DNA from: Alicyclobacillus hesperidum
GTDB taxonomy: Bacteria > Bacillota > Bacilli > Alicyclobacillales > Alicyclobacillaceae
DNA: 64,000 nucleotides
Direction of reading: 5' to 3'
Assembly: GCF_900107035.1 (NCBI RefSeq)
Contig: NZ_FNOJ01000002.1
Coordinates: 62,001 to 126,000 of the forward strand
The translations under genes were made by a program, and so were the position numbers. The number at the start of each line of letters is the position of its first letter. Within the stretch, counting starts at the first letter, position 1. The notes under the pieces are model-generated. The model worked only from the letters and a program-made list of their open reading frames with translations, ran no database searches and had not been told where the DNA came from. Shown here one piece after another: positions 1-64,000 of this stretch.

Positions 1-22
1 GCTTCGTGGGCAGCGGAGGTGC

Positions 23-316
23 TCACCCACGCGCACGTGCGCGCACATGTGAGAACGGCGCCTCCGCTTCCGTGCGATACTGCTGCTCTTCGAGAAGCCG
101 CTTGCGCTCCTTGTCCGCCCCCAAGACAAAATACAGATTGGCGCAGATCGACAAGGCTAAGACCAGCATCCACGCTGCAGTAAATGTACCCGCTATGCCG
201 TGCGACATCCGCGGCAGCCGCGGAATGCCGTAAGCGCCAAGTGCTATTGCGGCGCACGTGTAGATGATGGATTGGCGCCGAATTTGGCGTGGAACCCCGA
301 CTTTCCTTCGCACCAC
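23..316 (-). CDS. Small two-helix membrane protein, unknown function
   Basis: No family is recognised. The roughly 97-residue product has a basic N terminus, then two hydrophobic stretches (about residues 17-38 and 44-66) separated by a short turn, and a charged C-terminal tail rich in K, R and E. That suggests a small integral membrane protein with both ends on the same side. I chose GTG at 316 because an AAAAGGAG ribosome site ends six bases upstream; a TTG two codons earlier would sit directly on that site. It stands alone, divergent from the DUF3243 gene. Real gene likely, function unknown. Confidence 0.6.
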   Translation of the reverse strand: MVRRKVGVPRQIRRQSIIYTCAAIALGAYGIPRLPRMSHGIAGTFTAAWMLVLALSICANLYFVLGADKERKRLLEEQQYRTEAEAPFSHVRARARG

Positions 317-431
317 AACCAACTCCTTTTTTCCACCTTGTCCACGTATATGTATGTTTCCGATGAAGTATGACCATCTGCCGCATGGGGAACATTGAGT
401 CCGAAATCACTTATGTGGAGGAGGAGAACGC

Positions 432-683
432 ATGAGCGTACTCGACAGCTTCGACAAGTGGCGCGAGTTTCTGGGGGAACACGTCGACAAGGCACAAGCG
501 ATGGGATTTAGCGACGAGCAGATCTCGAACGTAGCGAAAAAGATGGGTGAATTCTTGGCGGATAAAGTTGATCCGAAAAATGACGAACAGCGCTTGCTTA
601 AAGAGATGTGGGACAGCGCAAACGAGCAGGAGCGCAACGCGATTGCCAGTGTGATGGTCAAAATGGCCGATAAGGCGCACTAA
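432..683 (+). CDS. DUF3243 family protein (YmfJ-like)
   Basis: An 83-residue soluble, highly charged, probably all-helical protein. Length and pattern (N-terminal LDSFDKWREFLG, then a run of amphipathic helices with QISNVAKKMGEFLA) match the DUF3243 family of Bacillota, represented by YmfJ of Bacillus subtilis, whose biochemical role is not established. A strong GGAGGAGG ribosome site precedes ATG at 432. It is monocistronic, ending just before a bidirectional hairpin shared with the convergent MBL-fold gene. Confidence 0.85.
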   Translation: MSVLDSFDKWREFLGEHVDKAQAMGFSDEQISNVAKKMGEFLADKVDPKNDEQRLLKEMWDSANEQERNAIASVMVKMADKAH

Positions 684-689
684 AAAGCG

Positions 690-713
690 CGGGCGGGCCG
701 CGCGGCTCGCCCG
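690..713. terminator. Bidirectional rho-independent terminator
   Basis: The arms CGGGCG (690-695) and CGCCCG (708-713) pair around a GC-rich inner stem. TTTCTATT follows on the plus strand and, reading leftward, a TTTTT run follows on the minus strand (complement of 682-686). It sits between the convergent DUF3243 and MBL-fold genes. Confidence 0.75.
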
Positions 714-732
714 TTTCTATTGCTACCCTTGG

Positions 733-1416
733 TTACAGCTCGTACGTTTCGCCAATTTTCAATTCGACACCTTGAATTCCGCGCGTCTTAAGGTCCTGCA
801 CAAATTGCGCACCATCCTGAGCGATGAGTGGGAACGTATTGTAGTGCATGGGAATGACCGTTTTTGCCCGCAACCACTCGCTTGCAATCAAAGCGTCCTC
901 TGGCCCCATCGTAAAATTGTCGCCAATCGGAAGCAAAGCGAGATCGATCTGGTTCAGTTCACCAAGAATTTTCATATCACCGAACAAACCCGTATCGCCA
1001 GCATGATAAATCGTCTTTCCTTCAATGGTCAGCAAATAACCGACCGGCGGGCCCACATACACCAGACCTTGCTCCGTCTCGACCCCGGATCCGTGGAATG
1101 CCAATGTAACCTTGACACGCCCAAACGGAAAATCAGCCTTGCCGCCGATGCCCAGTGGGTGAATCTTCAACCCTTTGCGTGCATAGTACACCGCCAACTC
1201 ATTGGCCGCGATAATCGTCGCATCGTTGTTGCGAGCGATAGCTTCCGCGTCAAGGACGTGATCGGCATGGCCATGCGTCAAGACAACGTATGAAACCTTA
1301 ACGTCCTCAGGCTTGATGACAGCCTTCTCGTTACCGCTGAGAAACGGGTCAATAATCAGTCGATGCTCGCCGCTCTCGATGACAAAGCACGATTGCCCAT
1401 GATATGTAATCTTCAT
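733..1416 (-). CDS. MBL-fold metal-dependent hydrolase, UPF0173 family
   Basis: A 227-residue single-domain metallo-beta-lactamase-fold protein. The metal-binding signature HGHADH lies at about residues 48-53, with later metal ligands in HAGDTG (about 138-143) and IPMHY (about 189-193). Compact size and the opening MKITYHGQSCF are typical of the UPF0173 group (YtkL-like), whose physiological substrate is not known. The start codon overlaps the stop of the upstream YlbF-like gene as ATGA, implying translational coupling. Assignment to the fold is secure; a specific reaction cannot be given. Confidence 0.9.
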   Translation of the reverse strand: MKITYHGQSCFVIESGEHRLIIDPFLSGNEKAVIKPEDVKVSYVVLTHGHADHVLDAEAIARNNDATIIAANELAVYYARKGLKIHPLGIGGKADFPFGRVKVTLAFHGSGVETEQGLVYVGPPVGYLLTIEGKTIYHAGDTGLFGDMKILGELNQIDLALLPIGDNFTMGPEDALIASEWLRAKTVIPMHYNTFPLIAQDGAQFVQDLKTRGIQGVELKIGETYEL

Positions 1417-1790
1417 TTGTCACGCCCCATTTCTTCAAATATCTCGGCTGCCGATACGACGTGCACGTCGGCCAATGTCGTCGACAAAATGGTGTGTACG
1501 TCCATCATCAATGTGTGCAGTTCTCGATCCGCCTGCAAATACTTTTGAACACTGGGGTTTAATTGCACGACTTCCGCAAGCTTTTGCATCGTCGATCTTT
1601 CTTCGTCCGTCAGTGCTTCCCCGCGGAGCTGTTTAGCTTCCATTCTCCATTGCCGGCGAAGATAATCGACCAACATGTCTTTTGCCGCTGGCTCCTGGTC
1701 CAAGGCGCGTATTGCGTCGAGTGCTCGCTGAAAAGGTTCCCATTCACGAATCGCCCTGGCTAAGGCATGCGCATGGTCATACGGATTCAC
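1413..1790 (-). CDS. YlbF/YmcA family regulator (Com_YlbF)
   Basis: A 125-residue all-helical protein of the YlbF/YmcA/YheA family. In Bacillus subtilis YlbF and YmcA form, with YaaT, a complex that affects competence, sporulation, biofilm formation and RNase Y function. GTG at 1790 is chosen because a GGGGGAGGGAG ribosome site lies just upstream; the upstream in-frame extension would run through the -10 box. The stop overlaps the MBL-fold gene start (ATGA), so the two are coexpressed. Which paralogue this is cannot be told from sequence alone. Confidence 0.85.
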   Translation of the reverse strand: MNPYDHAHALARAIREWEPFQRALDAIRALDQEPAAKDMLVDYLRRQWRMEAKQLRGEALTDEERSTMQKLAEVVQLNPSVQKYLQADRELHTLMMDVHTILSTTLADVHVVSAAEIFEEMGRDK

Positions 1791-1809
1791 CGAACTCCCT
1801 CCCCCAAGC

Positions 1810-1838
1810 ATTATAATTCGTGCGAATCCATCGGCCAA
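1810..1838 (-). promoter_or_regulatory. SigA-type promoter for ylbF-like and MBL-fold genes
   Basis: On the minus strand there is a perfect TATAAT (complement of 1810-1815) and a TTGGCC -35 (complement of 1833-1838) with a 17-base spacer. It lies 20 bases upstream of the chosen GTG start, which supports that start. Confidence 0.75.
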
Positions 1839-1930
1839 ATCCCATTCTCACCGTTTGGTCTTCATCAAGGTCGTACAAGACTTGCTATGTCCGTTTGGTT
1901 ATACTGTCATCGTGGAAAGGACGTGAACAA

Positions 1931-2329
1931 ATGAGTGCCTTGACCGTATATGAAGCCATCGGTGGGGAGGCGACGATGCGCAAACTGGTAGAATCGTTCT
2001 ACGACAAAGTAGCTGCCGATACCCTGCTGCGCCCGTTGTTTCCCCCGACCTTTGATGAAGTGAAAGAGCGGCAATTTTGGTTTTTGACACAGTTATTTGG
2101 CGGCCCCCGGCTCTACACAGAGCGCCGCGGTCAGCCGATGCTTCGCGCTCGCCACCTGCCATTTCCGATCACGACGCGCCATGCACAGGCATGGTTGCGC
2201 TGTATGGCAAGCGCAATGGCAGATGCAGACATTCCTACACCGGCACGCGAGGCCATGTTACAACGGTTGACAGCAACAGCCTATCACATGGTCAATACGG
2301 AACTGGAGGAGGAACACAAGGGCATATGA
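1931..2329 (+). CDS. Group II truncated haemoglobin (GlbO/YjbI-like)
   Basis: A 132-residue 2-on-2 globin. Typical residues are visible: the opening TVYEAIGGEATMRKLVESFYDKV with the B10-region Tyr, the group II stretch RARHLPFPIT with His, the proximal-region His in TTRHAQAW and the Trp in the same motif. Such proteins bind O2 or NO and are linked to redox or nitrosative stress; in Bacillus the relative YjbI lies beside thiol-redox genes, which are absent here. ATG at 1931 is preferred over earlier in-frame codons because GGAAAGGACGTG precedes it. The last codons overlap the start of the downstream XRE gene. Confidence 0.9.
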   Translation: MSALTVYEAIGGEATMRKLVESFYDKVAADTLLRPLFPPTFDEVKERQFWFLTQLFGGPRLYTERRGQPMLRARHLPFPITTRHAQAWLRCMASAMADADIPTPAREAMLQRLTATAYHMVNTELEEEHKGI

Positions 2330-2829
2330 AAGATGAAACACCTGTTGGCACATTAGGTGAACGGCTTGCACAATTGCGCAAACAGCGTGGATTGACTCAA
2401 GCCAAGCTCGCGGAACGGGCCAACATTTCGACGAGCGCTATCGCAATGTACGAAACGAATCGGCGACAACCGGACGATGCTACATTAGCCGAGTTGGCGG
2501 CGGCGTTGGAAGCCCCGATTGCGATGCTCAGGCCTGACGCTCCCATCGACCAACCAACCGCTAATTCCTTGGGCCAAGCCGCACCAAATGGACCTGTCAC
2601 AAATACAAGTCCATTTAACGCGCACAGCCAGCCAAGTCAAACGGACACCGCTGCTGACGGGCTGGGCGTCACACAGCTCGCTCTAACCCGTGAAGAGGCT
2701 AGACTCATCCTTTTTGTGCGCATGCACCCCGACGCCATGCCTTTTTTGCAGACACTTGTAACGGCCGATGCCGAGAAGCGCAAGCAATTGGAAAAAACCT
2801 GGCGGCTGATTCAAGCATTTCAAGCTTGA
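2326..2829 (+). CDS. XRE-family HTH transcriptional regulator
   Basis: A 167-residue protein. Residues about 11-66 form a Cro/C1-type helix-turn-helix (RLAQLRKQRGLTQAKLAERANIS, then YETNRRQPDD). A low-complexity linker rich in P, N, T and S (about 72-115) leads to a helical C-terminal segment that may be a dimerisation or ligand region. The ATG lies inside the globin stop (ATATGA), so the two genes are translationally coupled, and the regulator may respond to the same signal as the globin. The target is unknown. The final codons double as one arm of the terminator of convergent queC. Confidence 0.88.
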   Translation: MKDETPVGTLGERLAQLRKQRGLTQAKLAERANISTSAIAMYETNRRQPDDATLAELAAALEAPIAMLRPDAPIDQPTANSLGQAAPNGPVTNTSPFNAHSQPSQTDTAADGLGVTQLALTREEARLILFVRMHPDAMPFLQTLVTADAEKRKQLEKTWRLIQAFQA

Positions 2830-2840
2830 ACCAGCCGCCA
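2800..2840 (-). terminator. queC terminator embedded in the 3' end of the XRE gene
   Basis: The arms 2800-2816 and 2824-2840 pair at 16 of 17 positions around a seven-base loop. Read leftward, the stem is followed by GGTTTTTT (complement of 2793-2800), so this is a strong intrinsic terminator for minus-strand queC. The left arm and loop encode the last residues of the XRE regulator. No T tract follows on the plus strand. Confidence 0.75.
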
Positions 2841-2874
2841 CAAGTTCACGATTTCTGCCTTATGGACGGCAACG

Positions 2875-3570
2875 TCAGCCCACAGACACGCGGTATGGGA
2901 TCGGATCGCGTGCACCAGCCTCGGCGAAACCTTTTAAGCGCAGCCGACAGCTGTCGCACTCACCGCAGGCCTCCTCGCCGCCTTGATAACACGATGTGGT
3001 AAGCTCATACGGAACGTTTAGGGCTAAGCCATTGCGAATAATTTCGGCTTTCGACCAATGTAAGAGTGGCGTTTCGATTTGCATTGACCGCCCCTCCACG
3101 CCTGCCTTTGTGCCAATGCGCAGGACGTGCTGTACACCTTCGATGAACTCCGGCCGACAATCCGGATATCCACTATAATCTAACGCGTTGACGCCAATGT
3201 AAATTGCCGTCGCCTCAATGACTTCCGCATAGGATGCCGCAATGGACAAAAACAAAAGATTGCGTCCAGGTACATACGTCACAGGAATATCGCGCGAAAC
3301 GCCAGACGTCGGCACATCGATAGCATCATCGGTCAATGCACTGCCGCCGATTTGCCGCAAAAAGTCGAGCGACACGATGCGATGATCGCGAACTCCATAA
3401 TGGGCCGCGACCTTTTTCGCACACTCAAGTTCTATCCGATGGCGCTGCCCGTAGTCAAACGTGATGGGAAACAATTCATACCCAGCGTGCTGGGCAATCC
3501 CCATGCAGGTGGTGCTGTCAAGCCCGCCACTCAAAATGACAACTGCCTTCGCCACTCCTATACGCCCCAT
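2875..3570 (-). CDS. queC: 7-cyano-7-deazaguanine synthase QueC
   Basis: QueC converts 7-carboxy-7-deazaguanine to preQ0 using ATP and ammonia, in the queuosine tRNA-modification pathway. The 231-residue protein has the PP-loop SGGLDST near the N terminus, the GINALDYSGYPDCRPEF block typical of QueC, and a C-terminal zinc site of four cysteines (C-x8-C-x2-C-x2-C in TTSCYQGG..ACGECDSC). The start is uncertain: ATG at 3570 has only a weak ribosome site, while a later GTG lies on a GGAG. No queD, queE or queF and no preQ1 riboswitch is seen nearby. Confidence 0.93.
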   Translation of the reverse strand: MGRIGVAKAVVILSGGLDSTTCMGIAQHAGYELFPITFDYGQRHRIELECAKKVAAHYGVRDHRIVSLDFLRQIGGSALTDDAIDVPTSGVSRDIPVTYVPGRNLLFLSIAASYAEVIEATAIYIGVNALDYSGYPDCRPEFIEGVQHVLRIGTKAGVEGRSMQIETPLLHWSKAEIIRNGLALNVPYELTTSCYQGGEEACGECDSCRLRLKGFAEAGARDPIPYRVSVG

Positions 3571-3642
3571 TTCCAGTTCATTCTATAGGCTTGGTTCTAT
3601 AGGCTTGTCCGACTGTCCGTTCTTATGTAAGGCGGTCGACCG

Positions 3643-3963
3643 TCAACAGACCGCCGAAGGCGCATCGGCAAACGTGAAGCCCGTCTCCAGAAAATCGACT
3701 GTGACGCCTTCAAGCAAATGCAAACACACCTCATCGATCACCACGGTGACGCACTCGTCGGACTCTGCCAACGACGGCTCGATAGCCGCTTGTGAGATTG
3801 GCACGATGCGATCCAGGCCGGTCATCACGTCGTCGACCGTCAATTGAAACCTTGGCCCCCCGCACTGATAGGCACGGGCGATGCGAATGAATTCACCCGA
3901 AAATAATTCCTCGCGCTGAAACCGTGCAATTTCCTGGCATGCTCTACTGGTGAAGATCGGCAT
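3643..3963 (-). CDS. HesB/IscA-like protein lacking the C-terminal Cys pair
   Basis: A 106-residue protein with the shape of the HesB/IscA (Fe-S biogenesis) fold: an IRIARAYQCGGPRFQL strand-turn and a VVIDEVCLHLLEGVTVDFLETGFTF segment matching the dG-x-iDy-x5-GF-F pattern. Canonical A-type carriers end in a Cys-x-Cys; here the chain ends APSAVC with one cysteine, so classical cluster transfer is doubtful. ATG at 3963 is supported by GGAGAGGAGAG nine bases upstream; longer in-frame starts have no ribosome site. It sits behind queC without obvious coupling. Confidence 0.72.
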   Translation of the reverse strand: MPIFTSRACQEIARFQREELFSGEFIRIARAYQCGGPRFQLTVDDVMTGLDRIVPISQAAIEPSLAESDECVTVVIDEVCLHLLEGVTVDFLETGFTFADAPSAVC

Positions 3964-4067
3964 GAGGTGTCTCTCCTCTCCCCATCCATTGTAGCGTCTC
4001 GGCGAAGACGCGTCACGATGCATATCCAACCATCGAGATGCCGACACTGGACATTTGAGCAAAGAAA

Positions 4068-4097
4068 TTTACAATAAGCGATGTCAGTCAGTATACT
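4068..4097 (+). promoter_or_regulatory. SigA-type promoter for the ileS leader
   Basis: TTTACA (4068-4073) and TATACT (4092-4097) are separated by 18 bases, immediately upstream of the T-box leader. Confidence 0.65.
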
Positions 4098-4104
4098 ATA
4101 CGTC

Positions 4105-4443
4105 AATGCAGAAAACTGCTACCGCCCATGATGAGGCCCAGTAGCGGCGACACGAGCGTGCTCAAGCGAATCGGGAGATGGTGTGAGCCCGTGCACGACT
4201 GCGCCGCGAATATCCCCTCTAAGGCATCTGCTGAACCCGCCAAGGCGCCAGGCCGGGCCTAGTAGGCAGCATCGGCTCCCTCCCGTTATCGAGGGCCGAA
4301 TGTTGATCCTCGTCGTGCGCATATGCGTCGCGATTGCGGACACATTCGACGGATGGAGCGGTCGGCTCGAATCATAAGGCCGAATCGCTAAGTTGGGTGG
4401 TACAGCGAGCAAACACTCGTCCCTTCGCGGACGAGTGTTTTTT
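4105..4443 (+). promoter_or_regulatory. T-box leader, isoleucine-specific, controlling ileS
   Basis: The roughly 340-base untranslated leader has all T-box landmarks. Stem I begins with GATGAGG..AGTA (about 4129-4144). The specifier loop reads GAATATCCCC, placing an ATC isoleucine codon at 4212-4214. The T-box core GGGTGGTACAGCG is at 4395-4407, with the bulge TGGT (4398-4401) fitting a tRNA discriminator A. It ends in a terminator with arms 4411-4422 and 4429-4440 followed by Ts to 4443. Uncharged tRNA-Ile should stabilise the antiterminator and allow ileS transcription. Confidence 0.9.
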
Positions 4444-4465
4444 GATGGACAACGAAGGAGTGGAA

Positions 4466-7400
4466 ATGAACATGTCGATCCGCAAAGTCGATGCCAAAGA
4501 GCCGGCAAAGGCGCGCGAGGAACGCGTTCTGTCGTTTTGGCGCGATCGCGACGTTTTTCACGCAAGCGAGCAGATTCGCGAAGGGTGCCCGGAATGGGTG
4601 TTCTACGAAGGTCCGCCGACGGCAAACGGCCTGCCCCACCCTGGCCATGTGTTGACGCGCGTATTCAAGGATTTATATCCCCGTTATCGGACGATGAAGG
4701 GCTTCCACGTGATGCGCAAAGCGGGCTGGGACACGCACGGGCTGCCAGTGGAAATCGAGATCGAAAAGAAGTTCCACATTAGCGGCAAAAAGCAGATCCA
4801 GGAATTCGGAGTCGAGAAGTTTGTACAGGCATGCCGTGACAGTGTCTTTAAGTACGAGATGACCTGGCGCCAATTAACGGAACGCTTAGGCTATTGGACG
4901 GATCTCGATCACCCGTATATGACACTCACCGACGATTACATCGAATCCGTATGGCACTTGCTCAGGACGATCTTCGACAAAGGTCTGTTGGTGCAAGGTC
5001 ACCGCGTGAGCCCGTACTGCCCGCACTGTGAAACGACGCTGTCGAGTCACGAGGTGGCACAAGGCTATGCGGATGTCAAAGACTTGTCCGTCACTGCCAA
5101 GTTCCGCGTCAAGGACGGCGATGTGGAAGGACGTCCGACATACCTGCTCGCGTGGACGACGACGCCGTGGACCTTGCCGAGTAACGTCGCGCTCGCTGTT
5201 CACGACGACTTGACGTACGTATTAATTCATAAGGCAGAACTCGGCGAAAACGTCTGGGTTGCAGAAGGCTTAGAGGAAAACTTCCTCGCCGAAGGCGACA
5301 ATGTGATCGACAAAAAGGCAGGTCGCGACCTAGTTGGCACGGCCTATGAGCCGGTTTTCCCATACGTCGTTCAGGACGGCAAAAAGCACATCGTCATCGC
5401 CTCCGATCACGTCACGGACGACAGCGGCACGGGCATTGTCCACATGGCCCCGGCCCACGGTGAAGACGACTACAAAGCGTGTCAGCGCGCTGGGCTCATT
5501 TTTATCAACTTTGTCGACGAGACCGGTTGCTACACGTCTGACGTCGCGGATTACGTGGGCCGTTTCGTCAAAGACGAAGAACTGAACGTCGATCTCGTCA
5601 AGTCGCTGGCGCACCGCGGCCTACTCTATGAGAAACACAAACATGAGCACGCCTATCCGCACTGCTGGCGGTGTGACACGCCGCTTATCTACTACGCCAT
5701 CGACTCCTGGTTCATTCGTACGACAGAGTTTAAGGACGACTTGATCCGCAACTCGCAATCGGTCAATTGGATTCCGCCGCACGTTCGCGACGGGCGCATG
5801 GGCAACTTCTTGGAAAACGTGATCGACTGGAACTTGTCGCGCAGCCGCTACTGGGGAACCCCCTTGCCGATTTGGCGCTGTGAGGCGTGCGCACGGCTCG
5901 AATGCATTGGCTCAAAGGCGGAACTCGCAGCAAAAGCGGGGCGTCTGCCACAGGAACTGCATAAGCCGTATATCGACGAGTTGACATGGCCTTGTTCGTG
6001 CGGAAACGGGACGATGATTCGCGTACCTGAGGTGATCGACGTCTGGTTTGACTCAGGCTCCATGCCGTTTGCTCAGTTGCACTACCCGTTCGAGAATCAG
6101 GCGCTGTTTCAAAAACTGTATCCCGCCGACTTTGTCTGCGAGGCCATCGACCAGACGCGCGGTTGGTTTTACAGCTTGCTCGCCATCTCGACGGCCGTCA
6201 CGGGCAAGGCACCTTATAAGAATGTATTGGTGCTTGGCCATGTGCTCGACGAACACGGCAAAAAGATGTCGAAGTCGAAAGGCAACGTGATCGACCCGTT
6301 CGAGGCGTTCGACATGCATGGTGCGGACGCGCTGCGCTTCTATTTTGTCGCCAACACACAACCGTGGAATTCGCAGCTGTTTTACCACCGCGCAGTCGCG
6401 GAGAGCAAGGCGAAGTTTATCGATCTGCTGCAGAACATCCACCAATTCTACGCGCTGTATGCGGGTATCGACGAGTTTGATCCGCGTACGGCTAAGGAGA
6501 TCCCTGTGGCAAAGCGGCCGCTTATGGATCGTTGGCTGCTGGCGCGTTTGCACCAGACCATTGCAACTGCCGATGCTGCATATGAGCGCTATGATGCGAC
6601 AACGGCTGCTCGCGCCTTGCAAGCGTTCGTCGATGAGCTTTCAACCTGGTACGTGCGACGCAACCGGGATCGTTTTTGGGCGCCAGGCATGGATGACGAC
6701 AAGGTATCGGCCTATCTGACGCTGTACGAGGCACTGGCGACAACGGCGATGCTGGCGGCACCTGTGACGCCGTTCTTGGCAGAGGACATCTACCAAAATA
6801 TCGTTCGGTTGAACGGCGTGCGCACGGACGTTCCCGAGAGCGTGCACCTTTGCGACTTCCCGATCCCCGACCTCACGCTTGTTGACGAAGCGCTGATTCG
6901 CGAAATGGCAACGGTTTTGCGTGTCGTCGAAACCGGGCGTCATCTGCGCAATGAAAGCAAGTTGAAGACGCGCCAACCGCTGTCTGCGATATATGTGCCG
7001 AATGCCGAACGAGCGGTGCTCGGCAAGTTCACGGAGATTCTCAAGGACGAGCTGAACGTCAAAGAGATACGATTTGTGGATCTGGATGAAATCGCGAAGC
7101 CTGAATTGTATCTGCACCTAGCCGCGGTCGGCAAAAGTTTTGGCAAGAAGACGCAACAACTAAATCAGGCTGCGAAGACGGCGACGGCGGAACAAATCGA
7201 GGCGTTCCGCAAACACGGTGCCGTCGAGCTCGAGGGCGAGACATTGACGACAGAACACGGAGAAATTCGCTATCAGGCGAATTTTGAGGGGCTGGTCAGC
7301 GTCGACAACCGCGGTTTTGTGGGTCTTGTCACGGAACTGACGCCAGAACTTATAGAAGAAGGATTTGTCCGCGAGATCATCTCGAAAATGCAGATGATGC

Positions 7401-7609
7401 GCAAAGAGGTGGACTATGGCGTGACGCACAAAGTGCGCTTTTTCGCCGACGGGGATGCGGATTTACTCGGCGTGATCGATCGCAACCGCACGCGCATCGA
7501 GTCGACGGTACTCATCCGCGAATGGGCAAAGACTCCGCTTGCAGATGCCGATCTCGAGAAGGAATGGGATGTCAACGGCAAGAAGCTGACGCTTGCCGTG
7601 GGGCGCTGA
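4466..7609 (+). CDS. ileS: Isoleucyl-tRNA synthetase, IleRS2-like
   Basis: Charges tRNA-Ile in the cytoplasm. The 1047-residue class I enzyme has HPGH at residues 58-61 as the HIGH signature, the central editing (CP1) domain with WTTTPWTLPSNVA, NLSRSRYWG before the second half of the Rossmann fold, and KMSKSKGN near residue 599. The C terminus lacks the four-cysteine zinc finger usual in bacterial IleRS1, and length and motif spelling resemble the eukaryote-like IleRS2 class, known in some Bacillota and linked there to mupirocin tolerance. ATG at 4466 follows GAAGGAG and lies just past the T-box terminator. Confidence 0.95.
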   Translation: MNMSIRKVDAKEPAKAREERVLSFWRDRDVFHASEQIREGCPEWVFYEGPPTANGLPHPGHVLTRVFKDLYPRYRTMKGFHVMRKAGWDTHGLPVEIEIEKKFHISGKKQIQEFGVEKFVQACRDSVFKYEMTWRQLTERLGYWTDLDHPYMTLTDDYIESVWHLLRTIFDKGLLVQGHRVSPYCPHCETTLSSHEVAQGYADVKDLSVTAKFRVKDGDVEGRPTYLLAWTTTPWTLPSNVALAVHDDLTYVLIHKAELGENVWVAEGLEENFLAEGDNVIDKKAGRDLVGTAYEPVFPYVVQDGKKHIVIASDHVTDDSGTGIVHMAPAHGEDDYKACQRAGLIFINFVDETGCYTSDVADYVGRFVKDEELNVDLVKSLAHRGLLYEKHKHEHAYPHCWRCDTPLIYYAIDSWFIRTTEFKDDLIRNSQSVNWIPPHVRDGRMGNFLENVIDWNLSRSRYWGTPLPIWRCEACARLECIGSKAELAAKAGRLPQELHKPYIDELTWPCSCGNGTMIRVPEVIDVWFDSGSMPFAQLHYPFENQALFQKLYPADFVCEAIDQTRGWFYSLLAISTAVTGKAPYKNVLVLGHVLDEHGKKMSKSKGNVIDPFEAFDMHGADALRFYFVANTQPWNSQLFYHRAVAESKAKFIDLLQNIHQFYALYAGIDEFDPRTAKEIPVAKRPLMDRWLLARLHQTIATADAAYERYDATTAARALQAFVDELSTWYVRRNRDRFWAPGMDDDKVSAYLTLYEALATTAMLAAPVTPFLAEDIYQNIVRLNGVRTDVPESVHLCDFPIPDLTLVDEALIREMATVLRVVETGRHLRNESKLKTRQPLSAIYVPNAERAVLGKFTEILKDELNVKEIRFVDLDEIAKPELYLHLAAVGKSFGKKTQQLNQAAKTATAEQIEAFRKHGAVELEGETLTTEHGEIRYQANFEGLVSVDNRGFVGLVTELTPELIEEGFVREIISKMQMMRKEVDYGVTHKVRFFADGDADLLGVIDRNRTRIESTVLIREWAKTPLADADLEKEWDVNGKKLTLAVGR

Positions 7610-7616
7610 CGGGGCA

Positions 7617-7928
7617 CTAGGCCGTGCCCCGGGGGTCCTGATAGGTGGCCACTAACCGGAGTTTTTGGGCGTGTGTCAACCGCTTGATGGCCCTTTCGCG
7701 CCGCAAAGCCGCACCTTGGTCGGCATAGGATTCCACGTATAGCAAACGAACTGGGCCGCGCCCGCGCGTGTACTTCGCGCCGCGGCCCTCGTTGTGCATC
7801 GCAATCCGCCGCAAAACGTCCCTTGCGTAACCGGTATAAAGCGTTCCATCGCTGCATTCGACAATATAGACGAAGTGTCCTGGTACACGACCGTGCTCCC
7901 CTGTAGGGAGACGTACATCTTGGCTCAT
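7617..7928 (-). CDS. GIY-YIG domain protein (YhbQ/YazA-like)
   Basis: A 103-residue protein formed almost entirely of a GIY-YIG nuclease module: FVYIVECSDGTLYTGYARDVLRR carries the two tyrosine motifs, followed by a conserved Arg, RGRGPVRLLYVE, and a late Glu in ALRRERAIKRL. Small stand-alone members (YhbQ in Escherichia coli, YazA in Bacillus) are putative structure-specific nucleases with poorly defined roles. The ATG overlaps the stop of the upstream alpha/beta hydrolase gene as ATGA. A GGGGCAC/GTGCCCC hairpin (7611-7630) covers the 3' end between this gene and convergent ileS. Confidence 0.88.
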   Translation of the reverse strand: MSQDVRLPTGEHGRVPGHFVYIVECSDGTLYTGYARDVLRRIAMHNEGRGAKYTRGRGPVRLLYVESYADQGAALRRERAIKRLTHAQKLRLVATYQDPRGTA

Positions 7929-8725
7929 GCGTCGAGAAACGATTCGACATCGCGAAGGACGTCGCTGGCGGCTTGCAGCGTAAAGCCATGTCCGGCACCG
8001 GAATATTCGCAGAGGGTCGAGTTCGGGAGCCTACGATGAAGCGTACGTCCGTTCTCAACAGGGATCAAGATATCATCCGTGCCGTGCAGGACGAGCGTTT
8101 CGTGCGTGATCGATGGCAGCCTACTGTAGGTCCCAGGCCACGTCTTTATGGCATGCAGTTGCCGGAGGTAGTTGTCCCGCGGCATCGGGTGGCGCATGAG
8201 CGCGCGGAAGCTGTTTTCAAGCAACGGCAGATTGGCGGCGATAAACGCATCCGGAAAGAGGAGTCGAAGGTGGTTTTGCATCTGCCCTTGCGCAGCGCCG
8301 GCCTGTTCAACCAGCATGCTGGCGGCCTCCGCCGTCGGAGGCGTCTGCTCCTTTCCCCCGCATGTCGTGCAGCCAAGAATCAACTTGCGCACGTGACCCG
8401 GGTGGTTAAGAGCAACCTCCTGTGCAATCATGCCGCCCATCGACACGCCAAACACGTCGGCAACCGCGATATCCAAGTGTCGCATAAGGCCGACGACGTC
8501 CCCTGCCATCTCGGCCAGCGTAAAGTGCTCGTCCCCGCGCAATGCCGTCCTGGCCGCGCCGCGATTGTCGAAGGCGATGACTTGACGCTTGGCAGCAAGG
8601 CGACGGACAAATCCATCGCCCCACCAGTCGGCGTTTCCACCTAGACCCATGATTAAAATAAGTGGTTGCCCTTCTCCATGCACTTCGTAGTACAGGTCAA
8701 CAGCACCCAAGTCAGCTCGTGGCAC
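7925..8725 (-). CDS. Alpha/beta-fold hydrolase
   Basis: A 266-residue alpha/beta hydrolase. It has the oxyanion region LIMGLGG, DNRGAA after strand 4, the nucleophile elbow GVSMGG (Ser near residue 99), an acid in HGTDDILIP and the catalytic His in SGAGHGF. The resemblance is to the broad group of 3-oxoadipate enol-lactonase and carboxylesterase-like proteins, so the substrate cannot be stated. GTG at 8725 is chosen over the earlier ATG because GGGAGGAATCGAGG lies directly upstream. Coupled to the GIY-YIG gene by a four-base overlap. Confidence 0.85.
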   Translation of the reverse strand: MPRADLGAVDLYYEVHGEGQPLILIMGLGGNADWWGDGFVRRLAAKRQVIAFDNRGAARTALRGDEHFTLAEMAGDVVGLMRHLDIAVADVFGVSMGGMIAQEVALNHPGHVRKLILGCTTCGGKEQTPPTAEAASMLVEQAGAAQGQMQNHLRLLFPDAFIAANLPLLENSFRALMRHPMPRDNYLRQLHAIKTWPGTYSRLPSITHETLVLHGTDDILIPVENGRTLHRRLPNSTLCEYSGAGHGFTLQAASDVLRDVESFLDA

Positions 8726-8757
8726 CCTCGATTCCTCCCATCGAACCATCCAAATAT

Positions 8758-8789
8758 AAAAAAAGAGGCACACCTACAAGCAGGTGGCC
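8758..8789 (-). terminator. Intrinsic terminator downstream of the NCS1 permease gene
   Basis: Read leftward, GGCCACCT and AGGTGTGCC (8767-8789) pair around a six-base loop with one bulge and are followed by TCTTTTTTT (complement of 8758-8766). It lies between the permease and the alpha/beta hydrolase gene. Confidence 0.65.
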
Positions 8790-8902
8790 CAAATCAGGGG
8801 TAAAGGGTTGATACAAATGTAACATAACGCCGGAGATTTTTCCATGGCTTACGCCATGGTCCCACCGCTTCCATCGCTCATGAACCCTCATCGACGGTTC
8901 TG

Positions 8903-10573
8903 TCAGTGCGTAGACTGCTCCGCTTTACACATGTCGTGGCATTGACTCTCCAAACTACAGCAGAGTGAGCAGATAGGCGCCTTGTGAAATGGGCAGTACA
9001 ACATGTCAACCTTTTCATATTCAAACTCACATGATGCACAAATAATCTCGTTGGGTAGCTCAGAATGTTTGTGGATCTCGTGATGCCGATCTGATTTTTC
9101 AAATGCGTTCTCCCGTGCAATATAATATTTTCCACGTGTCACGAGGGCAATCACAGGTGCCAAAACAAACGCTAGTGCGATCGACAGGAATGGCGAGTAG
9201 GCCTGCAATACTGCTCCAAAAGCCCCAAAGAACGCTGCGATGGAAACGCCCGCCGCGATAATCATAGAACCAAAGCCAACAGGATTAAAGTTATACAAGT
9301 GCCCCCGCTTAAATTCAATATACGAAGGACTGATTTTTAGCAGACCTTTATTGATCACGAGATCCGAGACCACCGCACCAATCCACGCAACGGCGAGATT
9401 GGAATAAAATCCGAGCACCGTATTTAAAAATCCGAATACGCCCGCCTCCATCAGCCCGAGCGCAATCCCGACGTTCAGAAAAAGCCAGACAATGCGGCCA
9501 GGGTGTGAATGGAATATCCGCGAAAAGAAGTTGGACCATGACAGAGATCCGGAATACGCATTTGTCACATTAATTTTGATCTGCGAGAGCAGAACGAAAA
9601 ACGTCGCCAGCGCCAGAGCCGCATATCCGCTGCCAATCACGGTATGGAAGGCCTGCGTGTACATCTTAATAGGTTCGTCAGCCGCCTTGCTTCCCATCGC
9701 TGGAGCAATCCACGAGGCCAACAAAGAGCCACCAAGTTGTTTAATGGCTCCAAGTATCACCCAGCCTGGGCCAGCAAACATCACCGCCAACCACCATTTG
9801 CTGCGGTTCTGAGTGCTGAGGTTAGGCATGAAGCGCAGATAATCCACCTGCTCGCCAATTTGCGCAATCAGCGAGAGCGTAACGCCTGCCGCAAGTCCAA
9901 ACTCCAACGAGCTAAAATGACTGCCAGAAGCCGAGGCGCCTCCAAATTGCACCCAGTGTGAAAAAGCCGACGGGTCTTTGAACGCGATCGCGATGAACGG
10001 GCCTAGCATGAGCACCAGCCATACAGGCTGGGTGATGACCTGCAGTTTGGATAAGGCGGTCATGCCAAACATAACGAGCGGTATGACAATCAAGGAGCAG
10101 ATTAAGTAGCCGATGGCCAAAGGAATGTGGAAGAATTCTTGCAAAGCCTGCGCCATCACCGAGCCTTCGAGTGAAAAGTAGATAAACGTGAAGGATGCAT
10201 ACACCAACGAGGTTAAGGTTGAACCGTAATAACCGAAACCAGCGCCGCGCGTCAGTAAGTCCATGTCGATATTGTACTTAGCTGAATAGTAGGCAATCGG
10301 AATGCCAGTTAGAAAAATGATTGCCGCAACGACGAGAATCGACGTGATGGCATTTGCGAAGCCATAGGTGAGCGCCACAGAACCACCGATGGCGAAGTCA
10401 GCCATATACGCAATCCCGCCAAGAGCCGAGTTCATAACTGTCCATTCGCTCCATCGACGAAATGACTTTGGTGCGTAACGGAGGGCATAGTCCTCTAGCA
10501 CAGGATTTTGCACCCAGCGATTGAACGTACGCCTTGGCATCATATGCCCTCGTTCTGGCTGCGGTTGAGACAT
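8903..10573 (-). CDS. NCS1-type permease with Cys-rich C-terminal zinc-ribbon-like tail
   Basis: A 556-residue polytopic membrane protein with about 12 predicted transmembrane segments from residue 50 to about 480, resembling purine-cytosine (NCS1) permeases. After the last helix a soluble tail (residues 511-556) has eight cysteines (C512, C515, C527, C535, C538, C539, C545, C549), arranged ICASC..CPFHK..ICSLCC..C-x3-C, which looks like a metal-binding module. It is divergent from an fmdA-fmdB-amiE operon across an intergenic region with a GlnR/TnrA-like site, so it may import an amide or other nitrogen source. ATG at 10573 follows GGAGGGG. Substrate unknown. Confidence 0.82.
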   Translation of the reverse strand: MSQPQPERGHMMPRRTFNRWVQNPVLEDYALRYAPKSFRRWSEWTVMNSALGGIAYMADFAIGGSVALTYGFANAITSILVVAAIIFLTGIPIAYYSAKYNIDMDLLTRGAGFGYYGSTLTSLVYASFTFIYFSLEGSVMAQALQEFFHIPLAIGYLICSLIVIPLVMFGMTALSKLQVITQPVWLVLMLGPFIAIAFKDPSAFSHWVQFGGASASGSHFSSLEFGLAAGVTLSLIAQIGEQVDYLRFMPNLSTQNRSKWWLAVMFAGPGWVILGAIKQLGGSLLASWIAPAMGSKAADEPIKMYTQAFHTVIGSGYAALALATFFVLLSQIKINVTNAYSGSLSWSNFFSRIFHSHPGRIVWLFLNVGIALGLMEAGVFGFLNTVLGFYSNLAVAWIGAVVSDLVINKGLLKISPSYIEFKRGHLYNFNPVGFGSMIIAAGVSIAAFFGAFGAVLQAYSPFLSIALAFVLAPVIALVTRGKYYIARENAFEKSDRHHEIHKHSELPNEIICASCEFEYEKVDMLYCPFHKAPICSLCCSLESQCHDMCKAEQSTH

Positions 10574-10647
10574 GAAAACCCCTCCTACACATCTGAATTA
10601 TCTGCAAATTGAACCTAACATGTGAAAAGCGCCTTGACAAGGTATTA

Positions 10648-10664
10648 TGTAATACAACTTAACA
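10648..10664. promoter_or_regulatory. GlnR/TnrA-like operator between permease and amidase operons
   Basis: TGTAATACAACTTAACA matches the known nitrogen-regulator consensus TGTNANAWWWTNTNACA at the conserved TGT, A, A and ACA positions, with a C at one T position and in the AT-rich core. A second, one-base-shorter TGTTA..TTACA element lies at 10696-10711, next to the fmdA -35 box. Both regulators of this type control nitrogen scavenging in Bacillota. Confidence 0.5.
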
Positions 10665-10702
10665 TTAATAGTTCCCTTTTAGGGAATTTCTTAAATGTTA
10701 AG
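10658..10702. repeat. Nested inverted repeat in the amide-locus intergenic region
   Basis: CTTAACATT (10658-10666) is an exact inverted match to AATGTTAAG (10694-10702). Inside it TTCCCT (10672-10677) pairs with AGGGAA (10681-10686) across a three-base loop. CCTTG-A-CAAGG (10632-10642) is a further dyad just outside. This could be an extended operator or a transcript hairpin. Confidence 0.6.
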
Positions 10703-10711
10703 TAAATTACA

Positions 10712-10742
10712 TTGACACAATTGAGCGGATGATTGAGATAAT
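10712..10742 (+). promoter_or_regulatory. Candidate promoter for fmdA-fmdB-amiE
   Basis: A consensus TTGACA at 10712-10717 and GATAAT at 10737-10742, with a rather long 19-base spacer. It lies 41 bases before the TTG start of fmdA. The shorter TGTTA..TTACA element abuts the -35, as expected for control at this site. Confidence 0.45.
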
Positions 10743-10782
10743 AGAGCTGCAACACCAAATTCCATAAGGGGGGTATGGTAGA

Positions 10783-11964
10783 TTGTCGAACGTTCTATTT
10801 CGTGTTGATTTGACGAAACCTATGGAACAACAAGACATTCCTGGCCACAATCGATGGCATCCAGACATTCCTGCTGTGCTCAAGGTTCGCCCCGGCGAGG
10901 TCTTCCGCATTGAAATGAAAGACTGGACCGACGGCCAGATTCAGAACAACGACGATCCATCTGATATTCTCCATGTCGATCTTACCCGTGTGCATGTGTT
11001 GAGCGGACCCATCTACGTCGATGGCGCTGAGCCAGGTGATCTACTCGTCGTGGATCTATTGGACATGGGACCTCTTCCAGGAGCGGAATGGGGATTTAAC
11101 GGGATCTTTGCGCGTGAAAATGGAGGCGGCTTCCTCGTCGACTACTTTCCTGAAGCTGCGAAGTCCATTTGGGATTTCCAAGGGATTTATGCGGTCAGCA
11201 GACATGTTCCTGGTGTGCGCATTCCTTCCCTGATCCACCCAGGATTAATCGGTGTAGCCCCATCCGCTGAACTCCTCGATCGATGGAACGCGCGCGAACG
11301 AGCACTCGTGGCTACTGACCCACATCGCATTCCATCCCTCGCCAACTTGCCTGATCCGAAAAGTGCCGTGCTCGGCACGCTACGTGGCTACGAGTTTGAT
11401 CGCATAGCCAAGGAGGCAGCTCGAACCGTCCCCCCTCGCGAAAACGGTGGAAACTGCGATATTAAAAATTTGTCCAAGGGCAGTCGCATTTACTTTCCTG
11501 TATTTGTAAAAGGAGCTAAACTCTCCGTTGGCGATCTCCATTTCTGCCAAGGCGACGGCGAGATCACATTTTGCGGTGCCATCGAAATGAGCGGTTGGAT
11601 CGAAATGAGCGTCGATTTGATCAAGGGTGGCATGGCCAAGTACGGGATCGTGCATAATCCGGTTTTTGAGACAGGTCCTATGGAACCTAGGTTTTCGGAG
11701 TATTTAGTGTTCGAAGGGGTATCCGTTGAGGAAAAGACGGGTGAACAGCGCTATCTCGATGCTCATGTAGCATATCGGCGCGCCTGTTTGAACGCAATTG
11801 AATATCTACAACACTTTGGGTATACAGCAGAACAGGCGTACATGCTTCTTGGCGTGGCACCGGTCGAGGGACGCATCAGCGGCATCGTTGATGTTCCAAA
11901 TGCCTGTTGTACGCTTGCCCTTCCCACAGCCATTTTCGATCGCGATATCCGTCCGAAAGGATGA
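10783..11964 (+). CDS. fmdA: Formamidase/acetamidase, FmdA family
   Basis: Hydrolyses formamide (and in some members acetamide) to ammonia plus the acid. The 393-residue product spans the full acetamidase/formamidase fold: IPGHNRWHPDIPA near the N terminus, the ENGGNCDIKNLSKGS block and HFCQGDGEITFCGAIEM in the core, and a C-terminal ACCTLALP. A TTG start at 10783 is used because AAGGGGGG lies ten bases upstream and the nearby ATG is out of frame. First gene of an operon with fmdB and amiE; the nitrogen-regulator-like site upstream suggests induction under nitrogen limitation. Confidence 0.93.
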   Translation: MSNVLFRVDLTKPMEQQDIPGHNRWHPDIPAVLKVRPGEVFRIEMKDWTDGQIQNNDDPSDILHVDLTRVHVLSGPIYVDGAEPGDLLVVDLLDMGPLPGAEWGFNGIFARENGGGFLVDYFPEAAKSIWDFQGIYAVSRHVPGVRIPSLIHPGLIGVAPSAELLDRWNARERALVATDPHRIPSLANLPDPKSAVLGTLRGYEFDRIAKEAARTVPPRENGGNCDIKNLSKGSRIYFPVFVKGAKLSVGDLHFCQGDGEITFCGAIEMSGWIEMSVDLIKGGMAKYGIVHNPVFETGPMEPRFSEYLVFEGVSVEEKTGEQRYLDAHVAYRRACLNAIEYLQHFGYTAEQAYMLLGVAPVEGRISGIVDVPNACCTLALPTAIFDRDIRPKG

Positions 11965-11970
11965 TTCGTC

Positions 11971-12261
11971 GTGCCAACCTACCGATTTGGGTGTAAAACA
12001 TGTGGTGAATTTGAACGTGAGATGCCGATGCGCGAAGCAACCGTCGTCACCCGCTGCCCACACTGCGGAACAATGGCAGCACGCCTATACACCCCTCCGT
12101 ACATCGGGTTCTGTAGCCACCAATCCCAACATGCTGTCGCGAGTTTGCAAAAAAATGGAGAACCAAACTACGCAGTACGCAAATTGAGCGTTTCTACAAC
12201 GCAATCCACGCACCGACATACGGATACAGAGCGCCCTTGGCAAATCAGCCATACACATTGA
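11971..12261 (+). CDS. fmdB: FmdB family zinc-ribbon protein
   Basis: A 96-residue protein with an N-terminal FmdB zinc ribbon: MPTYRFGCKTCGE then RCPHCG give the two Cys-x2-Cys knuckles (about residues 8-11 and 29-32). The rest is polar and probably disordered. FmdB proteins are small putative regulators first named from the Methylophilus formamidase operon; a molecular function has not been settled. GTG at 11971 follows AAAGGATG. Its place six bases after fmdA and before amiE matches the classical fmdA-fmdB order. Confidence 0.88.
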   Translation: MPTYRFGCKTCGEFEREMPMREATVVTRCPHCGTMAARLYTPPYIGFCSHQSQHAVASLQKNGEPNYAVRKLSVSTTQSTHRHTDTERPWQISHTH

Positions 12262-12285
12262 CCCGAAAATAGGAGGACAAAAACA

Positions 12286-13332
12286 ATGCGACACGGAGAC
12301 ATTGTAAGCAGTCGTGACACGGTAGGGGTGGCTGTGGTCAACTACAAAATGCCTCGCTTACACACGCGTGATGAGGTTATGGATAATGCGCGAAAACTGT
12401 CCGACATGATTGCGGGACTCAAGCAGGGATACCCTGGATTGGATCTTGTGGTGTTTCCCGAATATAGCCTGCAAGGCATCATGTATAATGAACAAGAAAT
12501 GTTTGAAACTGCAGCAAAAATCCCCGGCGAGGAAACGGATGTACTGTGCGAAGCGTGTCGAACTCATCGAGTTTGGGGTGTGTTTTCCATCACCGGTGAG
12601 CAACATGAATCCCATCCGCACAAATGGCCCTACAACACCGCGATTCTAGTGGACGATGGTGGCAAAATCGTGCAGAAATATCGAAAAATCATGCCTTGGA
12701 CTCCTGTTGAGCCCTGGTATCCAGGTGATGCGACTTTCGTCTCAGAAGGTCCGAAAGGGTTGCATATTAGCCTCATTATCTGTGATGACGGCAATTACCC
12801 TGAAATTTGGCGCGATTGCGCCATGAAAGGTGCGGAACTCATTGTTCGTCCGCAAGGATACATGTACCCTGCGCAGGAACAGCAGGTGATGATGGCTAAG
12901 GCCATGGCGTGGGCAAACAACTGTTATGTAGCCGTCGCCAACGCCGCCGGTTACGATGGCGTGTATACGTACTTCGGCCACTCCTCCATCATCGGCTTCG
13001 ACGGCCGAACACTTGGTGAATGTGGCACAGAGGAGTATGGTGTTCAATACGCAGAATTGTCGATATCACAAATTCGTGAGTTCCGTCGCACCGCGCAAGC
13101 TCAAAATCACCTGTTTAAGCTCCTCCACCGTGGATACACTGGCTACCTATTCTCTGGAGATGGCGATCACGGGGTCACCGCATGTCCGTTTGATTTCTAC
13201 AAAACATGGGTAATGCAACCAGAAGTCGCACGGGCAAGAGCCGAAGAACTCACACGAAACACGTTAGATACAGACGACTGTCCTTATGAGCCACTCCAAT
13301 CCAAATTCAAACGTGGTGTGCCAACAGGCTGA
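12286..13332 (+). CDS. amiE: Aliphatic amidase AmiE (nitrilase superfamily)
   Basis: Hydrolyses short aliphatic amides such as acetamide to the acid and ammonia in the cytoplasm. The 348-residue sequence aligns without gaps at its start to Pseudomonas AmiE, and the nitrilase triad falls at the same numbers: Glu59 in VFPEYS, Lys134 in KYRKIMP and Cys166 in [11 protein letters not shown]. The closely related formamidase AmiF shares these residues; the MRHGDI start and overall wording favour AmiE. An AGGAGG site precedes ATG. Third gene of the operon, giving two unrelated amidases under one promoter. Confidence 0.92.
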
Positions 13333-13335
13333 GGC

Positions 13336-13391
13336 ATGTTGATGGTTGCTAGCCTCGCTAACGAGCGCGGCTAGCAACTCCCTCTCAACAT
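13336..13391. terminator. Long two-part inverted repeat between convergent genes
   Basis: GTTGCTAGCC (13345-13354) pairs perfectly with GGCTAGCAAC (13369-13378), and an outer pair ATGTTGA (13336-13342) with TCAACAT (13385-13391) extends the stem. There is no long T tract on either side, so its strength as an intrinsic terminator is uncertain, but the position between amiE and the convergent acetyltransferase fits a bidirectional terminator. Confidence 0.6.
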
Positions 13392-13398
13392 TTCAAGC

Positions 13399-14265
13399 TT
13401 ACGATTTTACATTGCGCGGACGAACCACACTCTCTGTCTCATACACGACCTTGCTATACGGCATCACCGATTGTGTGACCCACGCGTTGCTGCCGATCAC
13501 GCTATGGTGACCAATGACCGTATCACCGCCGAGCACGGTCGAGTTCGCATACAACACCACATAGTCCTCCACGGTCGGATGACGCTTGATATGGCGAACC
13601 AATTCACCGCCCTCATCTTTCGGAAAGTACAGTGCGCCAAGCGTGACGCCTTGATAAATTTTAACGTGGTTCCCGACGACCGCCGTCTCCCCAACGACGA
13701 TGCCTGTCGCGTGATCGATCATGATCCCGCGGCCGATGGTCGCACCTGGGTGCAAGTCGACACCGGTCGTGCGATGCCCGTATTCTGTCATCATGCGCGG
13801 GAGCAACGGCACGCCAAAGCGGTGTAGAAGATTGGCGGCACGGTAGATGAGCAGGGCAAGAATGCCCGGATATGTCAAAATGACCTCGTCGTGCCCAGAC
13901 GCAGCCGGGTCACCATGAAGCGTTTCGACGACATCTTCGTAGACGAAATCCTGTAGAGTTGGAAGATGTTCGATAAACGCGTCCGCCTTGGCCCAAGCTG
14001 ACTTGCGCGTTTCCTCGGTACCGCCGCTGCCCAAGCAAGATTGATACGATGCACGGTGAATCTGCTCCGCAAGCACTGAGCGCAACCGTTCAATTTTATC
14101 AGCAAGACGGCGATCCGCCTCGACTTCGAAATAATTTGGCAACAAGGATGACCTGGTTAAGAGGACGATTTCCCGGATGGCCTCCGGCTCTGGATGACAG
14201 GTACGCCCTTTAAACATACGGCAACTGTTTTGCAGCAAATGGCTAGCAATTTCCTGGGTGTTCAT
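13399..14265 (-). CDS. Serine O-acetyltransferase-like, left-handed beta-helix
   Basis: Likely transfers acetyl from acetyl-CoA to serine for cysteine synthesis. The 288-residue protein has a long helical N-terminal region (residues 1-170) and a C-terminal hexapeptide-repeat beta-helix. It includes TGVDLHPGATIGRGIMIDHATGIVVGETAVVG, the two active-site histidine contexts of CysE (HPGA and DHATG), and a KIYQGVTLGA turn. It is longer than Bacillus CysE and matches the EpsC-like serine acetyltransferase group. ATG at 14265 follows GAGAGGAGAAG. Monocistronic; the sulfur-assimilation genes are 35 kb away. Confidence 0.85.
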   Translation of the reverse strand: MNTQEIASHLLQNSCRMFKGRTCHPEPEAIREIVLLTRSSLLPNYFEVEADRRLADKIERLRSVLAEQIHRASYQSCLGSGGTEETRKSAWAKADAFIEHLPTLQDFVYEDVVETLHGDPAASGHDEVILTYPGILALLIYRAANLLHRFGVPLLPRMMTEYGHRTTGVDLHPGATIGRGIMIDHATGIVVGETAVVGNHVKIYQGVTLGALYFPKDEGGELVRHIKRHPTVEDYVVLYANSTVLGGDTVIGHHSVIGSNAWVTQSVMPYSKVVYETESVVRPRNVKS

Positions 14266-14489
14266 CCCGTTTCTCTTCTCCTCTCGCTCCCTTTGCCGAT
14301 CCATCTCTTGCGAGTATACATCGCCGCGAGTTTGCAAAAAACTCTGTAATCCCGTGTGCAAAGTGGGTTTTACACATCCTCGAGCATCCCAGAATGGACG
14401 CCATTTTCCGTACGACCTTTTTACGATATGCTCCTATATGAAACACCTGTCAGCGATGAAGTGACAGGCCAGAGAGGAGTATAGACCGA

Positions 14490-15869
14490 ATGGACGCCAT
14501 CGAATCATATTTGTCCGCCAACCGATCGCGCCACTTGGACGAACTTGTCGAGTTGTTGTCGATTCCAAGTGTCAGCGCGCTAAGCGAACATAAGGAGGAC
14601 GTGCGCCGCGCAGCCACCTGGATTCAGCAAAAACTGACGGATGCCGGCTTCGAGCACGCTACCCTCATGGAAACTGGGGGACATCCGGTCGTCTACGCCG
14701 ACTGGTTGCACGCCGAAGATGCGCCAACCGTATTGGTGTACGGCCACTACGACGTTCAACCTGTCGATCCTGTTTCCCTGTGGAAGACGCCTCCGTTTAC
14801 GCCAACCGTCCAAGGCAACCAAATCTACGCGCGCGGCGCAAGCGATGACAAGGGTCCTACGCTGATGCATATCCACGCTTTGGGTGCCTTGCTCGCCGTC
14901 TCGGGCAAGCTTCCCGTCAATATCAAGTTCTGCATCGAAGGCGAAGAGGAGATTGGCTCCGCTCATCTACACGCCTTTATGGAAAAAGAACGCGAACACT
15001 TTGCTGCAGATCTCATTCTCATTTCGGACACGACGATGATTTCGCCGACGCAACCAGCCGTCGTCTATGGTCTGCGCGGTCTAACCGCGTGTCAAATCGA
15101 CGTCAAGACGGCGGCGAGCGACTTACACTCCGGTCTCTATGGCGGCGCCGTCCCCAATGCAATTCACGCCTTGGTGGAGGTCATCAATAGCCTCCACAAC
15201 GAAGACGGATCCGTGGCAGTCGCAGGTTTTTACGACAATGTCGCCCCCCTCGCCCAGGAGGAGAAAGAACAGTATGCAAAGTTGGGCCATGACGACGAAG
15301 CGTATCGAGCATCGCTTGGTCTTACACAATTGCATGGCGAACCTGGGTACACGACCCTGGAGCGGCTTTGGGCGCGCCCAACCCTCGAAGTGAATGGCAT
15401 ATACGGCGGGTTCCAAGGGGAAGGCACGAAAACGGTGATTCCTTGTGAAGCGCACGCGAAGATCACATGCAGATTGGTGCCCAACCAAGATCCTCAAGAA
15501 ATTCTCGACCTGATTGAGAACCATCTGGCAACGCATACGCCACCAGGGGCAAAGGTCACATTGGTTCGTCAGGATGGCGGCAAGCCGTATCTCGCGCCTT
15601 ATGACCACCCAGCCATCCAGTTGGCTTCTGAGGCATATGCCCACGCCTACGGTACACCAGCCGTCTTCACGCGCATGGGCGGATCCATCCCGGTGGTCGA
15701 AACGTTCTCGAACGTGCTCCACATCCCGGTCGTGATGATGGGTTTCAGCCTTGGCGACGAAAACTTCCACGCGCCCAACGAGCATTTCTCCCTCGACAAC
15801 TTTGACAAGGGATTGCGCACTTTGTGCTATTACTACACACATTTGTCCCAAGCGATGGGGCAAGCGTAA
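14490..15869 (+). CDS. M20-family dipeptidase / carboxypeptidase-like metallopeptidase
   Basis: A 459-residue M20 peptidase. Metal ligands are visible in VYGHYDVQP (His and Asp), SDDKG (bridging Asp), EGEEEIGS (catalytic Glu plus ligand Glu) and the late HAPNEH. The bacterial-exopeptidase dimerisation domain lies between about residues 195 and 345, with DLHSGLYGG and NGIYGGFQGEGTKTVIP. Members cleave dipeptides or aminoacyl amides; the exact substrate is unknown. A short CCTGTCA/TGACAGG hairpin (14448-14468) precedes its GAGAGGAG ribosome site. Monocistronic with its own terminator. Confidence 0.9.
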   Translation: MDAIESYLSANRSRHLDELVELLSIPSVSALSEHKEDVRRAATWIQQKLTDAGFEHATLMETGGHPVVYADWLHAEDAPTVLVYGHYDVQPVDPVSLWKTPPFTPTVQGNQIYARGASDDKGPTLMHIHALGALLAVSGKLPVNIKFCIEGEEEIGSAHLHAFMEKEREHFAADLILISDTTMISPTQPAVVYGLRGLTACQIDVKTAASDLHSGLYGGAVPNAIHALVEVINSLHNEDGSVAVAGFYDNVAPLAQEEKEQYAKLGHDDEAYRASLGLTQLHGEPGYTTLERLWARPTLEVNGIYGGFQGEGTKTVIPCEAHAKITCRLVPNQDPQEILDLIENHLATHTPPGAKVTLVRQDGGKPYLAPYDHPAIQLASEAYAHAYGTPAVFTRMGGSIPVVETFSNVLHIPVVMMGFSLGDENFHAPNEHFSLDNFDKGLRTLCYYYTHLSQAMGQA

Positions 15870-15884
15870 TCCACCGCAGGATGA

Positions 15885-15916
15885 ACAAAAGCCACCCGCA
15901 CTCGGGTGGCTTTTGT
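15885..15916. terminator. Bidirectional terminator between the M20 peptidase gene and codY
   Basis: ACAAAAGCCACCCG and CGGGTGGCTTTTGT form a perfect stem around a four-base loop. The A tract on one arm and T tract on the other make it functional for both convergent genes. Confidence 0.88.
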
Positions 15917-15936
15917 CATATACGGATACAAGAACT

Positions 15937-16725
15937 TCAACGCTCAAACTGGCGATTGATTTCGTCTTCGACAAACTGGTTCAAAATGCGCAAGTGCGTG
16001 CCCTTCATACCAAGCGAGCGGCTTTCAATCGTTCCCGCGCTTTCCAGTTTGCGAATGCTATTGACGATGACGGATCTGGTCACGCCGTGCTCATCGGCAA
16101 TCTGACTGCTGACGACAATACCGTCCGGCGAGTTGCGAACAGCGTCAAGCAGATATTTGGCAGCCTGCAATTCGGAAAAGCTGAGCGATTCTACGGCCAA
16201 GTGCGCCAACGCCCGTTGCCGCCCCTCTTCTTCCTTCTGTTGCTGGCGCGAGTGGACAATCTCGAGTGCGACGATGGTGGCACTGTACTCAGCCAAGATG
16301 ACGTCGTTCTCGTCAAATGGCTGTTCCGATCTCGCAAAGACAAGCGTACCTTGACGCTCACGGGCGCCGATCACCGGCGTGATGGCGATATATTTGCTGC
16401 GGAATGACTCGTTCTCTTCTGGTGAAAACACGTAAAAAGGTTGCTTCTGCGCATCAGATAAGTTGGCAACAGACTGTTCGATGCGCAACAAGTGTTTGTT
16501 AAAATCGCCGGGGAAGCGCTGATCTTTGGTCATAATATTCAGCCACTCCTCGGTCAATGCGTGTTCCGCGACACCGTACCCGAGGATTTTCCCTTTACGC
16601 CCGACAATATACACGTTGCTGTGCATGACTTTACTCAAAAATTCTGCAACTTCATGAAATTCTACCTGTTCGTGCGAGCGATGGAGCAGTTGCCCCAATT
16701 CTTGAACTTGTTCTAACAGCTTCAC
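15937..16725 (-). CDS. codY: GTP-sensing global repressor CodY
   Basis: CodY senses GTP and branched-chain amino acids and represses nitrogen, amino-acid and stationary-phase genes. The 262-residue product has the N-terminal GAF-like ligand domain (KLLEQVQELGQLLH.. to about 150) and the C-terminal winged HTH with the diagnostic ADEHGVTRSVIVNSIRKLESAGTIESRSLGMKGTHLRIL. GTG at 16725 is chosen because AAAAAGGTG lies eight bases upstream and the length then matches the about 259 residues of Bacillus CodY. It is not in the usual xerC-hslVU-codY operon; it stands alone. Confidence 0.95.
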   Translation of the reverse strand: MKLLEQVQELGQLLHRSHEQVEFHEVAEFLSKVMHSNVYIVGRKGKILGYGVAEHALTEEWLNIMTKDQRFPGDFNKHLLRIEQSVANLSDAQKQPFYVFSPEENESFRSKYIAITPVIGARERQGTLVFARSEQPFDENDVILAEYSATIVALEIVHSRQQQKEEEGRQRALAHLAVESLSFSELQAAKYLLDAVRNSPDGIVVSSQIADEHGVTRSVIVNSIRKLESAGTIESRSLGMKGTHLRILNQFVEDEINRQFER

Positions 16726-16796
16726 AGCTATCGTCACCTTTTTCCTTCGTAAAAAATCGATGCGTCTTTGTGCAATCATCGAATGCCTTGACAATC

Positions 16797-16847
16797 GATG
16801 AATTGTTTCTGTTGTTTAAATTATCGGCATAACACAGACAATTCATC
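16797..16847. repeat. Spaced inverted repeat in the codY upstream region
   Basis: GATGAATTGT (16797-16806) and ACAATTCATC (16838-16847) are exact inverted copies 31 bases apart, and a third half-site ACAAT (16791-16795) forms a smaller dyad with ATTGT. The pair lies 70-120 bases upstream of codY. It does not match the CodY consensus AATTTTCWGAAAATT. Confidence 0.55.
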
Positions 16848-16958
16848 CGCACCATATGAGATTACAAAGAACGTGTGAGAATGTCAAATGAACAAACTGC
16901 GACATTGGACATTCCGCAATGGAACGCTCTGCCGCAGCCCTATGTCAACCAGATGCCT

Positions 16959-17270
16959 TCAGTCCTCTGTCTGATTTTCCGCGAGTCGCTCAAGGATCAA
17001 CCGATAACCATCGGCCCCGTAATGCAGGCAACGCTTAACACGGCTGATGGTCGCCGTACTCGCCCCGGTCTGCTCTTCGATAGCGTGATACGTTGCACCA
17101 TTGCGCAACATACGCGCGACAGCCAGGCGCTGAGCCAACGACTGTATTTCTCCAACCGTACACAGATCCTCAAAAAATTGAAAACACTCCTGTTCGTTTT
17201 GCAAGGCCAGAATGGCCTGAAACAATTGGCGAACGTCGTGCGTATCCAGCCTCTCGAGCGCCATTGCCAT
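16959..17270 (-). CDS. YerC/YecD family TrpR-like DNA-binding protein
   Basis: A 103-residue all-helical protein with the TrpR-superfamily helix-turn-helix (MLRNGATYHAIEEQTGASTATISRVKRCLHYG). This is the YerC/YecD subfamily of Bacillota; family members are annotated as Trp-repressor-related, but tryptophan binding is not established. AAAGGATGA precedes ATG at 17270. The downstream codY-side region has no coupling; upstream on the same strand is a small charged protein gene. Confidence 0.9.
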   Translation of the reverse strand: MAMALERLDTHDVRQLFQAILALQNEQECFQFFEDLCTVGEIQSLAQRLAVARMLRNGATYHAIEEQTGASTATISRVKRCLHYGADGYRLILERLAENQTED

Positions 17271-17337
17271 TCATCCTTTACCACTTTGACGTACGAAAGT
17301 AGTGTACCAGACAACCGCTCAAGATGCCATGCAACCG

Positions 17338-17523
17338 CTAGCGATGTAACGAGCGAATGACCTGCTTGATATGCGCAATTTCATCGAGGCGCGCCTGTCG
17401 TTCTTCCTCACCGCCGGGAAGCGACTCTGGGGACTGCTCCTGCAAATGGTGCTTGCGGTGCTCAAGTGCACGTTCGACGTGCCGTATGGCATCCAGATAC
17501 CCGCGTTGCTCTTCCGTCTCCAC
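17338..17523 (-). CDS. Small charged helical protein, unknown
   Basis: A roughly 61-residue product, very rich in E, R, H and Q and predicted to be helical (ETEEQRGYLDAIRHVERALE..), with no recognised domain. GTG at 17523 is selected because TGGGAGG lies seven bases upstream; a longer ATG form at 17559 lacks a ribosome site. It lies just upstream of the YerC-like gene on the same strand. Moderate confidence that it is translated. Confidence 0.5.
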   Translation of the reverse strand: METEEQRGYLDAIRHVERALEHRKHHLQEQSPESLPGGEEERQARLDEIAHIKQVIRSLHR

Positions 17524-17568
17524 GTCATCGCCTCCCACAGAATAGGAGCTTGTTCTCACCGCACTACC

Positions 17569-18174
17569 TTACACCCAGTACCTAGGCACCTGCAACCGAA
17601 GTTCTTGAGCGCGATCGCGCCAATATGCGGCGGCTGTGTGCCGCCCGCGCGTCGCAGCCAAGTCTGCCTCGATGACGGCAAGCACCACAAGCAAACGAAT
17701 ATCACCGCGCCCTAACATGCCCTTTGGGAGATAATTCCGCGCCGTGACGACAAGGCTGTGCAATTCCGCCAAGCTGCCTACGGCGGGCGGTTGCGTGAAC
17801 GAATAGGCAACCTCTGGTGCGACTGTGAAAAACCACGTCTGATAACAAAGGGCATCCACAAGAAGCGCATCGTCGGTCAGGTTTGCCAGTAAACGACCTA
17901 CACCATGCGCATCCTGATGCACAAAGGCTCGCCAAAGAGCGACTTTCTGAGAAAGCCGCTCTCTATGAAGTGAACACAGTTGCGTGAGCCCTTCTACATC
18001 TTGCACACCTACGCGTAAACAAATTTGTTCGATCTCGCTATCGCTGGGCATGAGCACCCCCTGCTCGAACAACGAGTACACGGTTTGTGAACAGATGCCT
18101 GAACAAGCCTGCAGTTGTGTCAGCCCCTGACTGCGCCTCGCCCCGGCAATGACCTCCCAAGGCTGATTTACCAT
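17569..18174 (-). CDS. HTH-domain protein with helical effector region
   Basis: A 201-residue protein. Residues about 7-62 resemble a divergent Cro/C1-type helix-turn-helix (IAGARRSQGLTQLQACSGICSQTVYSLFEQG), followed by a mostly helical region without a recognised domain. ATG at 18174 overlaps the end of the upstream 74-residue XRE gene, so the two are probably cotranslated. The pair may act together as DNA-binding partners. No enzymatic motif is visible. Confidence 0.68.
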   Translation of the reverse strand: MVNQPWEVIAGARRSQGLTQLQACSGICSQTVYSLFEQGVLMPSDSEIEQICLRVGVQDVEGLTQLCSLHRERLSQKVALWRAFVHQDAHGVGRLLANLTDDALLVDALCYQTWFFTVAPEVAYSFTQPPAVGSLAELHSLVVTARNYLPKGMLGRGDIRLLVVLAVIEADLAATRGRHTAAAYWRDRAQELRLQVPRYWV

Positions 18175-18392
18175 GGGCGTTCCGGCGCGTCGCCCCATAG
18201 TTCGCTCAACTGAACCCCGAGCGCCTCGGCAATCTGCCCCAGTTTCACAACATTGCTTCCCCGAACTCCCGATTCAATGGCATAAATGTAACTGACACTG
18301 ACGCCAGCCTTCTCAGCCAACTCGCGGACTGACATGCCGCGCAATTTGCGATAGTATCTTAACCGCTGAGCAAGTTCACCCAACCGAACCAC
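18168..18392 (-). CDS. Small XRE-family repressor (SinR/Xre-like)
   Basis: A 74-residue protein that is almost entirely a Cro/C1-type HTH (LAQRLRYYRKLRGMSVRELAEKAGVSVSYIYAIESGVRGSN). Such single-domain proteins bind palindromes as dimers. A 67-base inverted repeat lies eleven bases upstream of its start and between it and the divergent GNAT gene, making autoregulation and control of the GNAT gene plausible. Its stop overlaps the next HTH gene. Confidence 0.82.
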   Translation of the reverse strand: MVRLGELAQRLRYYRKLRGMSVRELAEKAGVSVSYIYAIESGVRGSNVVKLGQIAEALGVQLSELWGDAPERPW

Positions 18393-18402
18393 TCCATGAC
18401 AG

Positions 18403-18469
18403 TTCTACGATTGAGAAAATCATATCAAACCAACCCTCATTTCGGTAGGTTGATTTTTCAATCGTAGAA
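18403..18469. promoter_or_regulatory. Large palindromic operator between XRE and GNAT genes
   Basis: TTCTACGATTGA (18403-18414) and TCAATCGTAGAA (18458-18469) are exact inverted copies, extended inward by AAAATCA and TGATTTT with one unpaired base. An inner CCAACC/GGTTG pair flanks the centre. It fills the space between two divergent genes, the usual position for an operator of a small HTH repressor. Confidence 0.65.
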
Positions 18470-18506
18470 TGCCATGACGTGGCTATAAGGCCAACTGGAA
18501 GGGATC

Positions 18507-19067
18507 ATGATGCCAAATCAACCAGATAGCCCCGAAACGTCATTTCGTGTAGACGACTGGGAATCGCTTTGGCACCTCTATAACGCGTACTCGACAGAGT
18601 CAAACTGGCCTCTCGATCTGCGAAGTCAAAAGGCGTTTGCGCAAATGATCGAGGCTTGGTCGTTGTCTGCATGGCTGAGGGATGGCCAAGTCGAAATCGC
18701 CATCGCACAGCCAAGCGCACGCCCTATCGGCTTTGCATCGCTCACGACGGCATTTGGAGAACATCCAGATCTTGGACGCGCCATGGAAATTGGTACGTAT
18801 CTGGCGCCAGCCGCCCGTGGCTCCGGTCTCAATCAGAAGCTGAAACTGCGCGCCCTCCATGCAGCCAAAGAGATCTATGGCGCGGACTGGCTTGTCGCAT
18901 CCATCCCGCTCGCCAACGAACGCGCTAGGCGTGCATACGCAAAGCTCCCAATCGCGTTCTTTGCGTATCAAGGAGAACGTCCGAGTCCTTGGTACCCGTA
19001 CTGGCGGCGCCGCCAATTTGCCGCAGGCACTCCCGTCATGCTGTATATCACACCATTGCACGATTGA
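18507..19067 (+). CDS. GNAT-family N-acetyltransferase
   Basis: A 186-residue acetyl-CoA-dependent transferase fold. The motif A region is visible as EIGTYLAPAARGSGLNQKLKLRALHAA, where R-G-S-G-L-N is a variant of the Q/R-x2-G-x-G/A pyrophosphate loop, followed by VASIPLANERARRAYAKL. The C-terminal WYPYWRRRQF is basic and aromatic. The acceptor is unknown. AAGGGATC precedes the paired ATG codons at 18507 and 18510. It shares the palindromic intergenic region with the divergent XRE repressor. Confidence 0.78.
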   Translation: MMPNQPDSPETSFRVDDWESLWHLYNAYSTESNWPLDLRSQKAFAQMIEAWSLSAWLRDGQVEIAIAQPSARPIGFASLTTAFGEHPDLGRAMEIGTYLAPAARGSGLNQKLKLRALHAAKEIYGADWLVASIPLANERARRAYAKLPIAFFAYQGERPSPWYPYWRRRQFAAGTPVMLYITPLHD

Positions 19068-19068
19068 T

Positions 19069-19117
19069 TATACATTTGTGGATTGATTCTGCGTCTCATT
19101 CATTCTACATTTGTAGA
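19069..19117 (+). promoter_or_regulatory. Tandem operator-like sites upstream of the XRE gene at 19144
   Basis: TCTACATTTGTAGA at 19104-19117 is a perfect palindrome, and TATACATTTGTGGA at 19069-19082 matches it at 12 of 14 positions, 35 bases upstream. Both lie directly ahead of the XRE gene and resemble the TTCTAC half-sites of the palindrome at 18403-18469. Confidence 0.6.
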
Positions 19118-19143
19118 CAGATCACCAGGAAGGGAGCTGCGCC

Positions 19144-19569
19144 ATGCAAATAGGACGGCGTTTGCGCCAACTGCGGGAAGAACGCGGACTCACGTTGGCC
19201 GAGGTAGCCGACGCGGCCGGGATTTCCATCAGTCATCTGAGCGCCATCGAAAACGGAACCCGTCCCAATCCGTCGTTTCTGGTCGTGGCGAAACTAGCTC
19301 GGACATACGGCGTGCCTATCGACTCGTTTCTCGATCCGGATGTCTTCCCCAGTCATCACGATGTTGAAGATGCGGGCGCGAGCCTCGACGTTTCCTATGC
19401 GGAAATGGCCAAGCGTCTCGCCGAAGCGGACGCATTGGCCAATCCTGCAGCACTTCTCGAAGTCCTGGCGGCCTATCTGCGCGAGCGGGAACAACAATAT
19501 CACTCGCATGCGAGTGAAGATGGCGGCAAATCCGCATCCGGAGAGGACGGTCAACGACCAGACCGATAG
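19144..19569 (+). CDS. XRE-family HTH regulator with C-terminal helical region
   Basis: A 141-residue protein with an N-terminal Cro/C1 HTH (residues about 3-60, GRRLRQLREERGLTLAEVADAAGISISHLSAIENGTR). A helical segment (about 80-120) may dimerise, and the tail is charged. GGAAGGGAG precedes the ATG. Two operator-like repeats lie upstream, suggesting autoregulation. The last 19 bases overlap the 3' end of the convergent membrane-protein gene. Confidence 0.85.
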   Translation: MQIGRRLRQLREERGLTLAEVADAAGISISHLSAIENGTRPNPSFLVVAKLARTYGVPIDSFLDPDVFPSHHDVEDAGASLDVSYAEMAKRLAEADALANPAALLEVLAAYLREREQQYHSHASEDGGKSASGEDGQRPDR

Positions 19570-20624
19570 CCCTTTGGGCTCGCTATCGTCAAACGCATGC
19601 GTCGGCCCAAGCGCTGCCAGCCATCGCTGAACGAACGACGAATGTGCATGCTCTGCGCCCGCAACCCTTCATGGACGAGCGCATACGACCCATCATGCGT
19701 GGTCGCCAGATCAATAGCCGCACTAAAGAGCAGCGTGTCAAAATAGCGAACGCCCGCGTCGGCTAAGCGAACAATTGTCAATTGCCCTTCTTGTTCCTGT
19801 TTTGCGACGAGCATCGGTGTAAACCACGCCATCGCTCGCCCGACTCGGCTGTTCTGCAAAGCGAAGAAGACGGCCGGTGTTGCATCGCTGATGACCTCAG
19901 CCTCTGGCACGGGTCGCCCGCCCGCAGTGAACGATCCGAACCAATATCGCTGATCGTTCACAATCACGTACTTGTGTGCCTGCGGGATGGGCAATAACAT
20001 CGGCGTCACGCGGATCCTGCATGTTTCTGCTGTCGCCGTGCCGACGAGACTGGGTAACGCCAACCGCAACCGGCGCAGGAGAAATTGGTGCAGCAGAACG
20101 CGCCAGCACGTGTATACGAGCGCGATCGCATCAAGAGCGAAGACGAAGCTCTGCAAAGGCACTCCCTGTCGATACAGCACGATACCGATGAGCGCGAGCA
20201 CGACAAAGATGGGCTCACCGACAAAGAGGCTATCGCCGCGAAAGCGCCGGCCAGTCAATGGCCATAGAGCTTTGGTGCCGTACGTTGTCAACATATCTGA
20301 GCCGATGTGCGTGAGCACCCCAAGAAACGCAAGGGTAACCAAGAGGAGCGCGTGTCCCCCTGCCCAGAAACTTAAGGCACCACCAATAATCAAGCTGTAG
20401 GCAAACCAAAATGGCACACTATGTGACACTTGTCGGTGTTGATACAGATAAGTAACTGGATCGCCAAATATGCGCGCGACGATATCGACGTCTGGGGCTT
20501 CCGCACCGATCACCGCAGCGGCGCATGCTGCCCAACCGACGGCACCGCCAATTGGGTGCCCTGTCGCGGCGACGTAGGTGCCATACACGCCAAGCCCGAG
20601 ACAAGCGTGTGTCAAGTTGTCCAC
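19551..20624 (-). CDS. DUF457-type membrane-bound metal-dependent hydrolase (YdjM-like)
   Basis: A 357-residue protein. The N-terminal half has several transmembrane segments and the conserved polar residues of the DUF457/YdjM family: MDNLTHACLG, APDVDIVARIFGD, HRQVSHS and HIGSDMLTTYGTKALWP, whose His and Asp residues are thought to bind metal. The C-terminal 150 residues are soluble. GTG at 20624 is preferred because CGGGGGT lies upstream and the protein then starts with the family pattern; an earlier in-frame start would add ten residues. Substrate unknown. Confidence 0.85.
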   Translation of the reverse strand: MDNLTHACLGLGVYGTYVAATGHPIGGAVGWAACAAAVIGAEAPDVDIVARIFGDPVTYLYQHRQVSHSVPFWFAYSLIIGGALSFWAGGHALLLVTLAFLGVLTHIGSDMLTTYGTKALWPLTGRRFRGDSLFVGEPIFVVLALIGIVLYRQGVPLQSFVFALDAIALVYTCWRVLLHQFLLRRLRLALPSLVGTATAETCRIRVTPMLLPIPQAHKYVIVNDQRYWFGSFTAGGRPVPEAEVISDATPAVFFALQNSRVGRAMAWFTPMLVAKQEQEGQLTIVRLADAGVRYFDTLLFSAAIDLATTHDGSYALVHEGLRAQSMHIRRSFSDGWQRLGRRMRLTIASPKGYRSGR

Positions 20625-20666
20625 AAGCGCTACCCCCGATCCGTTCTGATTCAAAGTATGCTGTAA

Positions 20667-20695
20667 TTGACGACGATTGTTGCATTCCGTAAGAT
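20667..20695 (+). promoter_or_regulatory. SigA-type promoter for proS
   Basis: TTGACG (20667-20672) and TAAGAT (20690-20695) have an optimal 17-base spacer, about 30 bases ahead of proS. No T-box is present between promoter and gene. Confidence 0.65.
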
Positions 20696-20726
20696 GGCAA
20701 GCAGGAACCTGCGTAGGAGGGCCGTC

Positions 20727-22178
20727 ATGGCAAAGGAAAACAAATCATTTGTGAAGGAAATCACCCCTCAATCCGAGGACTTTTCTCGCTGGTATTTAGA
20801 CGTCATTCAAAAGGCTGACTGGATGGACTATGCGCCAGTGCGTGGTTGCATCGTCTTTAAACCGGACGCCTATGAAATATGGGAGCGATGCCAACAGGAG
20901 TTGGATCGCGAATTTAAACGCACAGGCCACCGCAATGCCTACTTCCCGCTCTTTATTCCGGAAAGCTTTTTCGAAAAGGAAAAAGAGCACGTGGAAGGCT
21001 TTAACCCAGAGTTGCCTTGGGTGACAGAGGCAGGCGGCGATATCCTGGAAGAGCGCCTTGCGGTGCGCCCGACGTCCGAAACGATGTTTGGCCATATGTA
21101 TGCTCAGTGGATTCAATCGTATCGCGATTTGCCTGTACTCTTAAACCAATGGGCCAATGTGGTGCGCTGGGAAAAGCGTACACTGCCGTTTTTGCGGACA
21201 AGCGAGTTTCTCTGGCAAGAAGGTCATACAGCCCACGCCACCGAGGACGAGGCGCGTGCGGAAACCATGCAGATGCTCGAAATCTACGCCAACTTCGTCG
21301 AGTCGTTTCTCGCGATTCCCGTCATTCGCGGACAAAAGACGCCAAGTGAAAAGTTTGCCGGAGCGGTCGACACCTACTCGCTCGAATCCTTGATGAAGGA
21401 CGGCAAAGCCCTACAGACGGCAACTTCACACTATCTTGGGCAAAATTTCGCCAAGGGGTTTGACATTCAGTACCTGGATAAAGACAACCAACGCAAGTAC
21501 GTGTACACGACTTCATGGGGTATCACAACACGTCTACTCGGCGCCATTGTCATGGTACACGGCGACGACAGAGGCTTGGTCATCCCGCCGAAGGTCGCGC
21601 CGACGCAAGTCGTCGTAATTCCCATTGGCCCAGCCAAGACGCGTGAAACCGTCGTTCCTGCCGCCGAACAAATTGTCGCATCGCTACAAAGTGCCGGTGT
21701 CCGTGTAAACATTGACGCTCGCGAAGACGTCAGTCCAGGCTGGAAGTTTAATGAATATGAAATGCGCGGTATTCCCATCCGCATCGAGATTGGCCCGCGC
21801 GATTTGGAAAACGGCCAAGCCGTTCTCGTTCGTCGGGATACGGGAGAGAAGTTGCCTGTACCCTTGACGCAAGTGGACGAAACCGTGAATGAGCTATTGG
21901 CGACAATTCAGGCCGATATGTTCCAAGCTGCAAAAAATCGGATGCACGAGCATTCCTACGTCGCCGACGATCTCGCGGCGTTGGTCAACTACATCCAAAA
22001 CGAACGCGGCCTGGTGCTTGCCGGCTGGTGTGGCGACGACGCCTGTGAGCGCGCCGTCAAAGATGCTTGCTCGGCCACAAGCCGAAACATACCGTTCGAT
22101 CCGCCAGCGCAACCAAAGCACTGTGTCACCTGTGGCAAGCCGGCGCAATACGCAGTTTGGTTCGCCAAAGCGTACTGA
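20727..22178 (+). CDS. proS: Prolyl-tRNA synthetase, archaeal/eukaryotic-type
   Basis: Charges tRNA-Pro. The 483-residue class II enzyme is the short ProS type without the bacterial editing insertion: SRWYLDVIQKADWMDYAPVRGCIVFKPDAYEIWE opens it, motif 2 is RWEKRTLPFLRTSEFLWQEGHTAH, motif 3 is in SWGITTRLLGAIVMVHGDDRGL, and the C-terminal domain carries zinc-type cysteines (WCGDDAC.. and HCVTCGKPA) and ends in Tyr, a feature of this type. GTAGGAGGG precedes ATG at 20727. Monocistronic with a strong terminator. Confidence 0.95.
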   Translation: MAKENKSFVKEITPQSEDFSRWYLDVIQKADWMDYAPVRGCIVFKPDAYEIWERCQQELDREFKRTGHRNAYFPLFIPESFFEKEKEHVEGFNPELPWVTEAGGDILEERLAVRPTSETMFGHMYAQWIQSYRDLPVLLNQWANVVRWEKRTLPFLRTSEFLWQEGHTAHATEDEARAETMQMLEIYANFVESFLAIPVIRGQKTPSEKFAGAVDTYSLESLMKDGKALQTATSHYLGQNFAKGFDIQYLDKDNQRKYVYTTSWGITTRLLGAIVMVHGDDRGLVIPPKVAPTQVVVIPIGPAKTRETVVPAAEQIVASLQSAGVRVNIDAREDVSPGWKFNEYEMRGIPIRIEIGPRDLENGQAVLVRRDTGEKLPVPLTQVDETVNELLATIQADMFQAAKNRMHEHSYVADDLAALVNYIQNERGLVLAGWCGDDACERAVKDACSATSRNIPFDPPAQPKHCVTCGKPAQYAVWFAKAY

Positions 22179-22201
22179 TCTGGCAGTAAAGTCGCGCATG
22201 C

Positions 22202-22240
22202 AAAACAGGCCATTTCGCATGATGCGAAATGGCCTGTTTT
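22202..22240. terminator. Bidirectional terminator between proS and tlp
   Basis: AAAACAGGCCATTTCGC and GCGAAATGGCCTGTTTT form a perfect 17-base stem with a short loop, with A and T tracts suited to both directions. Confidence 0.9.
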
Positions 22241-22257
22241 CTGTGCAGTGTTGCAGC

Positions 22258-22488
22258 TTAATGATGTTTGCGCTGGTGTGCCGCTTCGTCCTTGATTTCC
22301 TCGCGAAACCCTGCGATAGCCTCGCGACGCCGTTCATTCTTACGTTCGAGCGCCGACACATCCTGCGGATTCATGTCATCCCCATGAGCAGCCAAAAATG
22401 TCTCTGCCTCACGAATGTTTTCCATCGTGTGATTGAGAGCTTGCTGCAAATGTTCGACGTTGTCCGCGCGATTATCCGGTTTCGCCAT
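22258..22488 (-). CDS. tlp: Small acid-soluble spore protein Tlp
   Basis: A 76-residue, highly charged helical protein matching Tlp: AKPDNRADNVEHLQQALNHTMENI, then an NERRREAIAGFREEIKDEA tail. Tlp is a minor SASP packed in the forespore core in Bacillus, under SigG control. The second ATG (22488) is used because GGAGGG lies nine bases upstream, whereas the first ATG abuts that site. A SigG-like promoter is visible about 40 bases upstream. Confidence 0.88.
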   Translation of the reverse strand: MAKPDNRADNVEHLQQALNHTMENIREAETFLAAHGDDMNPQDVSALERKNERRREAIAGFREEIKDEAAHQRKHH

Positions 22489-22523
22489 CGCGTTCATCCC
22501 TCCATCCAGGTGATGTTCACCGC

Positions 22524-22553
22524 TAGGATGTTACGCGTTCGTCCATTCTATGA
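22524..22553 (-). promoter_or_regulatory. Candidate SigG promoter for tlp
   Basis: On the minus strand CATCCTA (complement of 22524-22530) fits the SigG -10 consensus CATNNTA, and TCATA (complement of 22549-22553) fits four of five positions of the -35 GHATR, with an 18-base spacer. This agrees with known forespore expression of tlp. Confidence 0.5.
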
Positions 22554-22579
22554 TTTCGATTTATTGGCGATACATCCGC

Positions 22580-22810
22580 TCATCGCCGCCGTTTATCCGA
22601 ATGGCTGGGACGCTCAGGTTTTGCGTCTTGTTTCGAAAACGCCGCCATAGCGGCCAACAACAGGCAGACGAAGCCCACGACATAGCCCACGATAGAAATA
22701 CCCGAATCGATATGGTTGACCGCAACGCTAAAAATGACAATGACGGCGCCTAAGCCGCCTAAGGCATAAAGCCAACGCCTTGCCTTTTGGATATTCGGCT
22801 CGCGTTCCAC
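22580..22810 (-). CDS. Small two-helix membrane protein, unknown
   Basis: A 76-residue protein with two transmembrane segments (about residues 13-32 and 38-58, WLYALGGLGAVIVIFSVAV and IVGYVVGFVCLLLAAMAAF) and a basic C-terminal tail. GTG at 22810 follows GAGGAGG. No family is recognised. It lies between tlp and another unknown gene on the same strand, so expression during sporulation is possible but not shown. Confidence 0.6.
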   Translation of the reverse strand: MEREPNIQKARRWLYALGGLGAVIVIFSVAVNHIDSGISIVGYVVGFVCLLLAAMAAFSKQDAKPERPSHSDKRRR

Positions 22811-22840
22811 GCTGACGCCTCCTCATATACCGATGCTTCC

Positions 22841-23476
22841 TTAGTGACTTTCCGCCAGCCAACGATACGCGATGTACTCGCCGTTGTCAAAGCGCACTGC
22901 CAGTCGTTCTGCGTGCATCCACTCGACGTCGTAGCCACTCCCCACCTGCCGCATCTCGGCAAGCACCTCAGTGCGCGGACGCATTTCCCACGTAAGCGCC
23001 GCATCATTCACGCCAGAATCGCGAACGCGAAACTGCCACCACGCGTTCTCATGCCAAAACCACGAGATCCGCCAACGATCCGCACGCCAATAATAGGAAC
23101 TGGCCAACATGGCGTCGGGATAGGTAAGCAGCAAAAGGTGCATGCGCGATCGGGCCTTAGCTGGATCGCGCAGAATTAGCTCCAGCCAGTCGTGCCTTTG
23201 CGTGGCAGAGAGATGGGACTTAAACGCGTCAAAAGCGTGAAACAACGCATTTCTCACCCCTGCGAGCGCGATGGGTTCTACCACCTCGACCCGCAACAAC
23301 TCGACGAGCCATTTTCGTAAAGCAATCTCCCGATCCGCCGCTTGTTCCAGCCCCTGTGCAAAGTGTTCGGGCCACACATGCGAACGCTCATACAACGGCA
23401 GGCGCACGTCGTGGTACAGCATCTCACACGCCTTGCGAAGCATCGCATTGCGTTCCTCGTCGTCCTCGTCGCGCAT
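22841..23476 (-). CDS. Conserved-looking soluble protein, unknown function
   Basis: A 211-residue soluble protein with no recognised domain. It opens with an acidic stretch (RDEDDEERNAM), has a helical middle rich in Leu, Arg and His, and a C-terminal half with many Trp, Tyr and Arg residues that may form a beta-rich fold (SSYYWRADRWRISWFWHENAWWQF). ATG at 23476 is chosen because GGACGGAGG lies seven bases upstream. It follows the zinc alcohol dehydrogenase on the same strand by 42 bases and could be the last gene of that operon. Confidence 0.6.
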   Translation of the reverse strand: MRDEDDEERNAMLRKACEMLYHDVRLPLYERSHVWPEHFAQGLEQAADREIALRKWLVELLRVEVVEPIALAGVRNALFHAFDAFKSHLSATQRHDWLELILRDPAKARSRMHLLLLTYPDAMLASSYYWRADRWRISWFWHENAWWQFRVRDSGVNDAALTWEMRPRTEVLAEMRQVGSGYDVEWMHAERLAVRFDNGEYIAYRWLAESH

Positions 23477-23517
23477 GCCATCGCCTCCGTCCCGGCTCGT
23501 CCTGTACCGATTCATCA

Positions 23518-24534
23518 CTACGGCAAGATAACGTCGCGGCCACCGCTTTGCGTCGCCAACGCCAAGGGCACGTCCTCGAGGGCGAGTCTGCGTCCGAGTA
23601 GGGCCGGCGGGTCGATCCGCCCGTCTGCCGCCAGCTTGACGACCTCTACGACGTCGCTGCGTTGCGAACCGTAACTGCCGATACAGCGCACGCCGCGCCG
23701 CACCAGTCGCGCCATGGGTACCGCCACATCGCCTGCCGGCATTCCTACGATCACGACGGTGCCACCCGGGCGCAACGCGTCTAGGGCAAAGCCAAGCGAT
23801 TGTCCATCCCCAACCGTATCGAGCACGAGATCGACCCCACCTGCACCGGCGAAGCGACGAATCGCCCGCGCAGCACCTCGAGCATCGGTTAACGCGACGG
23901 CAACCTCAGCTCCTGCTGACTGCGCCACATCGAGTCCGGCCGCGCGGCGGCTTGCACTCGCCACGCGAGCGACCGCGCCAGCCTTAAGCAACTGAATGGC
24001 CGCCAGGCCCAATCCCCCGGTGCCGATGACCAAGGCCGTCGCCGCCTTGTCCGCGTGCGCGGCAACGAGCGCTCGCTGCGGCGTCGCATAAGCGTCGACC
24101 AGAATGGCTGCTGCCGCCGGATCGAGATGGGCGGGACGGCGAACGAGTTGGTCGGCGGGTACAGCGACATATTCAGCAAATCCACCCTGTCGCGTGAACC
24201 CGATACAGCCCTGTTGTGAGCAGAGATGCGATTCGCCCCGACGACATACCGCACAAGTCCCACACGGACAAAACGGGTGCACGAGTACCGCATCCCCAAC
24301 GTCCCACCCGTCCACGGCATCGCCCACTGCCACAATGGTACCTGCAATTTCATGCCCTAACACAAGGGGAAACTGCGTGCCAAAGGGCGGCGTCTCACCG
24401 CGGACAATCTGCCGATCGCTCCCACACACGCCACAGGCGTCTACCTGCAACAACACTTCGTTTGCGGCCGCCTCCGGCACAGGCAAATCCACGAGATCCG
24501 TGCCGCGATCCGGCGCGTATTGCAACGCCCGCAT
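23518..24534 (-). CDS. Zinc-binding medium-chain dehydrogenase
   Basis: A 338-residue MDR-family oxidoreductase. It has the catalytic-zinc Cys in DACGVCGSD, GHEIAGTIVAVG, the structural-zinc cysteines in HPFCPCGTCAVCRRGESHLC, and the nucleotide loop GTGGLGLAAIQLLKAG. Such enzymes interconvert secondary alcohols and ketones with NAD(P)H. It is the last clear member of the leftward run with acyl-CoA dehydrogenase and ligase, starting two bases after the dehydrogenase stop (TAAGATG), so a hydroxyl-ketone step on the same ring substrate is plausible. Substrate not determinable. Confidence 0.85.
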   Translation of the reverse strand: MRALQYAPDRGTDLVDLPVPEAAANEVLLQVDACGVCGSDRQIVRGETPPFGTQFPLVLGHEIAGTIVAVGDAVDGWDVGDAVLVHPFCPCGTCAVCRRGESHLCSQQGCIGFTRQGGFAEYVAVPADQLVRRPAHLDPAAAAILVDAYATPQRALVAAHADKAATALVIGTGGLGLAAIQLLKAGAVARVASASRRAAGLDVAQSAGAEVAVALTDARGAARAIRRFAGAGGVDLVLDTVGDGQSLGFALDALRPGGTVVIVGMPAGDVAVPMARLVRRGVRCIGSYGSQRSDVVEVVKLAADGRIDPPALLGRRLALEDVPLALATQSGGRDVILP

Positions 24535-24535
24535 C

Positions 24536-25762
24536 TTATTCCGCCCGCTTTGCTTCGCGCTCGCGACGGCGTGCATTGGTCAAAAGCGCTTCGGCAATCG
24601 TCATCTTCTGCATTTCGATGGTACCTTCCTCAAACCAGAGCGAACGCGCGTCGCGATACAGCCGTTCTACCGGGCTGGTCACCGCGTAGCCAATCCCACC
24701 AAACAGGCTGAGCGCGCCGTCCGTGACATCGCCGACCATGCGAATCGCATTTGCCTTGGCAATCGAGGCTTCCAGCGCGATGTCCTGGCCGAGATCGTAC
24801 TTATAAGCGACGTCAAGGCACAACAGGCGCGCCGCCTGGATGGCAATCTGCATTTCTGCCAGGCGCATCTGCACGGCCTGACGGCTTGCCAGGGCCTTGC
24901 CGAACGTCGTGCGCTGGCGCACGAACTCGAGCGTCCTATCCAGCGATTCTTGGGCAAGGCCGACCGCACTTTGCGCAATGCAACCTCGGCTCTGATCCAG
25001 AAACCCGCGCACAGCCACGCCAAATCCTTCGCCGATCTCGCCGAGGATTTCATCCTCGCTGACCTCGCAGTTGTCAAACTCGATGATGGCATGTGAACAT
25101 CCTTTGTCGCCCATCATGTGCGGCATCGGGATCAATTTCATCCCTTTACGACCTTGCGGCACGAGGAATGCAGTCAACCCGCCGCGGCCTGCACCGCCTT
25201 CCATCTTCGCGATTACGGCAAGAACGGCGGCTTCCTCCGCAAACGTGATCAGGTGTTTGCGGCCGTTGAGAACGTACTTGCCATTCTCATAGGTCGCTGT
25301 CGTACGCAGATCGATCCCGGTGCCATTGTCCGGCTCTGTCAACGCGAAGGCGACGAGTGCGCCTTCGTCGACCAACTTTTTCAGCCAGTACTCCTGCTGT
25401 TCGCGCGTACCTTGTCCGACGGTGCGCCAGATGCTGTTGTACGCATGAAACACCATGCGGATGGAACCATGACAATGAGCTATTTCTTCGAGAATCGGAA
25501 AATACAGGCCGAGCGGCAAACCTTCACCGCCGACCCAGGTGGGCTGTGTCAACTTGTGAAAGCCCAGTTCGCGCATCCGCGCCCACAGCTCGGTAGGTAT
25601 CTTTTCGTCGCGTTCGATCTGCGCGCCCCACTCCGCCGCCTCCTCTTGGCGGAACTGGATGACGCGATTGCGAATTTCGTTCGCCCGCTGCACAAGTGCT
25701 TCGTCATACTGCGGCAACTGCGGGCAAATCGCGTCGCGCATGGACGGGTTGAGAATGTTCAT
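24536..25762 (-). CDS. Acyl-CoA dehydrogenase family protein (first copy)
   Basis: A 408-residue flavoprotein of the acyl-CoA dehydrogenase fold. FAD and substrate motifs are clear: FALTEPDNGTGIDLRTTATYENGKYVLNGRKHLITF, then RQRTTFGKALASRQAVQ, LFGGIGYA, and WFEEGTIEMQKM, where the Glu of EGT occupies the catalytic-base position. It may remove or, in reverse, add hydrogens on an acyl thioester. The ligase stop codon (TAG) lies inside its ribosome site, TAGGAGG. A second copy in the same cluster (32518-33681) faces the other way. Confidence 0.9.
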   Translation of the reverse strand: MNILNPSMRDAICPQLPQYDEALVQRANEIRNRVIQFRQEEAAEWGAQIERDEKIPTELWARMRELGFHKLTQPTWVGGEGLPLGLYFPILEEIAHCHGSIRMVFHAYNSIWRTVGQGTREQQEYWLKKLVDEGALVAFALTEPDNGTGIDLRTTATYENGKYVLNGRKHLITFAEEAAVLAVIAKMEGGAGRGGLTAFLVPQGRKGMKLIPMPHMMGDKGCSHAIIEFDNCEVSEDEILGEIGEGFGVAVRGFLDQSRGCIAQSAVGLAQESLDRTLEFVRQRTTFGKALASRQAVQMRLAEMQIAIQAARLLCLDVAYKYDLGQDIALEASIAKANAIRMVGDVTDGALSLFGGIGYAVTSPVERLYRDARSLWFEEGTIEMQKMTIAEALLTNARRREREAKRAE

Positions 25763-25773
25763 GACAAATCCTC

Positions 25774-27432
25774 CTAGCGGCCGTTTGCCTGACCTTCCGC
25801 TTCAAGGCGGAAGCGTTCACGCAAATCTTTCTTTTTGATTTTTCCGGAATGCGTCTGCGGGAACTCCTTCATCAGTTCGAGGCGATCTGGGAACTGGAAT
25901 TTTGCCAACCCCTGTTCCGCCAGAAATTCCCGTAGTTCTTTTAGGGATAACGCCTCGTGCCCTTCGCGCAAAATCACACAGGCAACCGTGTGCTGCCCCA
26001 AGGTTGCATCTGGCGCCCCGACCACGGCGACATTTTCCACCGACGGATGCTTGGAAATGGCATCTTCGACGGTCTTCGGATCGATTTTCGTACCGCCTCG
26101 GTTAATAATGTCGTCAGCGCGGGCGATAAACACATAACGCCCATTTTCATCCTGTCGCAAGACGTCCCCTGAATGGAACCAGCCGTCGGCGTCCCATTGC
26201 TTGTGCGCCGCCGTCGGGTTTTGGTAATAGCCCGCACTAAAGTTCGGCCCACGCGACCACATCTCACCCGGTTCACCCGGTTTGACGTCGTGGCCATCCT
26301 CGTCGACGAGACGAACCTCTGTACCTGGAATGGCGAAGCCGACGGTCGACGACAAAGCCTCAAGCGGATCGTCAGGGCGCGTGGCAGTTGCCAAGAAGCC
26401 TTCTGACCAGCCAAACATACAACCGACCTTGATGCCACTATCGGCCTGTAATTGCGAAAGCACGGCACTTGGTACAGGCGCCCCTGCGTAGATGAACAGC
26501 TTGACACTTGCTGTATCCGTCGTTTTTAGGTTCGGTGCGTTTGCGACGTGAATCACATGCGGTGGCGCACCCACTAAATAAGTCGGGCGATATTCCTCTA
26601 TCCACTTCAGGACGCGTGCCGCGGAGAACCGCTCGAGCAACATGATTCGGCCACCCTTGGCGACAGTCATCATGACGCCCGCAAGCATGCCGGTCTGGTG
26701 ACAAATGGGTGCCAGACAGAGCACCCCTTCCCCGGGATCGTAGCCGAAATTCTTTGCGTAGGCACGCGCCGCCCAAAGGTAGTTGGCGTGATAGTGGACG
26801 ACGCCCTTTGGCGAACCGGTTGTGCCAGATGTAAACACCATAAGAAAAGCATCGAGAGCACCCGGGCGGTTTGCAGCAAGATCTGTTTCGTCCAGATGTT
26901 TCCCAGAATCGCGCAGGCTGGCAAACGTTAGTGCGCCTTCCGGTGCCCGCTCTGGATCTCCTTGGAGGACAATTTCCTTGAGATCAGGCAACTCGGCCTT
27001 GAGGGAAACCGCCATGTCGTACAGAGGCTGGCCACGGAAGTAATCCGCAATGATCCACACCTTGGCGCGCGAAGTTTTAAGGCTCGTCATCAACGCTTGA
27101 CGACCAAGGTCAATTTGCAGTGACACACCAATAGCACCAATGCGTGCGGCAGCGAATACCCCCACTACGTAATCGAGGGCGTTGGGCAATTGCAAGGCCA
27201 CCGTATCGCCCTTGCGAACTCCCATCTCGTACAAGCTTGCGGCGACGGCCTCGATCTCGTTCCAAAGCTGTGCATAGCTCGCTTCGCGTTCCTCGTCGCG
27301 ATGGACAAAGTTCGGATACTGTTGAACATCGTTATAGAACACGTCGACAAACGACTCTTCCGTCCAAAAGCCCTTGTCGATATACAACTGAGCTCGTTCA
27401 CGCGTCAAGGTCCTACCTTCAAAATCAAACAT
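25774..27432 (-). CDS. Acyl-adenylate-forming CoA/ACP ligase (ANL family, first copy)
   Basis: A 552-residue ANL enzyme that should activate a carboxylic acid as acyl-AMP and then load CoA or a carrier protein. Visible motifs are the P-loop FTSGTTGSPKGVVH, GWSEGF (A5 region), GWFHSGD (A7), RADDIINRGGTKIDP (A8) and the C-terminal lysine in HSGKIKKKD (A10). The overall look is that of cyclohexanecarboxyl-CoA or 2,3-dihydroxybenzoyl ligases rather than long-chain fatty acyl ligases. It is followed directly by an acyl-CoA dehydrogenase, and a weak terminator separates it from the ACP gene upstream. Confidence 0.88.
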   Translation of the reverse strand: MFDFEGRTLTRERAQLYIDKGFWTEESFVDVFYNDVQQYPNFVHRDEEREASYAQLWNEIEAVAASLYEMGVRKGDTVALQLPNALDYVVGVFAAARIGAIGVSLQIDLGRQALMTSLKTSRAKVWIIADYFRGQPLYDMAVSLKAELPDLKEIVLQGDPERAPEGALTFASLRDSGKHLDETDLAANRPGALDAFLMVFTSGTTGSPKGVVHYHANYLWAARAYAKNFGYDPGEGVLCLAPICHQTGMLAGVMMTVAKGGRIMLLERFSAARVLKWIEEYRPTYLVGAPPHVIHVANAPNLKTTDTASVKLFIYAGAPVPSAVLSQLQADSGIKVGCMFGWSEGFLATATRPDDPLEALSSTVGFAIPGTEVRLVDEDGHDVKPGEPGEMWSRGPNFSAGYYQNPTAAHKQWDADGWFHSGDVLRQDENGRYVFIARADDIINRGGTKIDPKTVEDAISKHPSVENVAVVGAPDATLGQHTVACVILREGHEALSLKELREFLAEQGLAKFQFPDRLELMKEFPQTHSGKIKKKDLRERFRLEAEGQANGR

Positions 27433-27525
27433 CCGACTACCCCCTCATTCGCATAGTTGTTGAAGTACAACAGATTTGCATGTCGAGACGCGCTGTCGTT
27501 TTGTGCGATCCGCCCTAGCAGGGGA

Positions 27526-27550
27526 AAAGGGCAGCCATTGGCCGCCCTTT
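27526..27550 (-). terminator. Terminator or attenuator after the ACP gene
   Basis: Read leftward, AGGGCGGCC and GGCTGCCCT pair around a short loop and are followed by TTTTCCCC. It lies seven bases after the acp stop and before the ligase, so it could reduce readthrough into the ligase operon. Confidence 0.6.
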
Positions 27551-27557
27551 ATCTGTG

Positions 27558-27815
27558 TCAGTGTGCTAAGCGCCCGCTGATGTATTGAACGACGCCTTCA
27601 ACGGTAGAAAGTTGGCCAAAATCGGCCTCTGGAATTTCGATGTCGAACTCGTCCTCAAACGCGACCGCAAGTTCAGTCAAATCGAGCGAATCGGCACCCA
27701 GGTCATCGACAAACAAGCTGTCCGGCTTGACCTCTGCCGCGTCGACCTGAAGCTGATTGACAACCACTTTGCGCACACGTTCTTCGATCTGTTGCTTATT
27801 CAATGCCTCTGCCAT
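27558..27815 (-). CDS. Acyl carrier protein
   Basis: An 85-residue acidic four-helix carrier. The phosphopantetheine attachment motif is DDLGADSLDLTEL with Ser at residue 43, followed by the recognition helix EDEFDIEIPE. It differs from the usual housekeeping sequence around the DSL motif (LDLTELAVAF rather than LDTVELVMAL) and is not beside fabD or fabG, so it is probably a second, pathway-specific ACP. Neighbours are an adenylate ligase and a FabL-like reductase, both possible partners. Confidence 0.93.
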   Translation of the reverse strand: MAEALNKQQIEERVRKVVVNQLQVDAAEVKPDSLFVDDLGADSLDLTELAVAFEDEFDIEIPEADFGQLSTVEGVVQYISGRLAH

Positions 27816-27888
27816 CTGTCTTCTCCTTTGCTGTTTGCTTTAGGTTGCTTCTATGAACCCAAGGTTTTGGCTACAGCCCTCTACAATC

Positions 27889-28677
27889 TTAAAAACTCTC
27901 AAAACCGCCTGTCAGAAGCGTCAAGCCGCCGTCGACGCGAATCACTTGCCCGGTGATGAAGCGAGACAGGTCACTCGCCAGAAAGACCGCGGTGTCTGCG
28001 ACATCTTCTGGAGTCGCCAAACGACCAAGCGGCGTATGCGCAATGACGTCCTGCCGATACGCATCATAGTTGTCCCCGCCATAAAAACGCGCCGATTCGG
28101 TGTCGACGACACCAGGATTAATGCTGTTGACCGTGATCCCCTTGTCGCCCACTTCCGACGCGAGATATCGCGTCATCGCTTCGAGGGCCGCCTTCGCGGA
28201 CCCCAGCGTCGCGTAGCGCGGCAAGGTGTATGTGCTTCCCATGCTCGACATCGTGATGATGCGCCCGCCGCCCCGTTTCTCCATCAACGGCACACAGCGC
28301 TGAGCAGCGAATACGAAACTGTGGATGATCACCCGATACGTCCTATCAATGTGATAGTCCTTTAGGCTATCAATGGGCTTAAACGCACTGGCTGCCGCAT
28401 TCGCGACGAAGATATCGAGGCCTCCGAAGACGCGCTCGATCTCGTCGAACGCAGCGTTCAATTCTTCCTGACTCTCCATCTCTGCCTTGACGACCAAGGC
28501 CTGACGCCCCAGTTCGCGGACCGCGGCTGCCGTCGCCTCAGCCTGCTCCGGCTCACGCCGATAGTGGATGACCACATCTGCGCCCTCGCGCGCCATCGCG
28601 ATCGCAACAGCCCGTCCAATGCCGCGACTGCTACCGGTCACAAACGCCTTTTTCCCTGCCAACAACACGTATGTCAT
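27889..28677 (-). CDS. SDR enoyl-thioester reductase, FabL/ChcA-like (first copy)
   Basis: A 262-residue short-chain dehydrogenase with TGSSRGIG at residues 14-21 and the active-site pattern Tyr-x6-Lys (YATLGSAK), which is that of FabI/FabL-type enoyl reductases rather than the Tyr-x3-Lys of ketoreductases. The tail FITGQVIRVDGG is also FabL-like. The SDR ChcA, a cyclohexenylcarbonyl-CoA reductase from Streptomyces, is a functional precedent for reducing ring enoyl thioesters. The start could instead be GTG at 28668, better spaced from AAGGAGG. Lies between the ACP and OYE-type reductase genes. Confidence 0.83.
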   Translation of the reverse strand: MTYVLLAGKKAFVTGSSRGIGRAVAIAMAREGADVVIHYRREPEQAEATAAAVRELGRQALVVKAEMESQEELNAAFDEIERVFGGLDIFVANAAASAFKPIDSLKDYHIDRTYRVIIHSFVFAAQRCVPLMEKRGGGRIITMSSMGSTYTLPRYATLGSAKAALEAMTRYLASEVGDKGITVNSINPGVVDTESARFYGGDNYDAYRQDVIAHTPLGRLATPEDVADTAVFLASDLSRFITGQVIRVDGGLTLLTGGFESF

Positions 28678-28719
28678 GCCTCCTTGCGACAAACAGAACG
28701 CCGCTTTCCACAAGCGCTT

Positions 28720-30729
28720 CTACTCGATTCCATACGCCGCCGCAAACGCCTCGCGAATCGCCCGCGCCGCATTGATACCGCGGCTCTCGCGCGCACCACC
28801 GACGACGTGCACGCGCGCCTTCTTCGCCACGTCGTCTAGCCAATCGACACTGGCCGACTCTTGCCCCGTGCAGAGCACGACCTGATCCGCCGGGATGACC
28901 TTATTCTCACCAGCGTGATCGATCACGACGCTGTCCTGGCGAATCTCACACACGGACGCGCTCGTCAACACATCGACGCCAAGGCGCTGCATCTCCTGCT
29001 TGACGACCCAGCGCGTGCTCCGCCCAATTCCGTGTCCATAGCGCTCACTGCGCGCCAGTACCGTGATATGGCGAGCGAGTGAGGCAGGCTCCGCCAGCCT
29101 TTGCGCCCGGAAGAACGACGTCGCCTCAGGCGTCGCATGCCGATGCTCGGCGAGATACGTCGCGACATCGCAGCCGATGCCCCCCGCCCCGATAATCACG
29201 ATGTCGCGCCCCACTTGCACTTGTCCAGTCAAAATCTGCGCGTACGTCACCACGTGCGGCAAGTCTTCGCCGGGGAGGCTTGGCCGTCTCGGCTCGACAC
29301 CAACCGCGACAATCACATCGTCATACGAAGACAACTCGTCCAGCGTAGGCTCTGTTTGCATTGTAACAGTCACGGCAAACCGTTCAAGCATCTCTTCATA
29401 ATAACGGATGGTCTCGTAAAACTCCGCTTTTCCTGGAATCCGGCCCGCCATCCGAAATTGGCCGCCCAATTCGCGATCGCGCTCGTACAACGTCACCGCA
29501 TGGCCGCGCATCGCAGCCGCCACTGCCGCTGCCAATCCGGCCGGACCGCCGCCGACCACGGCGACGCGGCGACGCGCGCCCGCCTTGACGAGCGGCCATT
29601 CCGACTCCTGTCCCGCGCGCGGATTGACCAGGCAACTCACTGGTTGATACGGCTTGACGAGCGTGTGATCCAAGCACGATTGGTTGCAAGCGATACAGAC
29701 GTTGAGCCCTTGCCGATCCCCTATGAGGATCTTGCGCGCAAATTCTGCATCCGCCAACCAAGGGCGTGCGGGCGCGATGAAATCGAGATAGCCGTCGGCC
29801 ACCAATTGATCCGCCACTTCCGGCACGTTGAGCCGATTGGCGCCAAGCACCGGCACCGACACATGCTGGCGAATGCGCCCAGCAACCGCCGCAAATCCTC
29901 CGCGCGGAACCACTTGCTGCACCGTCGGTACGCGCGACTCGTGCCAGCCAATGCCGATGTTTAACGCATCGACCCCGGCTTCCACCAAGGCCTGCGCAAA
30001 CCGAATGGTCTCCTCCTCCGTCGTGCTATCCGGCATCAAATCTGCACCTGACATCCGAAAGATAATGGGATATTCGGCCCCGACCGCGGCGCGAACGGCG
30101 CGCACAACGTCCAGCGGCATGCGCATCCGCCGGTCGAAATCGCCCCCATACTCGTCGTCGCGCACATTGGTAAGGGGCGACAAGAACTGGTTGAGGAGAT
30201 AACCTTCCGATCCCATAATTTCAATGGCGTCAAAGCCGATCCGCTTCGCCGTGCTCGCCGCGTTGGCAAAGCCCAAAATCGTGCGCGCAATATCTTCCGC
30301 CGTCATCGCACGCGGCGTCTCTCTCGTCAAACGCGACGGGATTGCGCTAGGAGCCACAGGTTGCATGCCAATCTCTTCAGAAAACGCATAGCGACCAGCG
30401 TGAAACAATTGTAAGGCAATGCGACCTCCGACCGCATGAACGGCCTCCGGCAACTTGGCGAGCATGTCGATGTGCTCCGGATTCGTGAGCACGTACATCT
30501 CGCCACCACCCTCCGGCAACACCACGGCACCGCCAGTGATGATAAGTGCCGCCATACCTTCTGCGCGATCGCGATAAAATGTGCAAAGCCGCTCGATATA
30601 TTCTGGATTGCGCTCCAGACCCATGTGCATAGAACCCATCAGGATACGATGAGGCAGCGTGAGCGAGCCAATCTGACCGGGCTGACGCAAGGCCTGAAAC
30701 TGGCGCAGTACGTTCTGCGGTGCCACCAT
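28720..30729 (-). CDS. 2,4-dienoyl-CoA reductase-like OYE flavoenzyme (FadH type)
   Basis: A 669-residue multi-domain oxidoreductase. The N-terminal TIM barrel of the Old Yellow Enzyme family (LTLPHRILMGSMHMGLE.., HAGRYA) is followed by a 4Fe-4S cluster site (CIACNQSCLD..SCLVNP) and FAD/NAD(P) Rossmann domains (VAVVGGGPAGLAAAVAA and IVIIGAGGIGCDVATYL). FadH-type enzymes reduce conjugated dienoyl thioesters, a reaction needed if a cyclohexadiene acid is to be saturated. ATG at 30729 is preferred, with GAAGAGG five bases upstream. First gene of the leftward operon from the divergent promoter region. Confidence 0.9.
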   Translation of the reverse strand: MVAPQNVLRQFQALRQPGQIGSLTLPHRILMGSMHMGLERNPEYIERLCTFYRDRAEGMAALIITGGAVVLPEGGGEMYVLTNPEHIDMLAKLPEAVHAVGGRIALQLFHAGRYAFSEEIGMQPVAPSAIPSRLTRETPRAMTAEDIARTILGFANAASTAKRIGFDAIEIMGSEGYLLNQFLSPLTNVRDDEYGGDFDRRMRMPLDVVRAVRAAVGAEYPIIFRMSGADLMPDSTTEEETIRFAQALVEAGVDALNIGIGWHESRVPTVQQVVPRGGFAAVAGRIRQHVSVPVLGANRLNVPEVADQLVADGYLDFIAPARPWLADAEFARKILIGDRQGLNVCIACNQSCLDHTLVKPYQPVSCLVNPRAGQESEWPLVKAGARRRVAVVGGGPAGLAAAVAAAMRGHAVTLYERDRELGGQFRMAGRIPGKAEFYETIRYYEEMLERFAVTVTMQTEPTLDELSSYDDVIVAVGVEPRRPSLPGEDLPHVVTYAQILTGQVQVGRDIVIIGAGGIGCDVATYLAEHRHATPEATSFFRAQRLAEPASLARHITVLARSERYGHGIGRSTRWVVKQEMQRLGVDVLTSASVCEIRQDSVVIDHAGENKVIPADQVVLCTGQESASVDWLDDVAKKARVHVVGGARESRGINAARAIREAFAAAYGIE

Positions 30730-30813
30730 CAACACCTCTTCAACTATGGCTTGCGGCGCAACAACCTGTTACCTGTGCATATTCCCAAGCCATTTTTATA
30801 ATCTGATATTAAC

Positions 30814-30864
30814 ACCTGGTATTGAATTCGTCGACAAGCGTGCTAGAATGTTTTATAACCAGGT
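30814..30864. promoter_or_regulatory. Pair of ACCTGGT/ACCAGGT operator-like sites
   Basis: ACCTGGT (30814-30820) and its inverted copy ACCAGGT (30858-30864) lie 44 bases apart centre to centre in the divergent promoter region. The right-hand site ATAACCAGGTAT is itself a near palindrome and sits just after the rightward -10. A similar element, ATGACCAAGTCAT, follows the -10-like TAGAAT ahead of the ketosynthase gene at 40838-40850. Confidence 0.55.
30822..30849 (+). promoter_or_regulatory. Promoter for the rightward ligase-dehydrogenase-DAHPS operon
   Basis: TTGAAT (30822-30827) and TAGAAT (30844-30849) are spaced by 16 bases, 47 bases before the GTG start of the ligase. The operator-like ACCAGGT lies where transcription would begin. 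Confidence 0.65.
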
Positions 30865-30896
30865 ATGAATTTCGGAATGAAAGGAGCGGCGCCACT

Positions 30897-32495
30897 GTGA
30901 GCGCTCCGCTGTTTCTCGACAAATTTGACATGTTCCGGGCGCAGAGCCCGAATCAATTGGCTGTTATCGATCTCGCTGGCTCATCTCCTATTCAATTGAC
31001 GTATGCCCAATTGGACGAACTCTCTACCCGCGCGGCCATCGGCCTGCTACAGCGCGGTGTGCAACCGGGCGATGCAGTCGCCTATCAGTTGCCAAGCGGT
31101 TGGCCGTTTATTGTCATCACCCTTGGCCTTTGGAAACTTGGTGCCATTCCCTGCCCGCTCTTGCCTTCCTTGCGCGAACGAGAAGTGACGTTCATCATGC
31201 AGTCTTCCGGCAGCCGCCTCCTCATTGTCCCGGACGAATTTCGACGGTTTGCCTATGCGCAGCTTGTGGATAGAATCCGGCCAGAACTGCCCGCGCTGGA
31301 ACACGTGATTGTCATTGCCCAGCAACAGTACGATCCGGCCGCACACGATCTCGGCGGCATCCTGTGGCAAGGCGAGATTTCCGAAGACATGTTGACGGAA
31401 GTGACACGACGGCGCGCGACGGCGACATCCTACTCACAACTGCTTTACACGTCCGGGACGACAGGTGAACCCAAAGGCGTTTTGCACACGCACCAAAGCC
31501 TGTCAAACGCATTGCTCGCGCATACGACGACATTGGGACTGAGCGCGAGCGACCGCATTTGGGTGCCATCGCCGCTTGCTCACCAGACAGGATTTCTCTA
31601 TGGAATGCTCGTTTCCTTCTATATCGGGGGCACGGGCATCTATCAGGCGGTTTGGGACGTCGACACGGCCCGTGCGGCCATCGAAGTGCATGGCGCGACC
31701 TTCGTGCAGGCTGCAATGCCGTTCTTGTCCGATATTACGCGCAGCGCGCAACCGCCAAAGGGTCTGCGCCTGTTTATTGCAACCGGCGCGGCGATTCCTC
31801 GGCAATTGGCGCAAGAAGCCCGCGAAAAGTTGGCTTGCTCCATCGTCGGCGCTTGGGGATCAACGGAAGCCTGTCTCGTCACCGTCGGCCGCCCGGACGA
31901 TCCGCCGGAAAAACTATGGGGTACCGATGGCCGCGCCATCGACGGCATGGAGATCCGCGTCGTCGACGACGAGGGCCATGTTCTCCCAGCAGGGCGAGAA
32001 GGTAACTATCAAATCAAGACGCCGGCGATGTTCGCCACCTACTTGCACCACCATGAGTGGTACGAAGCCGGCTTTACAAAAGACGGATTTTTTGACACTG
32101 GCGATCTCGCCGTGATCGACGAAGATGGTTATTTGAAAATTACCGGACGCAAAAAGGACGTCGTCAATCGCGGTGGTGAGAAGATCCCGGTTGTGGAAAT
32201 CGAGGACTTGCTTTACCAGCATCCTGCCATCGCGGATGCAGCGGTCGTGGCCATGCCGGACGAACGGCTGGGTGAACGTGCGTGTGCATACGTCGTACTG
32301 CAACCTGGCCAAGCGGGTATTGACCTGTCGCAAATCACAGACTTTCTCGGCGAGCGCGGGATGGCCAAGATTTATTGGCCGGAACGAGTCGAGGTCATCG
32401 ACGAAATGCCTCGCACGGCAAGCGGCAAGATCCAAAAATATGTGTTGCGCAATGACATCGCAAACAAGTTGCAGCAGGAACGCACGCGAGCCTAA
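30897..32495 (+). CDS. Acyl-adenylate-forming CoA/ACP ligase (ANL family, second copy)
   Basis: A 532-residue ANL enzyme. Motifs in order: LYTSGTTGEPKGVLHTHQS, GAWGSTE, GFFDTGD, GRKKDVVNRGGEKI and the A10 lysine in TASGKIQKY. It resembles aryl- and alicyclic-acid ligases such as 2,3-dihydroxybenzoate-AMP ligase. GTG at 30897 is chosen because GAAAGGAG lies upstream; earlier in-frame codons overlap the promoter. Having two ligases in one cluster suggests two acids, or one CoA- and one ACP-loading enzyme. First gene of an operon ending with DAHP synthase. Confidence 0.88.
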   Translation: MSAPLFLDKFDMFRAQSPNQLAVIDLAGSSPIQLTYAQLDELSTRAAIGLLQRGVQPGDAVAYQLPSGWPFIVITLGLWKLGAIPCPLLPSLREREVTFIMQSSGSRLLIVPDEFRRFAYAQLVDRIRPELPALEHVIVIAQQQYDPAAHDLGGILWQGEISEDMLTEVTRRRATATSYSQLLYTSGTTGEPKGVLHTHQSLSNALLAHTTTLGLSASDRIWVPSPLAHQTGFLYGMLVSFYIGGTGIYQAVWDVDTARAAIEVHGATFVQAAMPFLSDITRSAQPPKGLRLFIATGAAIPRQLAQEAREKLACSIVGAWGSTEACLVTVGRPDDPPEKLWGTDGRAIDGMEIRVVDDEGHVLPAGREGNYQIKTPAMFATYLHHHEWYEAGFTKDGFFDTGDLAVIDEDGYLKITGRKKDVVNRGGEKIPVVEIEDLLYQHPAIADAAVVAMPDERLGERACAYVVLQPGQAGIDLSQITDFLGERGMAKIYWPERVEVIDEMPRTASGKIQKYVLRNDIANKLQQERTRA

Positions 32496-32517
32496 AGCAA
32501 AGGAAGGGCGACGAACC

Positions 32518-33681
32518 ATGCAGACGCGAACATTGGCCGATTGGATGGCGGACGTCGACGCTTATGTCGCAGGCCCTGCTGCCATGTGGGCGCAAGAGAT
32601 CGAAGCGACGGGCACCGTGCCACAGGCGGTATGGGAAGAGTTGAACGATCGCGGCTACTTACGTCTTACAGCCCCGCGCGATCTCGGTGGCTACGGCCTC
32701 TCCTTTACAGACTATCTGCAGCTACTCGAGAGATTCGCCGCCATGCACGGCTCGATGCGCGTCATCGTGCATGTCACGAATAGCCTGTGGCGGTCGCTCG
32801 CCAGCAAGGCGTCAGCGGAGCAGTTGGAGCGGTTTGTCAAGCCGTTTATCGGCGGTCAACTGCGGGCGACGTTTACGTTGACGGAGCCCAATTCGGGATC
32901 TGGAGCAGACATCAAGACCACCGCCCGCCGCGAAGGCTGTGAATACATCGTCAACGGCGAGAAGTGGATGATCATCTTCAGCGATGTTGCGGATTACTTT
33001 CTCTTGTTCTGCCGACTCGAGGGAACAAGTGGCGGTGAAGGCACGCTGGCACTCATGGTGCCCAAAGATACAGCCGGACTCGAGATAGAATGGATGGCTC
33101 CGGCCATGGGCATCACCGGTACCCAGCACGGCCACTTGCGCCTCGTCAATTGTCGTGTGCCCGTCTCCAATCGGCTAGGTGAAGAAGGCGATGGTCTGGA
33201 AGTGGCGTTTCGCGGTTTTCTGGATCCGTCGCGCACCGCAATCGGCATGACGTGCGTCGGCGCGGCCAAGCGCAGCCTCGAGTTGGCGGCGGAACACGCG
33301 CTCGCGCGCGTGACCTTTGGGCAGCCACTCGCCAAGCGTCAGATCATCCAGATGTGGCTTGCGGAAATGGCGACGGACATCGAGGCAGCGCGCCACCTTG
33401 TCCTCCATGCTGCCCGCAAGTTCGATGCAGGTCAGCCGATCACGGTGGAAGCGAGTATGGCCAAGATGTTTGCCACGGAGATGCTGCAGCGGGTCACCGA
33501 TAAAGCCCTGCAAATCCATGGTGGGCCGGGCTATTTTAAGTCGAGCGAGATCGAACGCTTGTACCGCGATGCGCGGATGCAGCGGTTTGAAGAAGGAACG
33601 TCGGAAATTCAGAAGATGGTGATTGCGCGCGACGTGCTGGACAAGGCGAAGGCGGCGCGTGAAAGGAGAAATCGCGGATGA
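32518..33681 (+). CDS. Acyl-CoA dehydrogenase family protein (second copy)
   Basis: A 387-residue flavoprotein with FTLTEPNSGSGADIKTTARREG, ARVTFGQPLAKRQIIQ, IHGGPGYF and QRFEEGTSEIQKM, keeping the catalytic-region Glu in EGT. It parallels the copy at 24536-25762 and, like it, directly follows a ligase, which suggests duplication of a ligase-dehydrogenase pair. The ribosome site AGGAAGGGCG precedes the ATG. Its stop overlaps the DAHP synthase start (GATGA), coupling the two. Confidence 0.9.
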   Translation: MQTRTLADWMADVDAYVAGPAAMWAQEIEATGTVPQAVWEELNDRGYLRLTAPRDLGGYGLSFTDYLQLLERFAAMHGSMRVIVHVTNSLWRSLASKASAEQLERFVKPFIGGQLRATFTLTEPNSGSGADIKTTARREGCEYIVNGEKWMIIFSDVADYFLLFCRLEGTSGGEGTLALMVPKDTAGLEIEWMAPAMGITGTQHGHLRLVNCRVPVSNRLGEEGDGLEVAFRGFLDPSRTAIGMTCVGAAKRSLELAAEHALARVTFGQPLAKRQIIQMWLAEMATDIEAARHLVLHAARKFDAGQPITVEASMAKMFATEMLQRVTDKALQIHGGPGYFKSSEIERLYRDARMQRFEEGTSEIQKMVIARDVLDKAKAARERRNRG

Positions 33682-34691
33682 TTGTCATGCTGAACCCGAA
33701 GCACAATCAGCAACTGTTGGCACAATCCTTGGCCGAACTCGGCGTGACCGCCTACCCTGCGGGTGCCAATCGGGTCATGATTGCTGGTAACGACGCCGAT
33801 TTGGCGAATCGCCTGGCCCAACTGCCCGAGGTGCTGGAAGTCGTCCCCGTCGCACGTCCTTACCCACTCGCCAGCCGCGAGTTCCAGCAGGAAGACACCG
33901 TCATTCAGGTACGCGACGTCCTCATTGGCGGATCGAAGCCGGTCGTAATGGCTGGTCCATGCTCTGTCGAATCGGTGGAGAATATCGTTGACATCGCGAA
34001 GGCGGTCAAGCGCCTGGGTGGCCACGTGTTGCGTGGCGGCGCCTTTAAGCCGCGTTCGAGCCCGTATTCGTTCCAGGGTCACGGCGAAGAGGGACTCAAG
34101 ATGATGGCCATGGCGCGCGAGATCACTGGGCTCGCCATCGTCTCGGAAGTGATGGAGCCGGATAAAGTTGCGCTCGTAGCGGAGTATGTCGACATTCTCC
34201 AGATTGGTGCGCGCAACATGCAGAACTACCCCTTGTTGCGCGAAGCGGGCAAGTCGATGAAGCCTGTGCTTCTCAAGCGCGGCCTGTCGGGGACGATTGA
34301 GGAATGGCTGATGGCTGCCGAATACATCTTGGCGCAAGGCAACCCCAACGTCATTTTGTGCGAACGAGGTATCCGCACGTTTGAAACGGCGACGCGCAAT
34401 ACACTCGACCTCAATGCCGTGCCGGTGGTCAAAAGCCTTACCCATTTGCCGGTTATTGTCGATCCGTCGCATGGCGTCGGCAAGCGTGCGTTCGTCCGCC
34501 CAATGGCGCGCGCAGGTGTGGCGGCTGGGGCAGACGGCGTGATCGTCGAAATTCACCCGACACCGGATCAAGCGATGTCCGACGCGGCGCAGACGATCGA
34601 TTATCAGGAATTCGGACTGATGGTAGAAGAGATTCACCGGATCTCCGATGTGTTACATGGCACCCGTGAAAAAACGGTTGTCGGCGTTTGA
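33678..34691 (+). CDS. aroF: 3-deoxy-7-phosphoheptulonate (DAHP) synthase, type I-beta
   Basis: Condenses phosphoenolpyruvate and erythrose 4-phosphate, the entry step of the shikimate pathway. The 337-residue protein has an N-terminal ferredoxin-like (ACT-like) regulatory segment (residues 1-70) and a KDO8PS/DAHPS barrel with [53 protein letters not shown] and [12 protein letters not shown]. No chorismate mutase domain is fused. The ATG overlaps the stop of the acyl-CoA dehydrogenase gene, so shikimate supply is produced together with ring-acid enzymes rather than with other aro genes. Confidence 0.93.
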
Positions 34692-34713
34692 TACGCCAAA
34701 GGCTTTCTAGGCT

Positions 34714-34762
34714 GCAAAGAGGGTAGGCTGCAATATGAGTCGTAGCAGCGTGCCCTCTTTGC
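34714..34762 (+). terminator. Stem-loop after the DAHP synthase gene
   Basis: GCAAAGAGGG (34714-34723) and CCCTCTTTGC (34753-34762) pair perfectly, and GCTGC/GCAGC form an inner stem. ATCTT follows, without a long T tract. Probably ends the rightward operon. Confidence 0.6.
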
Positions 34763-34984
34763 ATCTTGGGCATCTGCGTCTTTTGGTTGAATTCCCACCT
34801 GCCGTTCACGTACCATAAGTAAGGAGCCACCCTTGAGAGCGCAAAATCATGGTTGCCATAGGCTGAAGCGTTCACTCTTCGGTATGTTTCGTGCTTAGAC
34901 GATCCCCTGTCTCTACCAGAGCGTCCCACTTGCTTCAATCCGTTCACTTCGAAATGTCCAAACTTGATATCCAAGGAGGAGAAA
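34763..34984. other. Intergenic stretch of unlike composition with a minus-strand open frame
   Basis: This 222-base gap before the antiporter gene holds only its AAGGAGGAG ribosome site and no clear promoter. Read on the minus strand, a frame stays open for the whole interval and encodes a protein-like peptide rich in Tyr, Asn, His and Trp (segments such as HETYRRVNASAYGNHDFALS and APYLWYVNG). There is no ribosome site or convincing start for it, and the frame then runs into DAHPS antisense. It may be a remnant or a conserved intergenic element. Confidence 0.35.
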
Positions 34985-36460
34985 ATGGGGTACTTCCTCT
35001 TGTTGCTGTCCTTCATTTTACTAGCTGGCGTTTGGTCTGCTCGCGTCGGAACCCGCTTGGGCTTTCCGGTTCTTATCGGTTTTGTCGCCATCGGCATGAT
35101 GCTAGGACCGAGCGGCCTGCATGTGAGTCCGAAAGTGCCACTGTCTGTCGCGCAATCCATCGGTTACGTCGCGCTCATCCTCATCCTGTTTGAGGGCGGA
35201 TTGCATACCCCTCTAACGAGAATTCGCAGCGTGTGGAAACCTGCTATATCGCTCGCTACGGTTGGTGTCCTTGTCAGTTCGGCTATCATGACAGCCATTT
35301 CTCACTACTTGCTCAAGTTGCCGTTCTTCCCCTCCGCATTACTTGGGGTCGCCGTCAGTTCGACAGATGCCGCATCGGTGTTTTCCATACTTGGAGGCCA
35401 GCCGCTCCGTCGACGCCTCGTCGATGTCCTCGAAGTCGAATCGGGCACCAACGACCCGATGGCATTCTTTCTCACAATCGTCTTCATGCAATGGTCTATC
35501 CACGGATTCGGCACCGTTGAGCGCGCGGCCTGGTATGTCATTGGTACCTTAGCCTTGCAGATGCTAGTTGGTTTGGCTGTCGGATTCGTCGCAGGCTATC
35601 TTGGCTCGCTCGCCAATCAACGGATTAAGTTGGACACCGGCGGACTATATCCGACGTTAACGCTGTCATTTGCACTGTCCTCCTACGCTGGGGCCGCCCT
35701 GCTACACGGCAGTGGATTTCTGGCAGTCTACGTCGCGTCGGTCGTCATGGGCAACCGCAAGCTTGAACATCGCTACAGTATCATGCGCTTCCACGAAGGA
35801 CTGTCATGGACGATGCACATTGTCATGTACGTCGTGCTCGGCCTTCAGATGTCGCCTGCTCGCCTTTGGGCAATACTCTTGCCGGGAATGGGCCTGGCCG
35901 TAAGTGCCTTAGTCATTGCCAGACCGGCGGCCGTATGGCTATCCACTCTCGGAATGGGCTACACCCGCACAGAGAAAGTCTTTATATCCTGGGCGGGCTT
36001 GCGTGGAGCCGTTCCCATCGTGTTAGTGCTCACAGCCATCCTGTCGCCCACGTACACGCCGGCGACCATGCTCGATGCTGTGTTCTTCGTCGTGATTGCC
36101 TCCACACTGTTACAGGGTTTGACCATCAAACCGCTGGCGCAGAGGCTCGACTTGTTTGAATCGTCACCATCCGATGGATTGTTGGAACTGGTGGCCATCG
36201 CGCGTGAACACGCTGTTGTGATGCCGATTGAAATTCCAGAGGAATCTGACTTGGTGCACAAAAAGATGGTCGAAATTCAGTTCCCACAGAATACGCTTTG
36301 TTACGCTATTATTCGCGATAGCCAGGTCATCGTGCCGCGCGGCGCCACCAAGCTCCAAGCGGGAGATCATTTACTCGTGCTATCGGATCGCCGCCACATC
36401 CCACACTTGCGCAGATTGTTCCGTGCAATACAAGTCGGTCAACCCGGCTTCTTGCCTTGA
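34985..36460 (+). CDS. Monovalent cation/proton antiporter, CPA1 family (NhaP2/CvrA-like)
   Basis: A 491-residue membrane antiporter with about 12-13 transmembrane segments up to residue 390, including the CPA signature region SSTDAASVFSILGG and EVESGTNDPMAF (the acidic ion-binding pair) and SWAGLRGAVPIVL. The C-terminal soluble part (about 400-485) is a TrkA-C/RCK_C-like domain (VPRGATKLQAGDHLLVLSD). It should exchange K+ or Na+ for protons and be gated by the cytosolic domain. ATG at 34985 has AAGGAGGAG immediately upstream. Confidence 0.9.
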   Translation: MGYFLLLLSFILLAGVWSARVGTRLGFPVLIGFVAIGMMLGPSGLHVSPKVPLSVAQSIGYVALILILFEGGLHTPLTRIRSVWKPAISLATVGVLVSSAIMTAISHYLLKLPFFPSALLGVAVSSTDAASVFSILGGQPLRRRLVDVLEVESGTNDPMAFFLTIVFMQWSIHGFGTVERAAWYVIGTLALQMLVGLAVGFVAGYLGSLANQRIKLDTGGLYPTLTLSFALSSYAGAALLHGSGFLAVYVASVVMGNRKLEHRYSIMRFHEGLSWTMHIVMYVVLGLQMSPARLWAILLPGMGLAVSALVIARPAAVWLSTLGMGYTRTEKVFISWAGLRGAVPIVLVLTAILSPTYTPATMLDAVFFVVIASTLLQGLTIKPLAQRLDLFESSPSDGLLELVAIAREHAVVMPIEIPEESDLVHKKMVEIQFPQNTLCYAIIRDSQVIVPRGATKLQAGDHLLVLSDRRHIPHLRRLFRAIQVGQPGFLP

Positions 36461-36513
36461 TACCTCGAAAACATCAGCAACGAGTGATGCAATTAGGAAA
36501 GGATTCGATCAGC

Positions 36514-37743
36514 GTGTTTCTTCCTCATCGACAAGGCGCGTCGCTCGCCTTTCGTCTCTATATGCTCGTCGTGGTCGTGCTCGATTTCACGACACAAATG
36601 GCCGCCGTGGCGGTCTCCTGGCAAATGTACAGATTAACTGGTTCGGCCTTCGACCTCGGACTCATCGGTCTCATACAGTTTGCCCCCGTGTTACTCCTCA
36701 CGTTCATCGTCGGGTATGCTGCGGATCGGTGGAATCGAAAGGGAATTGTCGGATGGGCCTTGGCCGTACAAGCGGTGCTCTTCGCATGGCTAGCAACGGC
36801 TAGTGGATTGGGTTGGGTGACCCAAATGACGCTGTTTGGGGCGGTCGTCGTCCTCGGTGTGAGTGGCGCCTTTCTCGACGCCGCGATGCCAGCACTTCTG
36901 TCCAATCTCGTGGCACCTGAGCAACTATCGCAACAAATGGCCAAAGTTACGTCCATCTCGCAGATGGCCGTCATGGTTGGACCTGCAGTGGGCGGCGTAC
37001 TATACGCACTGGGAGCCAAGGTGGTTTACGGCACGGCGGCCGTCGGATGTTGCGCAGCAGCGCTCCTCATGCTCGCAATCGGTGCCCACAAACAGCAGCC
37101 GACGGACGACGAGCCAATCAGCCTTCGCTCTGTGCTCGCTGGGCTCACGTTCATCCGATCCCGTCCGGTCGTGCTTGGGGCCATCTCGCTCGACCTGTTC
37201 GCTGTGCTTTTCGGTGGTGTGACCGCGCTCCTACCCATCTACGCGAATGCGATCCTGCACATCGGGGCCACAGGTCTTGGCGTATTGCGGGCCGCTCCCG
37301 CAATCGGCGCCACACTGATGTCCATCGCACTCACGTGGCGTCCTATTCGCCAACGCGTCGGCCCAATGCTGTTTTTCTCAGTGCTCATCTTCGGTTGCGC
37401 GACAATCGTCTTCGCAGCTTCCAAATCGCTTGCGCTCTCCATCGCGGCACTCATCATACTTGGCGCATCTGACGTCATCAGCATGGTCATTCGCTCGACC
37501 TTGGTGATGACACAAACACCCGACTCCATGCGCGGGCGCGTCAATGCCGTCAACCAAGTGTTTATCGGCACGTCAAATCAAATCGGCGCCTTCGAATCAG
37601 GACTGACAGCTTCATGGTTCGGTGCGATCCCCGCCGCCGTCATCGGCGGTCTTGCGACCATTGCCGTGGTACTTTTATGGTCGAGGCTGTTTCCAACGTT
37701 ATTTCGCGCCGACGAGTTTTCCGAAGAGGGACTGGCCGGCTAG
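36514..37743 (+). CDS. MFS transporter (EntS/DHA3-like exporter)
   Basis: A roughly 409-residue major facilitator with about 11-12 transmembrane helices. The family loop between helices 2 and 3 is seen as VGYAADRWNRK, and SPDSMRGRV-like TQTPDSMRGRVNAV occurs before helix 11, as in the EntS/DHA3 type. GTG at 36514 is chosen because AGGAAAGG lies ten bases upstream and gives a normal short N terminus before helix 1; an ATG at 36457 overlapping the antiporter end is the alternative. The substrate is unknown. Confidence 0.82.
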   Translation: MFLPHRQGASLAFRLYMLVVVVLDFTTQMAAVAVSWQMYRLTGSAFDLGLIGLIQFAPVLLLTFIVGYAADRWNRKGIVGWALAVQAVLFAWLATASGLGWVTQMTLFGAVVVLGVSGAFLDAAMPALLSNLVAPEQLSQQMAKVTSISQMAVMVGPAVGGVLYALGAKVVYGTAAVGCCAAALLMLAIGAHKQQPTDDEPISLRSVLAGLTFIRSRPVVLGAISLDLFAVLFGGVTALLPIYANAILHIGATGLGVLRAAPAIGATLMSIALTWRPIRQRVGPMLFFSVLIFGCATIVFAASKSLALSIAALIILGASDVISMVIRSTLVMTQTPDSMRGRVNAVNQVFIGTSNQIGAFESGLTASWFGAIPAAVIGGLATIAVVLLWSRLFPTLFRADEFSEEGLAG

Positions 37744-37770
37744 TTGAACAGGGAGCATCCGGCGTCAAAC

Positions 37771-37793
37771 GATGGTCCGCAAACAGGGCCATC
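37771..37793. terminator. Hairpin between convergent MFS and SRPBCC genes
   Basis: GATGGTCC and GGGCCATC pair (one G-T wobble) around a seven-base loop. It touches the stop codon of the SRPBCC gene. No T tract is present, so strength is doubtful. Confidence 0.4.
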
Positions 37794-38214
37794 ACGCCTG
37801 CTCGCGGATCAACACCGGCAAACTTTCATACAATTTTCGTTCCCAGCCCATGTCCATGACCTCGCGCACCTTGCTGTACGGCTGTCCCAGCGGCGATACG
37901 CCTTCCTCCATCCAGCCCGAATGAATGAGTGTCAGCTGTGTTTTCGCATCATTGACAGGTCGTAAAGCCAGTTCAAGATGCCAATGTTCATCCCAATCGA
38001 AAGCGACGCGATAGGGCGGATCGACAGCCGTCACTTTACACGGCGAATCGCCGTACGGGCCAGCATGCAACACAAACGCATGTCCGACCACCGGTTCAAA
38101 CGTGTTCGGCATAAACCACTTTGCGAGTCCCTCCGACGTCGCGAGAAAGGGCCAAACAGAATAAATTGGCGCATTAATCACGACTTCCTTCTGAATATCT
38201 GCAAGCTGCCCCAT
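37792..38214 (-). CDS. SRPBCC-domain protein (AHSA1-like)
   Basis: A 140-residue START/Bet v1-like fold protein of the AHSA1 subgroup: INAPIYSVWPFLATSEGLAKWFMP near the N terminus, a middle PPYRVAFDWD strand, and a C-terminal helix with the GWERKLYESL pattern. Members bind hydrophobic ligands or act as stress or co-chaperone-like proteins; no ligand can be assigned. AAAGGGGGG precedes ATG. Monocistronic. Confidence 0.85.
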   Translation of the reverse strand: MGQLADIQKEVVINAPIYSVWPFLATSEGLAKWFMPNTFEPVVGHAFVLHAGPYGDSPCKVTAVDPPYRVAFDWDEHWHLELALRPVNDAKTQLTLIHSGWMEEGVSPLGQPYSKVREVMDMGWERKLYESLPVLIREQA

Positions 38215-38297
38215 TACTAAGCCCCCCTTTCACGATCACGCGGCGTTCAAATCCGCGTGACCGACGTCCATTCATCGCATACGCGGATACACATTGC

Positions 38298-38326
38298 CCT
38301 CCGTGACCACAATAAGGCCACGGAGG
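38298..38326 (+). promoter_or_regulatory. Hairpin sequestering the ABM-protein ribosome site
   Basis: CCTCCGTG (38298-38305) is exactly complementary to CACGGAGG (38319-38326), which contains the GGAGG Shine-Dalgarno of the next gene, with a 13-base loop. In the RNA the ribosome site would be paired, so translation may be conditional. Confidence 0.6.
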
Positions 38327-38333
38327 AATGAAT

Positions 38334-38648
38334 ATGGCACAACTAGCAACCACCGGCAATCCGCATCCCCACTACGCCGTCATACTGACCGTCGTGCCTG
38401 GCGACCATCTCGACGGTTATCGCGAGATGTGTCAACACCTTGTCGCAAAGGCCAAAACACAGCCCGGCTTTCTGGGTGTCGAGATGGCTGAATCTGAGAT
38501 CAGTGTCATCGTGTCTTACTGGGAGACAATGGATGCTATCCGAACTTGGAGCCAAGATGCACTTCACCGGATTGCCAAAGAACAAGCGACACAACGTTGG
38601 TATAAGTCCTTTCACACGCGCGTCTGCAAAGTCGAATTGGAGTATTGA
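38334..38648 (+). CDS. Antibiotic biosynthesis monooxygenase (ABM) domain protein
   Basis: A 104-residue dimeric alpha+beta barrel protein. Typical ABM features are HYAVILTVVPGDHLDGYREMCQHLVAKAKTQPGFLGVEMAE, then ISVIVSYWETMDAIRTWSQ. The family includes haem-degrading monooxygenases and quinol oxygenases as well as proteins of unknown role; haem ligands of IsdG type are not evident. The second ATG (38334) is chosen because GGAGG is seven bases upstream. The ribosome site is held in a perfect 8-bp hairpin. Confidence 0.82.
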   Translation: MAQLATTGNPHPHYAVILTVVPGDHLDGYREMCQHLVAKAKTQPGFLGVEMAESEISVIVSYWETMDAIRTWSQDALHRIAKEQATQRWYKSFHTRVCKVELEY

Positions 38649-38738
38649 GCAACCCCCGGAAACGCGCGACACGTTCATTAAAGCGATGATCGAAGACCAG
38701 ACAGAAGGCACTCCATGTCCGTCCAGAGACGCCAACTT

Positions 38739-39500
38739 CTAACGCTTAAACGACAAAGCCCCGTCGTCAACGCAGTAGGCATGCCCATTGAGGAAAGACG
38801 CTTCGTCGCTCGCGAGAAACGCCACGACCTGCGCAACCTGCTCCGGCGTGCCCAGCTTGCGGCGCATGTGCGCCTTTTGAATCGTGTTCCACACGCGCTC
38901 ATCCGCCCGCCAAGCATCGACCAGCCCTGTATCGATCATCCCTGGTGCAATAGCCACCACCCGGATATTGTAGCGTGCGAGTTCCAAGGCGGCCGCCTTC
39001 GTCATGCCGACGACCGCCGCCTTGCTCGCGTGATACGGGAACTGGTTTCTATCTGCAATGAAGGCATAAATCGAGGCTGTGTTGATGATGACGCCGCCGC
39101 GCTCGCGCATCTGTGCCGCCGCCGCTCGAATGCCGTAGTAGACGCCGTGCTGATTAATGGCAATCGTCCGATGGTATGTCTCCATCGGCATGTCGATCAC
39201 GTTTTGCAATCCGTCACCAAACACACCAGCATTGTTAAACATGATATCGAGTTGGCCATAAGTATCCATGGCAAACTGTACGAGCGCTTCGACGCTCTCG
39301 TAAGCGGTCACGTCCACACGGCAAAACGACGCTTCACCGCCCTTTGCACAGATTTCGGCCGTCACCTTGGCCCCGGCCGCCTCGTCAATGTCGGCGACGA
39401 CGACCTTGGCCCCTTGCTCGGCCAACAATCGGGCACTCGCGCCGCCAATACCTCCTGCTCCGCCTGTCACAATGGCGACGCGCCCGTCGAATCGATTCAC
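38739..39500 (-). CDS. Classical SDR oxidoreductase
   Basis: A 253-residue short-chain dehydrogenase: TGGAGGIG at residues 12-19, NNAG in the middle, and the classical Ser..Tyr-x3-Lys (INTAS then PYHASK). Asp-Ile-Asp after the second strand suggests NAD rather than NADP preference. It would oxidise or reduce a hydroxyl on a ring or acyl substrate. GTG at 39500 overlaps the thioesterase stop as GTGA, so it is the third gene of a leftward operon with a FabL-like SDR and a thioesterase. Confidence 0.87.
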   Translation of the reverse strand: MNRFDGRVAIVTGGAGGIGGASARLLAEQGAKVVVADIDEAAGAKVTAEICAKGGEASFCRVDVTAYESVEALVQFAMDTYGQLDIMFNNAGVFGDGLQNVIDMPMETYHRTIAINQHGVYYGIRAAAAQMRERGGVIINTASIYAFIADRNQFPYHASKAAVVGMTKAAALELARYNIRVVAIAPGMIDTGLVDAWRADERVWNTIQKAHMRRKLGTPEQVAQVVAFLASDEASFLNGHAYCVDDGALSFKR

Positions 39501-39904
39501 ACCGCATCCCCCTGTTCGTAACTCATCAAAGCCGTCCGCCAGTGCTCCGGTACCGGACATGGAGTTCCGGCCTCATCGACGTGGACATAGATGGATTGCG
39601 CTTCAAAAATCAGTTCTTCCTGCCTCGTGATCGCAAAATCGAGGACGATGCTTGTATTGCCGATGCGATTGGTCCGCACCCAAATCGATAAATCGTCCTC
39701 AAACCGCGCCGACTTATGATACTGCAAGGTCGACTTGGCGAGCACGGTTGTGGGAATCTCGCCATATAGCTTGAGTTCATGGCGGAAGAATTGTTGAAAC
39801 GCGAGATCGAGATACATCAAATAATTTGCGTTATACACGATTAACTGGCCATCCACCTCAGGCCAGCGTACGCGGATGTCGTAGTGAAATCGAAAACCCT
39901 CCAA
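39497..39904 (-). CDS. Acyl-CoA thioesterase, 4HBT/YbgC-type hotdog fold
   Basis: A 135-residue single hotdog domain. VRWPEVDGQLIVYNANYLMYLDLAF carries the catalytic Asp in the position of the 4-hydroxybenzoyl-CoA thioesterase and YbgC families. It should release a free acid from a CoA or ACP thioester, and in this setting could free or edit ring-acid intermediates. It sits between two SDR genes with an overlapping stop-start downstream. Confidence 0.87.
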   Translation of the reverse strand: MEGFRFHYDIRVRWPEVDGQLIVYNANYLMYLDLAFQQFFRHELKLYGEIPTTVLAKSTLQYHKSARFEDDLSIWVRTNRIGNTSIVLDFAITRQEELIFEAQSIYVHVDEAGTPCPVPEHWRTALMSYEQGDAV

Positions 39905-39941
39905 TTCAACCTCTCCTTCACCGGGACTCGCACATGGCCGA

Positions 39942-40715
39942 TCACGGTATCGGCAAGGTAATACCGCCGTCGATGCGAATGGTCTGGCCGCGAATCATCT
40001 CAGCTTCCGGCGAACAAAGGAACAAGGCCAGGTTTGCGATGTCGTCCGGCGTCACCATGCGATGATACGGCATCTTCTCTTCCACCGCCGCCAACGTCTT
40101 GTCCATCTCCGGAAAATGACCAAGCGCATCGGTCAGCACTGCACCCGCCGAGATGGCATTGACATTGATCCGGCGCGGCGCCAGTTCGATCGCAAAATAA
40201 CGGACAATGGATTCAAGAGCCGCTTTGCTCGATCCCACGGACACATAATACGGAAATACGCGATCCGCCCCAAACGAAGACAAGGCCAACATGGCACCGC
40301 CTGTCTCCGGCATCAGATTCGCGGCCTGCTGGGCGCCAATGAGAAATGCCCGCGTGTTGACCTGCATCGTCCAATCCCAGCCCTTGGTGTCGACCTCCAT
40401 CGCAGAGCGATTGCGACCCGACGCCGCATTATGGACGAAGACGTCGATCCGCCCAAAAGCCTCGCGAATTTGTTCGAACATGGCGACGACCTTTTCCTCC
40501 TGCGCCATGTTGGCGCGAACCAACAAGGCCTTGCGCCCTAATGCCTCAATCTCCGCCGCAACCTCGCGCGCTTGATCCCCGTTTCGGAAATAATTGATGA
40601 CGACGTCCGCGCCCTCCTCGGCAAAGCGCACAGCAAGCCTGCGGCCAATGCCGCGCGAACTTCCCGTGACGCAGACGACTCGATTCTGATAGCGATTGCC
40701 TGACGCTTGTCCCAT
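39942..40715 (-). CDS. SDR enoyl-thioester reductase, FabL/ChcA-like (second copy)
   Basis: A 257-residue SDR with TGSSRGIG near residue 17 and the enoyl-reductase pattern Tyr-x6-Lys (YVSVGSSK). The C-terminal MIRGQTIRIDGG and the ALGHFPEMD loop strongly resemble Bacillus FabL. It probably reduces enoyl-thioesters with NADPH. Two such enzymes in one cluster would suit the several ring double-bond reductions needed to go from a shikimate-derived diene to a cyclohexane acid. Divergent from the ketosynthase gene; an extended -10 (TGCTATGAT on the minus strand, about 40757-40765) is visible. Confidence 0.85.
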   Translation of the reverse strand: MGQASGNRYQNRVVCVTGSSRGIGRRLAVRFAEEGADVVINYFRNGDQAREVAAEIEALGRKALLVRANMAQEEKVVAMFEQIREAFGRIDVFVHNAASGRNRSAMEVDTKGWDWTMQVNTRAFLIGAQQAANLMPETGGAMLALSSFGADRVFPYYVSVGSSKAALESIVRYFAIELAPRRINVNAISAGAVLTDALGHFPEMDKTLAAVEEKMPYHRMVTPDDIANLALFLCSPEAEMIRGQTIRIDGGITLPIP

Positions 40716-40823
40716 TCTCGTGCCTCCTGTAGCCGCGCTAGGGCCTAACTTCGTTCATCATAGCAAACTCCAGTGGCCTTTAGCACCTGATTGTCATCGC
40801 AGCAAGTCCAACGACGTGGTATC

Positions 40824-40850
40824 ATAGAATCAGTTCTATGACCAAGTCAT
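40824..40850. promoter_or_regulatory. Two overlapping palindromes at the ketosynthase promoter
   Basis: ATAGAA-TCAG-TTCTAT (40824-40839) includes a -10-like TAGAAT (40825-40830). ATGAC-CAA-GTCAT (40838-40850) is a perfect dyad that resembles ATAACCAGGTAT, found just after the TAGAAT -10 at 30844-30849. The -35 region here is weak, so an activator or a different sigma contact is possible. Confidence 0.55.
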
Positions 40851-40906
40851 AAATTCACCGGGATGCGGGGCACGCACGTCGCCCTCGCAGCGAGAGGAGA
40901 ACATAC

Positions 40907-42166
40907 ATGGCGGAAAAGACGCGCATCGTCGTCACCGGAATGGGTGCCGTTACGCCATTCGGGGTCGGGGTAACCACGTTCTGGGATGGCATTGTAGGGG
41001 GCAAATCGGCTGTGCGGCAAACCGAAGACGAGTATCTTCGCAGCTGGGCCCCGGTCGTCGCCGCGGCGCACGATTTTGATCCAACACTGTACCTTGACAA
41101 GAAGCAAATTCAAAATAGTGATCGATTCACGCAGATGGGGCTTGTCGCCGCCATGGAAGCCATTCGCGACGCAGGACTTGGCGAGAGCGGCGACTTCGCA
41201 GCGTACGCCATGGATCGCATTGGAATTTCTGTTGGCTGTGCATTCGGTGGCGTCCAGACGCTGGAAGACGGCTCGGCGCGTTTGTCATCCGGAAGATCGT
41301 CGCGCGTCGGACCGCGCCTGGTGCCAAAATCGATACCGAATGCGGCGGCAGCCGGCATCGCCATGCGCTATGGCATCCGCGGCCCGGTGATGACCTATTC
41401 GACCGCCTGTGCATCGTCCGCCAACGCGATTGGCGAGGCAAGCTATTGGCTGCGCTTAGGCGAGGTCGATATGGTGCTTGCCGGGGGTGCGGAGTGCTTA
41501 TTCAGTCCGGCCATTCTGGCAGGTCTGCGGGCAGCTGGTGCGCTCGCGACGGAAGGGCCTGCGTCGTTCTCCGCCTGGTCGCGGCCATTCGATAAAGCAC
41601 GTACAGGCATGGTCATGGGCGAGGGTGCGGCGATGCTCGTGCTCGAGACACTCGAGAGCGCACAGGCCCGGGGTGCCCATATCTATGCGGAGCTGACCGG
41701 CTATGGTTCGTCCAACGACGCCTACCATGAAACCTCGCCGGATCCGGCTGGCCGCGGCGCAAAGTTAGCCATGGAGCGCGCGCTCAAAAGCGCGGGGCTC
41801 AATCCCACTGACATCGATTATGTCAACGCCCACGCCACAGCGACGCCTGCCGGCGATCTCGCCGAATCGACCGCGTTGCGTGAGACGTTCGGTGATCACA
41901 TCGACGCCATCCCGGTGAGTTCTATCAAAGGGGCGGTCGGACACATGTTGGGAACGGCTGGCGCCATCGAAAGCATCGCCTGCATTAAAGCGCTGGAGAC
42001 CGGCATGCTCCCGCCGACTCTAAACTGTGACGACAAGGAGAAGTTTGCTCCTCGCGACGTGGTGGCCAACAAGAGCCGCGCGGCCGACATTGCGACAGCA
42101 CTGAGCTCGTCTTTTGGCTTTGGCGGCCAAAACGGTGTGCTCATTTGGCAGAAAACATCGTTCTAA
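40907..42166 (+). CDS. Beta-ketoacyl-ACP synthase II-type enzyme (FabF-like)
   Basis: A 419-residue thiolase-fold condensing enzyme with the KAS I/II triad: Cys168 in STACASSA, His309 in NAHATATPAGD and His346 in GAVGHMLGTAG. The Ala and Thr in NAHATATPAGD differ from the housekeeping NAHGTSTPLGD. It would elongate an ACP- or CoA-primed chain with malonyl-ACP. It is not among other fab genes but beside ring-acid genes, so it may be dedicated to extending a cyclic starter. GAGAGGAG precedes the ATG. Confidence 0.9.
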   Translation: MAEKTRIVVTGMGAVTPFGVGVTTFWDGIVGGKSAVRQTEDEYLRSWAPVVAAAHDFDPTLYLDKKQIQNSDRFTQMGLVAAMEAIRDAGLGESGDFAAYAMDRIGISVGCAFGGVQTLEDGSARLSSGRSSRVGPRLVPKSIPNAAAAGIAMRYGIRGPVMTYSTACASSANAIGEASYWLRLGEVDMVLAGGAECLFSPAILAGLRAAGALATEGPASFSAWSRPFDKARTGMVMGEGAAMLVLETLESAQARGAHIYAELTGYGSSNDAYHETSPDPAGRGAKLAMERALKSAGLNPTDIDYVNAHATATPAGDLAESTALRETFGDHIDAIPVSSIKGAVGHMLGTAGAIESIACIKALETGMLPPTLNCDDKEKFAPRDVVANKSRAADIATALSSSFGFGGQNGVLIWQKTSF

Positions 42167-42262
42167 GCACACTGTCACAAATGATACAAAATCCTCTATG
42201 GACGTTTTTGTATGTTCATGTTAAAATTCGGGATGAGAGATAGAAGGTACAGTGTGGAAAGC

Positions 42263-42290
42263 AAAGAGCGGGGCGCATGCCCCGCTCTTT
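42263..42290. terminator. Bidirectional terminator between ketosynthase and aldo/keto reductase genes
   Basis: AAAGAGCGGGGC and GCCCCGCTCTTT form a perfect 12-base stem with a four-base loop; A and T tracts flank it on both strands. Confidence 0.9.
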
Positions 42291-42315
42291 CGCGTATAGC
42301 AAGCTATTACTGGAA

Positions 42316-43206
42316 TTAGGTTTGTCCGAGCCAGTCCGCCTCGGCCGTGCGCCGCCATGCTTCGCGAATCGCTTCGTACTCATCGGTCGGCAATGGCCCG
42401 GCATCGACATAAGTGGCGTTCTGTTGCCAACGGCCGGGATTTTGCGTGCCGACAATGGCCGTACTCACGCCCGGCGTCGATAGGGTAAAGCGAAGGGCAA
42501 CGCCGACCGCCTCTGCAACGGGCAACTGAGTAAACGGATAAGCCAACTTCTGCAGCCTCCGCCAGTACTCGACGTAGTAGTCGACATCAGGTGTCGTCTC
42601 GTATTGCCACGCGACATTCGCGATCGGCCGTTTGGCGATGACGCCCATGCCATGGGCCATGGCCAGAGGCAGAACCTCGTCGAGGACACTTTGATCCGCG
42701 ACGTTGATTGACGTCTGCAAGCTGTCGAAGACGCCCAACTCCACCGCGAAGCGGGCCGCCTCGCGATCCCCGCTGTAACCTAAGAAGCGAATCTTCCCTG
42801 CCTGCTTTGCCTTTTGCAATTCCTCGATCACGCTGCCTTCTTGAAGCACGGCGACGCCACAGCTATGCAGTTGCATCAGATCCACATAGTCTGTCTGCAA
42901 ACGCTTCAGGCTGCGATCGATGCTGTCGCGAATGGTGCGCGGATCCCAATCAGGCGTAGGCAAGCCAGATGCATGCCCGCACTTGCTGAATACATAATAT
43001 TCGGACCGGCGGTGTGATACCGCCTTGCCAATTAATTCTTCGCTATCTCCATAGCACGCAGCCGTGTCGATGACATTCAGACCCGCGTCAAGCGCACTGC
43101 CAAGCAACCGCTCGACCGTCCCCCCGTCGACCCCACGGATTTCCGAACCACCAAAGCCGAGGGCACTCACTTTCATTCCTGTCTTACCAAACTCGCGATA
43201 CTCCAT
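42316..43206 (-). CDS. Aldo/keto reductase family oxidoreductase
   Basis: A 296-residue AKR barrel. The catalytic tetrad is visible as Asp and Tyr in DTAACYGDSEE, Lys in YVFSKCG and His in MQLHSCG. It probably reduces an aldehyde or ketone, or acts in sugar metabolism, with NADPH. Convergent with the ketosynthase gene and not obviously part of that cluster. A short gap separates its start from the HAD gene, so it could be cotranscribed with it. Confidence 0.87.
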   Translation of the reverse strand: MEYREFGKTGMKVSALGFGGSEIRGVDGGTVERLLGSALDAGLNVIDTAACYGDSEELIGKAVSHRRSEYYVFSKCGHASGLPTPDWDPRTIRDSIDRSLKRLQTDYVDLMQLHSCGVAVLQEGSVIEELQKAKQAGKIRFLGYSGDREAARFAVELGVFDSLQTSINVADQSVLDEVLPLAMAHGMGVIAKRPIANVAWQYETTPDVDYYVEYWRRLQKLAYPFTQLPVAEAVGVALRFTLSTPGVSTAIVGTQNPGRWQQNATYVDAGPLPTDEYEAIREAWRRTAEADWLGQT

Positions 43207-43248
43207 ACCAGATACCTCCTAAGACAAGTGATGAGAAAGTGTATCGCT

Positions 43249-44037
43249 TTATTCTTCCGCTCCGCTTCGCAATGAGCGGCGCAATATGTCAGCCAATTCG
43301 CCGGGATGTCGAAGCTGTACCGTGACATCCGCGCGGGGTTGACCTATGTAGCGATCAATATAAATGGTGTTCATGCCAAGCCTGATGGCTGGGCGCATCT
43401 CGTTGCGGTAGTGATCGCCAACGCTTACTGCCTGCTCGGGAGGAATGTCATAATGCGCGAGCCAGCGCGAGAAGTGCTCTGCCGTGCGGTAGGGCTTGCG
43501 CGCCTGAAACACATAGTCCTCCAACACGTCTTCCAGCTCCAATTTGCGCAAGATGGCACGGCTGTCCGGTTCCGGACTATTGGTTGCGAGCACGACGTGT
43601 CGTCCCTCGCTGCGTAGGGCCAACATCGCGTCGCGCAACCCGGCAAGCGGTGTCATCGGAAACGGCCCTGCCATAAAGTCACGCGTCCGCAAAAACGCCT
43701 TATCGCGATCCGTCACGGAGACACCGTGCCGCGCGGCAACAGCCTGCAATACGCCCCAAGGGTCATCGACGTGGAGATGTTGCTCGCTTGGTTCGTCCTC
43801 CACTGCGACCGGTTCTCCCGTTAACCGGGTGAACGCTTGACCATAAAACCGTCCGCCCTGCTCGGCAAGACTCTCCTGCGCCTCGCGAAGAAAGGCCTCC
43901 CGCGCTTCGTCGCCAACAAATCTCGCCAACTGCTGCAGATAATGCTCAAAATGATCAGTTTCGGCGTACACTGTGCCATCGAGATCGAAGATAAACAAGT
44001 TGCAGTTTGCTAACCGGGTGTATGCGTCTTGATTCAT
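43249..44037 (-). CDS. HAD-superfamily hydrolase (phosphatase-like)
   Basis: A 262-residue haloacid dehalogenase-like hydrolase. Motif I is FIFDLDGTVY, motif II is VLATNSPE, the motif III Lys lies in the RKPYRTAEHF region, and motif IV is VSVGDHYRNEM. A helical cap is inserted after motif I. It likely dephosphorylates a small metabolite. ATG at 44037 follows AAAGGAGAT; an earlier ATG would overlap the chemoreceptor gene. Three-base to 35-base proximity to that gene suggests cotranscription. Confidence 0.86.
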   Translation of the reverse strand: MNQDAYTRLANCNLFIFDLDGTVYAETDHFEHYLQQLARFVGDEAREAFLREAQESLAEQGGRFYGQAFTRLTGEPVAVEDEPSEQHLHVDDPWGVLQAVAARHGVSVTDRDKAFLRTRDFMAGPFPMTPLAGLRDAMLALRSEGRHVVLATNSPEPDSRAILRKLELEDVLEDYVFQARKPYRTAEHFSRWLAHYDIPPEQAVSVGDHYRNEMRPAIRLGMNTIYIDRYIGQPRADVTVQLRHPGELADILRRSLRSGAEE

Positions 44038-44072
44038 CGCTGCGGAATCTCCTTTGCCTTTCTCGGTATCCC

Positions 44073-45410
44073 TCACATCTCTGTATCGACCGCCGTATAG
44101 CGAAATGCGCCGACAAGTGACTGCAAACGCTCTGCCATTTGCGTCAACGCTGAGCTCGAAGCTGTGATTTCTTCCATCGAAGCGAGCTGTTCTTCGGTCG
44201 AGGCGGCAACGGTCTGCATGCCGGCGTTAGTCATGCTAGAGACGCGTGTCAACTCAACAATGCCGTCCTGCAGCTGCTCTGTCCCGTTCGCGATGCGGTC
44301 CATAAACCCTGAAACTTCGCCGATGTGATCCGTCACAGCGCGTACAGACGCCTCAATTTCCGCGAACGACACTTCGGTGCTGCGCACCATATCCATACCC
44401 GCAGCCACTTCTTGAGTGGAAGCCGTCATCGACTCGACCGCCGCGTTCGTCTCCGCCTGAATGGATTCGATCAACTCCGCGATCTGTGTCGCCTGATCCG
44501 CTGACTGCTCAGCCAATTTGCGTACCTCATCGGCGACAACCGCAAAGCCGCGGCCACTCTCACCTGCCCTTGCCGCTTCGATCGCGGCGTTAAGCGACAA
44601 CAAATGAGTCTGGCGGGCGATGCGCGTCATCACGTCGACAATGGCGCCAATCTCCGCCGAACGTTCGCCGAGGCCTTGCACGACGCCGGCCAAAGCGGCA
44701 ACCGATTGCTGAATCGAAGCCATCTGCTCCATGGCCGCGCGCACCGTGGAACCACCCGCAGTCGCAGATTCGGTTGCCGCCGCGACCGACTGCGAGACTG
44801 CCCGAAATCGCTTGGCTATGTCCGTAATGCCCTGTGCAATGGAGGTAAAGACATCGGTACTGCGCTCGATGCGTTCCTCTTGTCGCCCGACACCGACAGA
44901 AACTTCTTGTACCGTGACGGCGATCTGTTCGGATGCCTTACCCGTCTGCTCGGCGCTTGCCGCAAGCTCCTCAGCCGCTGCGGCAAGTTGCTCGGCGGCA
45001 GCGCCGACCCCGCTCACCAAGCGATTCAACTGTTCTGCCATTGCATTTAATTCGTGGGCGAGTTGGCCAATTTCGTCACGGGATCGATAGCCGGAGCGAG
45101 CCGTTAGATTGCCTGCCGCAATGTCGCGCAAGACGGTGATTACGCCGTGCAATGGGCGAATCGCAAGGATTTGTACCAGCCACGTGATAATCAGGGCCGA
45201 TACGATAATACTGATGGCGGTGTTGATATAGACCCCATAATGCGTATTCGGAAGCGCGCGCCGCACCAATCGGTTGAGCTCGTTGGCGATAGGTGCGCTG
45301 ACAATGAGGCTCAGCACGACGATGAGGATGATTTTCGTCCGTAGACTGAAGGATGTCAGCGTATTCACTGCGTTCTTTCGATCCGCTGTTGCGACGGAAT
45401 CATTGTCCAT
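44073..45410 (-). CDS. Methyl-accepting chemotaxis protein with minimal external loop
   Basis: A 445-residue chemoreceptor. Two transmembrane segments (about residues 25-45 and 60-86) enclose only about 15 external residues, so there is no ligand-binding ectodomain. A HAMP domain follows (about 86-140) and then a long signalling coiled coil whose hairpin tip reads [40 protein letters not shown]. The tip has His and Ser where NLLALN is usual. It may sense membrane state or an internal signal. ATG at 45410 follows GAGGAG. No other che genes are in the window. Confidence 0.9.
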
Positions 45411-45607
45411 TCGACACACTCCTCACGAAATCACTTACGCATCCTCATCTTACTACAAATACCGTCCTTTCTCTGCAGCGCGATCGGACAAGTTTTACTT
45501 CCGAAAAAGACAAGTGGCGTTGCCGTCCTACCCTCGTGACATTCATAATAGAAACGGCTTGACTGCGCCCTGTGATAGATACTTGGGCGATTGTGGAGGT
45601 GTCTAGA

Positions 45608-46030
45608 TTGGGGTTCGACTACTGTTTTGTTTGCGGTGAGAACAATCCTCACGGCCTGCACATCCATTTCGAGAAGGACGGCGACGGGGTCGTCGGCTAC
45701 TTTCATACGGAACCGCATCATATGGGTTGGCCCAACGTACAGCACGGTGGCATCACGAGCTCGCTGCTCGACGAAGCCTCTGCGTACGTACCGCTTCATT
45801 TGGGCCTGGTGACGGTGACGGCAGAGCTAAATATTGCGTTTAAGAAGCCAATTCGCGTGGGTGAACGAGTCCGCATTGAGGCGGATCCGACGAAAATATC
45901 GTCGCGGTTGCTATTGGTCGACGCGAAGATCACAGGGGAAGACGGCGAGGAAAAAGCCTCGTCGAAGGCGAAGATGATCGTTTTGACGAAAGCACAGAAA
46001 GAAGAATTGGGGATTGGAGAGTTGTCATAA
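45608..46030 (+). CDS. PaaI-type hotdog thioesterase
   Basis: A 140-residue hotdog protein. It opens with YCFVCGENNPHGLHI, a zinc-finger-like stretch seen in one PaaI-like group, and has the catalytic region QHGGITSSLLDEASA, where Gly-Gly and Asp-Glu are typical. It should hydrolyse a short or aryl acyl-CoA. The TTG start at 45608 is chosen because GGAGGTG lies directly upstream and no ATG fits. The stop overlaps the purU start (TAATG). Confidence 0.85.
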   Translation: MGFDYCFVCGENNPHGLHIHFEKDGDGVVGYFHTEPHHMGWPNVQHGGITSSLLDEASAYVPLHLGLVTVTAELNIAFKKPIRVGERVRIEADPTKISSRLLLVDAKITGEDGEEKASSKAKMIVLTKAQKEELGIGELS

Positions 46031-46893
46031 TGGCAGCAAGAGACAATCGAGGGAGGCTGCTTATCTCGTGTCCAGACCGATTGGGCATCGTCGCAGCCAT
46101 CGGTCAATTTCTCTCCGCGCACGGCGCGAATATTGCGGAATCCGCCCAATATTCAACCGAGCCACAGGGCGGAGACTTTTTCATGCGGATCGAGTTCGAA
46201 CTGGACGACCTTGCCCAAAAAGAAAACACGCTGTGCGAAGATTTCGGGCAACTGGCGAAAGAATACGGAATGCGTTGGCGCTATGCACCAGCGCGTGCGA
46301 AAAAGCGCATGGCCATTTTTGTTTCCCGTGAACTTCACTGTTTGCAGGAACTGCTTTGGGATTGGCAGGACGGTTTACTCGACGCCGATGTGAAAATGGT
46401 TGTCAGCAATCACCCAGATGCCCGGCCACTCGTCGAAAGCCTTGGCATTCCGTTCCATCACGTTCCGGTGACGGCAGACACAAAAGCACAGGCGGAACAA
46501 CGTCAACTCGAATTGCTCGCCGAGGGCATTGACGTCATTGTGCTCGCGCGTTACATGCAAATTTTGAGTCCGTCGTTTCTCGAACGGTTTCCGCAGCGAA
46601 TCATCAACATTCACCACTCGTTCTTACCGGCATTTATCGGTCGCAATCCCTACCAGCGCGCGTACGATCGCGGTGTCAAGCTGATCGGCGCAACGGCACA
46701 CTACGTGACTGAAGAGCTGGATGAGGGACCCATTATCGAACAGGATGTCACGCGGGTCGATCACCGTTTTGATGCATCCGACTTGCGAATCGCAGGACGC
46801 CAAGTCGAACGGGCCGTGCTCAGCCGCGCCGTCAAATGGCACCTCGAAGACAAGGTGATTGTGCACGGCAACAAAACCATCGTGTTTGCCTGA
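46030..46893 (+). CDS. purU: Formyltetrahydrofolate deformylase PurU
   Basis: Hydrolyses 10-formyl-tetrahydrofolate to formate and THF, balancing one-carbon pools. The 287-residue protein has an N-terminal ACT domain (ISCPDRLGIVAAIGQFLSAHGANI) and a formyltransferase-fold catalytic domain with VVSNHPD, INIHHSFLPAF (catalytic His) and GATAHYVTEELDEGPII (catalytic Asp). Translationally coupled to the upstream thioesterase gene, a pairing with no obvious metabolic reason. Confidence 0.93.
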   Translation: MAARDNRGRLLISCPDRLGIVAAIGQFLSAHGANIAESAQYSTEPQGGDFFMRIEFELDDLAQKENTLCEDFGQLAKEYGMRWRYAPARAKKRMAIFVSRELHCLQELLWDWQDGLLDADVKMVVSNHPDARPLVESLGIPFHHVPVTADTKAQAEQRQLELLAEGIDVIVLARYMQILSPSFLERFPQRIINIHHSFLPAFIGRNPYQRAYDRGVKLIGATAHYVTEELDEGPIIEQDVTRVDHRFDASDLRIAGRQVERAVLSRAVKWHLEDKVIVHGNKTIVFA

Positions 46894-46982
46894 CGATCTC
46901 TTGCGCCCAATTCCCCGGGCACGTGTCCGCTTCCGCCATTTGCCGCAAGGCATACGCTGAAGCGAAAGGAGGGGAATGCAGC

Positions 46983-47303
46983 ATGGCACATCCGTTGTAC
47001 CCTGTTGCGCGGCGCCTCGTGGGCCGTCACGTCATAGCCCATCACATCAACGGCAGGTCGTACCCTGGCATTTTGCACAGCGTTTACGATCACGGGATTT
47101 ATCTGATTCACACGACGCAAGCGTCATCCGACGGGGAGGCGTCCTTTGTCACTTTGCAGGAAACACCGTCCGGCGACGCGCTGGAGCACGTTTATGCACC
47201 CGCGAGCTACTTCGCGTTTGGCGCGTTAACCGGACTTACGCTGGGTGCGCTGGCCCGCCCGTATTATGGGTATGGCTACGGCTATCCAGGGTATTGGTGG
47301 TAA
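46983..47303 (+). CDS. Small protein with Gly-Tyr-rich C terminus, unknown
   Basis: A 106-residue protein. A first half with SH3-like beta character (VGRHVIAHHINGRSYPGILHSVYDHGIYLIH) leads to a hydrophobic segment and an aromatic tail, ARPYYGYGYGYPGYWW. The tail resembles surface-associated or spore-coat small proteins, but I do not recognise the family. AAAGGAGGGG precedes ATG at 46983 and a strong terminator follows. Confidence 0.65.
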   Translation: MAHPLYPVARRLVGRHVIAHHINGRSYPGILHSVYDHGIYLIHTTQASSDGEASFVTLQETPSGDALEHVYAPASYFAFGALTGLTLGALARPYYGYGYGYPGYWW

Positions 47304-47338
47304 ACTCATATAAGGTCGAGATACCATGGCATGTCAAA

Positions 47339-47370
47339 AACGCCGATCCCAATTGCATTGGATCGGCGTT
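47339..47370. terminator. Bidirectional terminator before sirB
   Basis: AACGCCGATCC (47339-47349) and GGATCGGCGTT (47360-47370) pair perfectly, with AAAAA before and TTCTTAT after, between convergent genes. Confidence 0.85.
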
Positions 47371-47375
47371 CTTAT

Positions 47376-48128
47376 CTACATATGCGCTTGGATCTGCCTT
47401 GCCACGGCTTGCGCCAGCAGCGGATGGCCACCCAGATGGCGGCCGATGCGAACATCTGCGCCCGGATGTGCGCTCGCCCATTTGCCCACGCGCGTTGGTA
47501 ATGTATCGGTCAGCCATCCAGAAAACCACAAAAACGGAACGACAGCTACATTCCGCACGCCTTCCACCCATAATGCGTCCAAGACCTGCTCGAGCGAACA
47601 TCCAGTGCCAGCGAGATATGCCGTTTCCAGCCGCCACGGTACCACCCGTTGCGCTACGCTCCTCGCCACCTGTGCAAACGCCTGTTGGGCACTAGGTTCG
47701 CGATTGCCACGCCCAAGCAACACAATGGCAGACTCGTCTGGCGCTTTGCTCCAAAGTCCCAAGGCTTCCCGCACGCGCAAGGACGCTACGTCGACAAACT
47801 CAGGCTCATCACCAAACGGCTTCAGCAAGCGGATAGGCAGGTCATGCAAATCGTTCTCTGCCAGAGCAAACGCCCGTGGAATGTCTATGTGCATATGACC
47901 TGCTGCAAAGAGGAGTAACGGGACCGCGAGGATCTGATCCGCCCCCGCGGCTGCGAGTTTGCGCAAGGCGTCCTCGATGGTCGGCGGTTCGATCTCGACG
48001 AACGCACAAGTCATCCGTGAGCCTCCGTTTGGCACCCATGCCACCACTTGTCGCACAAACGTGAGCCATTCGACTACGCCATGCCGCCGCCGCGTTCCGT
48101 GCCCAATAAACAGCACACCAGGCTTCAC
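47376..48128 (-). CDS. sirB: Sirohydrochlorin ferrochelatase-like protein (SirB/CbiX)
   Basis: Inserts Fe2+ (or Co2+) into sirohydrochlorin. The 250-residue product is a tandem CbiX repeat: FIGHGTRR near the N terminus and LLFAAGHMHIDIP carry the metal-site histidines in the first half, while the second half (LLGRGNREP, VVPFLWFSGWL) has lost them. GTG at 48128 follows GGAGTGGAGG and overlaps the stop of the cobA-hemD gene as GTGA. Last gene of the sulfite-reduction and siroheme operon. Confidence 0.88.
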   Translation of the reverse strand: MKPGVLFIGHGTRRRHGVVEWLTFVRQVVAWVPNGGSRMTCAFVEIEPPTIEDALRKLAAAGADQILAVPLLLFAAGHMHIDIPRAFALAENDLHDLPIRLLKPFGDEPEFVDVASLRVREALGLWSKAPDESAIVLLGRGNREPSAQQAFAQVARSVAQRVVPWRLETAYLAGTGCSLEQVLDALWVEGVRNVAVVPFLWFSGWLTDTLPTRVGKWASAHPGADVRIGRHLGGHPLLAQAVARQIQAHM

Positions 48129-49600
48129 CGATTTGACCTCCACTCCGACGCCAAAACGTACGGCAGGCCTGTGCGATCGCATGACAAACACAGGCTCTGC
48201 GTTGGCGTGTGCGCCGTAATGGGCGTCTCACCAACCACATCGCGATAAAGCGGCGCAAGTGTGTCCGGGTCGCCCACGATGTGAACCGCATCAGGCTTTC
48301 CGTCGCGGACCCAAGCGCGAAGCACGTTGGCCCACGTATAACGAAGTGCATCTACCCCTGCAATATCTTCGAAACTAGGCTCGGTGAAACCTTTGAACGT
48401 CCTCACGGGCCCACCAAACGCCTCGATCGCCGCGCGAAGTGCAGGGCTCAGATCCACCTGCGGTACGTCCTCCGCCCACCAGGCAGCGACCTTCGCACGT
48501 GCAACCTCGCCCAAACTCGTGAAGTCCGCCTCGATGCCGCAGCGCCGCAACTGGGCTGCCACACCGGCATCCAGCGCGGCAAAGCGCACCTGGGAAAGTC
48601 GGCGCAGGTCGATTTTGGCGACTTGCAGAGACTGCCAAAACGACCTGACCGCAAATGACGTTCGAAAAAACACCCCGAGTGCCGTACCAGTCGTACAAGC
48701 CTCCACGAGTTTCGCCCATTGTTGCCAATCAGGGCGCCAGCGTTGTTCTAGCGTAGCGATGCACGTTTCTGCACCTTCACTTTCTAAGTGCTCCGCGATA
48801 CTCAGAGCTTCGGCGTTCGTTCCGGCGGCGACCAGGATGCGCTCGCCAAACCGCGGCAACCTCTCAAACCAACGCAGTTGCTCCTGTACACGAACAACAT
48901 CACCAATGACGATCACGGCTGGCGAGGCAAGTGCCGCGCGGCGTGCAATGGCCGGGAGATCCGCCAATGTCCCCGTCACCGAGCGCTGGCGCGATCGCGT
49001 TCCCCATTCAACGGCGGCCGCCGGTGTGTCGGATGCCCGCCCTGCGGCAATGAGTTCAGCCGCGAGTTCCGCGAGTTGACCGACTCCCATCAAGATGACC
49101 AAACTACCATGGACGTTGGCGGCGCCGCGAACATCGCCGAGCGTGCCATCCGCACGGTGACCTGTTAAGACGGCAAATCCGGGCGCCGCATTGCGCAACG
49201 TCACCGGAATTCCCGCAAATGCCGGCACGGCCACGGCGGACGAGATGCCCGGAACGACCTCCCAGGCAATGCCGCGCTGTTCCAGACGAATCGCTTCTTC
49301 AGCCCCACGTCCGAATACAAATGGATCGCCACCTTTTAGGCGAACGACAAACAGCCCGCGTTCTGCGAGCTGAATTAACAATTCCTCAATATCTCGCTGG
49401 GGCAATGTGTGGCATTTCGCTTCCTTGCCCGCATAAATCAATGTCGCATCGGGCCGAGCGTGGGCCAAAATGCGCGGTGAGACGAGCCGGTCAAACACAA
49501 TGGCGTCCGCCTCACCGAGCAACTGCCGCCCGCGCTCCGTAAAGAGTCCAGGATGGCCTGGCCCGGCACCGACCAGCGCAACCTTCCCCGCTGCCACCAC
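48125..49600 (-). CDS. cobA: Uroporphyrinogen-III C-methyltransferase / synthase fusion (CobA-HemD)
   Basis: A 491-residue bifunctional protein. Residues 1 to about 245 are SAM-dependent uroporphyrinogen-III methyltransferase (VGAGPGHPGLFTERG, VVRLKGGDPFVFGRGAEE, VPGISSAVAVPAFAGIPVT), making precorrin-2. Residues about 255-485 look like a divergent HemD (uroporphyrinogen-III synthase) domain. The start is one of two adjacent GTGs after GGAGG. It supplies precorrin-2 for siroheme, the cofactor of the sulfite reductase encoded upstream. Confidence 0.9.
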   Translation of the reverse strand: MVAAGKVALVGAGPGHPGLFTERGRQLLGEADAIVFDRLVSPRILAHARPDATLIYAGKEAKCHTLPQRDIEELLIQLAERGLFVVRLKGGDPFVFGRGAEEAIRLEQRGIAWEVVPGISSAVAVPAFAGIPVTLRNAAPGFAVLTGHRADGTLGDVRGAANVHGSLVILMGVGQLAELAAELIAAGRASDTPAAAVEWGTRSRQRSVTGTLADLPAIARRAALASPAVIVIGDVVRVQEQLRWFERLPRFGERILVAAGTNAEALSIAEHLESEGAETCIATLEQRWRPDWQQWAKLVEACTTGTALGVFFRTSFAVRSFWQSLQVAKIDLRRLSQVRFAALDAGVAAQLRRCGIEADFTSLGEVARAKVAAWWAEDVPQVDLSPALRAAIEAFGGPVRTFKGFTEPSFEDIAGVDALRYTWANVLRAWVRDGKPDAVHIVGDPDTLAPLYRDVVGETPITAHTPTQSLCLSCDRTGLPYVLASEWRSNR

Positions 49601-49624
49601 CGCGCACCTCCGCTTCATGCCAAA

Positions 49625-51313
49625 TTACGAAACAGGTACAAACCGGTCCTGCAATTGCTCAATCCCGACGCGTTCACAATAATCGCCAAACGCTTCACCC
49701 GGCTGGCGCTCGTCCCGATACGCTTGCAACAATGGATACAGCGTCGGCACGAGTTCGGAAAGCGGCACCATTTCACGATACACGCGGTTCGTCCGCGTCC
49801 CCACGACGTTCGCACCCAACAAAATGTCATACTTGCCGATCACGCGGCCAACAAACCCGATCTCCGCAATGTAAGGGCGCGCACAGCCGTTTGCGCAACC
49901 CGTCATGCGCACGGTGATGGGTTCATCCTGCAACCCGAGCTCCTCCAACGCCTTTTCCAAGTCGGCCACAACGCCAGGCAACGCGCGTTCCGACTCTGCG
50001 ATGGCCAAGCCGCAGGTTGGTAAGGCAGGACAGGCCATCGAACGCACTTTCACAGGTGTATACGATGAAGCCAACTTCACGCCTGCTTCTTCGAGCTTTG
50101 TAGCCACTTCGGCTGCCTGTTCACGCGTGAGATCGGTCAAAATGAGATTCTGTTGCGTCGTCAAACGGACGCCGGGCCGGTATGCCATCATGATTTCGCG
50201 CAAAACGGACTTCAGCGCCATCCCCGGCTTGTCGGCAATTCGTCCGTTTTCGATGAACAAGCCAAGATGCACCTTGTCTCCTTGTACGATCTCGCCAAGG
50301 TGATCGTCCGCTGAATGCCATACGAGTTCGCGCGGATCCTCGAGCGCATAACCCAGTCGCCTCTCCGCCTCTTCGCGGAACCAAGGAATACCACGTTCAA
50401 GCACAAGGTACTTCATTCGCGCAAATTTCCGATTTTCACGATTTCCGTAATCGCGCTGAATGGAAATCACGGCACGGCACACGTCAATGAGCTTATCCGG
50501 CGTCACGAAGCAAAACGGCTTTGCCAAGTGGGGCGCCGTTTGCTTATCGCTGGCGGTGCGGCCCATACCGCCACCGATGACCAGCGTATAGCCAGCCACT
50601 TGATCGCCATCGCGGTGTGCAATGAGGCCAATATCATTGGAATAGATGTCGGCGCAGTTATCACCTTCATACGCAAAGGCAATCTTGAACTTGCGCGGCA
50701 AGTACGTTTCGCCGTAAAGCGTCTCCTGCTGGCGGTCGACCTCGGGATCGACTCGTTCACCGTCGAGCCAGATTTCGTGATATGCGTGGGTCTTAGCCGA
50801 GACAGAATCGACCAAAGCCAAAATATCTCGACGAACCGCATCGTAAAAGGGTCCTTCGTGCGGGAAGGCGCAACCGACCGTGTTGCGAACTTGGTCACCA
50901 CAACCGCCCAGCGTCGTGATGAGCACGTCATTGATGGCGCGAATGGTGGCCTTCAGGTTCCCCTTGAGCACGCCATGCAATTGGAACGTCTGCCGCGTGG
51001 TAATGCGCATGGTGCCGTTACCATATTCGTCGGACAGGCGATCAAATTGCAGATATTGATCTGCGTTCAACACGCCACCTGGGATGCGAGCTCGGATCAT
51101 CATCATGTAATGACGCTCCTTGCCCTCTTTGGTCAACTGCTTGCGCAAATCACGGTCGTCCTGTTGATAGGTTCCGTGGAATTTCAATACCTGAATGTTC
51201 TCTTCGCTGAAGTGGCTGCTGCCATCCTCCAACGCCTCTTGTATCGAACCGCGCAGAAAACGGCTTTCGCGTTTGATGTGCTCGATCTTCGAGAGCTTCT
51301 TCTCCTCTTCCAC
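49625..51313 (-). CDS. cysI: Sulfite reductase hemoprotein subunit CysI
   Basis: Reduces sulfite to sulfide by six electrons using siroheme and a 4Fe-4S cluster. The 562-residue protein has the two ferredoxin-like halves (NGTMRITTRQTFQLHGV and PGVRLTTQQNLILTDL) and the cluster ligands CPALPTC and TGCANGCARP. GTG at 51313 is chosen by size and by a GAGGTGG site; the frame extends upstream without a ribosome site. The flavoprotein partner CysJ is not in this window. Operon order cysH-cysI-cobA-sirB. Confidence 0.93.
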   Translation of the reverse strand: MEEEKKLSKIEHIKRESRFLRGSIQEALEDGSSHFSEENIQVLKFHGTYQQDDRDLRKQLTKEGKERHYMMMIRARIPGGVLNADQYLQFDRLSDEYGNGTMRITTRQTFQLHGVLKGNLKATIRAINDVLITTLGGCGDQVRNTVGCAFPHEGPFYDAVRRDILALVDSVSAKTHAYHEIWLDGERVDPEVDRQQETLYGETYLPRKFKIAFAYEGDNCADIYSNDIGLIAHRDGDQVAGYTLVIGGGMGRTASDKQTAPHLAKPFCFVTPDKLIDVCRAVISIQRDYGNRENRKFARMKYLVLERGIPWFREEAERRLGYALEDPRELVWHSADDHLGEIVQGDKVHLGLFIENGRIADKPGMALKSVLREIMMAYRPGVRLTTQQNLILTDLTREQAAEVATKLEEAGVKLASSYTPVKVRSMACPALPTCGLAIAESERALPGVVADLEKALEELGLQDEPITVRMTGCANGCARPYIAEIGFVGRVIGKYDILLGANVVGTRTNRVYREMVPLSELVPTLYPLLQAYRDERQPGEAFGDYCERVGIEQLQDRFVPVS

Positions 51314-51350
51314 GCTGCCACCTCGCCTCACTTTCGACTCGACTCGGATC

Positions 51351-52055
51351 TCACGCGCTCGGATGCAGACCGCACTCGGTCTTGTTAAAGCCTGCCCAGC
51401 GGCCGCTGCGCGGGTCTTCGCCTGGTTTGACCGGGCGCGTGCAGTGCAGGCAACCGATGCTTGGATAGTTCTGATCGTGCAACGGATTGTACGGCACGTC
51501 ATGTTGCTTAATGTAGCGCCAAACCTGCCCTTCGGTCCAACGCACAAGTGGATTGACCTTCACCAAGTTGAACTTGCCATCCCATTCAAATACCTTCGCG
51601 TTGGCACGGGTCGGTGCCTGTTCGCGGCGGATGCCGGTAATCCACCCGTCGTACTCTTTAAGGACGTTTGTCAAAGGCTGCACCTTGCGGATGTTGCAGC
51701 ACTGGTTCGGATCCCGTCCCCACAAAGCTTCCCCGTACTGCTCTGCCTGTTGCTCCAGTGTGAGGGCAGGCAGCACTTGGCGCAGATTCGGAATTCCGTA
51801 TTTTTCCACAGCGCGATCGCGCAGGTCATAGGTTTCCTGGAACAGGACATTCGTATCGAGGTAAAACACGTTCGCCTCTTTGTCGATGTTCATCAGCATA
51901 TCGAGAAGAACCATGTCTTCCGCGCCGAATGAGCAAGCAAACGTGATATTTGGCACGCGCTTTAGCGCCTCTTCAATGATCTTCTCTGGTTGCGCCTCTT
52001 CAAATTCATCGGCAAGCCGTTCAATCCAACCAAGTTCCTTTTCGGTCGTGGACAT
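51351..52055 (-). CDS. cysH: APS/PAPS reductase CysH, 4Fe-4S type
   Basis: Reduces adenylylated sulfate to sulfite with thioredoxin. The 234-residue protein has the PP-loop-like ACSFGAEDMVLLDML and the 4Fe-4S ligand pattern Cys119-Cys120 with Cys202-x2-Cys205, which marks enzymes that accept APS. The catalytic Cys is Cys228 in ECGLH near the C terminus. First gene of the leftward sulfur operon, divergent from sirC across a palindrome with a TGGAATTA core. Confidence 0.92.
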   Translation of the reverse strand: MSTTEKELGWIERLADEFEEAQPEKIIEEALKRVPNITFACSFGAEDMVLLDMLMNIDKEANVFYLDTNVLFQETYDLRDRAVEKYGIPNLRQVLPALTLEQQAEQYGEALWGRDPNQCCNIRKVQPLTNVLKEYDGWITGIRREQAPTRANAKVFEWDGKFNLVKVNPLVRWTEGQVWRYIKQHDVPYNPLHDQNYPSIGCLHCTRPVKPGEDPRSGRWAGFNKTECGLHPSA

Positions 52056-52071
52056 GCGCCATTCACCTCAT

Positions 52072-52094
52072 ATTCCGATAAACATATCTGGAAT
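52072..52094. promoter_or_regulatory. Dyad between cysH and sirC, possible CymR-type site
   Basis: ATTCCGATA (52072-52080) and TATC-T-GGAAT (52085-52094) are inverted copies with one inserted base. The half-site GGAATTA resembles the conserved GGAATT core of the Bacillus CymR cysteine-regulon motif. It lies directly upstream of cysH. Confidence 0.4.
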
Positions 52095-52173
52095 TAATCC
52101 TATCGTAACTGTAAACTGGTATTGCGAGAAAGTCAACGTGAAATCTGAGCTCGTCGGCAAAGGAGAGAGGGAC

Positions 52174-52674
52174 GTGTTGTATCCTGTGTGGTTGAAATTG
52201 GCGGGCACCAAATGCCTTGTGGTGGGCGGCGGGCGGATTGCACTGCGGCGGGCGATGACTCTCGTAAACTGCGGTGCGCGCGTCGTGATCGTCAGCCCAC
52301 AGCTCTGTGCCGAACTGCTAACGATGCAAGAGCGCGGCGACATTGAGCATATCGCCGCCCGCTATGAGCCGTTTTACTTGGACGACACCAAGCTTGTCAT
52401 CGCGGCAACAGATCGCCGTGACGTCAATGCGGCCATCGGGCGCGACGCCCGCGACCGCGGCATCCTGTGCAATATTGCCGATGTGCAGGCGGAAAGTGAT
52501 TTTTTCCTGCCCAGCCTCGTCAACTGCGGCGCTGTACAAGTGGCGATTTCCACAGGCGGCGCTTCTCCTACGACTGCCAAGGCGTTGCGGCAAGCGCTGG
52601 CAGCTGATCTCGAGGACGGCGGCAACCGCTTTGTGTCCCTGCTACGCACGTTGCCCGACTCGCTTTCGCGTTGA
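52174..52674 (+). CDS. sirC: Precorrin-2 dehydrogenase (SirC/YlnF-like)
   Basis: Oxidises precorrin-2 to sirohydrochlorin with NAD. The 166-residue protein has the dinucleotide fold CLVVGGGRIALRRAMTLVNCGARVVIVSP and the Met8p-family pattern FFLPSLVNCGAVQVAISTGGASPTTAKALR. It is the short single-domain form without a fused chelatase, consistent with the separate SirB nearby. GTG at 52174 follows AAAGGAGAGAGGGAC. Divergent from cysH, so the siroheme set is split across two promoters. Confidence 0.9.
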   Translation: MLYPVWLKLAGTKCLVVGGGRIALRRAMTLVNCGARVVIVSPQLCAELLTMQERGDIEHIAARYEPFYLDDTKLVIAATDRRDVNAAIGRDARDRGILCNIADVQAESDFFLPSLVNCGAVQVAISTGGASPTTAKALRQALAADLEDGGNRFVSLLRTLPDSLSR

Positions 52675-52968
52675 CCGTTCTGACATCGTACGTGCTTGTG
52701 GGGCCGGCTGTTCACGCCATTTGACTCAGTTCTGCATGCGATTATTCAAACTTTTGTGTGAAAATCAAAGTCAGTAGCGAGTGGTTCCACTTCCAGATCC
52801 TTCGTCTCTGCATAGATTCAACTCCCGTGTAACATGGCCATGGCCTGTTTTATGGCTATCATGGGACTTGAACCTGAAGTCGATACGAAAAGTAAGATGG
52901 GGCATCTCCCCTGCGCGACATGCCGGCAGGAAAAACACCCCATTTTGCGAAATGACGTCCGCATGCTC

Positions 52969-54669
52969 TTATTGCGGTCGCGGCGCGAGCGTTCGGCGCA
53001 CGACCACCGCCTTGCGCGCTCGTCCGTCTGGCAATGAAGAGCGCGATTCGTCACCCCCCTCATCGCTTCTTTGTGGCGCCGCTATAGGGCGCTTCGCATT
53101 GCGTAAGAACAGCGACAAAATCAACGCAAACAGAGAAATTCCAGCCGCCACCAAATAAGCGTCGTCGACCCCTTGAACAGAAGCCAGCATCTGTGCCTGC
53201 CCATACATCAGGTACGTCACGAGTTCGTGCGCCACCGACAAAGGCTGTGACATCATACGCGCCAACATGGCGGTCAACTCGGACAAAGTCGTCGACAGTT
53301 GCGGATTCGTCGAAAGGACGCTGTTGACAAATTGGTTATAGTGCATATTCGAGCGATCCGTCATCACCGTGATAAGCAGCGATGTGCCTAACGATCCGGC
53401 GATGGTCCGCACCGTATTCGCCGCTGCAGTACCGTGACTGTTGAACTGCCGCGGCAAATGATTGAGACCAGACGTCATGATGGTCATCATGATAAACCCC
53501 ATGCCAAACATGCGGATCGTATAAACCCACATGATGTGGCGAAGAGGTGTGTCAGACGTCAGATGACCAAGATCCCACGTCGTGATCACCGTGATGATGA
53601 GGCCGATGATCGCCAGCGGCCGAATGCCAATCTTGTCGAGCAAGGCGCCGGAAACAGGCGACATGACGCCCATGAGAATGGCCCCGGGCAACAAGATCAG
53701 GCCTGAGTCGAGGGCAGAATAGCCACGGATATTTTGCACGTACATCGGCGTCAGCAACGCACCACCGAACATGGCCATGTTAACCACGCAACTAACACCT
53801 GCGGCGATGGAAAATCCAGGGTAGCGAAAGACGCGCAAGTTGAGGAGCGGATGGTCTGACGTCAGTTCCCGCGCGACGAAGACGATTAAAAAGACCACTC
53901 CAACAGCGATGCTGCCAAGCACCTCGCCTGCGTGCCAGCCCTTGTTGCCAGCTTCACTAAACCCATAAAGCAAAGCGCCAAGGCCAATCGTCGACGCGAC
54001 GAAACTGACGCCTTCGAACTTCGGAAATGTCCGCTCGGTCACGTTCTTCAAGAAGATGGACGCCACGATAATGTCGATCACGGCGACCGGAATCACAATA
54101 TAGAACAACACGCGCCAAGAATATTGCTGAATGATCCAGCCCGACAGCGTGGGACCGACAGCCGGTGCAAAAAACATGGCGATCCCGATGGTACCCATGG
54201 CCTTGCCCCGCGTTTCCGGCGGATACAGATTCAAGATGACCGTCATCATCAGCGGCATCATGATGCCAGCGCCCGCGGCTTGCACGATGCGGCCAATCAA
54301 CATTACCGGAAAGTCTGGAGCGGCGGCGCAAAACAACGTGCCAATGCCGAAGCAGAACATCGCCCCAAGAAACAACTGCCGCGTCGTGAAGGTGCCAATG
54401 AGAAACGCGGTTAGTGGGATGACAATGCCGTTGGTCAGCATGTAGCCTGTCGACAGCCATTGAATCGTACTCGCCGAGACATTAAACTCGGTCATAAGTT
54501 TTGGCACGGCGACGTTGAGCAAAGTCTGATTGAGAATAGCTGCAAACGCCCCCAAAATTAGCGAGATGAGAATCGGCGCTTTGTGTGCAATGGGTTCGCC
54601 TGTCGGGCCACCCGGGCCCGGGTCATTCGGCGCAGCGACTGGCTTTGGGACATCGTTATCCACGCTCAC
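52969..54669 (-). CDS. DHA2-family (EmrB/QacA) drug efflux MFS transporter
   Basis: A 566-residue transporter with 14 predicted transmembrane helices and the family signatures LNVAVPKLMTEF in helix 1, GRIVQAAGAGIMMPL (motif B) and GPTLSGWIIQ (motif C). Proton-driven export of drugs or other hydrophobic compounds is likely. The hydrophilic tail of about 45 residues is basic. GTG at 54669 follows GAGGAGG. It lies 12 bases downstream of the membrane-fusion protein gene, as in emrA-emrB pairs. Confidence 0.9.
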   Translation of the reverse strand: MSVDNDVPKPVAAPNDPGPGGPTGEPIAHKAPILISLILGAFAAILNQTLLNVAVPKLMTEFNVSASTIQWLSTGYMLTNGIVIPLTAFLIGTFTTRQLFLGAMFCFGIGTLFCAAAPDFPVMLIGRIVQAAGAGIMMPLMMTVILNLYPPETRGKAMGTIGIAMFFAPAVGPTLSGWIIQQYSWRVLFYIVIPVAVIDIIVASIFLKNVTERTFPKFEGVSFVASTIGLGALLYGFSEAGNKGWHAGEVLGSIAVGVVFLIVFVARELTSDHPLLNLRVFRYPGFSIAAGVSCVVNMAMFGGALLTPMYVQNIRGYSALDSGLILLPGAILMGVMSPVSGALLDKIGIRPLAIIGLIITVITTWDLGHLTSDTPLRHIMWVYTIRMFGMGFIMMTIMTSGLNHLPRQFNSHGTAAANTVRTIAGSLGTSLLITVMTDRSNMHYNQFVNSVLSTNPQLSTTLSELTAMLARMMSQPLSVAHELVTYLMYGQAQMLASVQGVDDAYLVAAGISLFALILSLFLRNAKRPIAAPQRSDEGGDESRSSLPDGRARKAVVVRRTLAPRPQ

Positions 54670-54681
54670 GGCTGCCCCTCC

Positions 54682-55329
54682 TCACTTGTGAATGCGTACG
54701 GTCGCACTCATCCCAGGCGCCAACTGTCCCGTGTAGGTCTGCAAGCGGATCGTCACCGGAATGACCTGCGTTACCTTGGTAAAGTTGGCATTCGTGTTCG
54801 TCTGCGGCAACAGTGAGAAGGTCGATGCGGTGGCCAGACCAATTTGCTGGACCACACCCGAAAAGGACGTTCCCGGGTAAGCATCGACATACACATCGAC
54901 GGCCTGCCCCACATGAACGTCGTTGATCTGCGTCTCCTTAATGTTTGCTGTCACCCAGAGGTTGTTCAGATTGTACGCATACGCCAGTGGCGTACCAGCG
55001 GCAACAAACTCGCGGTTCACCGCCGAGTTCTGGACGATGGTAGACGTTTGTGGTGCCGTAATGTTGACGGTGGCGGTACGTGTACCGGATGGCACCGATA
55101 TTGTGCCGATCACGTCGCCGCTGGCGAATTGTGTTCCTTCTGTCCCGTTCCACGACGACAATTGTCCGCTGGCGGGCGCAGCGATGACAATCTGCTGCCC
55201 GGTCACTTGGGCATCGTCTGTGCGCAGGTACTGTGTGGATTGGTGATAAAAGTAGTACCCCACGAAGCCAGCGGCAACGACGACCACAATAATGATGACC
55301 TGAATGAAAAGCAATCGCTTCGCGCTCAC
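54682..55329 (-). CDS. HlyD/EmrA-family membrane fusion protein
   Basis: A 215-residue periplasmic-adaptor-like protein. One N-terminal transmembrane helix (about residues 7-26) is followed by a barrel-sandwich (biotinyl-lipoyl-like) domain (TDDAQVTGQQIVIAAPASGQL, with a short insertion instead of the long coiled-coil hairpin) and a beta-barrel (NLWVTANIKETQINDVHVGQ). The missing hairpin fits a Gram-positive cell without an outer-membrane channel. GTG at 55329 follows GGAGG. Partner of the DHA2 transporter downstream. Confidence 0.88.
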   Translation of the reverse strand: MSAKRLLFIQVIIIVVVVAAGFVGYYFYHQSTQYLRTDDAQVTGQQIVIAAPASGQLSSWNGTEGTQFASGDVIGTISVPSGTRTATVNITAPQTSTIVQNSAVNREFVAAGTPLAYAYNLNNLWVTANIKETQINDVHVGQAVDVYVDAYPGTSFSGVVQQIGLATASTFSLLPQTNTNANFTKVTQVIPVTIRLQTYTGQLAPGMSATVRIHK

Positions 55330-55434
55330 CCAAGATGCCTCCTCGTTTCCATGCTGTCGAGGCTAGGATGCCCAAACGAAACGAAAATCGATCGGCCGCT
55401 AAAACGAATCCACTCTAGAACAATATGGAATACG

Positions 55435-55457
55435 AAACCCACGGCCAATGGCCGTGG
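55435..55457. terminator. Perfect palindromic terminator after the threonine aldolase gene
   Basis: ACCCACGGCC and GGCCGTGGGT form a perfect stem with a three-base loop, followed on the minus strand by TTTCG. It separates the aldolase gene from the emrA-like gene. Confidence 0.7.
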
Positions 55458-55489
55458 GTCATGTTCGAATGAAGGCAACTGCCATGCCG

Positions 55490-56542
55490 TCATTGCGCAA
55501 TACCAAAATGCGCAATGGTCTGGCGAATGCGATCGATAGCCATTTCGACGTCGGCCTGACTGACATCTTTGTGTGTCACGAAGCGCACCGTGCGGGGACC
55601 AAAAGCAGTTGCCAGCACTCCGTTATTGGCGAGTTCGGCGATGAACGGTTCGGCCATTACATCTTCGTGAGTGAGTTCAGCCAGGACGATATTCGTCTGT
55701 ACCGTCTCCAAGTTCACCGTGATGCCTGGCATGTTGGCGAGCCGCTCCGCCAACACCTTCGCATGGGCGTGGTCTTCCGCCAACCGCTCGACCATATTGG
55801 TCAATGCCCAGATGCAAGGCGCCGCCAACACCCCTGCTTGCCGCAATCCACCACCGAGACGCTTGCGCCAGACCCTGGCGCGATCGATCATGGCACGTGG
55901 ACCGACCACCACCGATCCAACGGGAGCTCCTAGCCCCTTTGACAGACAGAACTGCAAGGAGTCGACCTCGTTCGCCCAGGTCCGTTCACCGATACCCGAT
56001 GCGACTACCGCATTAAAGATGCGCGCACCATCCATATGTAGCGGCACACCCGCCTCACGCGCGACGCTTGCGGTCGCCCGCAGTATCTCGATGGGCAACA
56101 CAGTACCCCCGGCGCGGTTATGCGTGTTCTCGACACAGATGAGCCCTGTCCTAGGCTGATGAATATCCCGCTTGCGAATGGCTTGCCGCACATCCTCCGG
56201 ATCCATGGCACCCATCTGCCCGACAATGGGGCGTGGCTGTGCCCCTGCGATCACGCTGATCCCGGCCACCTCATAATAAAAGACGTGCGACTCTGCCTCG
56301 ACAATCACTTCATCCCCGCGCTCGGCCCATGCGGCAATCGCTACCTGATTTCCCTGTGTACCACTCGTGACAAAGAGCGCCGCTTCCTTTCCGAACATAT
56401 CTGCGGCCAGTTCTTCCAGCTTGCGAACCGTTGGATCTTCTCCATACACGTCATCGCCCACCTCGGCCTTCGCCATGAGACGACGCATCTGTTCAGTTGG
56501 CTGTGTTACCGTGTCGCTCCGCAAATCGACTCGCTTTGGCAT
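55490..56542 (-). CDS. ltaA: Low-specificity L-threonine aldolase
   Basis: Cleaves L-threonine or L-allo-threonine to glycine and acetaldehyde with PLP. The 350-residue protein starts with DLRSDTVTQPTEQMRRLMAKAEVGDDVYGEDPTV, and has ENTHNRAGGTVLP, HMDGARIFNA (Asp to the PLP ring) and the PLP lysine in FCLSKGLGAPVGSV. Monocistronic, 30 bases after the penicillin-binding protein gene end on the same strand, so partial readthrough from it is possible. Confidence 0.93.
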   Translation of the reverse strand: MPKRVDLRSDTVTQPTEQMRRLMAKAEVGDDVYGEDPTVRKLEELAADMFGKEAALFVTSGTQGNQVAIAAWAERGDEVIVEAESHVFYYEVAGISVIAGAQPRPIVGQMGAMDPEDVRQAIRKRDIHQPRTGLICVENTHNRAGGTVLPIEILRATASVAREAGVPLHMDGARIFNAVVASGIGERTWANEVDSLQFCLSKGLGAPVGSVVVGPRAMIDRARVWRKRLGGGLRQAGVLAAPCIWALTNMVERLAEDHAHAKVLAERLANMPGITVNLETVQTNIVLAELTHEDVMAEPFIAELANNGVLATAFGPRTVRFVTHKDVSQADVEMAIDRIRQTIAHFGIAQ

Positions 56543-56572
56543 TCTGAATCACTCCGGTATCATGTGTTCCTT

Positions 56573-58666
56573 TTAGTGGCTCTGCTCCGGCAGGGTATAG
56601 GCCGGCGAAGACTTCCAATTCGCTGGAATAGCCGTACTCGTCCAGCCGCTCTTGGGCATAAACGGTTCATGGTGTTCATTGAAGTAGGCATCAAGCATCT
56701 GTCGTGCAATGACCGCCGAAAACTGTGCACCGTAGCCGCCGCCGGGAGCCATCACGGCGATAGCAACCTGCGGGTTATTGAGCGGTGCATAGCAAATGAA
56801 CACCGAGTTGTCAGTCGGTTTGCCGCCGAGATAAATTTGCGCTGTGCCCGTCTTTCCGGCCACCTGGTATGGCGCGCCGACAAAGGCTGAATACGCCGTT
56901 CCACTCGGATTCGAGGTCACACCATACATCCCTTGCTTCACCAAGTTCCACTGCCAACTGGCGGCCTGTACTTTCCCTTCGATCTGCGGCTTTACCGTCT
57001 GCAATGGCTTTGCGCCCGAACTCGGCGTTCCGTTTTCTGTAAAAACATTCTCCAGTAAATGTGGTTTTAAGCGCAATCCCTGATCCGCCAGCGTCATCGC
57101 ATATTCGGCCAACTGCATGGGCGTAAACTGCTGCGACTGACCAATGGCGGCATCCGCCAAGCTGGCTGGCGATCCGTAGTTGACATATTTCCCTGTTTTT
57201 GCGACCGAGGCCTCGCTTGCTTTCAAGTTATACTGCACCTGACTGTTGCCCTGCGTATAGTCCTCGACATAAAACTTGCCAGCTGCTTCATAGGGCAAGT
57301 CAATGCCCGTAGGATAACCGAGGCCAAAATCGACTTCGCCCTGAAAAAGTTGATTGATTCCCTTCGCAAAGTCCGTGTTGAGGTAGTTTTGGAAACTACC
57401 CGCCGTCGGTGGATAGCCGCCACCGCTCGACGTGCTACTGCCAAACCATTTGCCTAGCCACAGTCCGACCTGATAAAAAAAGACGTCGCTCGAGACTGTA
57501 ATGGCTTCTATCGGATTGACGCCGCCAAAGGCAAAGCCTTCGTCCTCGTTTTTCCGCGACGTGCCAATATAAATGTACCCATCATCTTCGATGACAGTAT
57601 CGGGCTTGACGACGCCTGCCTTAAGAGCAGTGATCAGATTTGCCGGCTTCACGGTCGATCCAGGGTAGTTGTACATACCAATGGCGTTATTCATCTGCGC
57701 ACCGGATGTACTCAAATAATTCGCATGCTGACCCAGCGTGCCCATTGTATACCAGTTTGGATCGAGATACGGATAACTCACCATCGCGATCACGCCGCCC
57801 GTTTTTACATTCAACATCACCGCGGCCGCGTCCTCGACGTTGTTTTTATTGCTGCTACTGTTGATCATGTTTTGCATGATCATCTGCGCTTCAGCCTGCT
57901 CATGGCCATCGAGAGTCAACTGAATATTGTCTCCGTCCTTTGGCGCGATCTCGCCAACACTGCCGATGGCATTGCCCGCGCTGTTGATGGCCACCAATTC
58001 GTAGCCAGGATTGCCCTGTAAAATCGGTTCATACTCCTGCTCAATGCCTGTTTCGCCAACCTTTTGACTGTACAGATAGCCTTTGTACTGGTTGACGTTT
58101 TCCGCCGTGATGGCTCCTACGTAGCCGAGAACTTGGCCAGCGAGATCGCCATTGGGATATTGCCGCTGATAATCTTGCACCACCTGCACACCGGGAAGCT
58201 GCGACTGGTGCTCTACGACAAATGCCACCTGCTCATTGGTTACGTTGTTCGCAAGTGTTACCTGAATGGTACCCGTAGCGCTGTTCATCGTCTGATACAG
58301 CTTTGCGGGGGTGGTTTGTAAAACGGGTGCCAATACTTGCGCCACCTGATGATATGTCGCGTCGCTGACGGTGGAATAGCGGTTAAGCACGATACTCATC
58401 GTGGGTTTGTCCCATGCGAGCACCTGACCATTGGCGTCGTAAATCCACCCGCGCTGCGGCAAAATAGGGATTCTTGCTGTTTGGGTGGTCAACTCCGCCT
58501 GCCGGAACGACTTCCCTTTCGCAACCTGGACATAACCAGCGCGCAACACGAGCGATGTGAACGATAAAAACACGGTCCCGTACACCATGTTCGTGCGAAA
58601 CGCCTGGCGGCGACGCCGTTTTTCCTCTTCCGTCAGTTGTTCTTGTTTATCCTTCCAGTTCCTCAT
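56573..58666 (-). CDS. Class B penicillin-binding protein (PBP2/MrdA-like)
   Basis: A 697-residue peptidoglycan transpeptidase. A single N-terminal membrane anchor (about residues 27-45) is followed by the PBP dimerisation domain and the transpeptidase domain, with S337-T-V-K340, S392-S-D394 as the second motif and K605-T-G-T608. Asp replaces the usual Asn in the second motif, which also occurs in PBP2-type enzymes. Elongasome-type (lateral wall or spore) synthesis is most likely. The rodA partner is not in the window. Confidence 0.92.
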   Translation of the reverse strand: MRNWKDKQEQLTEEEKRRRRQAFRTNMVYGTVFLSFTSLVLRAGYVQVAKGKSFRQAELTTQTARIPILPQRGWIYDANGQVLAWDKPTMSIVLNRYSTVSDATYHQVAQVLAPVLQTTPAKLYQTMNSATGTIQVTLANNVTNEQVAFVVEHQSQLPGVQVVQDYQRQYPNGDLAGQVLGYVGAITAENVNQYKGYLYSQKVGETGIEQEYEPILQGNPGYELVAINSAGNAIGSVGEIAPKDGDNIQLTLDGHEQAEAQMIMQNMINSSSNKNNVEDAAAVMLNVKTGGVIAMVSYPYLDPNWYTMGTLGQHANYLSTSGAQMNNAIGMYNYPGSTVKPANLITALKAGVVKPDTVIEDDGYIYIGTSRKNEDEGFAFGGVNPIEAITVSSDVFFYQVGLWLGKWFGSSTSSGGGYPPTAGSFQNYLNTDFAKGINQLFQGEVDFGLGYPTGIDLPYEAAGKFYVEDYTQGNSQVQYNLKASEASVAKTGKYVNYGSPASLADAAIGQSQQFTPMQLAEYAMTLADQGLRLKPHLLENVFTENGTPSSGAKPLQTVKPQIEGKVQAASWQWNLVKQGMYGVTSNPSGTAYSAFVGAPYQVAGKTGTAQIYLGGKPTDNSVFICYAPLNNPQVAIAVMAPGGGYGAQFSAVIARQMLDAYFNEHHEPFMPKSGWTSTAIPANWKSSPAYTLPEQSH

Positions 58667-58852
58667 TGCACAACCCCAACGTTGAATGAAGTATCATTTC
58701 GTTCGGCCTGAGACATCCAAACCGAACAACAGCAGTGCACTTGGACATATAATGAGACAGACAGAATAAAACATCCCGCTTTCTTGTCGACGCCTAACGA
58801 CTAGATTACCATAAATGAGAACAGACAGATGGGGAATAAAGGGGACTGGTCT

Positions 58853-60064
58853 ATGTTTTCAAATTATGCACAGACCTGGCTAACCATCCTCCAAACACTG
58901 CACTGGCACGCCGTGATTCCCACTTTGGTGGCAGCCGTTTGGACCTTTATATTCGTGCGCACCATACCGGACTTGGTCCGCACACCGCGCTTGAGACAGG
59001 TGCGACGTGCTGAAGACGAGCGCTGTGCCGCGAAACGGGACCTTGGCAAAGTCAGCGTGATCGTCGCGGCACGGGATGAAGCCGAACGCATTCGGCAAAC
59101 GGTCGAGTCACTGACGGCACAAACATACCCGAACATGGAAATCATTTTGGTGGATGACAGATCCAGCGACGATACGGGAGCGGAAATTGACCGCCAAGCT
59201 GCTTTGGTGGACAACATCGTACCTATTCATATAACCGAACTGCCGCGCGGCTGGCTCGGGAAGAACCACGCGCTATATGTGGGATCAAAACAGGCGACGG
59301 GCGACTGGCTGTTATTCGCGGACGCTGACGTTTATTTCTACCCAGATGCAATCGAACGTGCGATGCAGTATGTACATACGCACAAACTTCAGCATTTGAC
59401 CGTTGCCCCACGCCTGATTGCCACAGGCTATTGGTTGCGCATGCTGACGGCAATGTACATCTTTAATTACGTTTTGTTTAAACGCCCACAGAGTGCGTAC
59501 CGCAGGCGTGCGCGGGCCCATGCGGGAATTGGTGCATTTAATCTTGTCGCCCGCCAGGCCTATGAGAAAAGTGGCACGCACAAGGCTATCTCGCTGCGCC
59601 CTGACGACGATTTGCTTCTGGGCAAACAGATTAAGCGCCACGGCTTTCGGCAACGGTTTGTCCTCGCGCAACAATGTATCGAGATTGAGTGGTATCCAGA
59701 TTTATCGTCGATGATAGTAGGCATGGAAAAAGCACCTTTGCCAGCGTTTCGCTACTCGGCACTACTGCTCTTTCTGAGTATGGTACTGATGATGGCTTTA
59801 TACAGCACGCCATTCATCGGGGCGTTTGTTGGGCCCGGGTGGTACCGTCTGTTGTATGGCTACGCGTTGTTGCTCATGTGCATCCTCTACGAATTGCATG
59901 CAGTCTTTTTAAAGTTGCCAAAACACCAGTTTCTCATTTTACCTATTGGCATGTTGCTCTATAGCTATGCATTTATTCGCTCTGCAGTTCTTGCTGTTCG
60001 CCGAGGCGGCTTAGTGTGGCGCGACACATTCTATACGTTGCGCGAACTTCGCCGAGGCCTGTAA
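58853..60064 (+). CDS. Membrane-bound family 2 glycosyltransferase
   Basis: A 403-residue GT2 enzyme. One N-terminal helix (about residues 18-37) precedes the GT-A domain, with VSVIVAARDEAERI, VDDRSSDDT, FADADVYF (the metal-binding Asp-x-Asp) and PDDDLLLGKQIKRHG. Three or four helices follow at the C terminus. It resembles CrtQ-like transferases that glycosylate membrane lipids or carotenoid acids. ATG at 58853 is used because AAAGGGGAC lies nine bases upstream; an earlier ATG has none. The acceptor is unknown. Confidence 0.85.
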   Translation: MFSNYAQTWLTILQTLHWHAVIPTLVAAVWTFIFVRTIPDLVRTPRLRQVRRAEDERCAAKRDLGKVSVIVAARDEAERIRQTVESLTAQTYPNMEIILVDDRSSDDTGAEIDRQAALVDNIVPIHITELPRGWLGKNHALYVGSKQATGDWLLFADADVYFYPDAIERAMQYVHTHKLQHLTVAPRLIATGYWLRMLTAMYIFNYVLFKRPQSAYRRRARAHAGIGAFNLVARQAYEKSGTHKAISLRPDDDLLLGKQIKRHGFRQRFVLAQQCIEIEWYPDLSSMIVGMEKAPLPAFRYSALLLFLSMVLMMALYSTPFIGAFVGPGWYRLLYGYALLLMCILYELHAVFLKLPKHQFLILPIGMLLYSYAFIRSAVLAVRRGGLVWRDTFYTLRELRRGL

Positions 60065-60109
60065 CTCAGACCTACTTGGGAGCCATGTATGCTGTTCTTG
60101 CTTATATCA

Positions 60110-60150
60110 ACAAAACAAGGTGCGCCGCTAGTGGCGCACCTTGTTTTGTT
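60110..60150. terminator. Strong bidirectional terminator
   Basis: AAAACAAGGTGCGCC and GGCGCACCTTGTTTT pair perfectly around a six-base loop, with A and T tracts on both strands, between the convergent glycosyltransferase and NlpC/P60 genes. Confidence 0.92.
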
Positions 60151-60173
60151 TAGCAGTGCCATCTATCGCGATA

Positions 60174-61343
60174 TCAGTGCGTGATGTAGCGCCGGGCCCC
60201 AATATACTTAGGTCCCCAATACGAATTGAACACGCTGTCGATAGATACACCCATGTCCTGTGAGTCAATCATCAATCCGTTGCCGATGTAGATGCCGACG
60301 TGAGATGCTCCAGGTGCATACGTGCTGAAAAAGACCAAGTCGCCCGGCTGTAAATCATTTTGGCTAACAGGCACACCTGCCGCAAATTGTTCTTCCGAAG
60401 TACGGCTGATATAGACACCAAAATGGGCAAACACATACTGTGTAAATCCAGAGCAATCGAACCCGCTTGGCGACGTACCGCCCCAGACGTATGGCGTACC
60501 AAGGAATTGCTCTGCATAGCCGATAATGGAGTTCGGATCCGCCGGCACCAATGCCGCCTGTTGCTGTTGAACGTATTGAGGGTTGCTCTCTTGTTGCTCG
60601 GCTGCTTGCGTCGCTGCCTGAATGGCTTGGATATCGGATTGCGTCAACTGGATTTGACTCTCGAGCAGCCCTTGTTGCTTCTTACCGCTTTGGATGTCAG
60701 CCTCAACCACTGCTAAATTGTGTTGCTTCTCACCTTTAAGAGCCTCGTCTGTCGCCTGCAACGCCTGCAACTGAGCCTCTATTTGGGCAACTTGTTGCTC
60801 AGATGCCTTGACTTCATTTTGTTTGTCGACAATGGCTTGTTGCAGCGTCTTAACAGATTGAACGACTTGATTCTGGGTCTTGGACACGACGGATAAATCA
60901 TAGAGGCGAGAGAGAAAGTCCGTAAAGCTGGTGGCATTAAATAGAACCTCTAAATAGGAAACATTCCCGTCCTCGTATTCACTGCGTACAATCTGCGCGA
61001 GCTCGTTTTGGTCAGTTTCCAACTCCTGTTGATTCTGCGCCAATTGCACGCCTAACTGGTGTTCCTGCGCCCGCAAGGATGCCATACGCACATGATTCGT
61101 CTCAATCTGCAACTCTACGGTATGTATTGAATTATCAAACGTGGCAATGGCGTTTTTCAATGCCAATTCCTTCGCTGCGTCGGATTGTACTTGTTGTTCT
61201 ACAGTGGCCTTTTCGCTCTGCAACTGCGCCAATTTCTGTTGGTCTTCAGCCAATGAATTTGCGAAAATGTCACGTGGAAAAAACACAAACGACAAAGCTA
61301 CGATTGCGGATACGCCATACATCCATTTTGACTTAATCTGCAT
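60174..61343 (-). CDS. Secreted NlpC/P60 peptidoglycan endopeptidase, CwlO-like
   Basis: A 389-residue exported enzyme. A signal peptide (about residues 1-29, ending near IFANS) is followed by a long coiled coil (about 30-255) rich in Gln, Glu and Ala, a short linker and a C-terminal NlpC/P60 domain. The catalytic Cys is in SGFDCSGFTQY and the His in GASHVGIYIG. The coiled-coil plus NlpC/P60 order is that of CwlO, a D,L-endopeptidase activated by FtsEX and needed for elongation in Bacillus. FtsEX is not encoded here. Confidence 0.9.
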   Translation of the reverse strand: MQIKSKWMYGVSAIVALSFVFFPRDIFANSLAEDQQKLAQLQSEKATVEQQVQSDAAKELALKNAIATFDNSIHTVELQIETNHVRMASLRAQEHQLGVQLAQNQQELETDQNELAQIVRSEYEDGNVSYLEVLFNATSFTDFLSRLYDLSVVSKTQNQVVQSVKTLQQAIVDKQNEVKASEQQVAQIEAQLQALQATDEALKGEKQHNLAVVEADIQSGKKQQGLLESQIQLTQSDIQAIQAATQAAEQQESNPQYVQQQQAALVPADPNSIIGYAEQFLGTPYVWGGTSPSGFDCSGFTQYVFAHFGVYISRTSEEQFAAGVPVSQNDLQPGDLVFFSTYAPGASHVGIYIGNGLMIDSQDMGVSIDSVFNSYWGPKYIGARRYITH

Positions 61344-61705
61344 ATTCGCTCCTCACTGCCAATATCGGATTTGAATTCTATACCTGCCGTTCCCGACAAT
61401 CCATCAATAACACTGTGTTTCTAGTTCTATTCGACAACTTCTTCGAAAATCCTGCCGCAAAAATCGATCTATTGTCCCTATATCTGCGCCGATGTCTTCT
61501 TTTGCAACTTAAACCACGCGATCTACCCAGTGAATCCCGTTTCATTTTGACGATTTTTTGAGATAAAATAGGGTTCACCATCGCATGACCATCGTGAAAT
61601 CCAATTGAACCAGGTAACTTCAAGGCGTTTTCAATGCTAGCTGGTTATGCTGTGCTAAACCGGAAAGGAATCAAAAAGCAAAGAATCTCAGGAGCGTGAA
61701 CCCTG
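61344..61705. other. Divergent intergenic region between the NlpC/P60 and phosphosulfolactate synthase genes
   Basis: This 362-base gap has no convincing gene. On the plus strand a TAAAAT -10 (61562-61567) lies 18 bases after TTTCAT, giving a weak promoter and a leader of roughly 140 bases to the next gene. On the minus strand TATAGAAT lies about 40 bases ahead of the NlpC/P60 gene. I see no clear WalR direct repeat, SigE promoter or riboswitch. Confidence 0.4.
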
Positions 61706-62482
61706 GTGTCAACTACACTAGCACTCGGCTTACGGTTACCGTCCCGCGACGTGAAGCCACGGGCGACTGGGCTGACCATCGTGATCGACAATGGTGTGCC
61801 CCTTCGTTATTTTGAAGATGTGATGGAGAGTTCCGGCGAATGGGTGGATCTCGTCAAGTTTGGTTGGGGCACTTCGCTGGTGACCCCGCGACTCGATGAG
61901 AAAATCGCGTGCTTACGCCGTCTTGGTATCGATTATTTCTTTGGTGGAACGCTGTTTGAGAAGTTTTACGTGCAGAATCAAATTGAGGCATACGAGAAGT
62001 TTTGTCTGCAACACGAGTGCCGTTATGTGGAAATTTCCAATGGGACCGCGCCGCTGTCGAATGAAGAGAAAGGTCGCTGGATTGCACACTTCGCCGAGCG
62101 CTTTAAAGTTCTCAGCGAAGTGGGCTACAAAGATGTCAATCAATCGTTGATGCTGCCTCCCAATCGCTGGATTCAGTTTATTCAAGAGGACCTTGCAGCG
62201 GGCGCCAGCTATGTCATTACCGAAGCTCGAGAATCCGGCACAAGTGGCATTTGTCGCGAAAATGGCGAGTTGCGCTTTGGGCTCATTGAAGAAATTCTCG
62301 ATGCCAATATCGAGATCGAAAAGCTTGTCTTTGAAGCGCCAAACAAGTCGTTACAAACTCACTTTATCGAGAAAGTTGGAAGCAACGTCAACCTTGCGAA
62401 CGTGCCGTTTGCCGATATCATTCCACTCGAGACGTTGCGACTCGGACTGCGTTCCGATACTTTCATGTTGTTTGAAAGCTGA
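61706..62482 (+). CDS. comA: Phosphosulfolactate synthase (ComA/YitD-like)
   Basis: Adds sulfite to phosphoenolpyruvate to give (2R)-phospho-3-sulfolactate. The 258-residue TIM-barrel protein has the family motifs LVKFGWGTSLV, GIDYFFGGTLFEKFYVQ, VEISNGTAPLS and VITEARESGTSGI. In Bacillus the relative YitD is linked to 3-sulfolactate stored in spores, while in methanogens ComA starts coenzyme M synthesis. GTG at 61706 lies 11 bases after GGAG. The sulfite source may be the cysH pathway 10 kb away. Confidence 0.9.
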   Translation: MSTTLALGLRLPSRDVKPRATGLTIVIDNGVPLRYFEDVMESSGEWVDLVKFGWGTSLVTPRLDEKIACLRRLGIDYFFGGTLFEKFYVQNQIEAYEKFCLQHECRYVEISNGTAPLSNEEKGRWIAHFAERFKVLSEVGYKDVNQSLMLPPNRWIQFIQEDLAAGASYVITEARESGTSGICRENGELRFGLIEEILDANIEIEKLVFEAPNKSLQTHFIEKVGSNVNLANVPFADIIPLETLRLGLRSDTFMLFES

Positions 62483-62519
62483 ATCCCGATTCCCTGCACG
62501 CCCTGAAGGAGGACTATGC

Positions 62520-62918
62520 ATGCGCGATCCCCATAACGTGTTTCACTTGGCGATCCCTGCCCGCGATCTCGATGAAACGTACGACTTTTATGTTACGAAG
62601 CTTGGATGTAAACTCGCACGCCGCTATGCGGATCGAATTACGTTAGACTTTTTCGGCGACCAAGTGGTTTGCCATCTCTCAGACAATTTTGATCGCGACG
62701 TGAAGATGTATCCGCGCCACTTTGGTGTCACGTTTAGAGACAAGCGGCAATTTGATAACCTGTACAAGTTGGCGAAACAACGCGAAATCCCGTTTTTCCA
62801 AGACCTGTCGAGGCGTTTTCAAGGAATGATCGAAGAGCATGAAATGTTTTTCCTGCGCGATCCATCCAATAACCTGCTCGAATTCAAGTATTACTACGAT
62901 GAGCGCATGATGTATTGA
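62520..62918 (+). CDS. VOC-superfamily (glyoxalase/dioxygenase-like) protein
   Basis: A 132-residue vicinal-oxygen-chelate fold protein with two beta-alpha-beta units: VFHLAIPARDLDETYDFYVTKLG (first metal His) and a C-terminal FLRDPSNNLLEFKYY (last metal Glu). Reaction unknown; small stand-alone VOC proteins include lyases, dioxygenases and resistance proteins. ATG at 62520 follows GAAGGAGG, 37 bases after the phosphosulfolactate synthase gene, so the two are probably cotranscribed. Confidence 0.87.
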   Translation: MRDPHNVFHLAIPARDLDETYDFYVTKLGCKLARRYADRITLDFFGDQVVCHLSDNFDRDVKMYPRHFGVTFRDKRQFDNLYKLAKQREIPFFQDLSRRFQGMIEEHEMFFLRDPSNNLLEFKYYYDERMMY

Positions 62919-62924
62919 ACCACA

Positions 62925-62948
62925 GCGCCAGCCTAGCTGGGCTGGCGC
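62925..62948. terminator. GC-rich hairpin between convergent genes
   Basis: GCGCCAGCC and GGCTGGCGC form a perfect nine-base stem with a six-base loop between the VOC gene and the germination gene. T tracts are lacking. Confidence 0.5.
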
Positions 62949-62949
62949 C

Positions 62950-64000
62950 TCATGACGGGCGCCGCAAGCGCGACTGTTGCACGCGCGCAAGAATAAGTAA
63001 GCCAACACACGCGAACACGGGAATCATGATCCACCAAACGATGACCAGCACGGGCCAGGCATCATTGACGCTCACGACTTCCACCGAGGTGTGAAACAGC
63101 CAAAAGCCAAACACGACAATGCAGGCTCCCACGGCAGGGACAACCGTCCGGGCTTCGAGCGCGGGCCAAATGCGCTGCAAAGCCGTGCAAATCACATACA
63201 GGTTGATGCCAATTTTGATGACAATGGTGGGCAACCATAACCCGACAATTGGCAGATCAAAGCGATCCAGAAAGTCAGTTAACCGAATTTCGCGAACCGC
63301 TTCATACGCGGGGTACATAAGGTGGCCTGCCAGTGTACTGCTGAGATTGAGCTGACATATCATGAGCACAAACTCGAGCAAACCACAGGAAATCAATATC
63401 GCCATACAGGACTGACGAAACGTAAAATGCTGGTTCGAGAACATCATGGGCAAAATCATGATGTTGCCAATTGGGGTCAACGCATACCACACCCCCACCA
63501 TCGGGCGAATCATCCCTTTTTCAAAAAACGGTTGCATATACTGCCAGCTTAAGTCCGGAATGAGGAGCAACCCGGCGCACAAAGCCACAACGATAAACAG
63601 CGGTATATACAACTCCGCCATGCGCCCGACAATTTCAATTCCTCCGCGCACCATGAACACACACGTCGCTGCGATGAGCGTTGCAATCAAAATGGACGGC
63701 GTTCTGGGCAAGAAGACGACGTTTACAAAATCTGTCCCAAGCCGCAGGTCCTTGCCCATGTCAAGCGCCAGTAACAGTACGTACGCACCAACCAAACACT
63801 TCCCAAGCCACCCGTACTTTTCGACAATGAGCGTCAACAGGTCTTTGCCTGGGTGAGCATGCAAGGTGCGGTTGACGACCCAGAGTACGCCAAGCATGAT
63901 CAGCGCACACGTGGGCACGCCAATCCACGCGTCTTGCCTCGCCAAGCGCAGGATTTGACCAGGCCAGGTGACAAGCGTCGCCGAGAATACATAACAAAGG
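62950..64000 (-). CDS. GerB-family spore germination permease, 5' end outside the window
   Basis: The minus-strand frame stays open to the right edge, so only the C-terminal 350 or so residues are seen. They contain about nine transmembrane helices and the look of the endospore germination permease family (GerAB/GerKB), related to APC-type amino-acid transporters. In spores this subunit binds germinants within a GerABC receptor in the inner membrane. A TTG at 63945 could be mistaken for the start, but the upstream codons continue the hydrophobic family sequence. GerA and GerC partners would lie outside. Confidence 0.85.
   Translation of the reverse strand, partial: LCYVFSATLVTWPGQILRLARQDAWIGVPTCALIMLGVLWVVNRTLHAHPGKDLLTLIVEKYGWLGKCLVGAYVLLLALDMGKDLRLGTDFVNVVFLPRTPSILIATLIAATCVFMVRGGIEIVGRMAELYIPLFIVVALCAGLLLIPDLSWQYMQPFFEKGMIRPMVGVWYALTPIGNIMILPMMFSNQHFTFRQSCMAILISCGLLEFVLMICQLNLSSTLAGHLMYPAYEAVREIRLTDFLDRFDLPIVGLWLPTIVIKIGINLYVICTALQRIWPALEARTVVPAVGACIVVFGFWLFHTSVEVVSVNDAWPVLVIVWWIMIPVFACVGLLILARVQQSRLRRPS

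Follow-up and report, generated by a model that had tools for sequence, protein, structure and literature searches.

The placement of a cyclohexane ring on the membrane fatty acids of Alicyclobacillus has so far been described via CoA esters, and cell extracts use cyclohexanecarboxyl-CoA as a primer. FabH is normally viewed as the gatekeeper of the chain starters. MbtM-MbtL-MbtN and RedM-RedO-RedW are known as triads of a ligase, a carrier and a dehydrogenase. For lactomycin and phoslactomycin, consecutive rows of the gene table in PMC5852498 give the plmJK ligase, the plmL CoA dehydrogenase, the cyclohexenylcarbonyl-CoA reductase ChcA and the plmM NADH:FMN oxidoreductase. Six genes are counted in that source for the cyclohexanecarboxyl-CoA starter, and the table as printed consists of lmP1-lmP5, with no separate acyl carrier protein (ACP). 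Cyclohexyl fatty acids are known from Curtobacterium pusillum, as stated in PMC3426160, and a start of the fatty acid chain that is independent of FabH, by the malonyl-ACP decarboxylase YiiD, is described in the available text of PMC8666670. No gene-level account of ACP, ligase or FabH in the synthesis of Alicyclobacillus ring fatty acids was found in the open-licence PMC literature.

The window examined in this study is the whole stretch of 64,000 nucleotides of Alicyclobacillus hesperidum DNA. It contains a locus which, judged by gene content and order, appears to be composed of two adjoining modules: a ring cassette (module R) and an ACP with its own ligase (module P). Module R (27889-33681) matches plmJK-plmL-chcA-plmM of the printed table in combining these four kinds of gene in one cluster, a comparison made by gene kinds and not by identity. 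It differs from the plm cassette in that the genes of the window are on two strands, an EPSP-synthase-like gene (which plmJ presumably is) is not adjacent, and module P lies next door.

Gene content of the locus and its extra carrier

Module R was defined as a ChcA-like short-chain reductase with a Tyr-x6-Lys motif (27889-28677, minus strand), a flavoenzyme resembling OYE and 2,4-dienoyl reductases (28720-30735, minus), an AMP-forming ligase (30822-32495, plus; the ring ligase) and the second acyl-CoA-dehydrogenase-like flavoenzyme of the locus (32521-33681, plus), identified by model matches and synteny. By synteny, its neighbours are a DAHP synthase, the first enzyme of the shikimate pathway (33678-34691, plus; PF00793, 272.2 bits) and, in Alicyclobacillaceae, a short-chain dehydrogenase with a Tyr-x3-Lys motif (38739-39560, minus) and a 4HBT thioesterase-like protein (39497-39904, minus; PF13279, 43.3 bits). 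Module P was named after the usual company of the ACP-ligase pair in other loci. It comprises the ACP (27558-27815, minus; 85 aa, GADSLDL), an AMP-forming ligase (25774-27432, minus; the paired ligase, a proposed acid:ACP ligase) and, as usual members recognised by model matches and synteny, an acyl-CoA-dehydrogenase-like flavoenzyme (24536-25762, minus) and a zinc alcohol dehydrogenase (23518-24576, minus). A FabL enoyl-ACP reductase, which belongs to module P in other species, is at 39942-40715 (minus). The preliminary description had placed the ACP between reductases and an adenylate ligase, with a ketosynthase in a second block; the sequence confirmed this gene order, and the ketosynthase is a divergent KAS II (40907-42166, plus), identified by a KAS II model and synteny.

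The ACP satisfied the general definition of an acyl carrier, with a DSL serine (Ser43), 92.7 bits with NCBIfam acyl_carrier TIGR00517 (cut-off 70.45) and 55.9 bits with Pfam PP-binding (cut-off 20.8). Exactly two carriers were found in the genome by a PF00550 search, which rules out this ACP as the sole one. The other carrier lies between FabG and FabF, and so occupies the fab-operon place by which a housekeeping AcpP is recognised and which the ACP at 27558-27815 does not have. The earlier view of this protein as an extra, non-housekeeping carrier was therefore correct, and the check proposed with it, for a separate acpP beside the fab genes, came out positive. Every one of the 15 genus genomes encodes the extra ACP (79-100% identity), and this retention is not attributable to chance. 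In a tree, one branch (support 100/98) split 38 P-type ACPs from 14 housekeeping ACPs, the rows having been pre-sorted by motif (DSLDxTEL or DSLDxVEL) ahead of the branch test. A strong terminator-like hairpin with a short U run was observed on the minus strand immediately past the ACP stop codon (27526-27550; fold of 27495-27557, z-score -3.19), and with a hairpin in this position the ACP message may exceed the ligase message. The hairpin was absent from the list produced by a simple terminator scan, and the promoter and terminator scans performed near chance level.

The reductase that adjoins the ACP starts at an ATG preceded by AGGAGG; its outer coordinate, 28677, is also the one at which the preliminary description ended. 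The tyrosine of its Tyr-x6-Lys is Tyr155 when counted from that ATG. Its best solved relative is an enoyl-ACP reductase, 3oic, which we take to be FabL of B. subtilis. With NCBIfam FabL it scored 255.7 bits, below the cut-off of 328, which was exceeded by the reductase at 39942-40715 (376.8 bits). The preliminary description of a FabL-like reductase beside the ACP is thus accurate in the adjacency, the motif and the closest structure, but the name FabL proper does not apply. A further candidate role, that of FabL 39942-40715 as the only enoyl reductase, was rejected: all 15 genus genomes encode a FabI-like enzyme elsewhere, although with a score below the cut-off of the model, which was also missed by all 14 control genomes.

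The ACP-ligase pair and its co-occurrence with the ring cassette

Approximately 85,000 genomes were scanned with an alignment of the paired ligase, which gave 260 relatives; the best 80 of these correspond to 77 loci and are the basis of the locus counts that follow. Identity among the 77 loci showed a gap, with 31 at 52-99% (two copies from A. mengziensis included) and 46 at 38% or less. Among these best 80 of 260, an ACP relative was found directly upstream of the ligase, on the same strand and at a distance of approximately 12-215 nt, in every one of the 31 named loci with at least 52% identity, and in none of the 46 at 38% or less (profile score >15). The closest named relative in this set was from A. 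tengchongensis CGMCC1504 (99% identity). The same strictness was seen in 41 genomes of the family, a sample which overlaps in species with the 31 loci: the extra ACP was present, beside the ligase, in 29 of 29 genomes with the ligase and in 0 of 12 without it. The pair occurs in Alicyclobacillaceae, Sporolactobacillaceae, Cohnella, and MAGs labelled Chloroflexota and Actinomycetota. The exceptions are ligase paralogues with 48-52% identity in two genomes (G040 and G026), which have no adjacent ACP and adjoin KAS II or FabL genes; both genomes also carry the usual pair.

The other members of module P were sought in flanks of up to 10 kb around these 31 named pairs, which derive from the best 80 of 260 relatives. 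Relatives of the dehydrogenase-like flavoenzyme 24536-25762 were present in 24 loci and of the alcohol dehydrogenase in 22, FabL was found in 17, and KAS II in 11, for example in Cohnella, Pullulanibacillus and A. tolerans. The flank in A. contaminans contained the ACP and ligase only, and that in Cohnella the ACP, ligase and KAS II. The order of the genes is altered in Scopulibacillus and A. mengziensis (L073, L074, L079), where the ACP stays with the ligase and does not have the reductase as a neighbour.

That the paired ligase would load the ACP is well supported by this genome evidence. The earlier suggestion had been that one of the two ligases may do so; it holds, at gene level, for the adjacent ligase as the strict partner of the carrier (31/31 against 0/46 among the best 80 of 260, and 29/29 against 0/12), with the two paralogues lacking an ACP standing against it. 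The top solved relatives of both window ligases were salicylate- and dihydroxybenzoate-AMP ligases. Kinship with DhbE and EntE was set aside as evidence for carrier loading because it does not discriminate: the ring ligase, used as a control, gave the same kind of matches.

Two other arrangements of the pair were observed. A single ring cassette is flanked by two ACP-ligase pairs, over approximately 22 kb, in A. mengziensis (G019; L047, L048, L156). The pair is also present in metagenome bins labelled Chloroflexi, Actinobacteria and Rubrobacteraceae (L085, L086, L088), whose three ligases cluster together; either transfer or wrong binning would account for this.

Both modules were present in 23 of the 41 family genomes, module P only in 6, module R only in 1 and neither in 11. 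The association was significant by Fisher's test (4e-5, uncorrected for kinship). Two Scopulibacillus, Pullulanibacillus camelliae and Cohnella thermotolerans likewise carry both. The presence of the R cassette in these last three groups predicts cyclohexyl lipids there, and to our knowledge such lipids have not been reported from them.

The distribution was also compared with the phenotypes in Table 1 of PMC5023266. A. acidiphilus, A. fastidiosus, A. sacchari and A. sendaiensis are listed in that table with omega-cyclohexane acids, and their genomes have both modules. No omega-alicyclic acids are listed there for A. contaminans, A. macrosporangiidus and A. ferrooxydans, and the genomes matched to these names have module P and no R ligase above 42% identity. 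Two species are discordant. For A. tolerans the table gives omega-cyclohexane acids, but no R ligase above 39% identity was found in strain BL-1 (L082); for A. tengchongensis it gives omega-cycloheptane acids, but the record has both P and R. The analysed and the sequenced strains may differ in these two cases. The presence of the ACP does not follow that of ring lipids, as the three species listed without ring acids keep the ACP. The overall pattern, as far as gene presence can tell, fits a role for R as the ring maker and for P as something able to exist without R.

Since these ring-less species keep P, the acid used by P need not be a ring acid. The paired ligase might be an acid:ACP ligase for several short branched or alicyclic acids, made or imported, with the ring acid as one of them, and module P a general priming or salvage system. 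No R ligase was found in 6 of the 29 genomes with P, which is in agreement with such a breadth, as is the retention of P in the three species of the table. Counting against it is the presence of P in 23 of the 24 family genomes that have R, and in Scopulibacillus, P. camelliae and C. thermotolerans, where R is again accompanied by P. We regard a general priming or salvage role as unlikely.

Carrier-free loci of the ring cassette

The best model for the ring ligase was cyclohexanecarboxylate-CoA ligase TIGR03208, at 473.3 bits, below the cut-off of 792.3. In the ligase tree, 28 R ligases fell on one side of a branch with SH-aLRT 99, and the relatives of the four module R genes stay clustered across genomes. 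R stands apart from the ACP, as a separate and distant locus, in G033, G034, G036 and G040, in P. camelliae (L165) and in C. thermotolerans (L166). In the genus of Curtobacterium sp. MCJR17_055, a ligase with 46-55% identity to the ring ligase was present in 40 of 66 genomes (24 via partial alignment), and the four R genes were in a row in all 7 of the loci that were opened among these 40. The same four genes were also clustered in two Scopulibacillus loci, one Pullulanibacillus locus and one Cohnella locus. No carrier was detected by an ACP profile scan in 14 of 14 separate R loci, 7 of which are from Curtobacterium and one of which (L150) ends at a contig edge; the only match in the scan was in L167, a locus that includes module P. 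A ChcA-like short-chain reductase was present in 13 of the 14 ACP-less loci, the remaining one being that cut by the contig end.

Of 13 Bacillota R loci outside the genus, 9 have an EPSP-synthase-like gene adjoining the ligase (6 confirmed by PF00275), and an EPSP-synthase domain is fused to the ring ligase in 7 of 7 Curtobacterium loci (2 confirmed by PF00275). In these Curtobacterium loci (L174-L180, e.g. L179:7191-10499), the ring ligase lies behind the EPSP-synthase domain in one protein of approximately 1100 aa. The order of the R genes in Curtobacterium is that of the printed plm table, plus this fusion. An EPSP-synthase-like gene was absent from the window and from the 184 kb of its contig that were covered. 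Among plasmid records with a ring ligase match, all 11 had matches below 40% identity. A further ligase clade, approximately 40% identical to the ring ligase, adjoins KAS II and often FabL in A. macrosporangiidus and relatives (L061, L089, L094, L144, L145, L155).

R was taken to be a CoA-ester cassette because it has the same kinds of gene as the published plm cassette, in whose printed table an ACP is absent. We infer the chemistry of R from this look-alike. The preliminary description had suggested a different order of events: early loading of the ring acid onto the ACP, ring reductions while it is carrier-bound, and direct transfer of the product to the ketosynthase. The ACP does adjoin a FabL-like Tyr-x6-Lys reductase in the genus, and module P does have an acyl-CoA-dehydrogenase-like enzyme (24/31) and often a true FabL (17/31, both among the best 80 of 260). 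However, the ring cassette owns a ligase and is without an ACP in 14 of 14 loci, the look-alike is named for CoA esters in PMC5852498, and in the rearranged loci (L073, L074, L079) it is the ligase and not the reductase that the ACP keeps. Reduction of the ring on the carrier is decidedly unlikely in the light of these loci, and this part of the suggestion was not supported. A late or last reduction on the carrier, by the flavoenzyme 24536-25762 or by the true FabL 39942-40715, is possible.

FabH, chain initiation and comparison with described systems

The fabH model TIGR00747 was matched above its cut-off in 38 of the 41 family genomes and in 13 of the 15 genomes of the genus. By this model there was no FabH in G004 and G013 (the latter matched to A. 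suci), each 99% complete, or in G033, which is 85% complete. With the broader model ACP_syn_III, the best match in G004 and G013 had an E value of only 0.05. Both genomes carry the ring module. The operon in G006 and G018 is plsX-fabH-fabD-fabG-acpP-fabF; in G004 and G013, plsX is directly followed by fabD. Among the 13 genomes of the genus that have FabH, only 3 keep the gene within the fab operon; in the other 10, including the genome of the window, it is found elsewhere. Outside the genus, both genes could be placed in 22 genomes, and in these FabH adjoins the housekeeping ACP. FabH has therefore moved or vanished in the very genus that unites P and R in one locus, which is suggestive.

The KAS II at 40907-42166 scored 457.8 bits with fabF TIGR03150, below the cut-off of 493.75 (the housekeeping FabF scored 668.9), and passed the broader KAS II model NF005589 (443.9 against 387). 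Its active-site motif is TACAS. A ketosynthase at least 57% identical to it was found in 27 of 29 genomes with the ACP-ligase pair, and also in 7 of 12 without the pair, which makes its assignment to P the weakest step of the proposed route. A third ketosynthase, FabF by its model, is present in G004 and G013, both lacking FabH, and in G008, which keeps FabH (L186:9348-10595, L191:9084-10331, L193:9104-10348). This enzyme could be a chain starter in G004 and G013.

A CoA route to the chain is possible wherever FabH is present, as it is in 13 of the 15 genomes of the genus. An ordinary route of this kind, in which CoA esters are the product of both ligases, chain initiation falls to FabH and the extra ACP is no more than an added supply of carrier, would agree with the cyclohexanecarboxyl-CoA starter named for phoslactomycin synthase in PMC9730843 and with the cyclohexyl acids of C. 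pusillum (PMC3426160), in whose genus the R loci have no nearby ACP, but it is very improbable given the strict pairing of the ACP with one ligase across several families and the absence of FabH from G004 and G013.

The reading that we favour, with a confidence a little above even, is that R builds the ring acid as a CoA ester, that the paired ligase charges the ACP and that the divergent KAS II starts the chain. In this route, R would convert a shikimate-pathway compound to the cyclohexane ring acid as CoA esters, with a ligase of its own at 30822. The ring acid would then be freed by a thioesterase, for which the 4HBT protein at 39497 is a candidate, or otherwise. The paired ligase would adenylate the free acid and pass it to the phosphopantetheine of the ACP, so that its acceptor would be the ACP and not CoA, and the acid in question would be the ring acid. 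KAS II 40907-42166 would condense this acyl-ACP with malonyl-ACP, and chain initiation could do without FabH. If the ring acid is indeed loaded by a ligase onto its own ACP, this would constitute a further FabH-free way to start fatty acids, which the two near-complete genomes without FabH make directly testable, and the ACP-ligase pair could be used to put chosen starter acids into lipids. It is also possible, although we would sooner doubt it than assert it, that a self-contained FabH-free device, in which a dedicated acid:ACP ligase works with an ACP and a KAS II of its own, starts ring-tipped fatty acids, passes between families, and became the main or only starter in the A. suci lineage, letting fabH leave the operon and be lost.

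The paired ligase resembles DhbE, EntE and PchD in its two domains, in a nearly gap-free alignment and in having a discrete carrier gene as a neighbour, and differs in that it would feed fatty acid synthesis and not a peptide synthetase. The Asn and Ser of DhbE, presumably contacts of its hydroxylated substrate, align with Gln and a hydrophobic residue in the paired ligase. The three kinds of gene in the Mbt and Red triads are together in 24 of the 31 named ACP-ligase loci (best 80 of 260 relatives); the dehydrogenase of P (24536-25762) scored far below the cut-offs of these families, with 43.8 of 700 bits for MbtN and 160.9 of 650 for RedW. The proposed start would be FabH-free, like that by YiiD as described in the available text of PMC8666670, with the difference that a ligase would supply the starter by attaching a preformed acid to a dedicated ACP. 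The parts are of known kinds, and it is their combination that is new.
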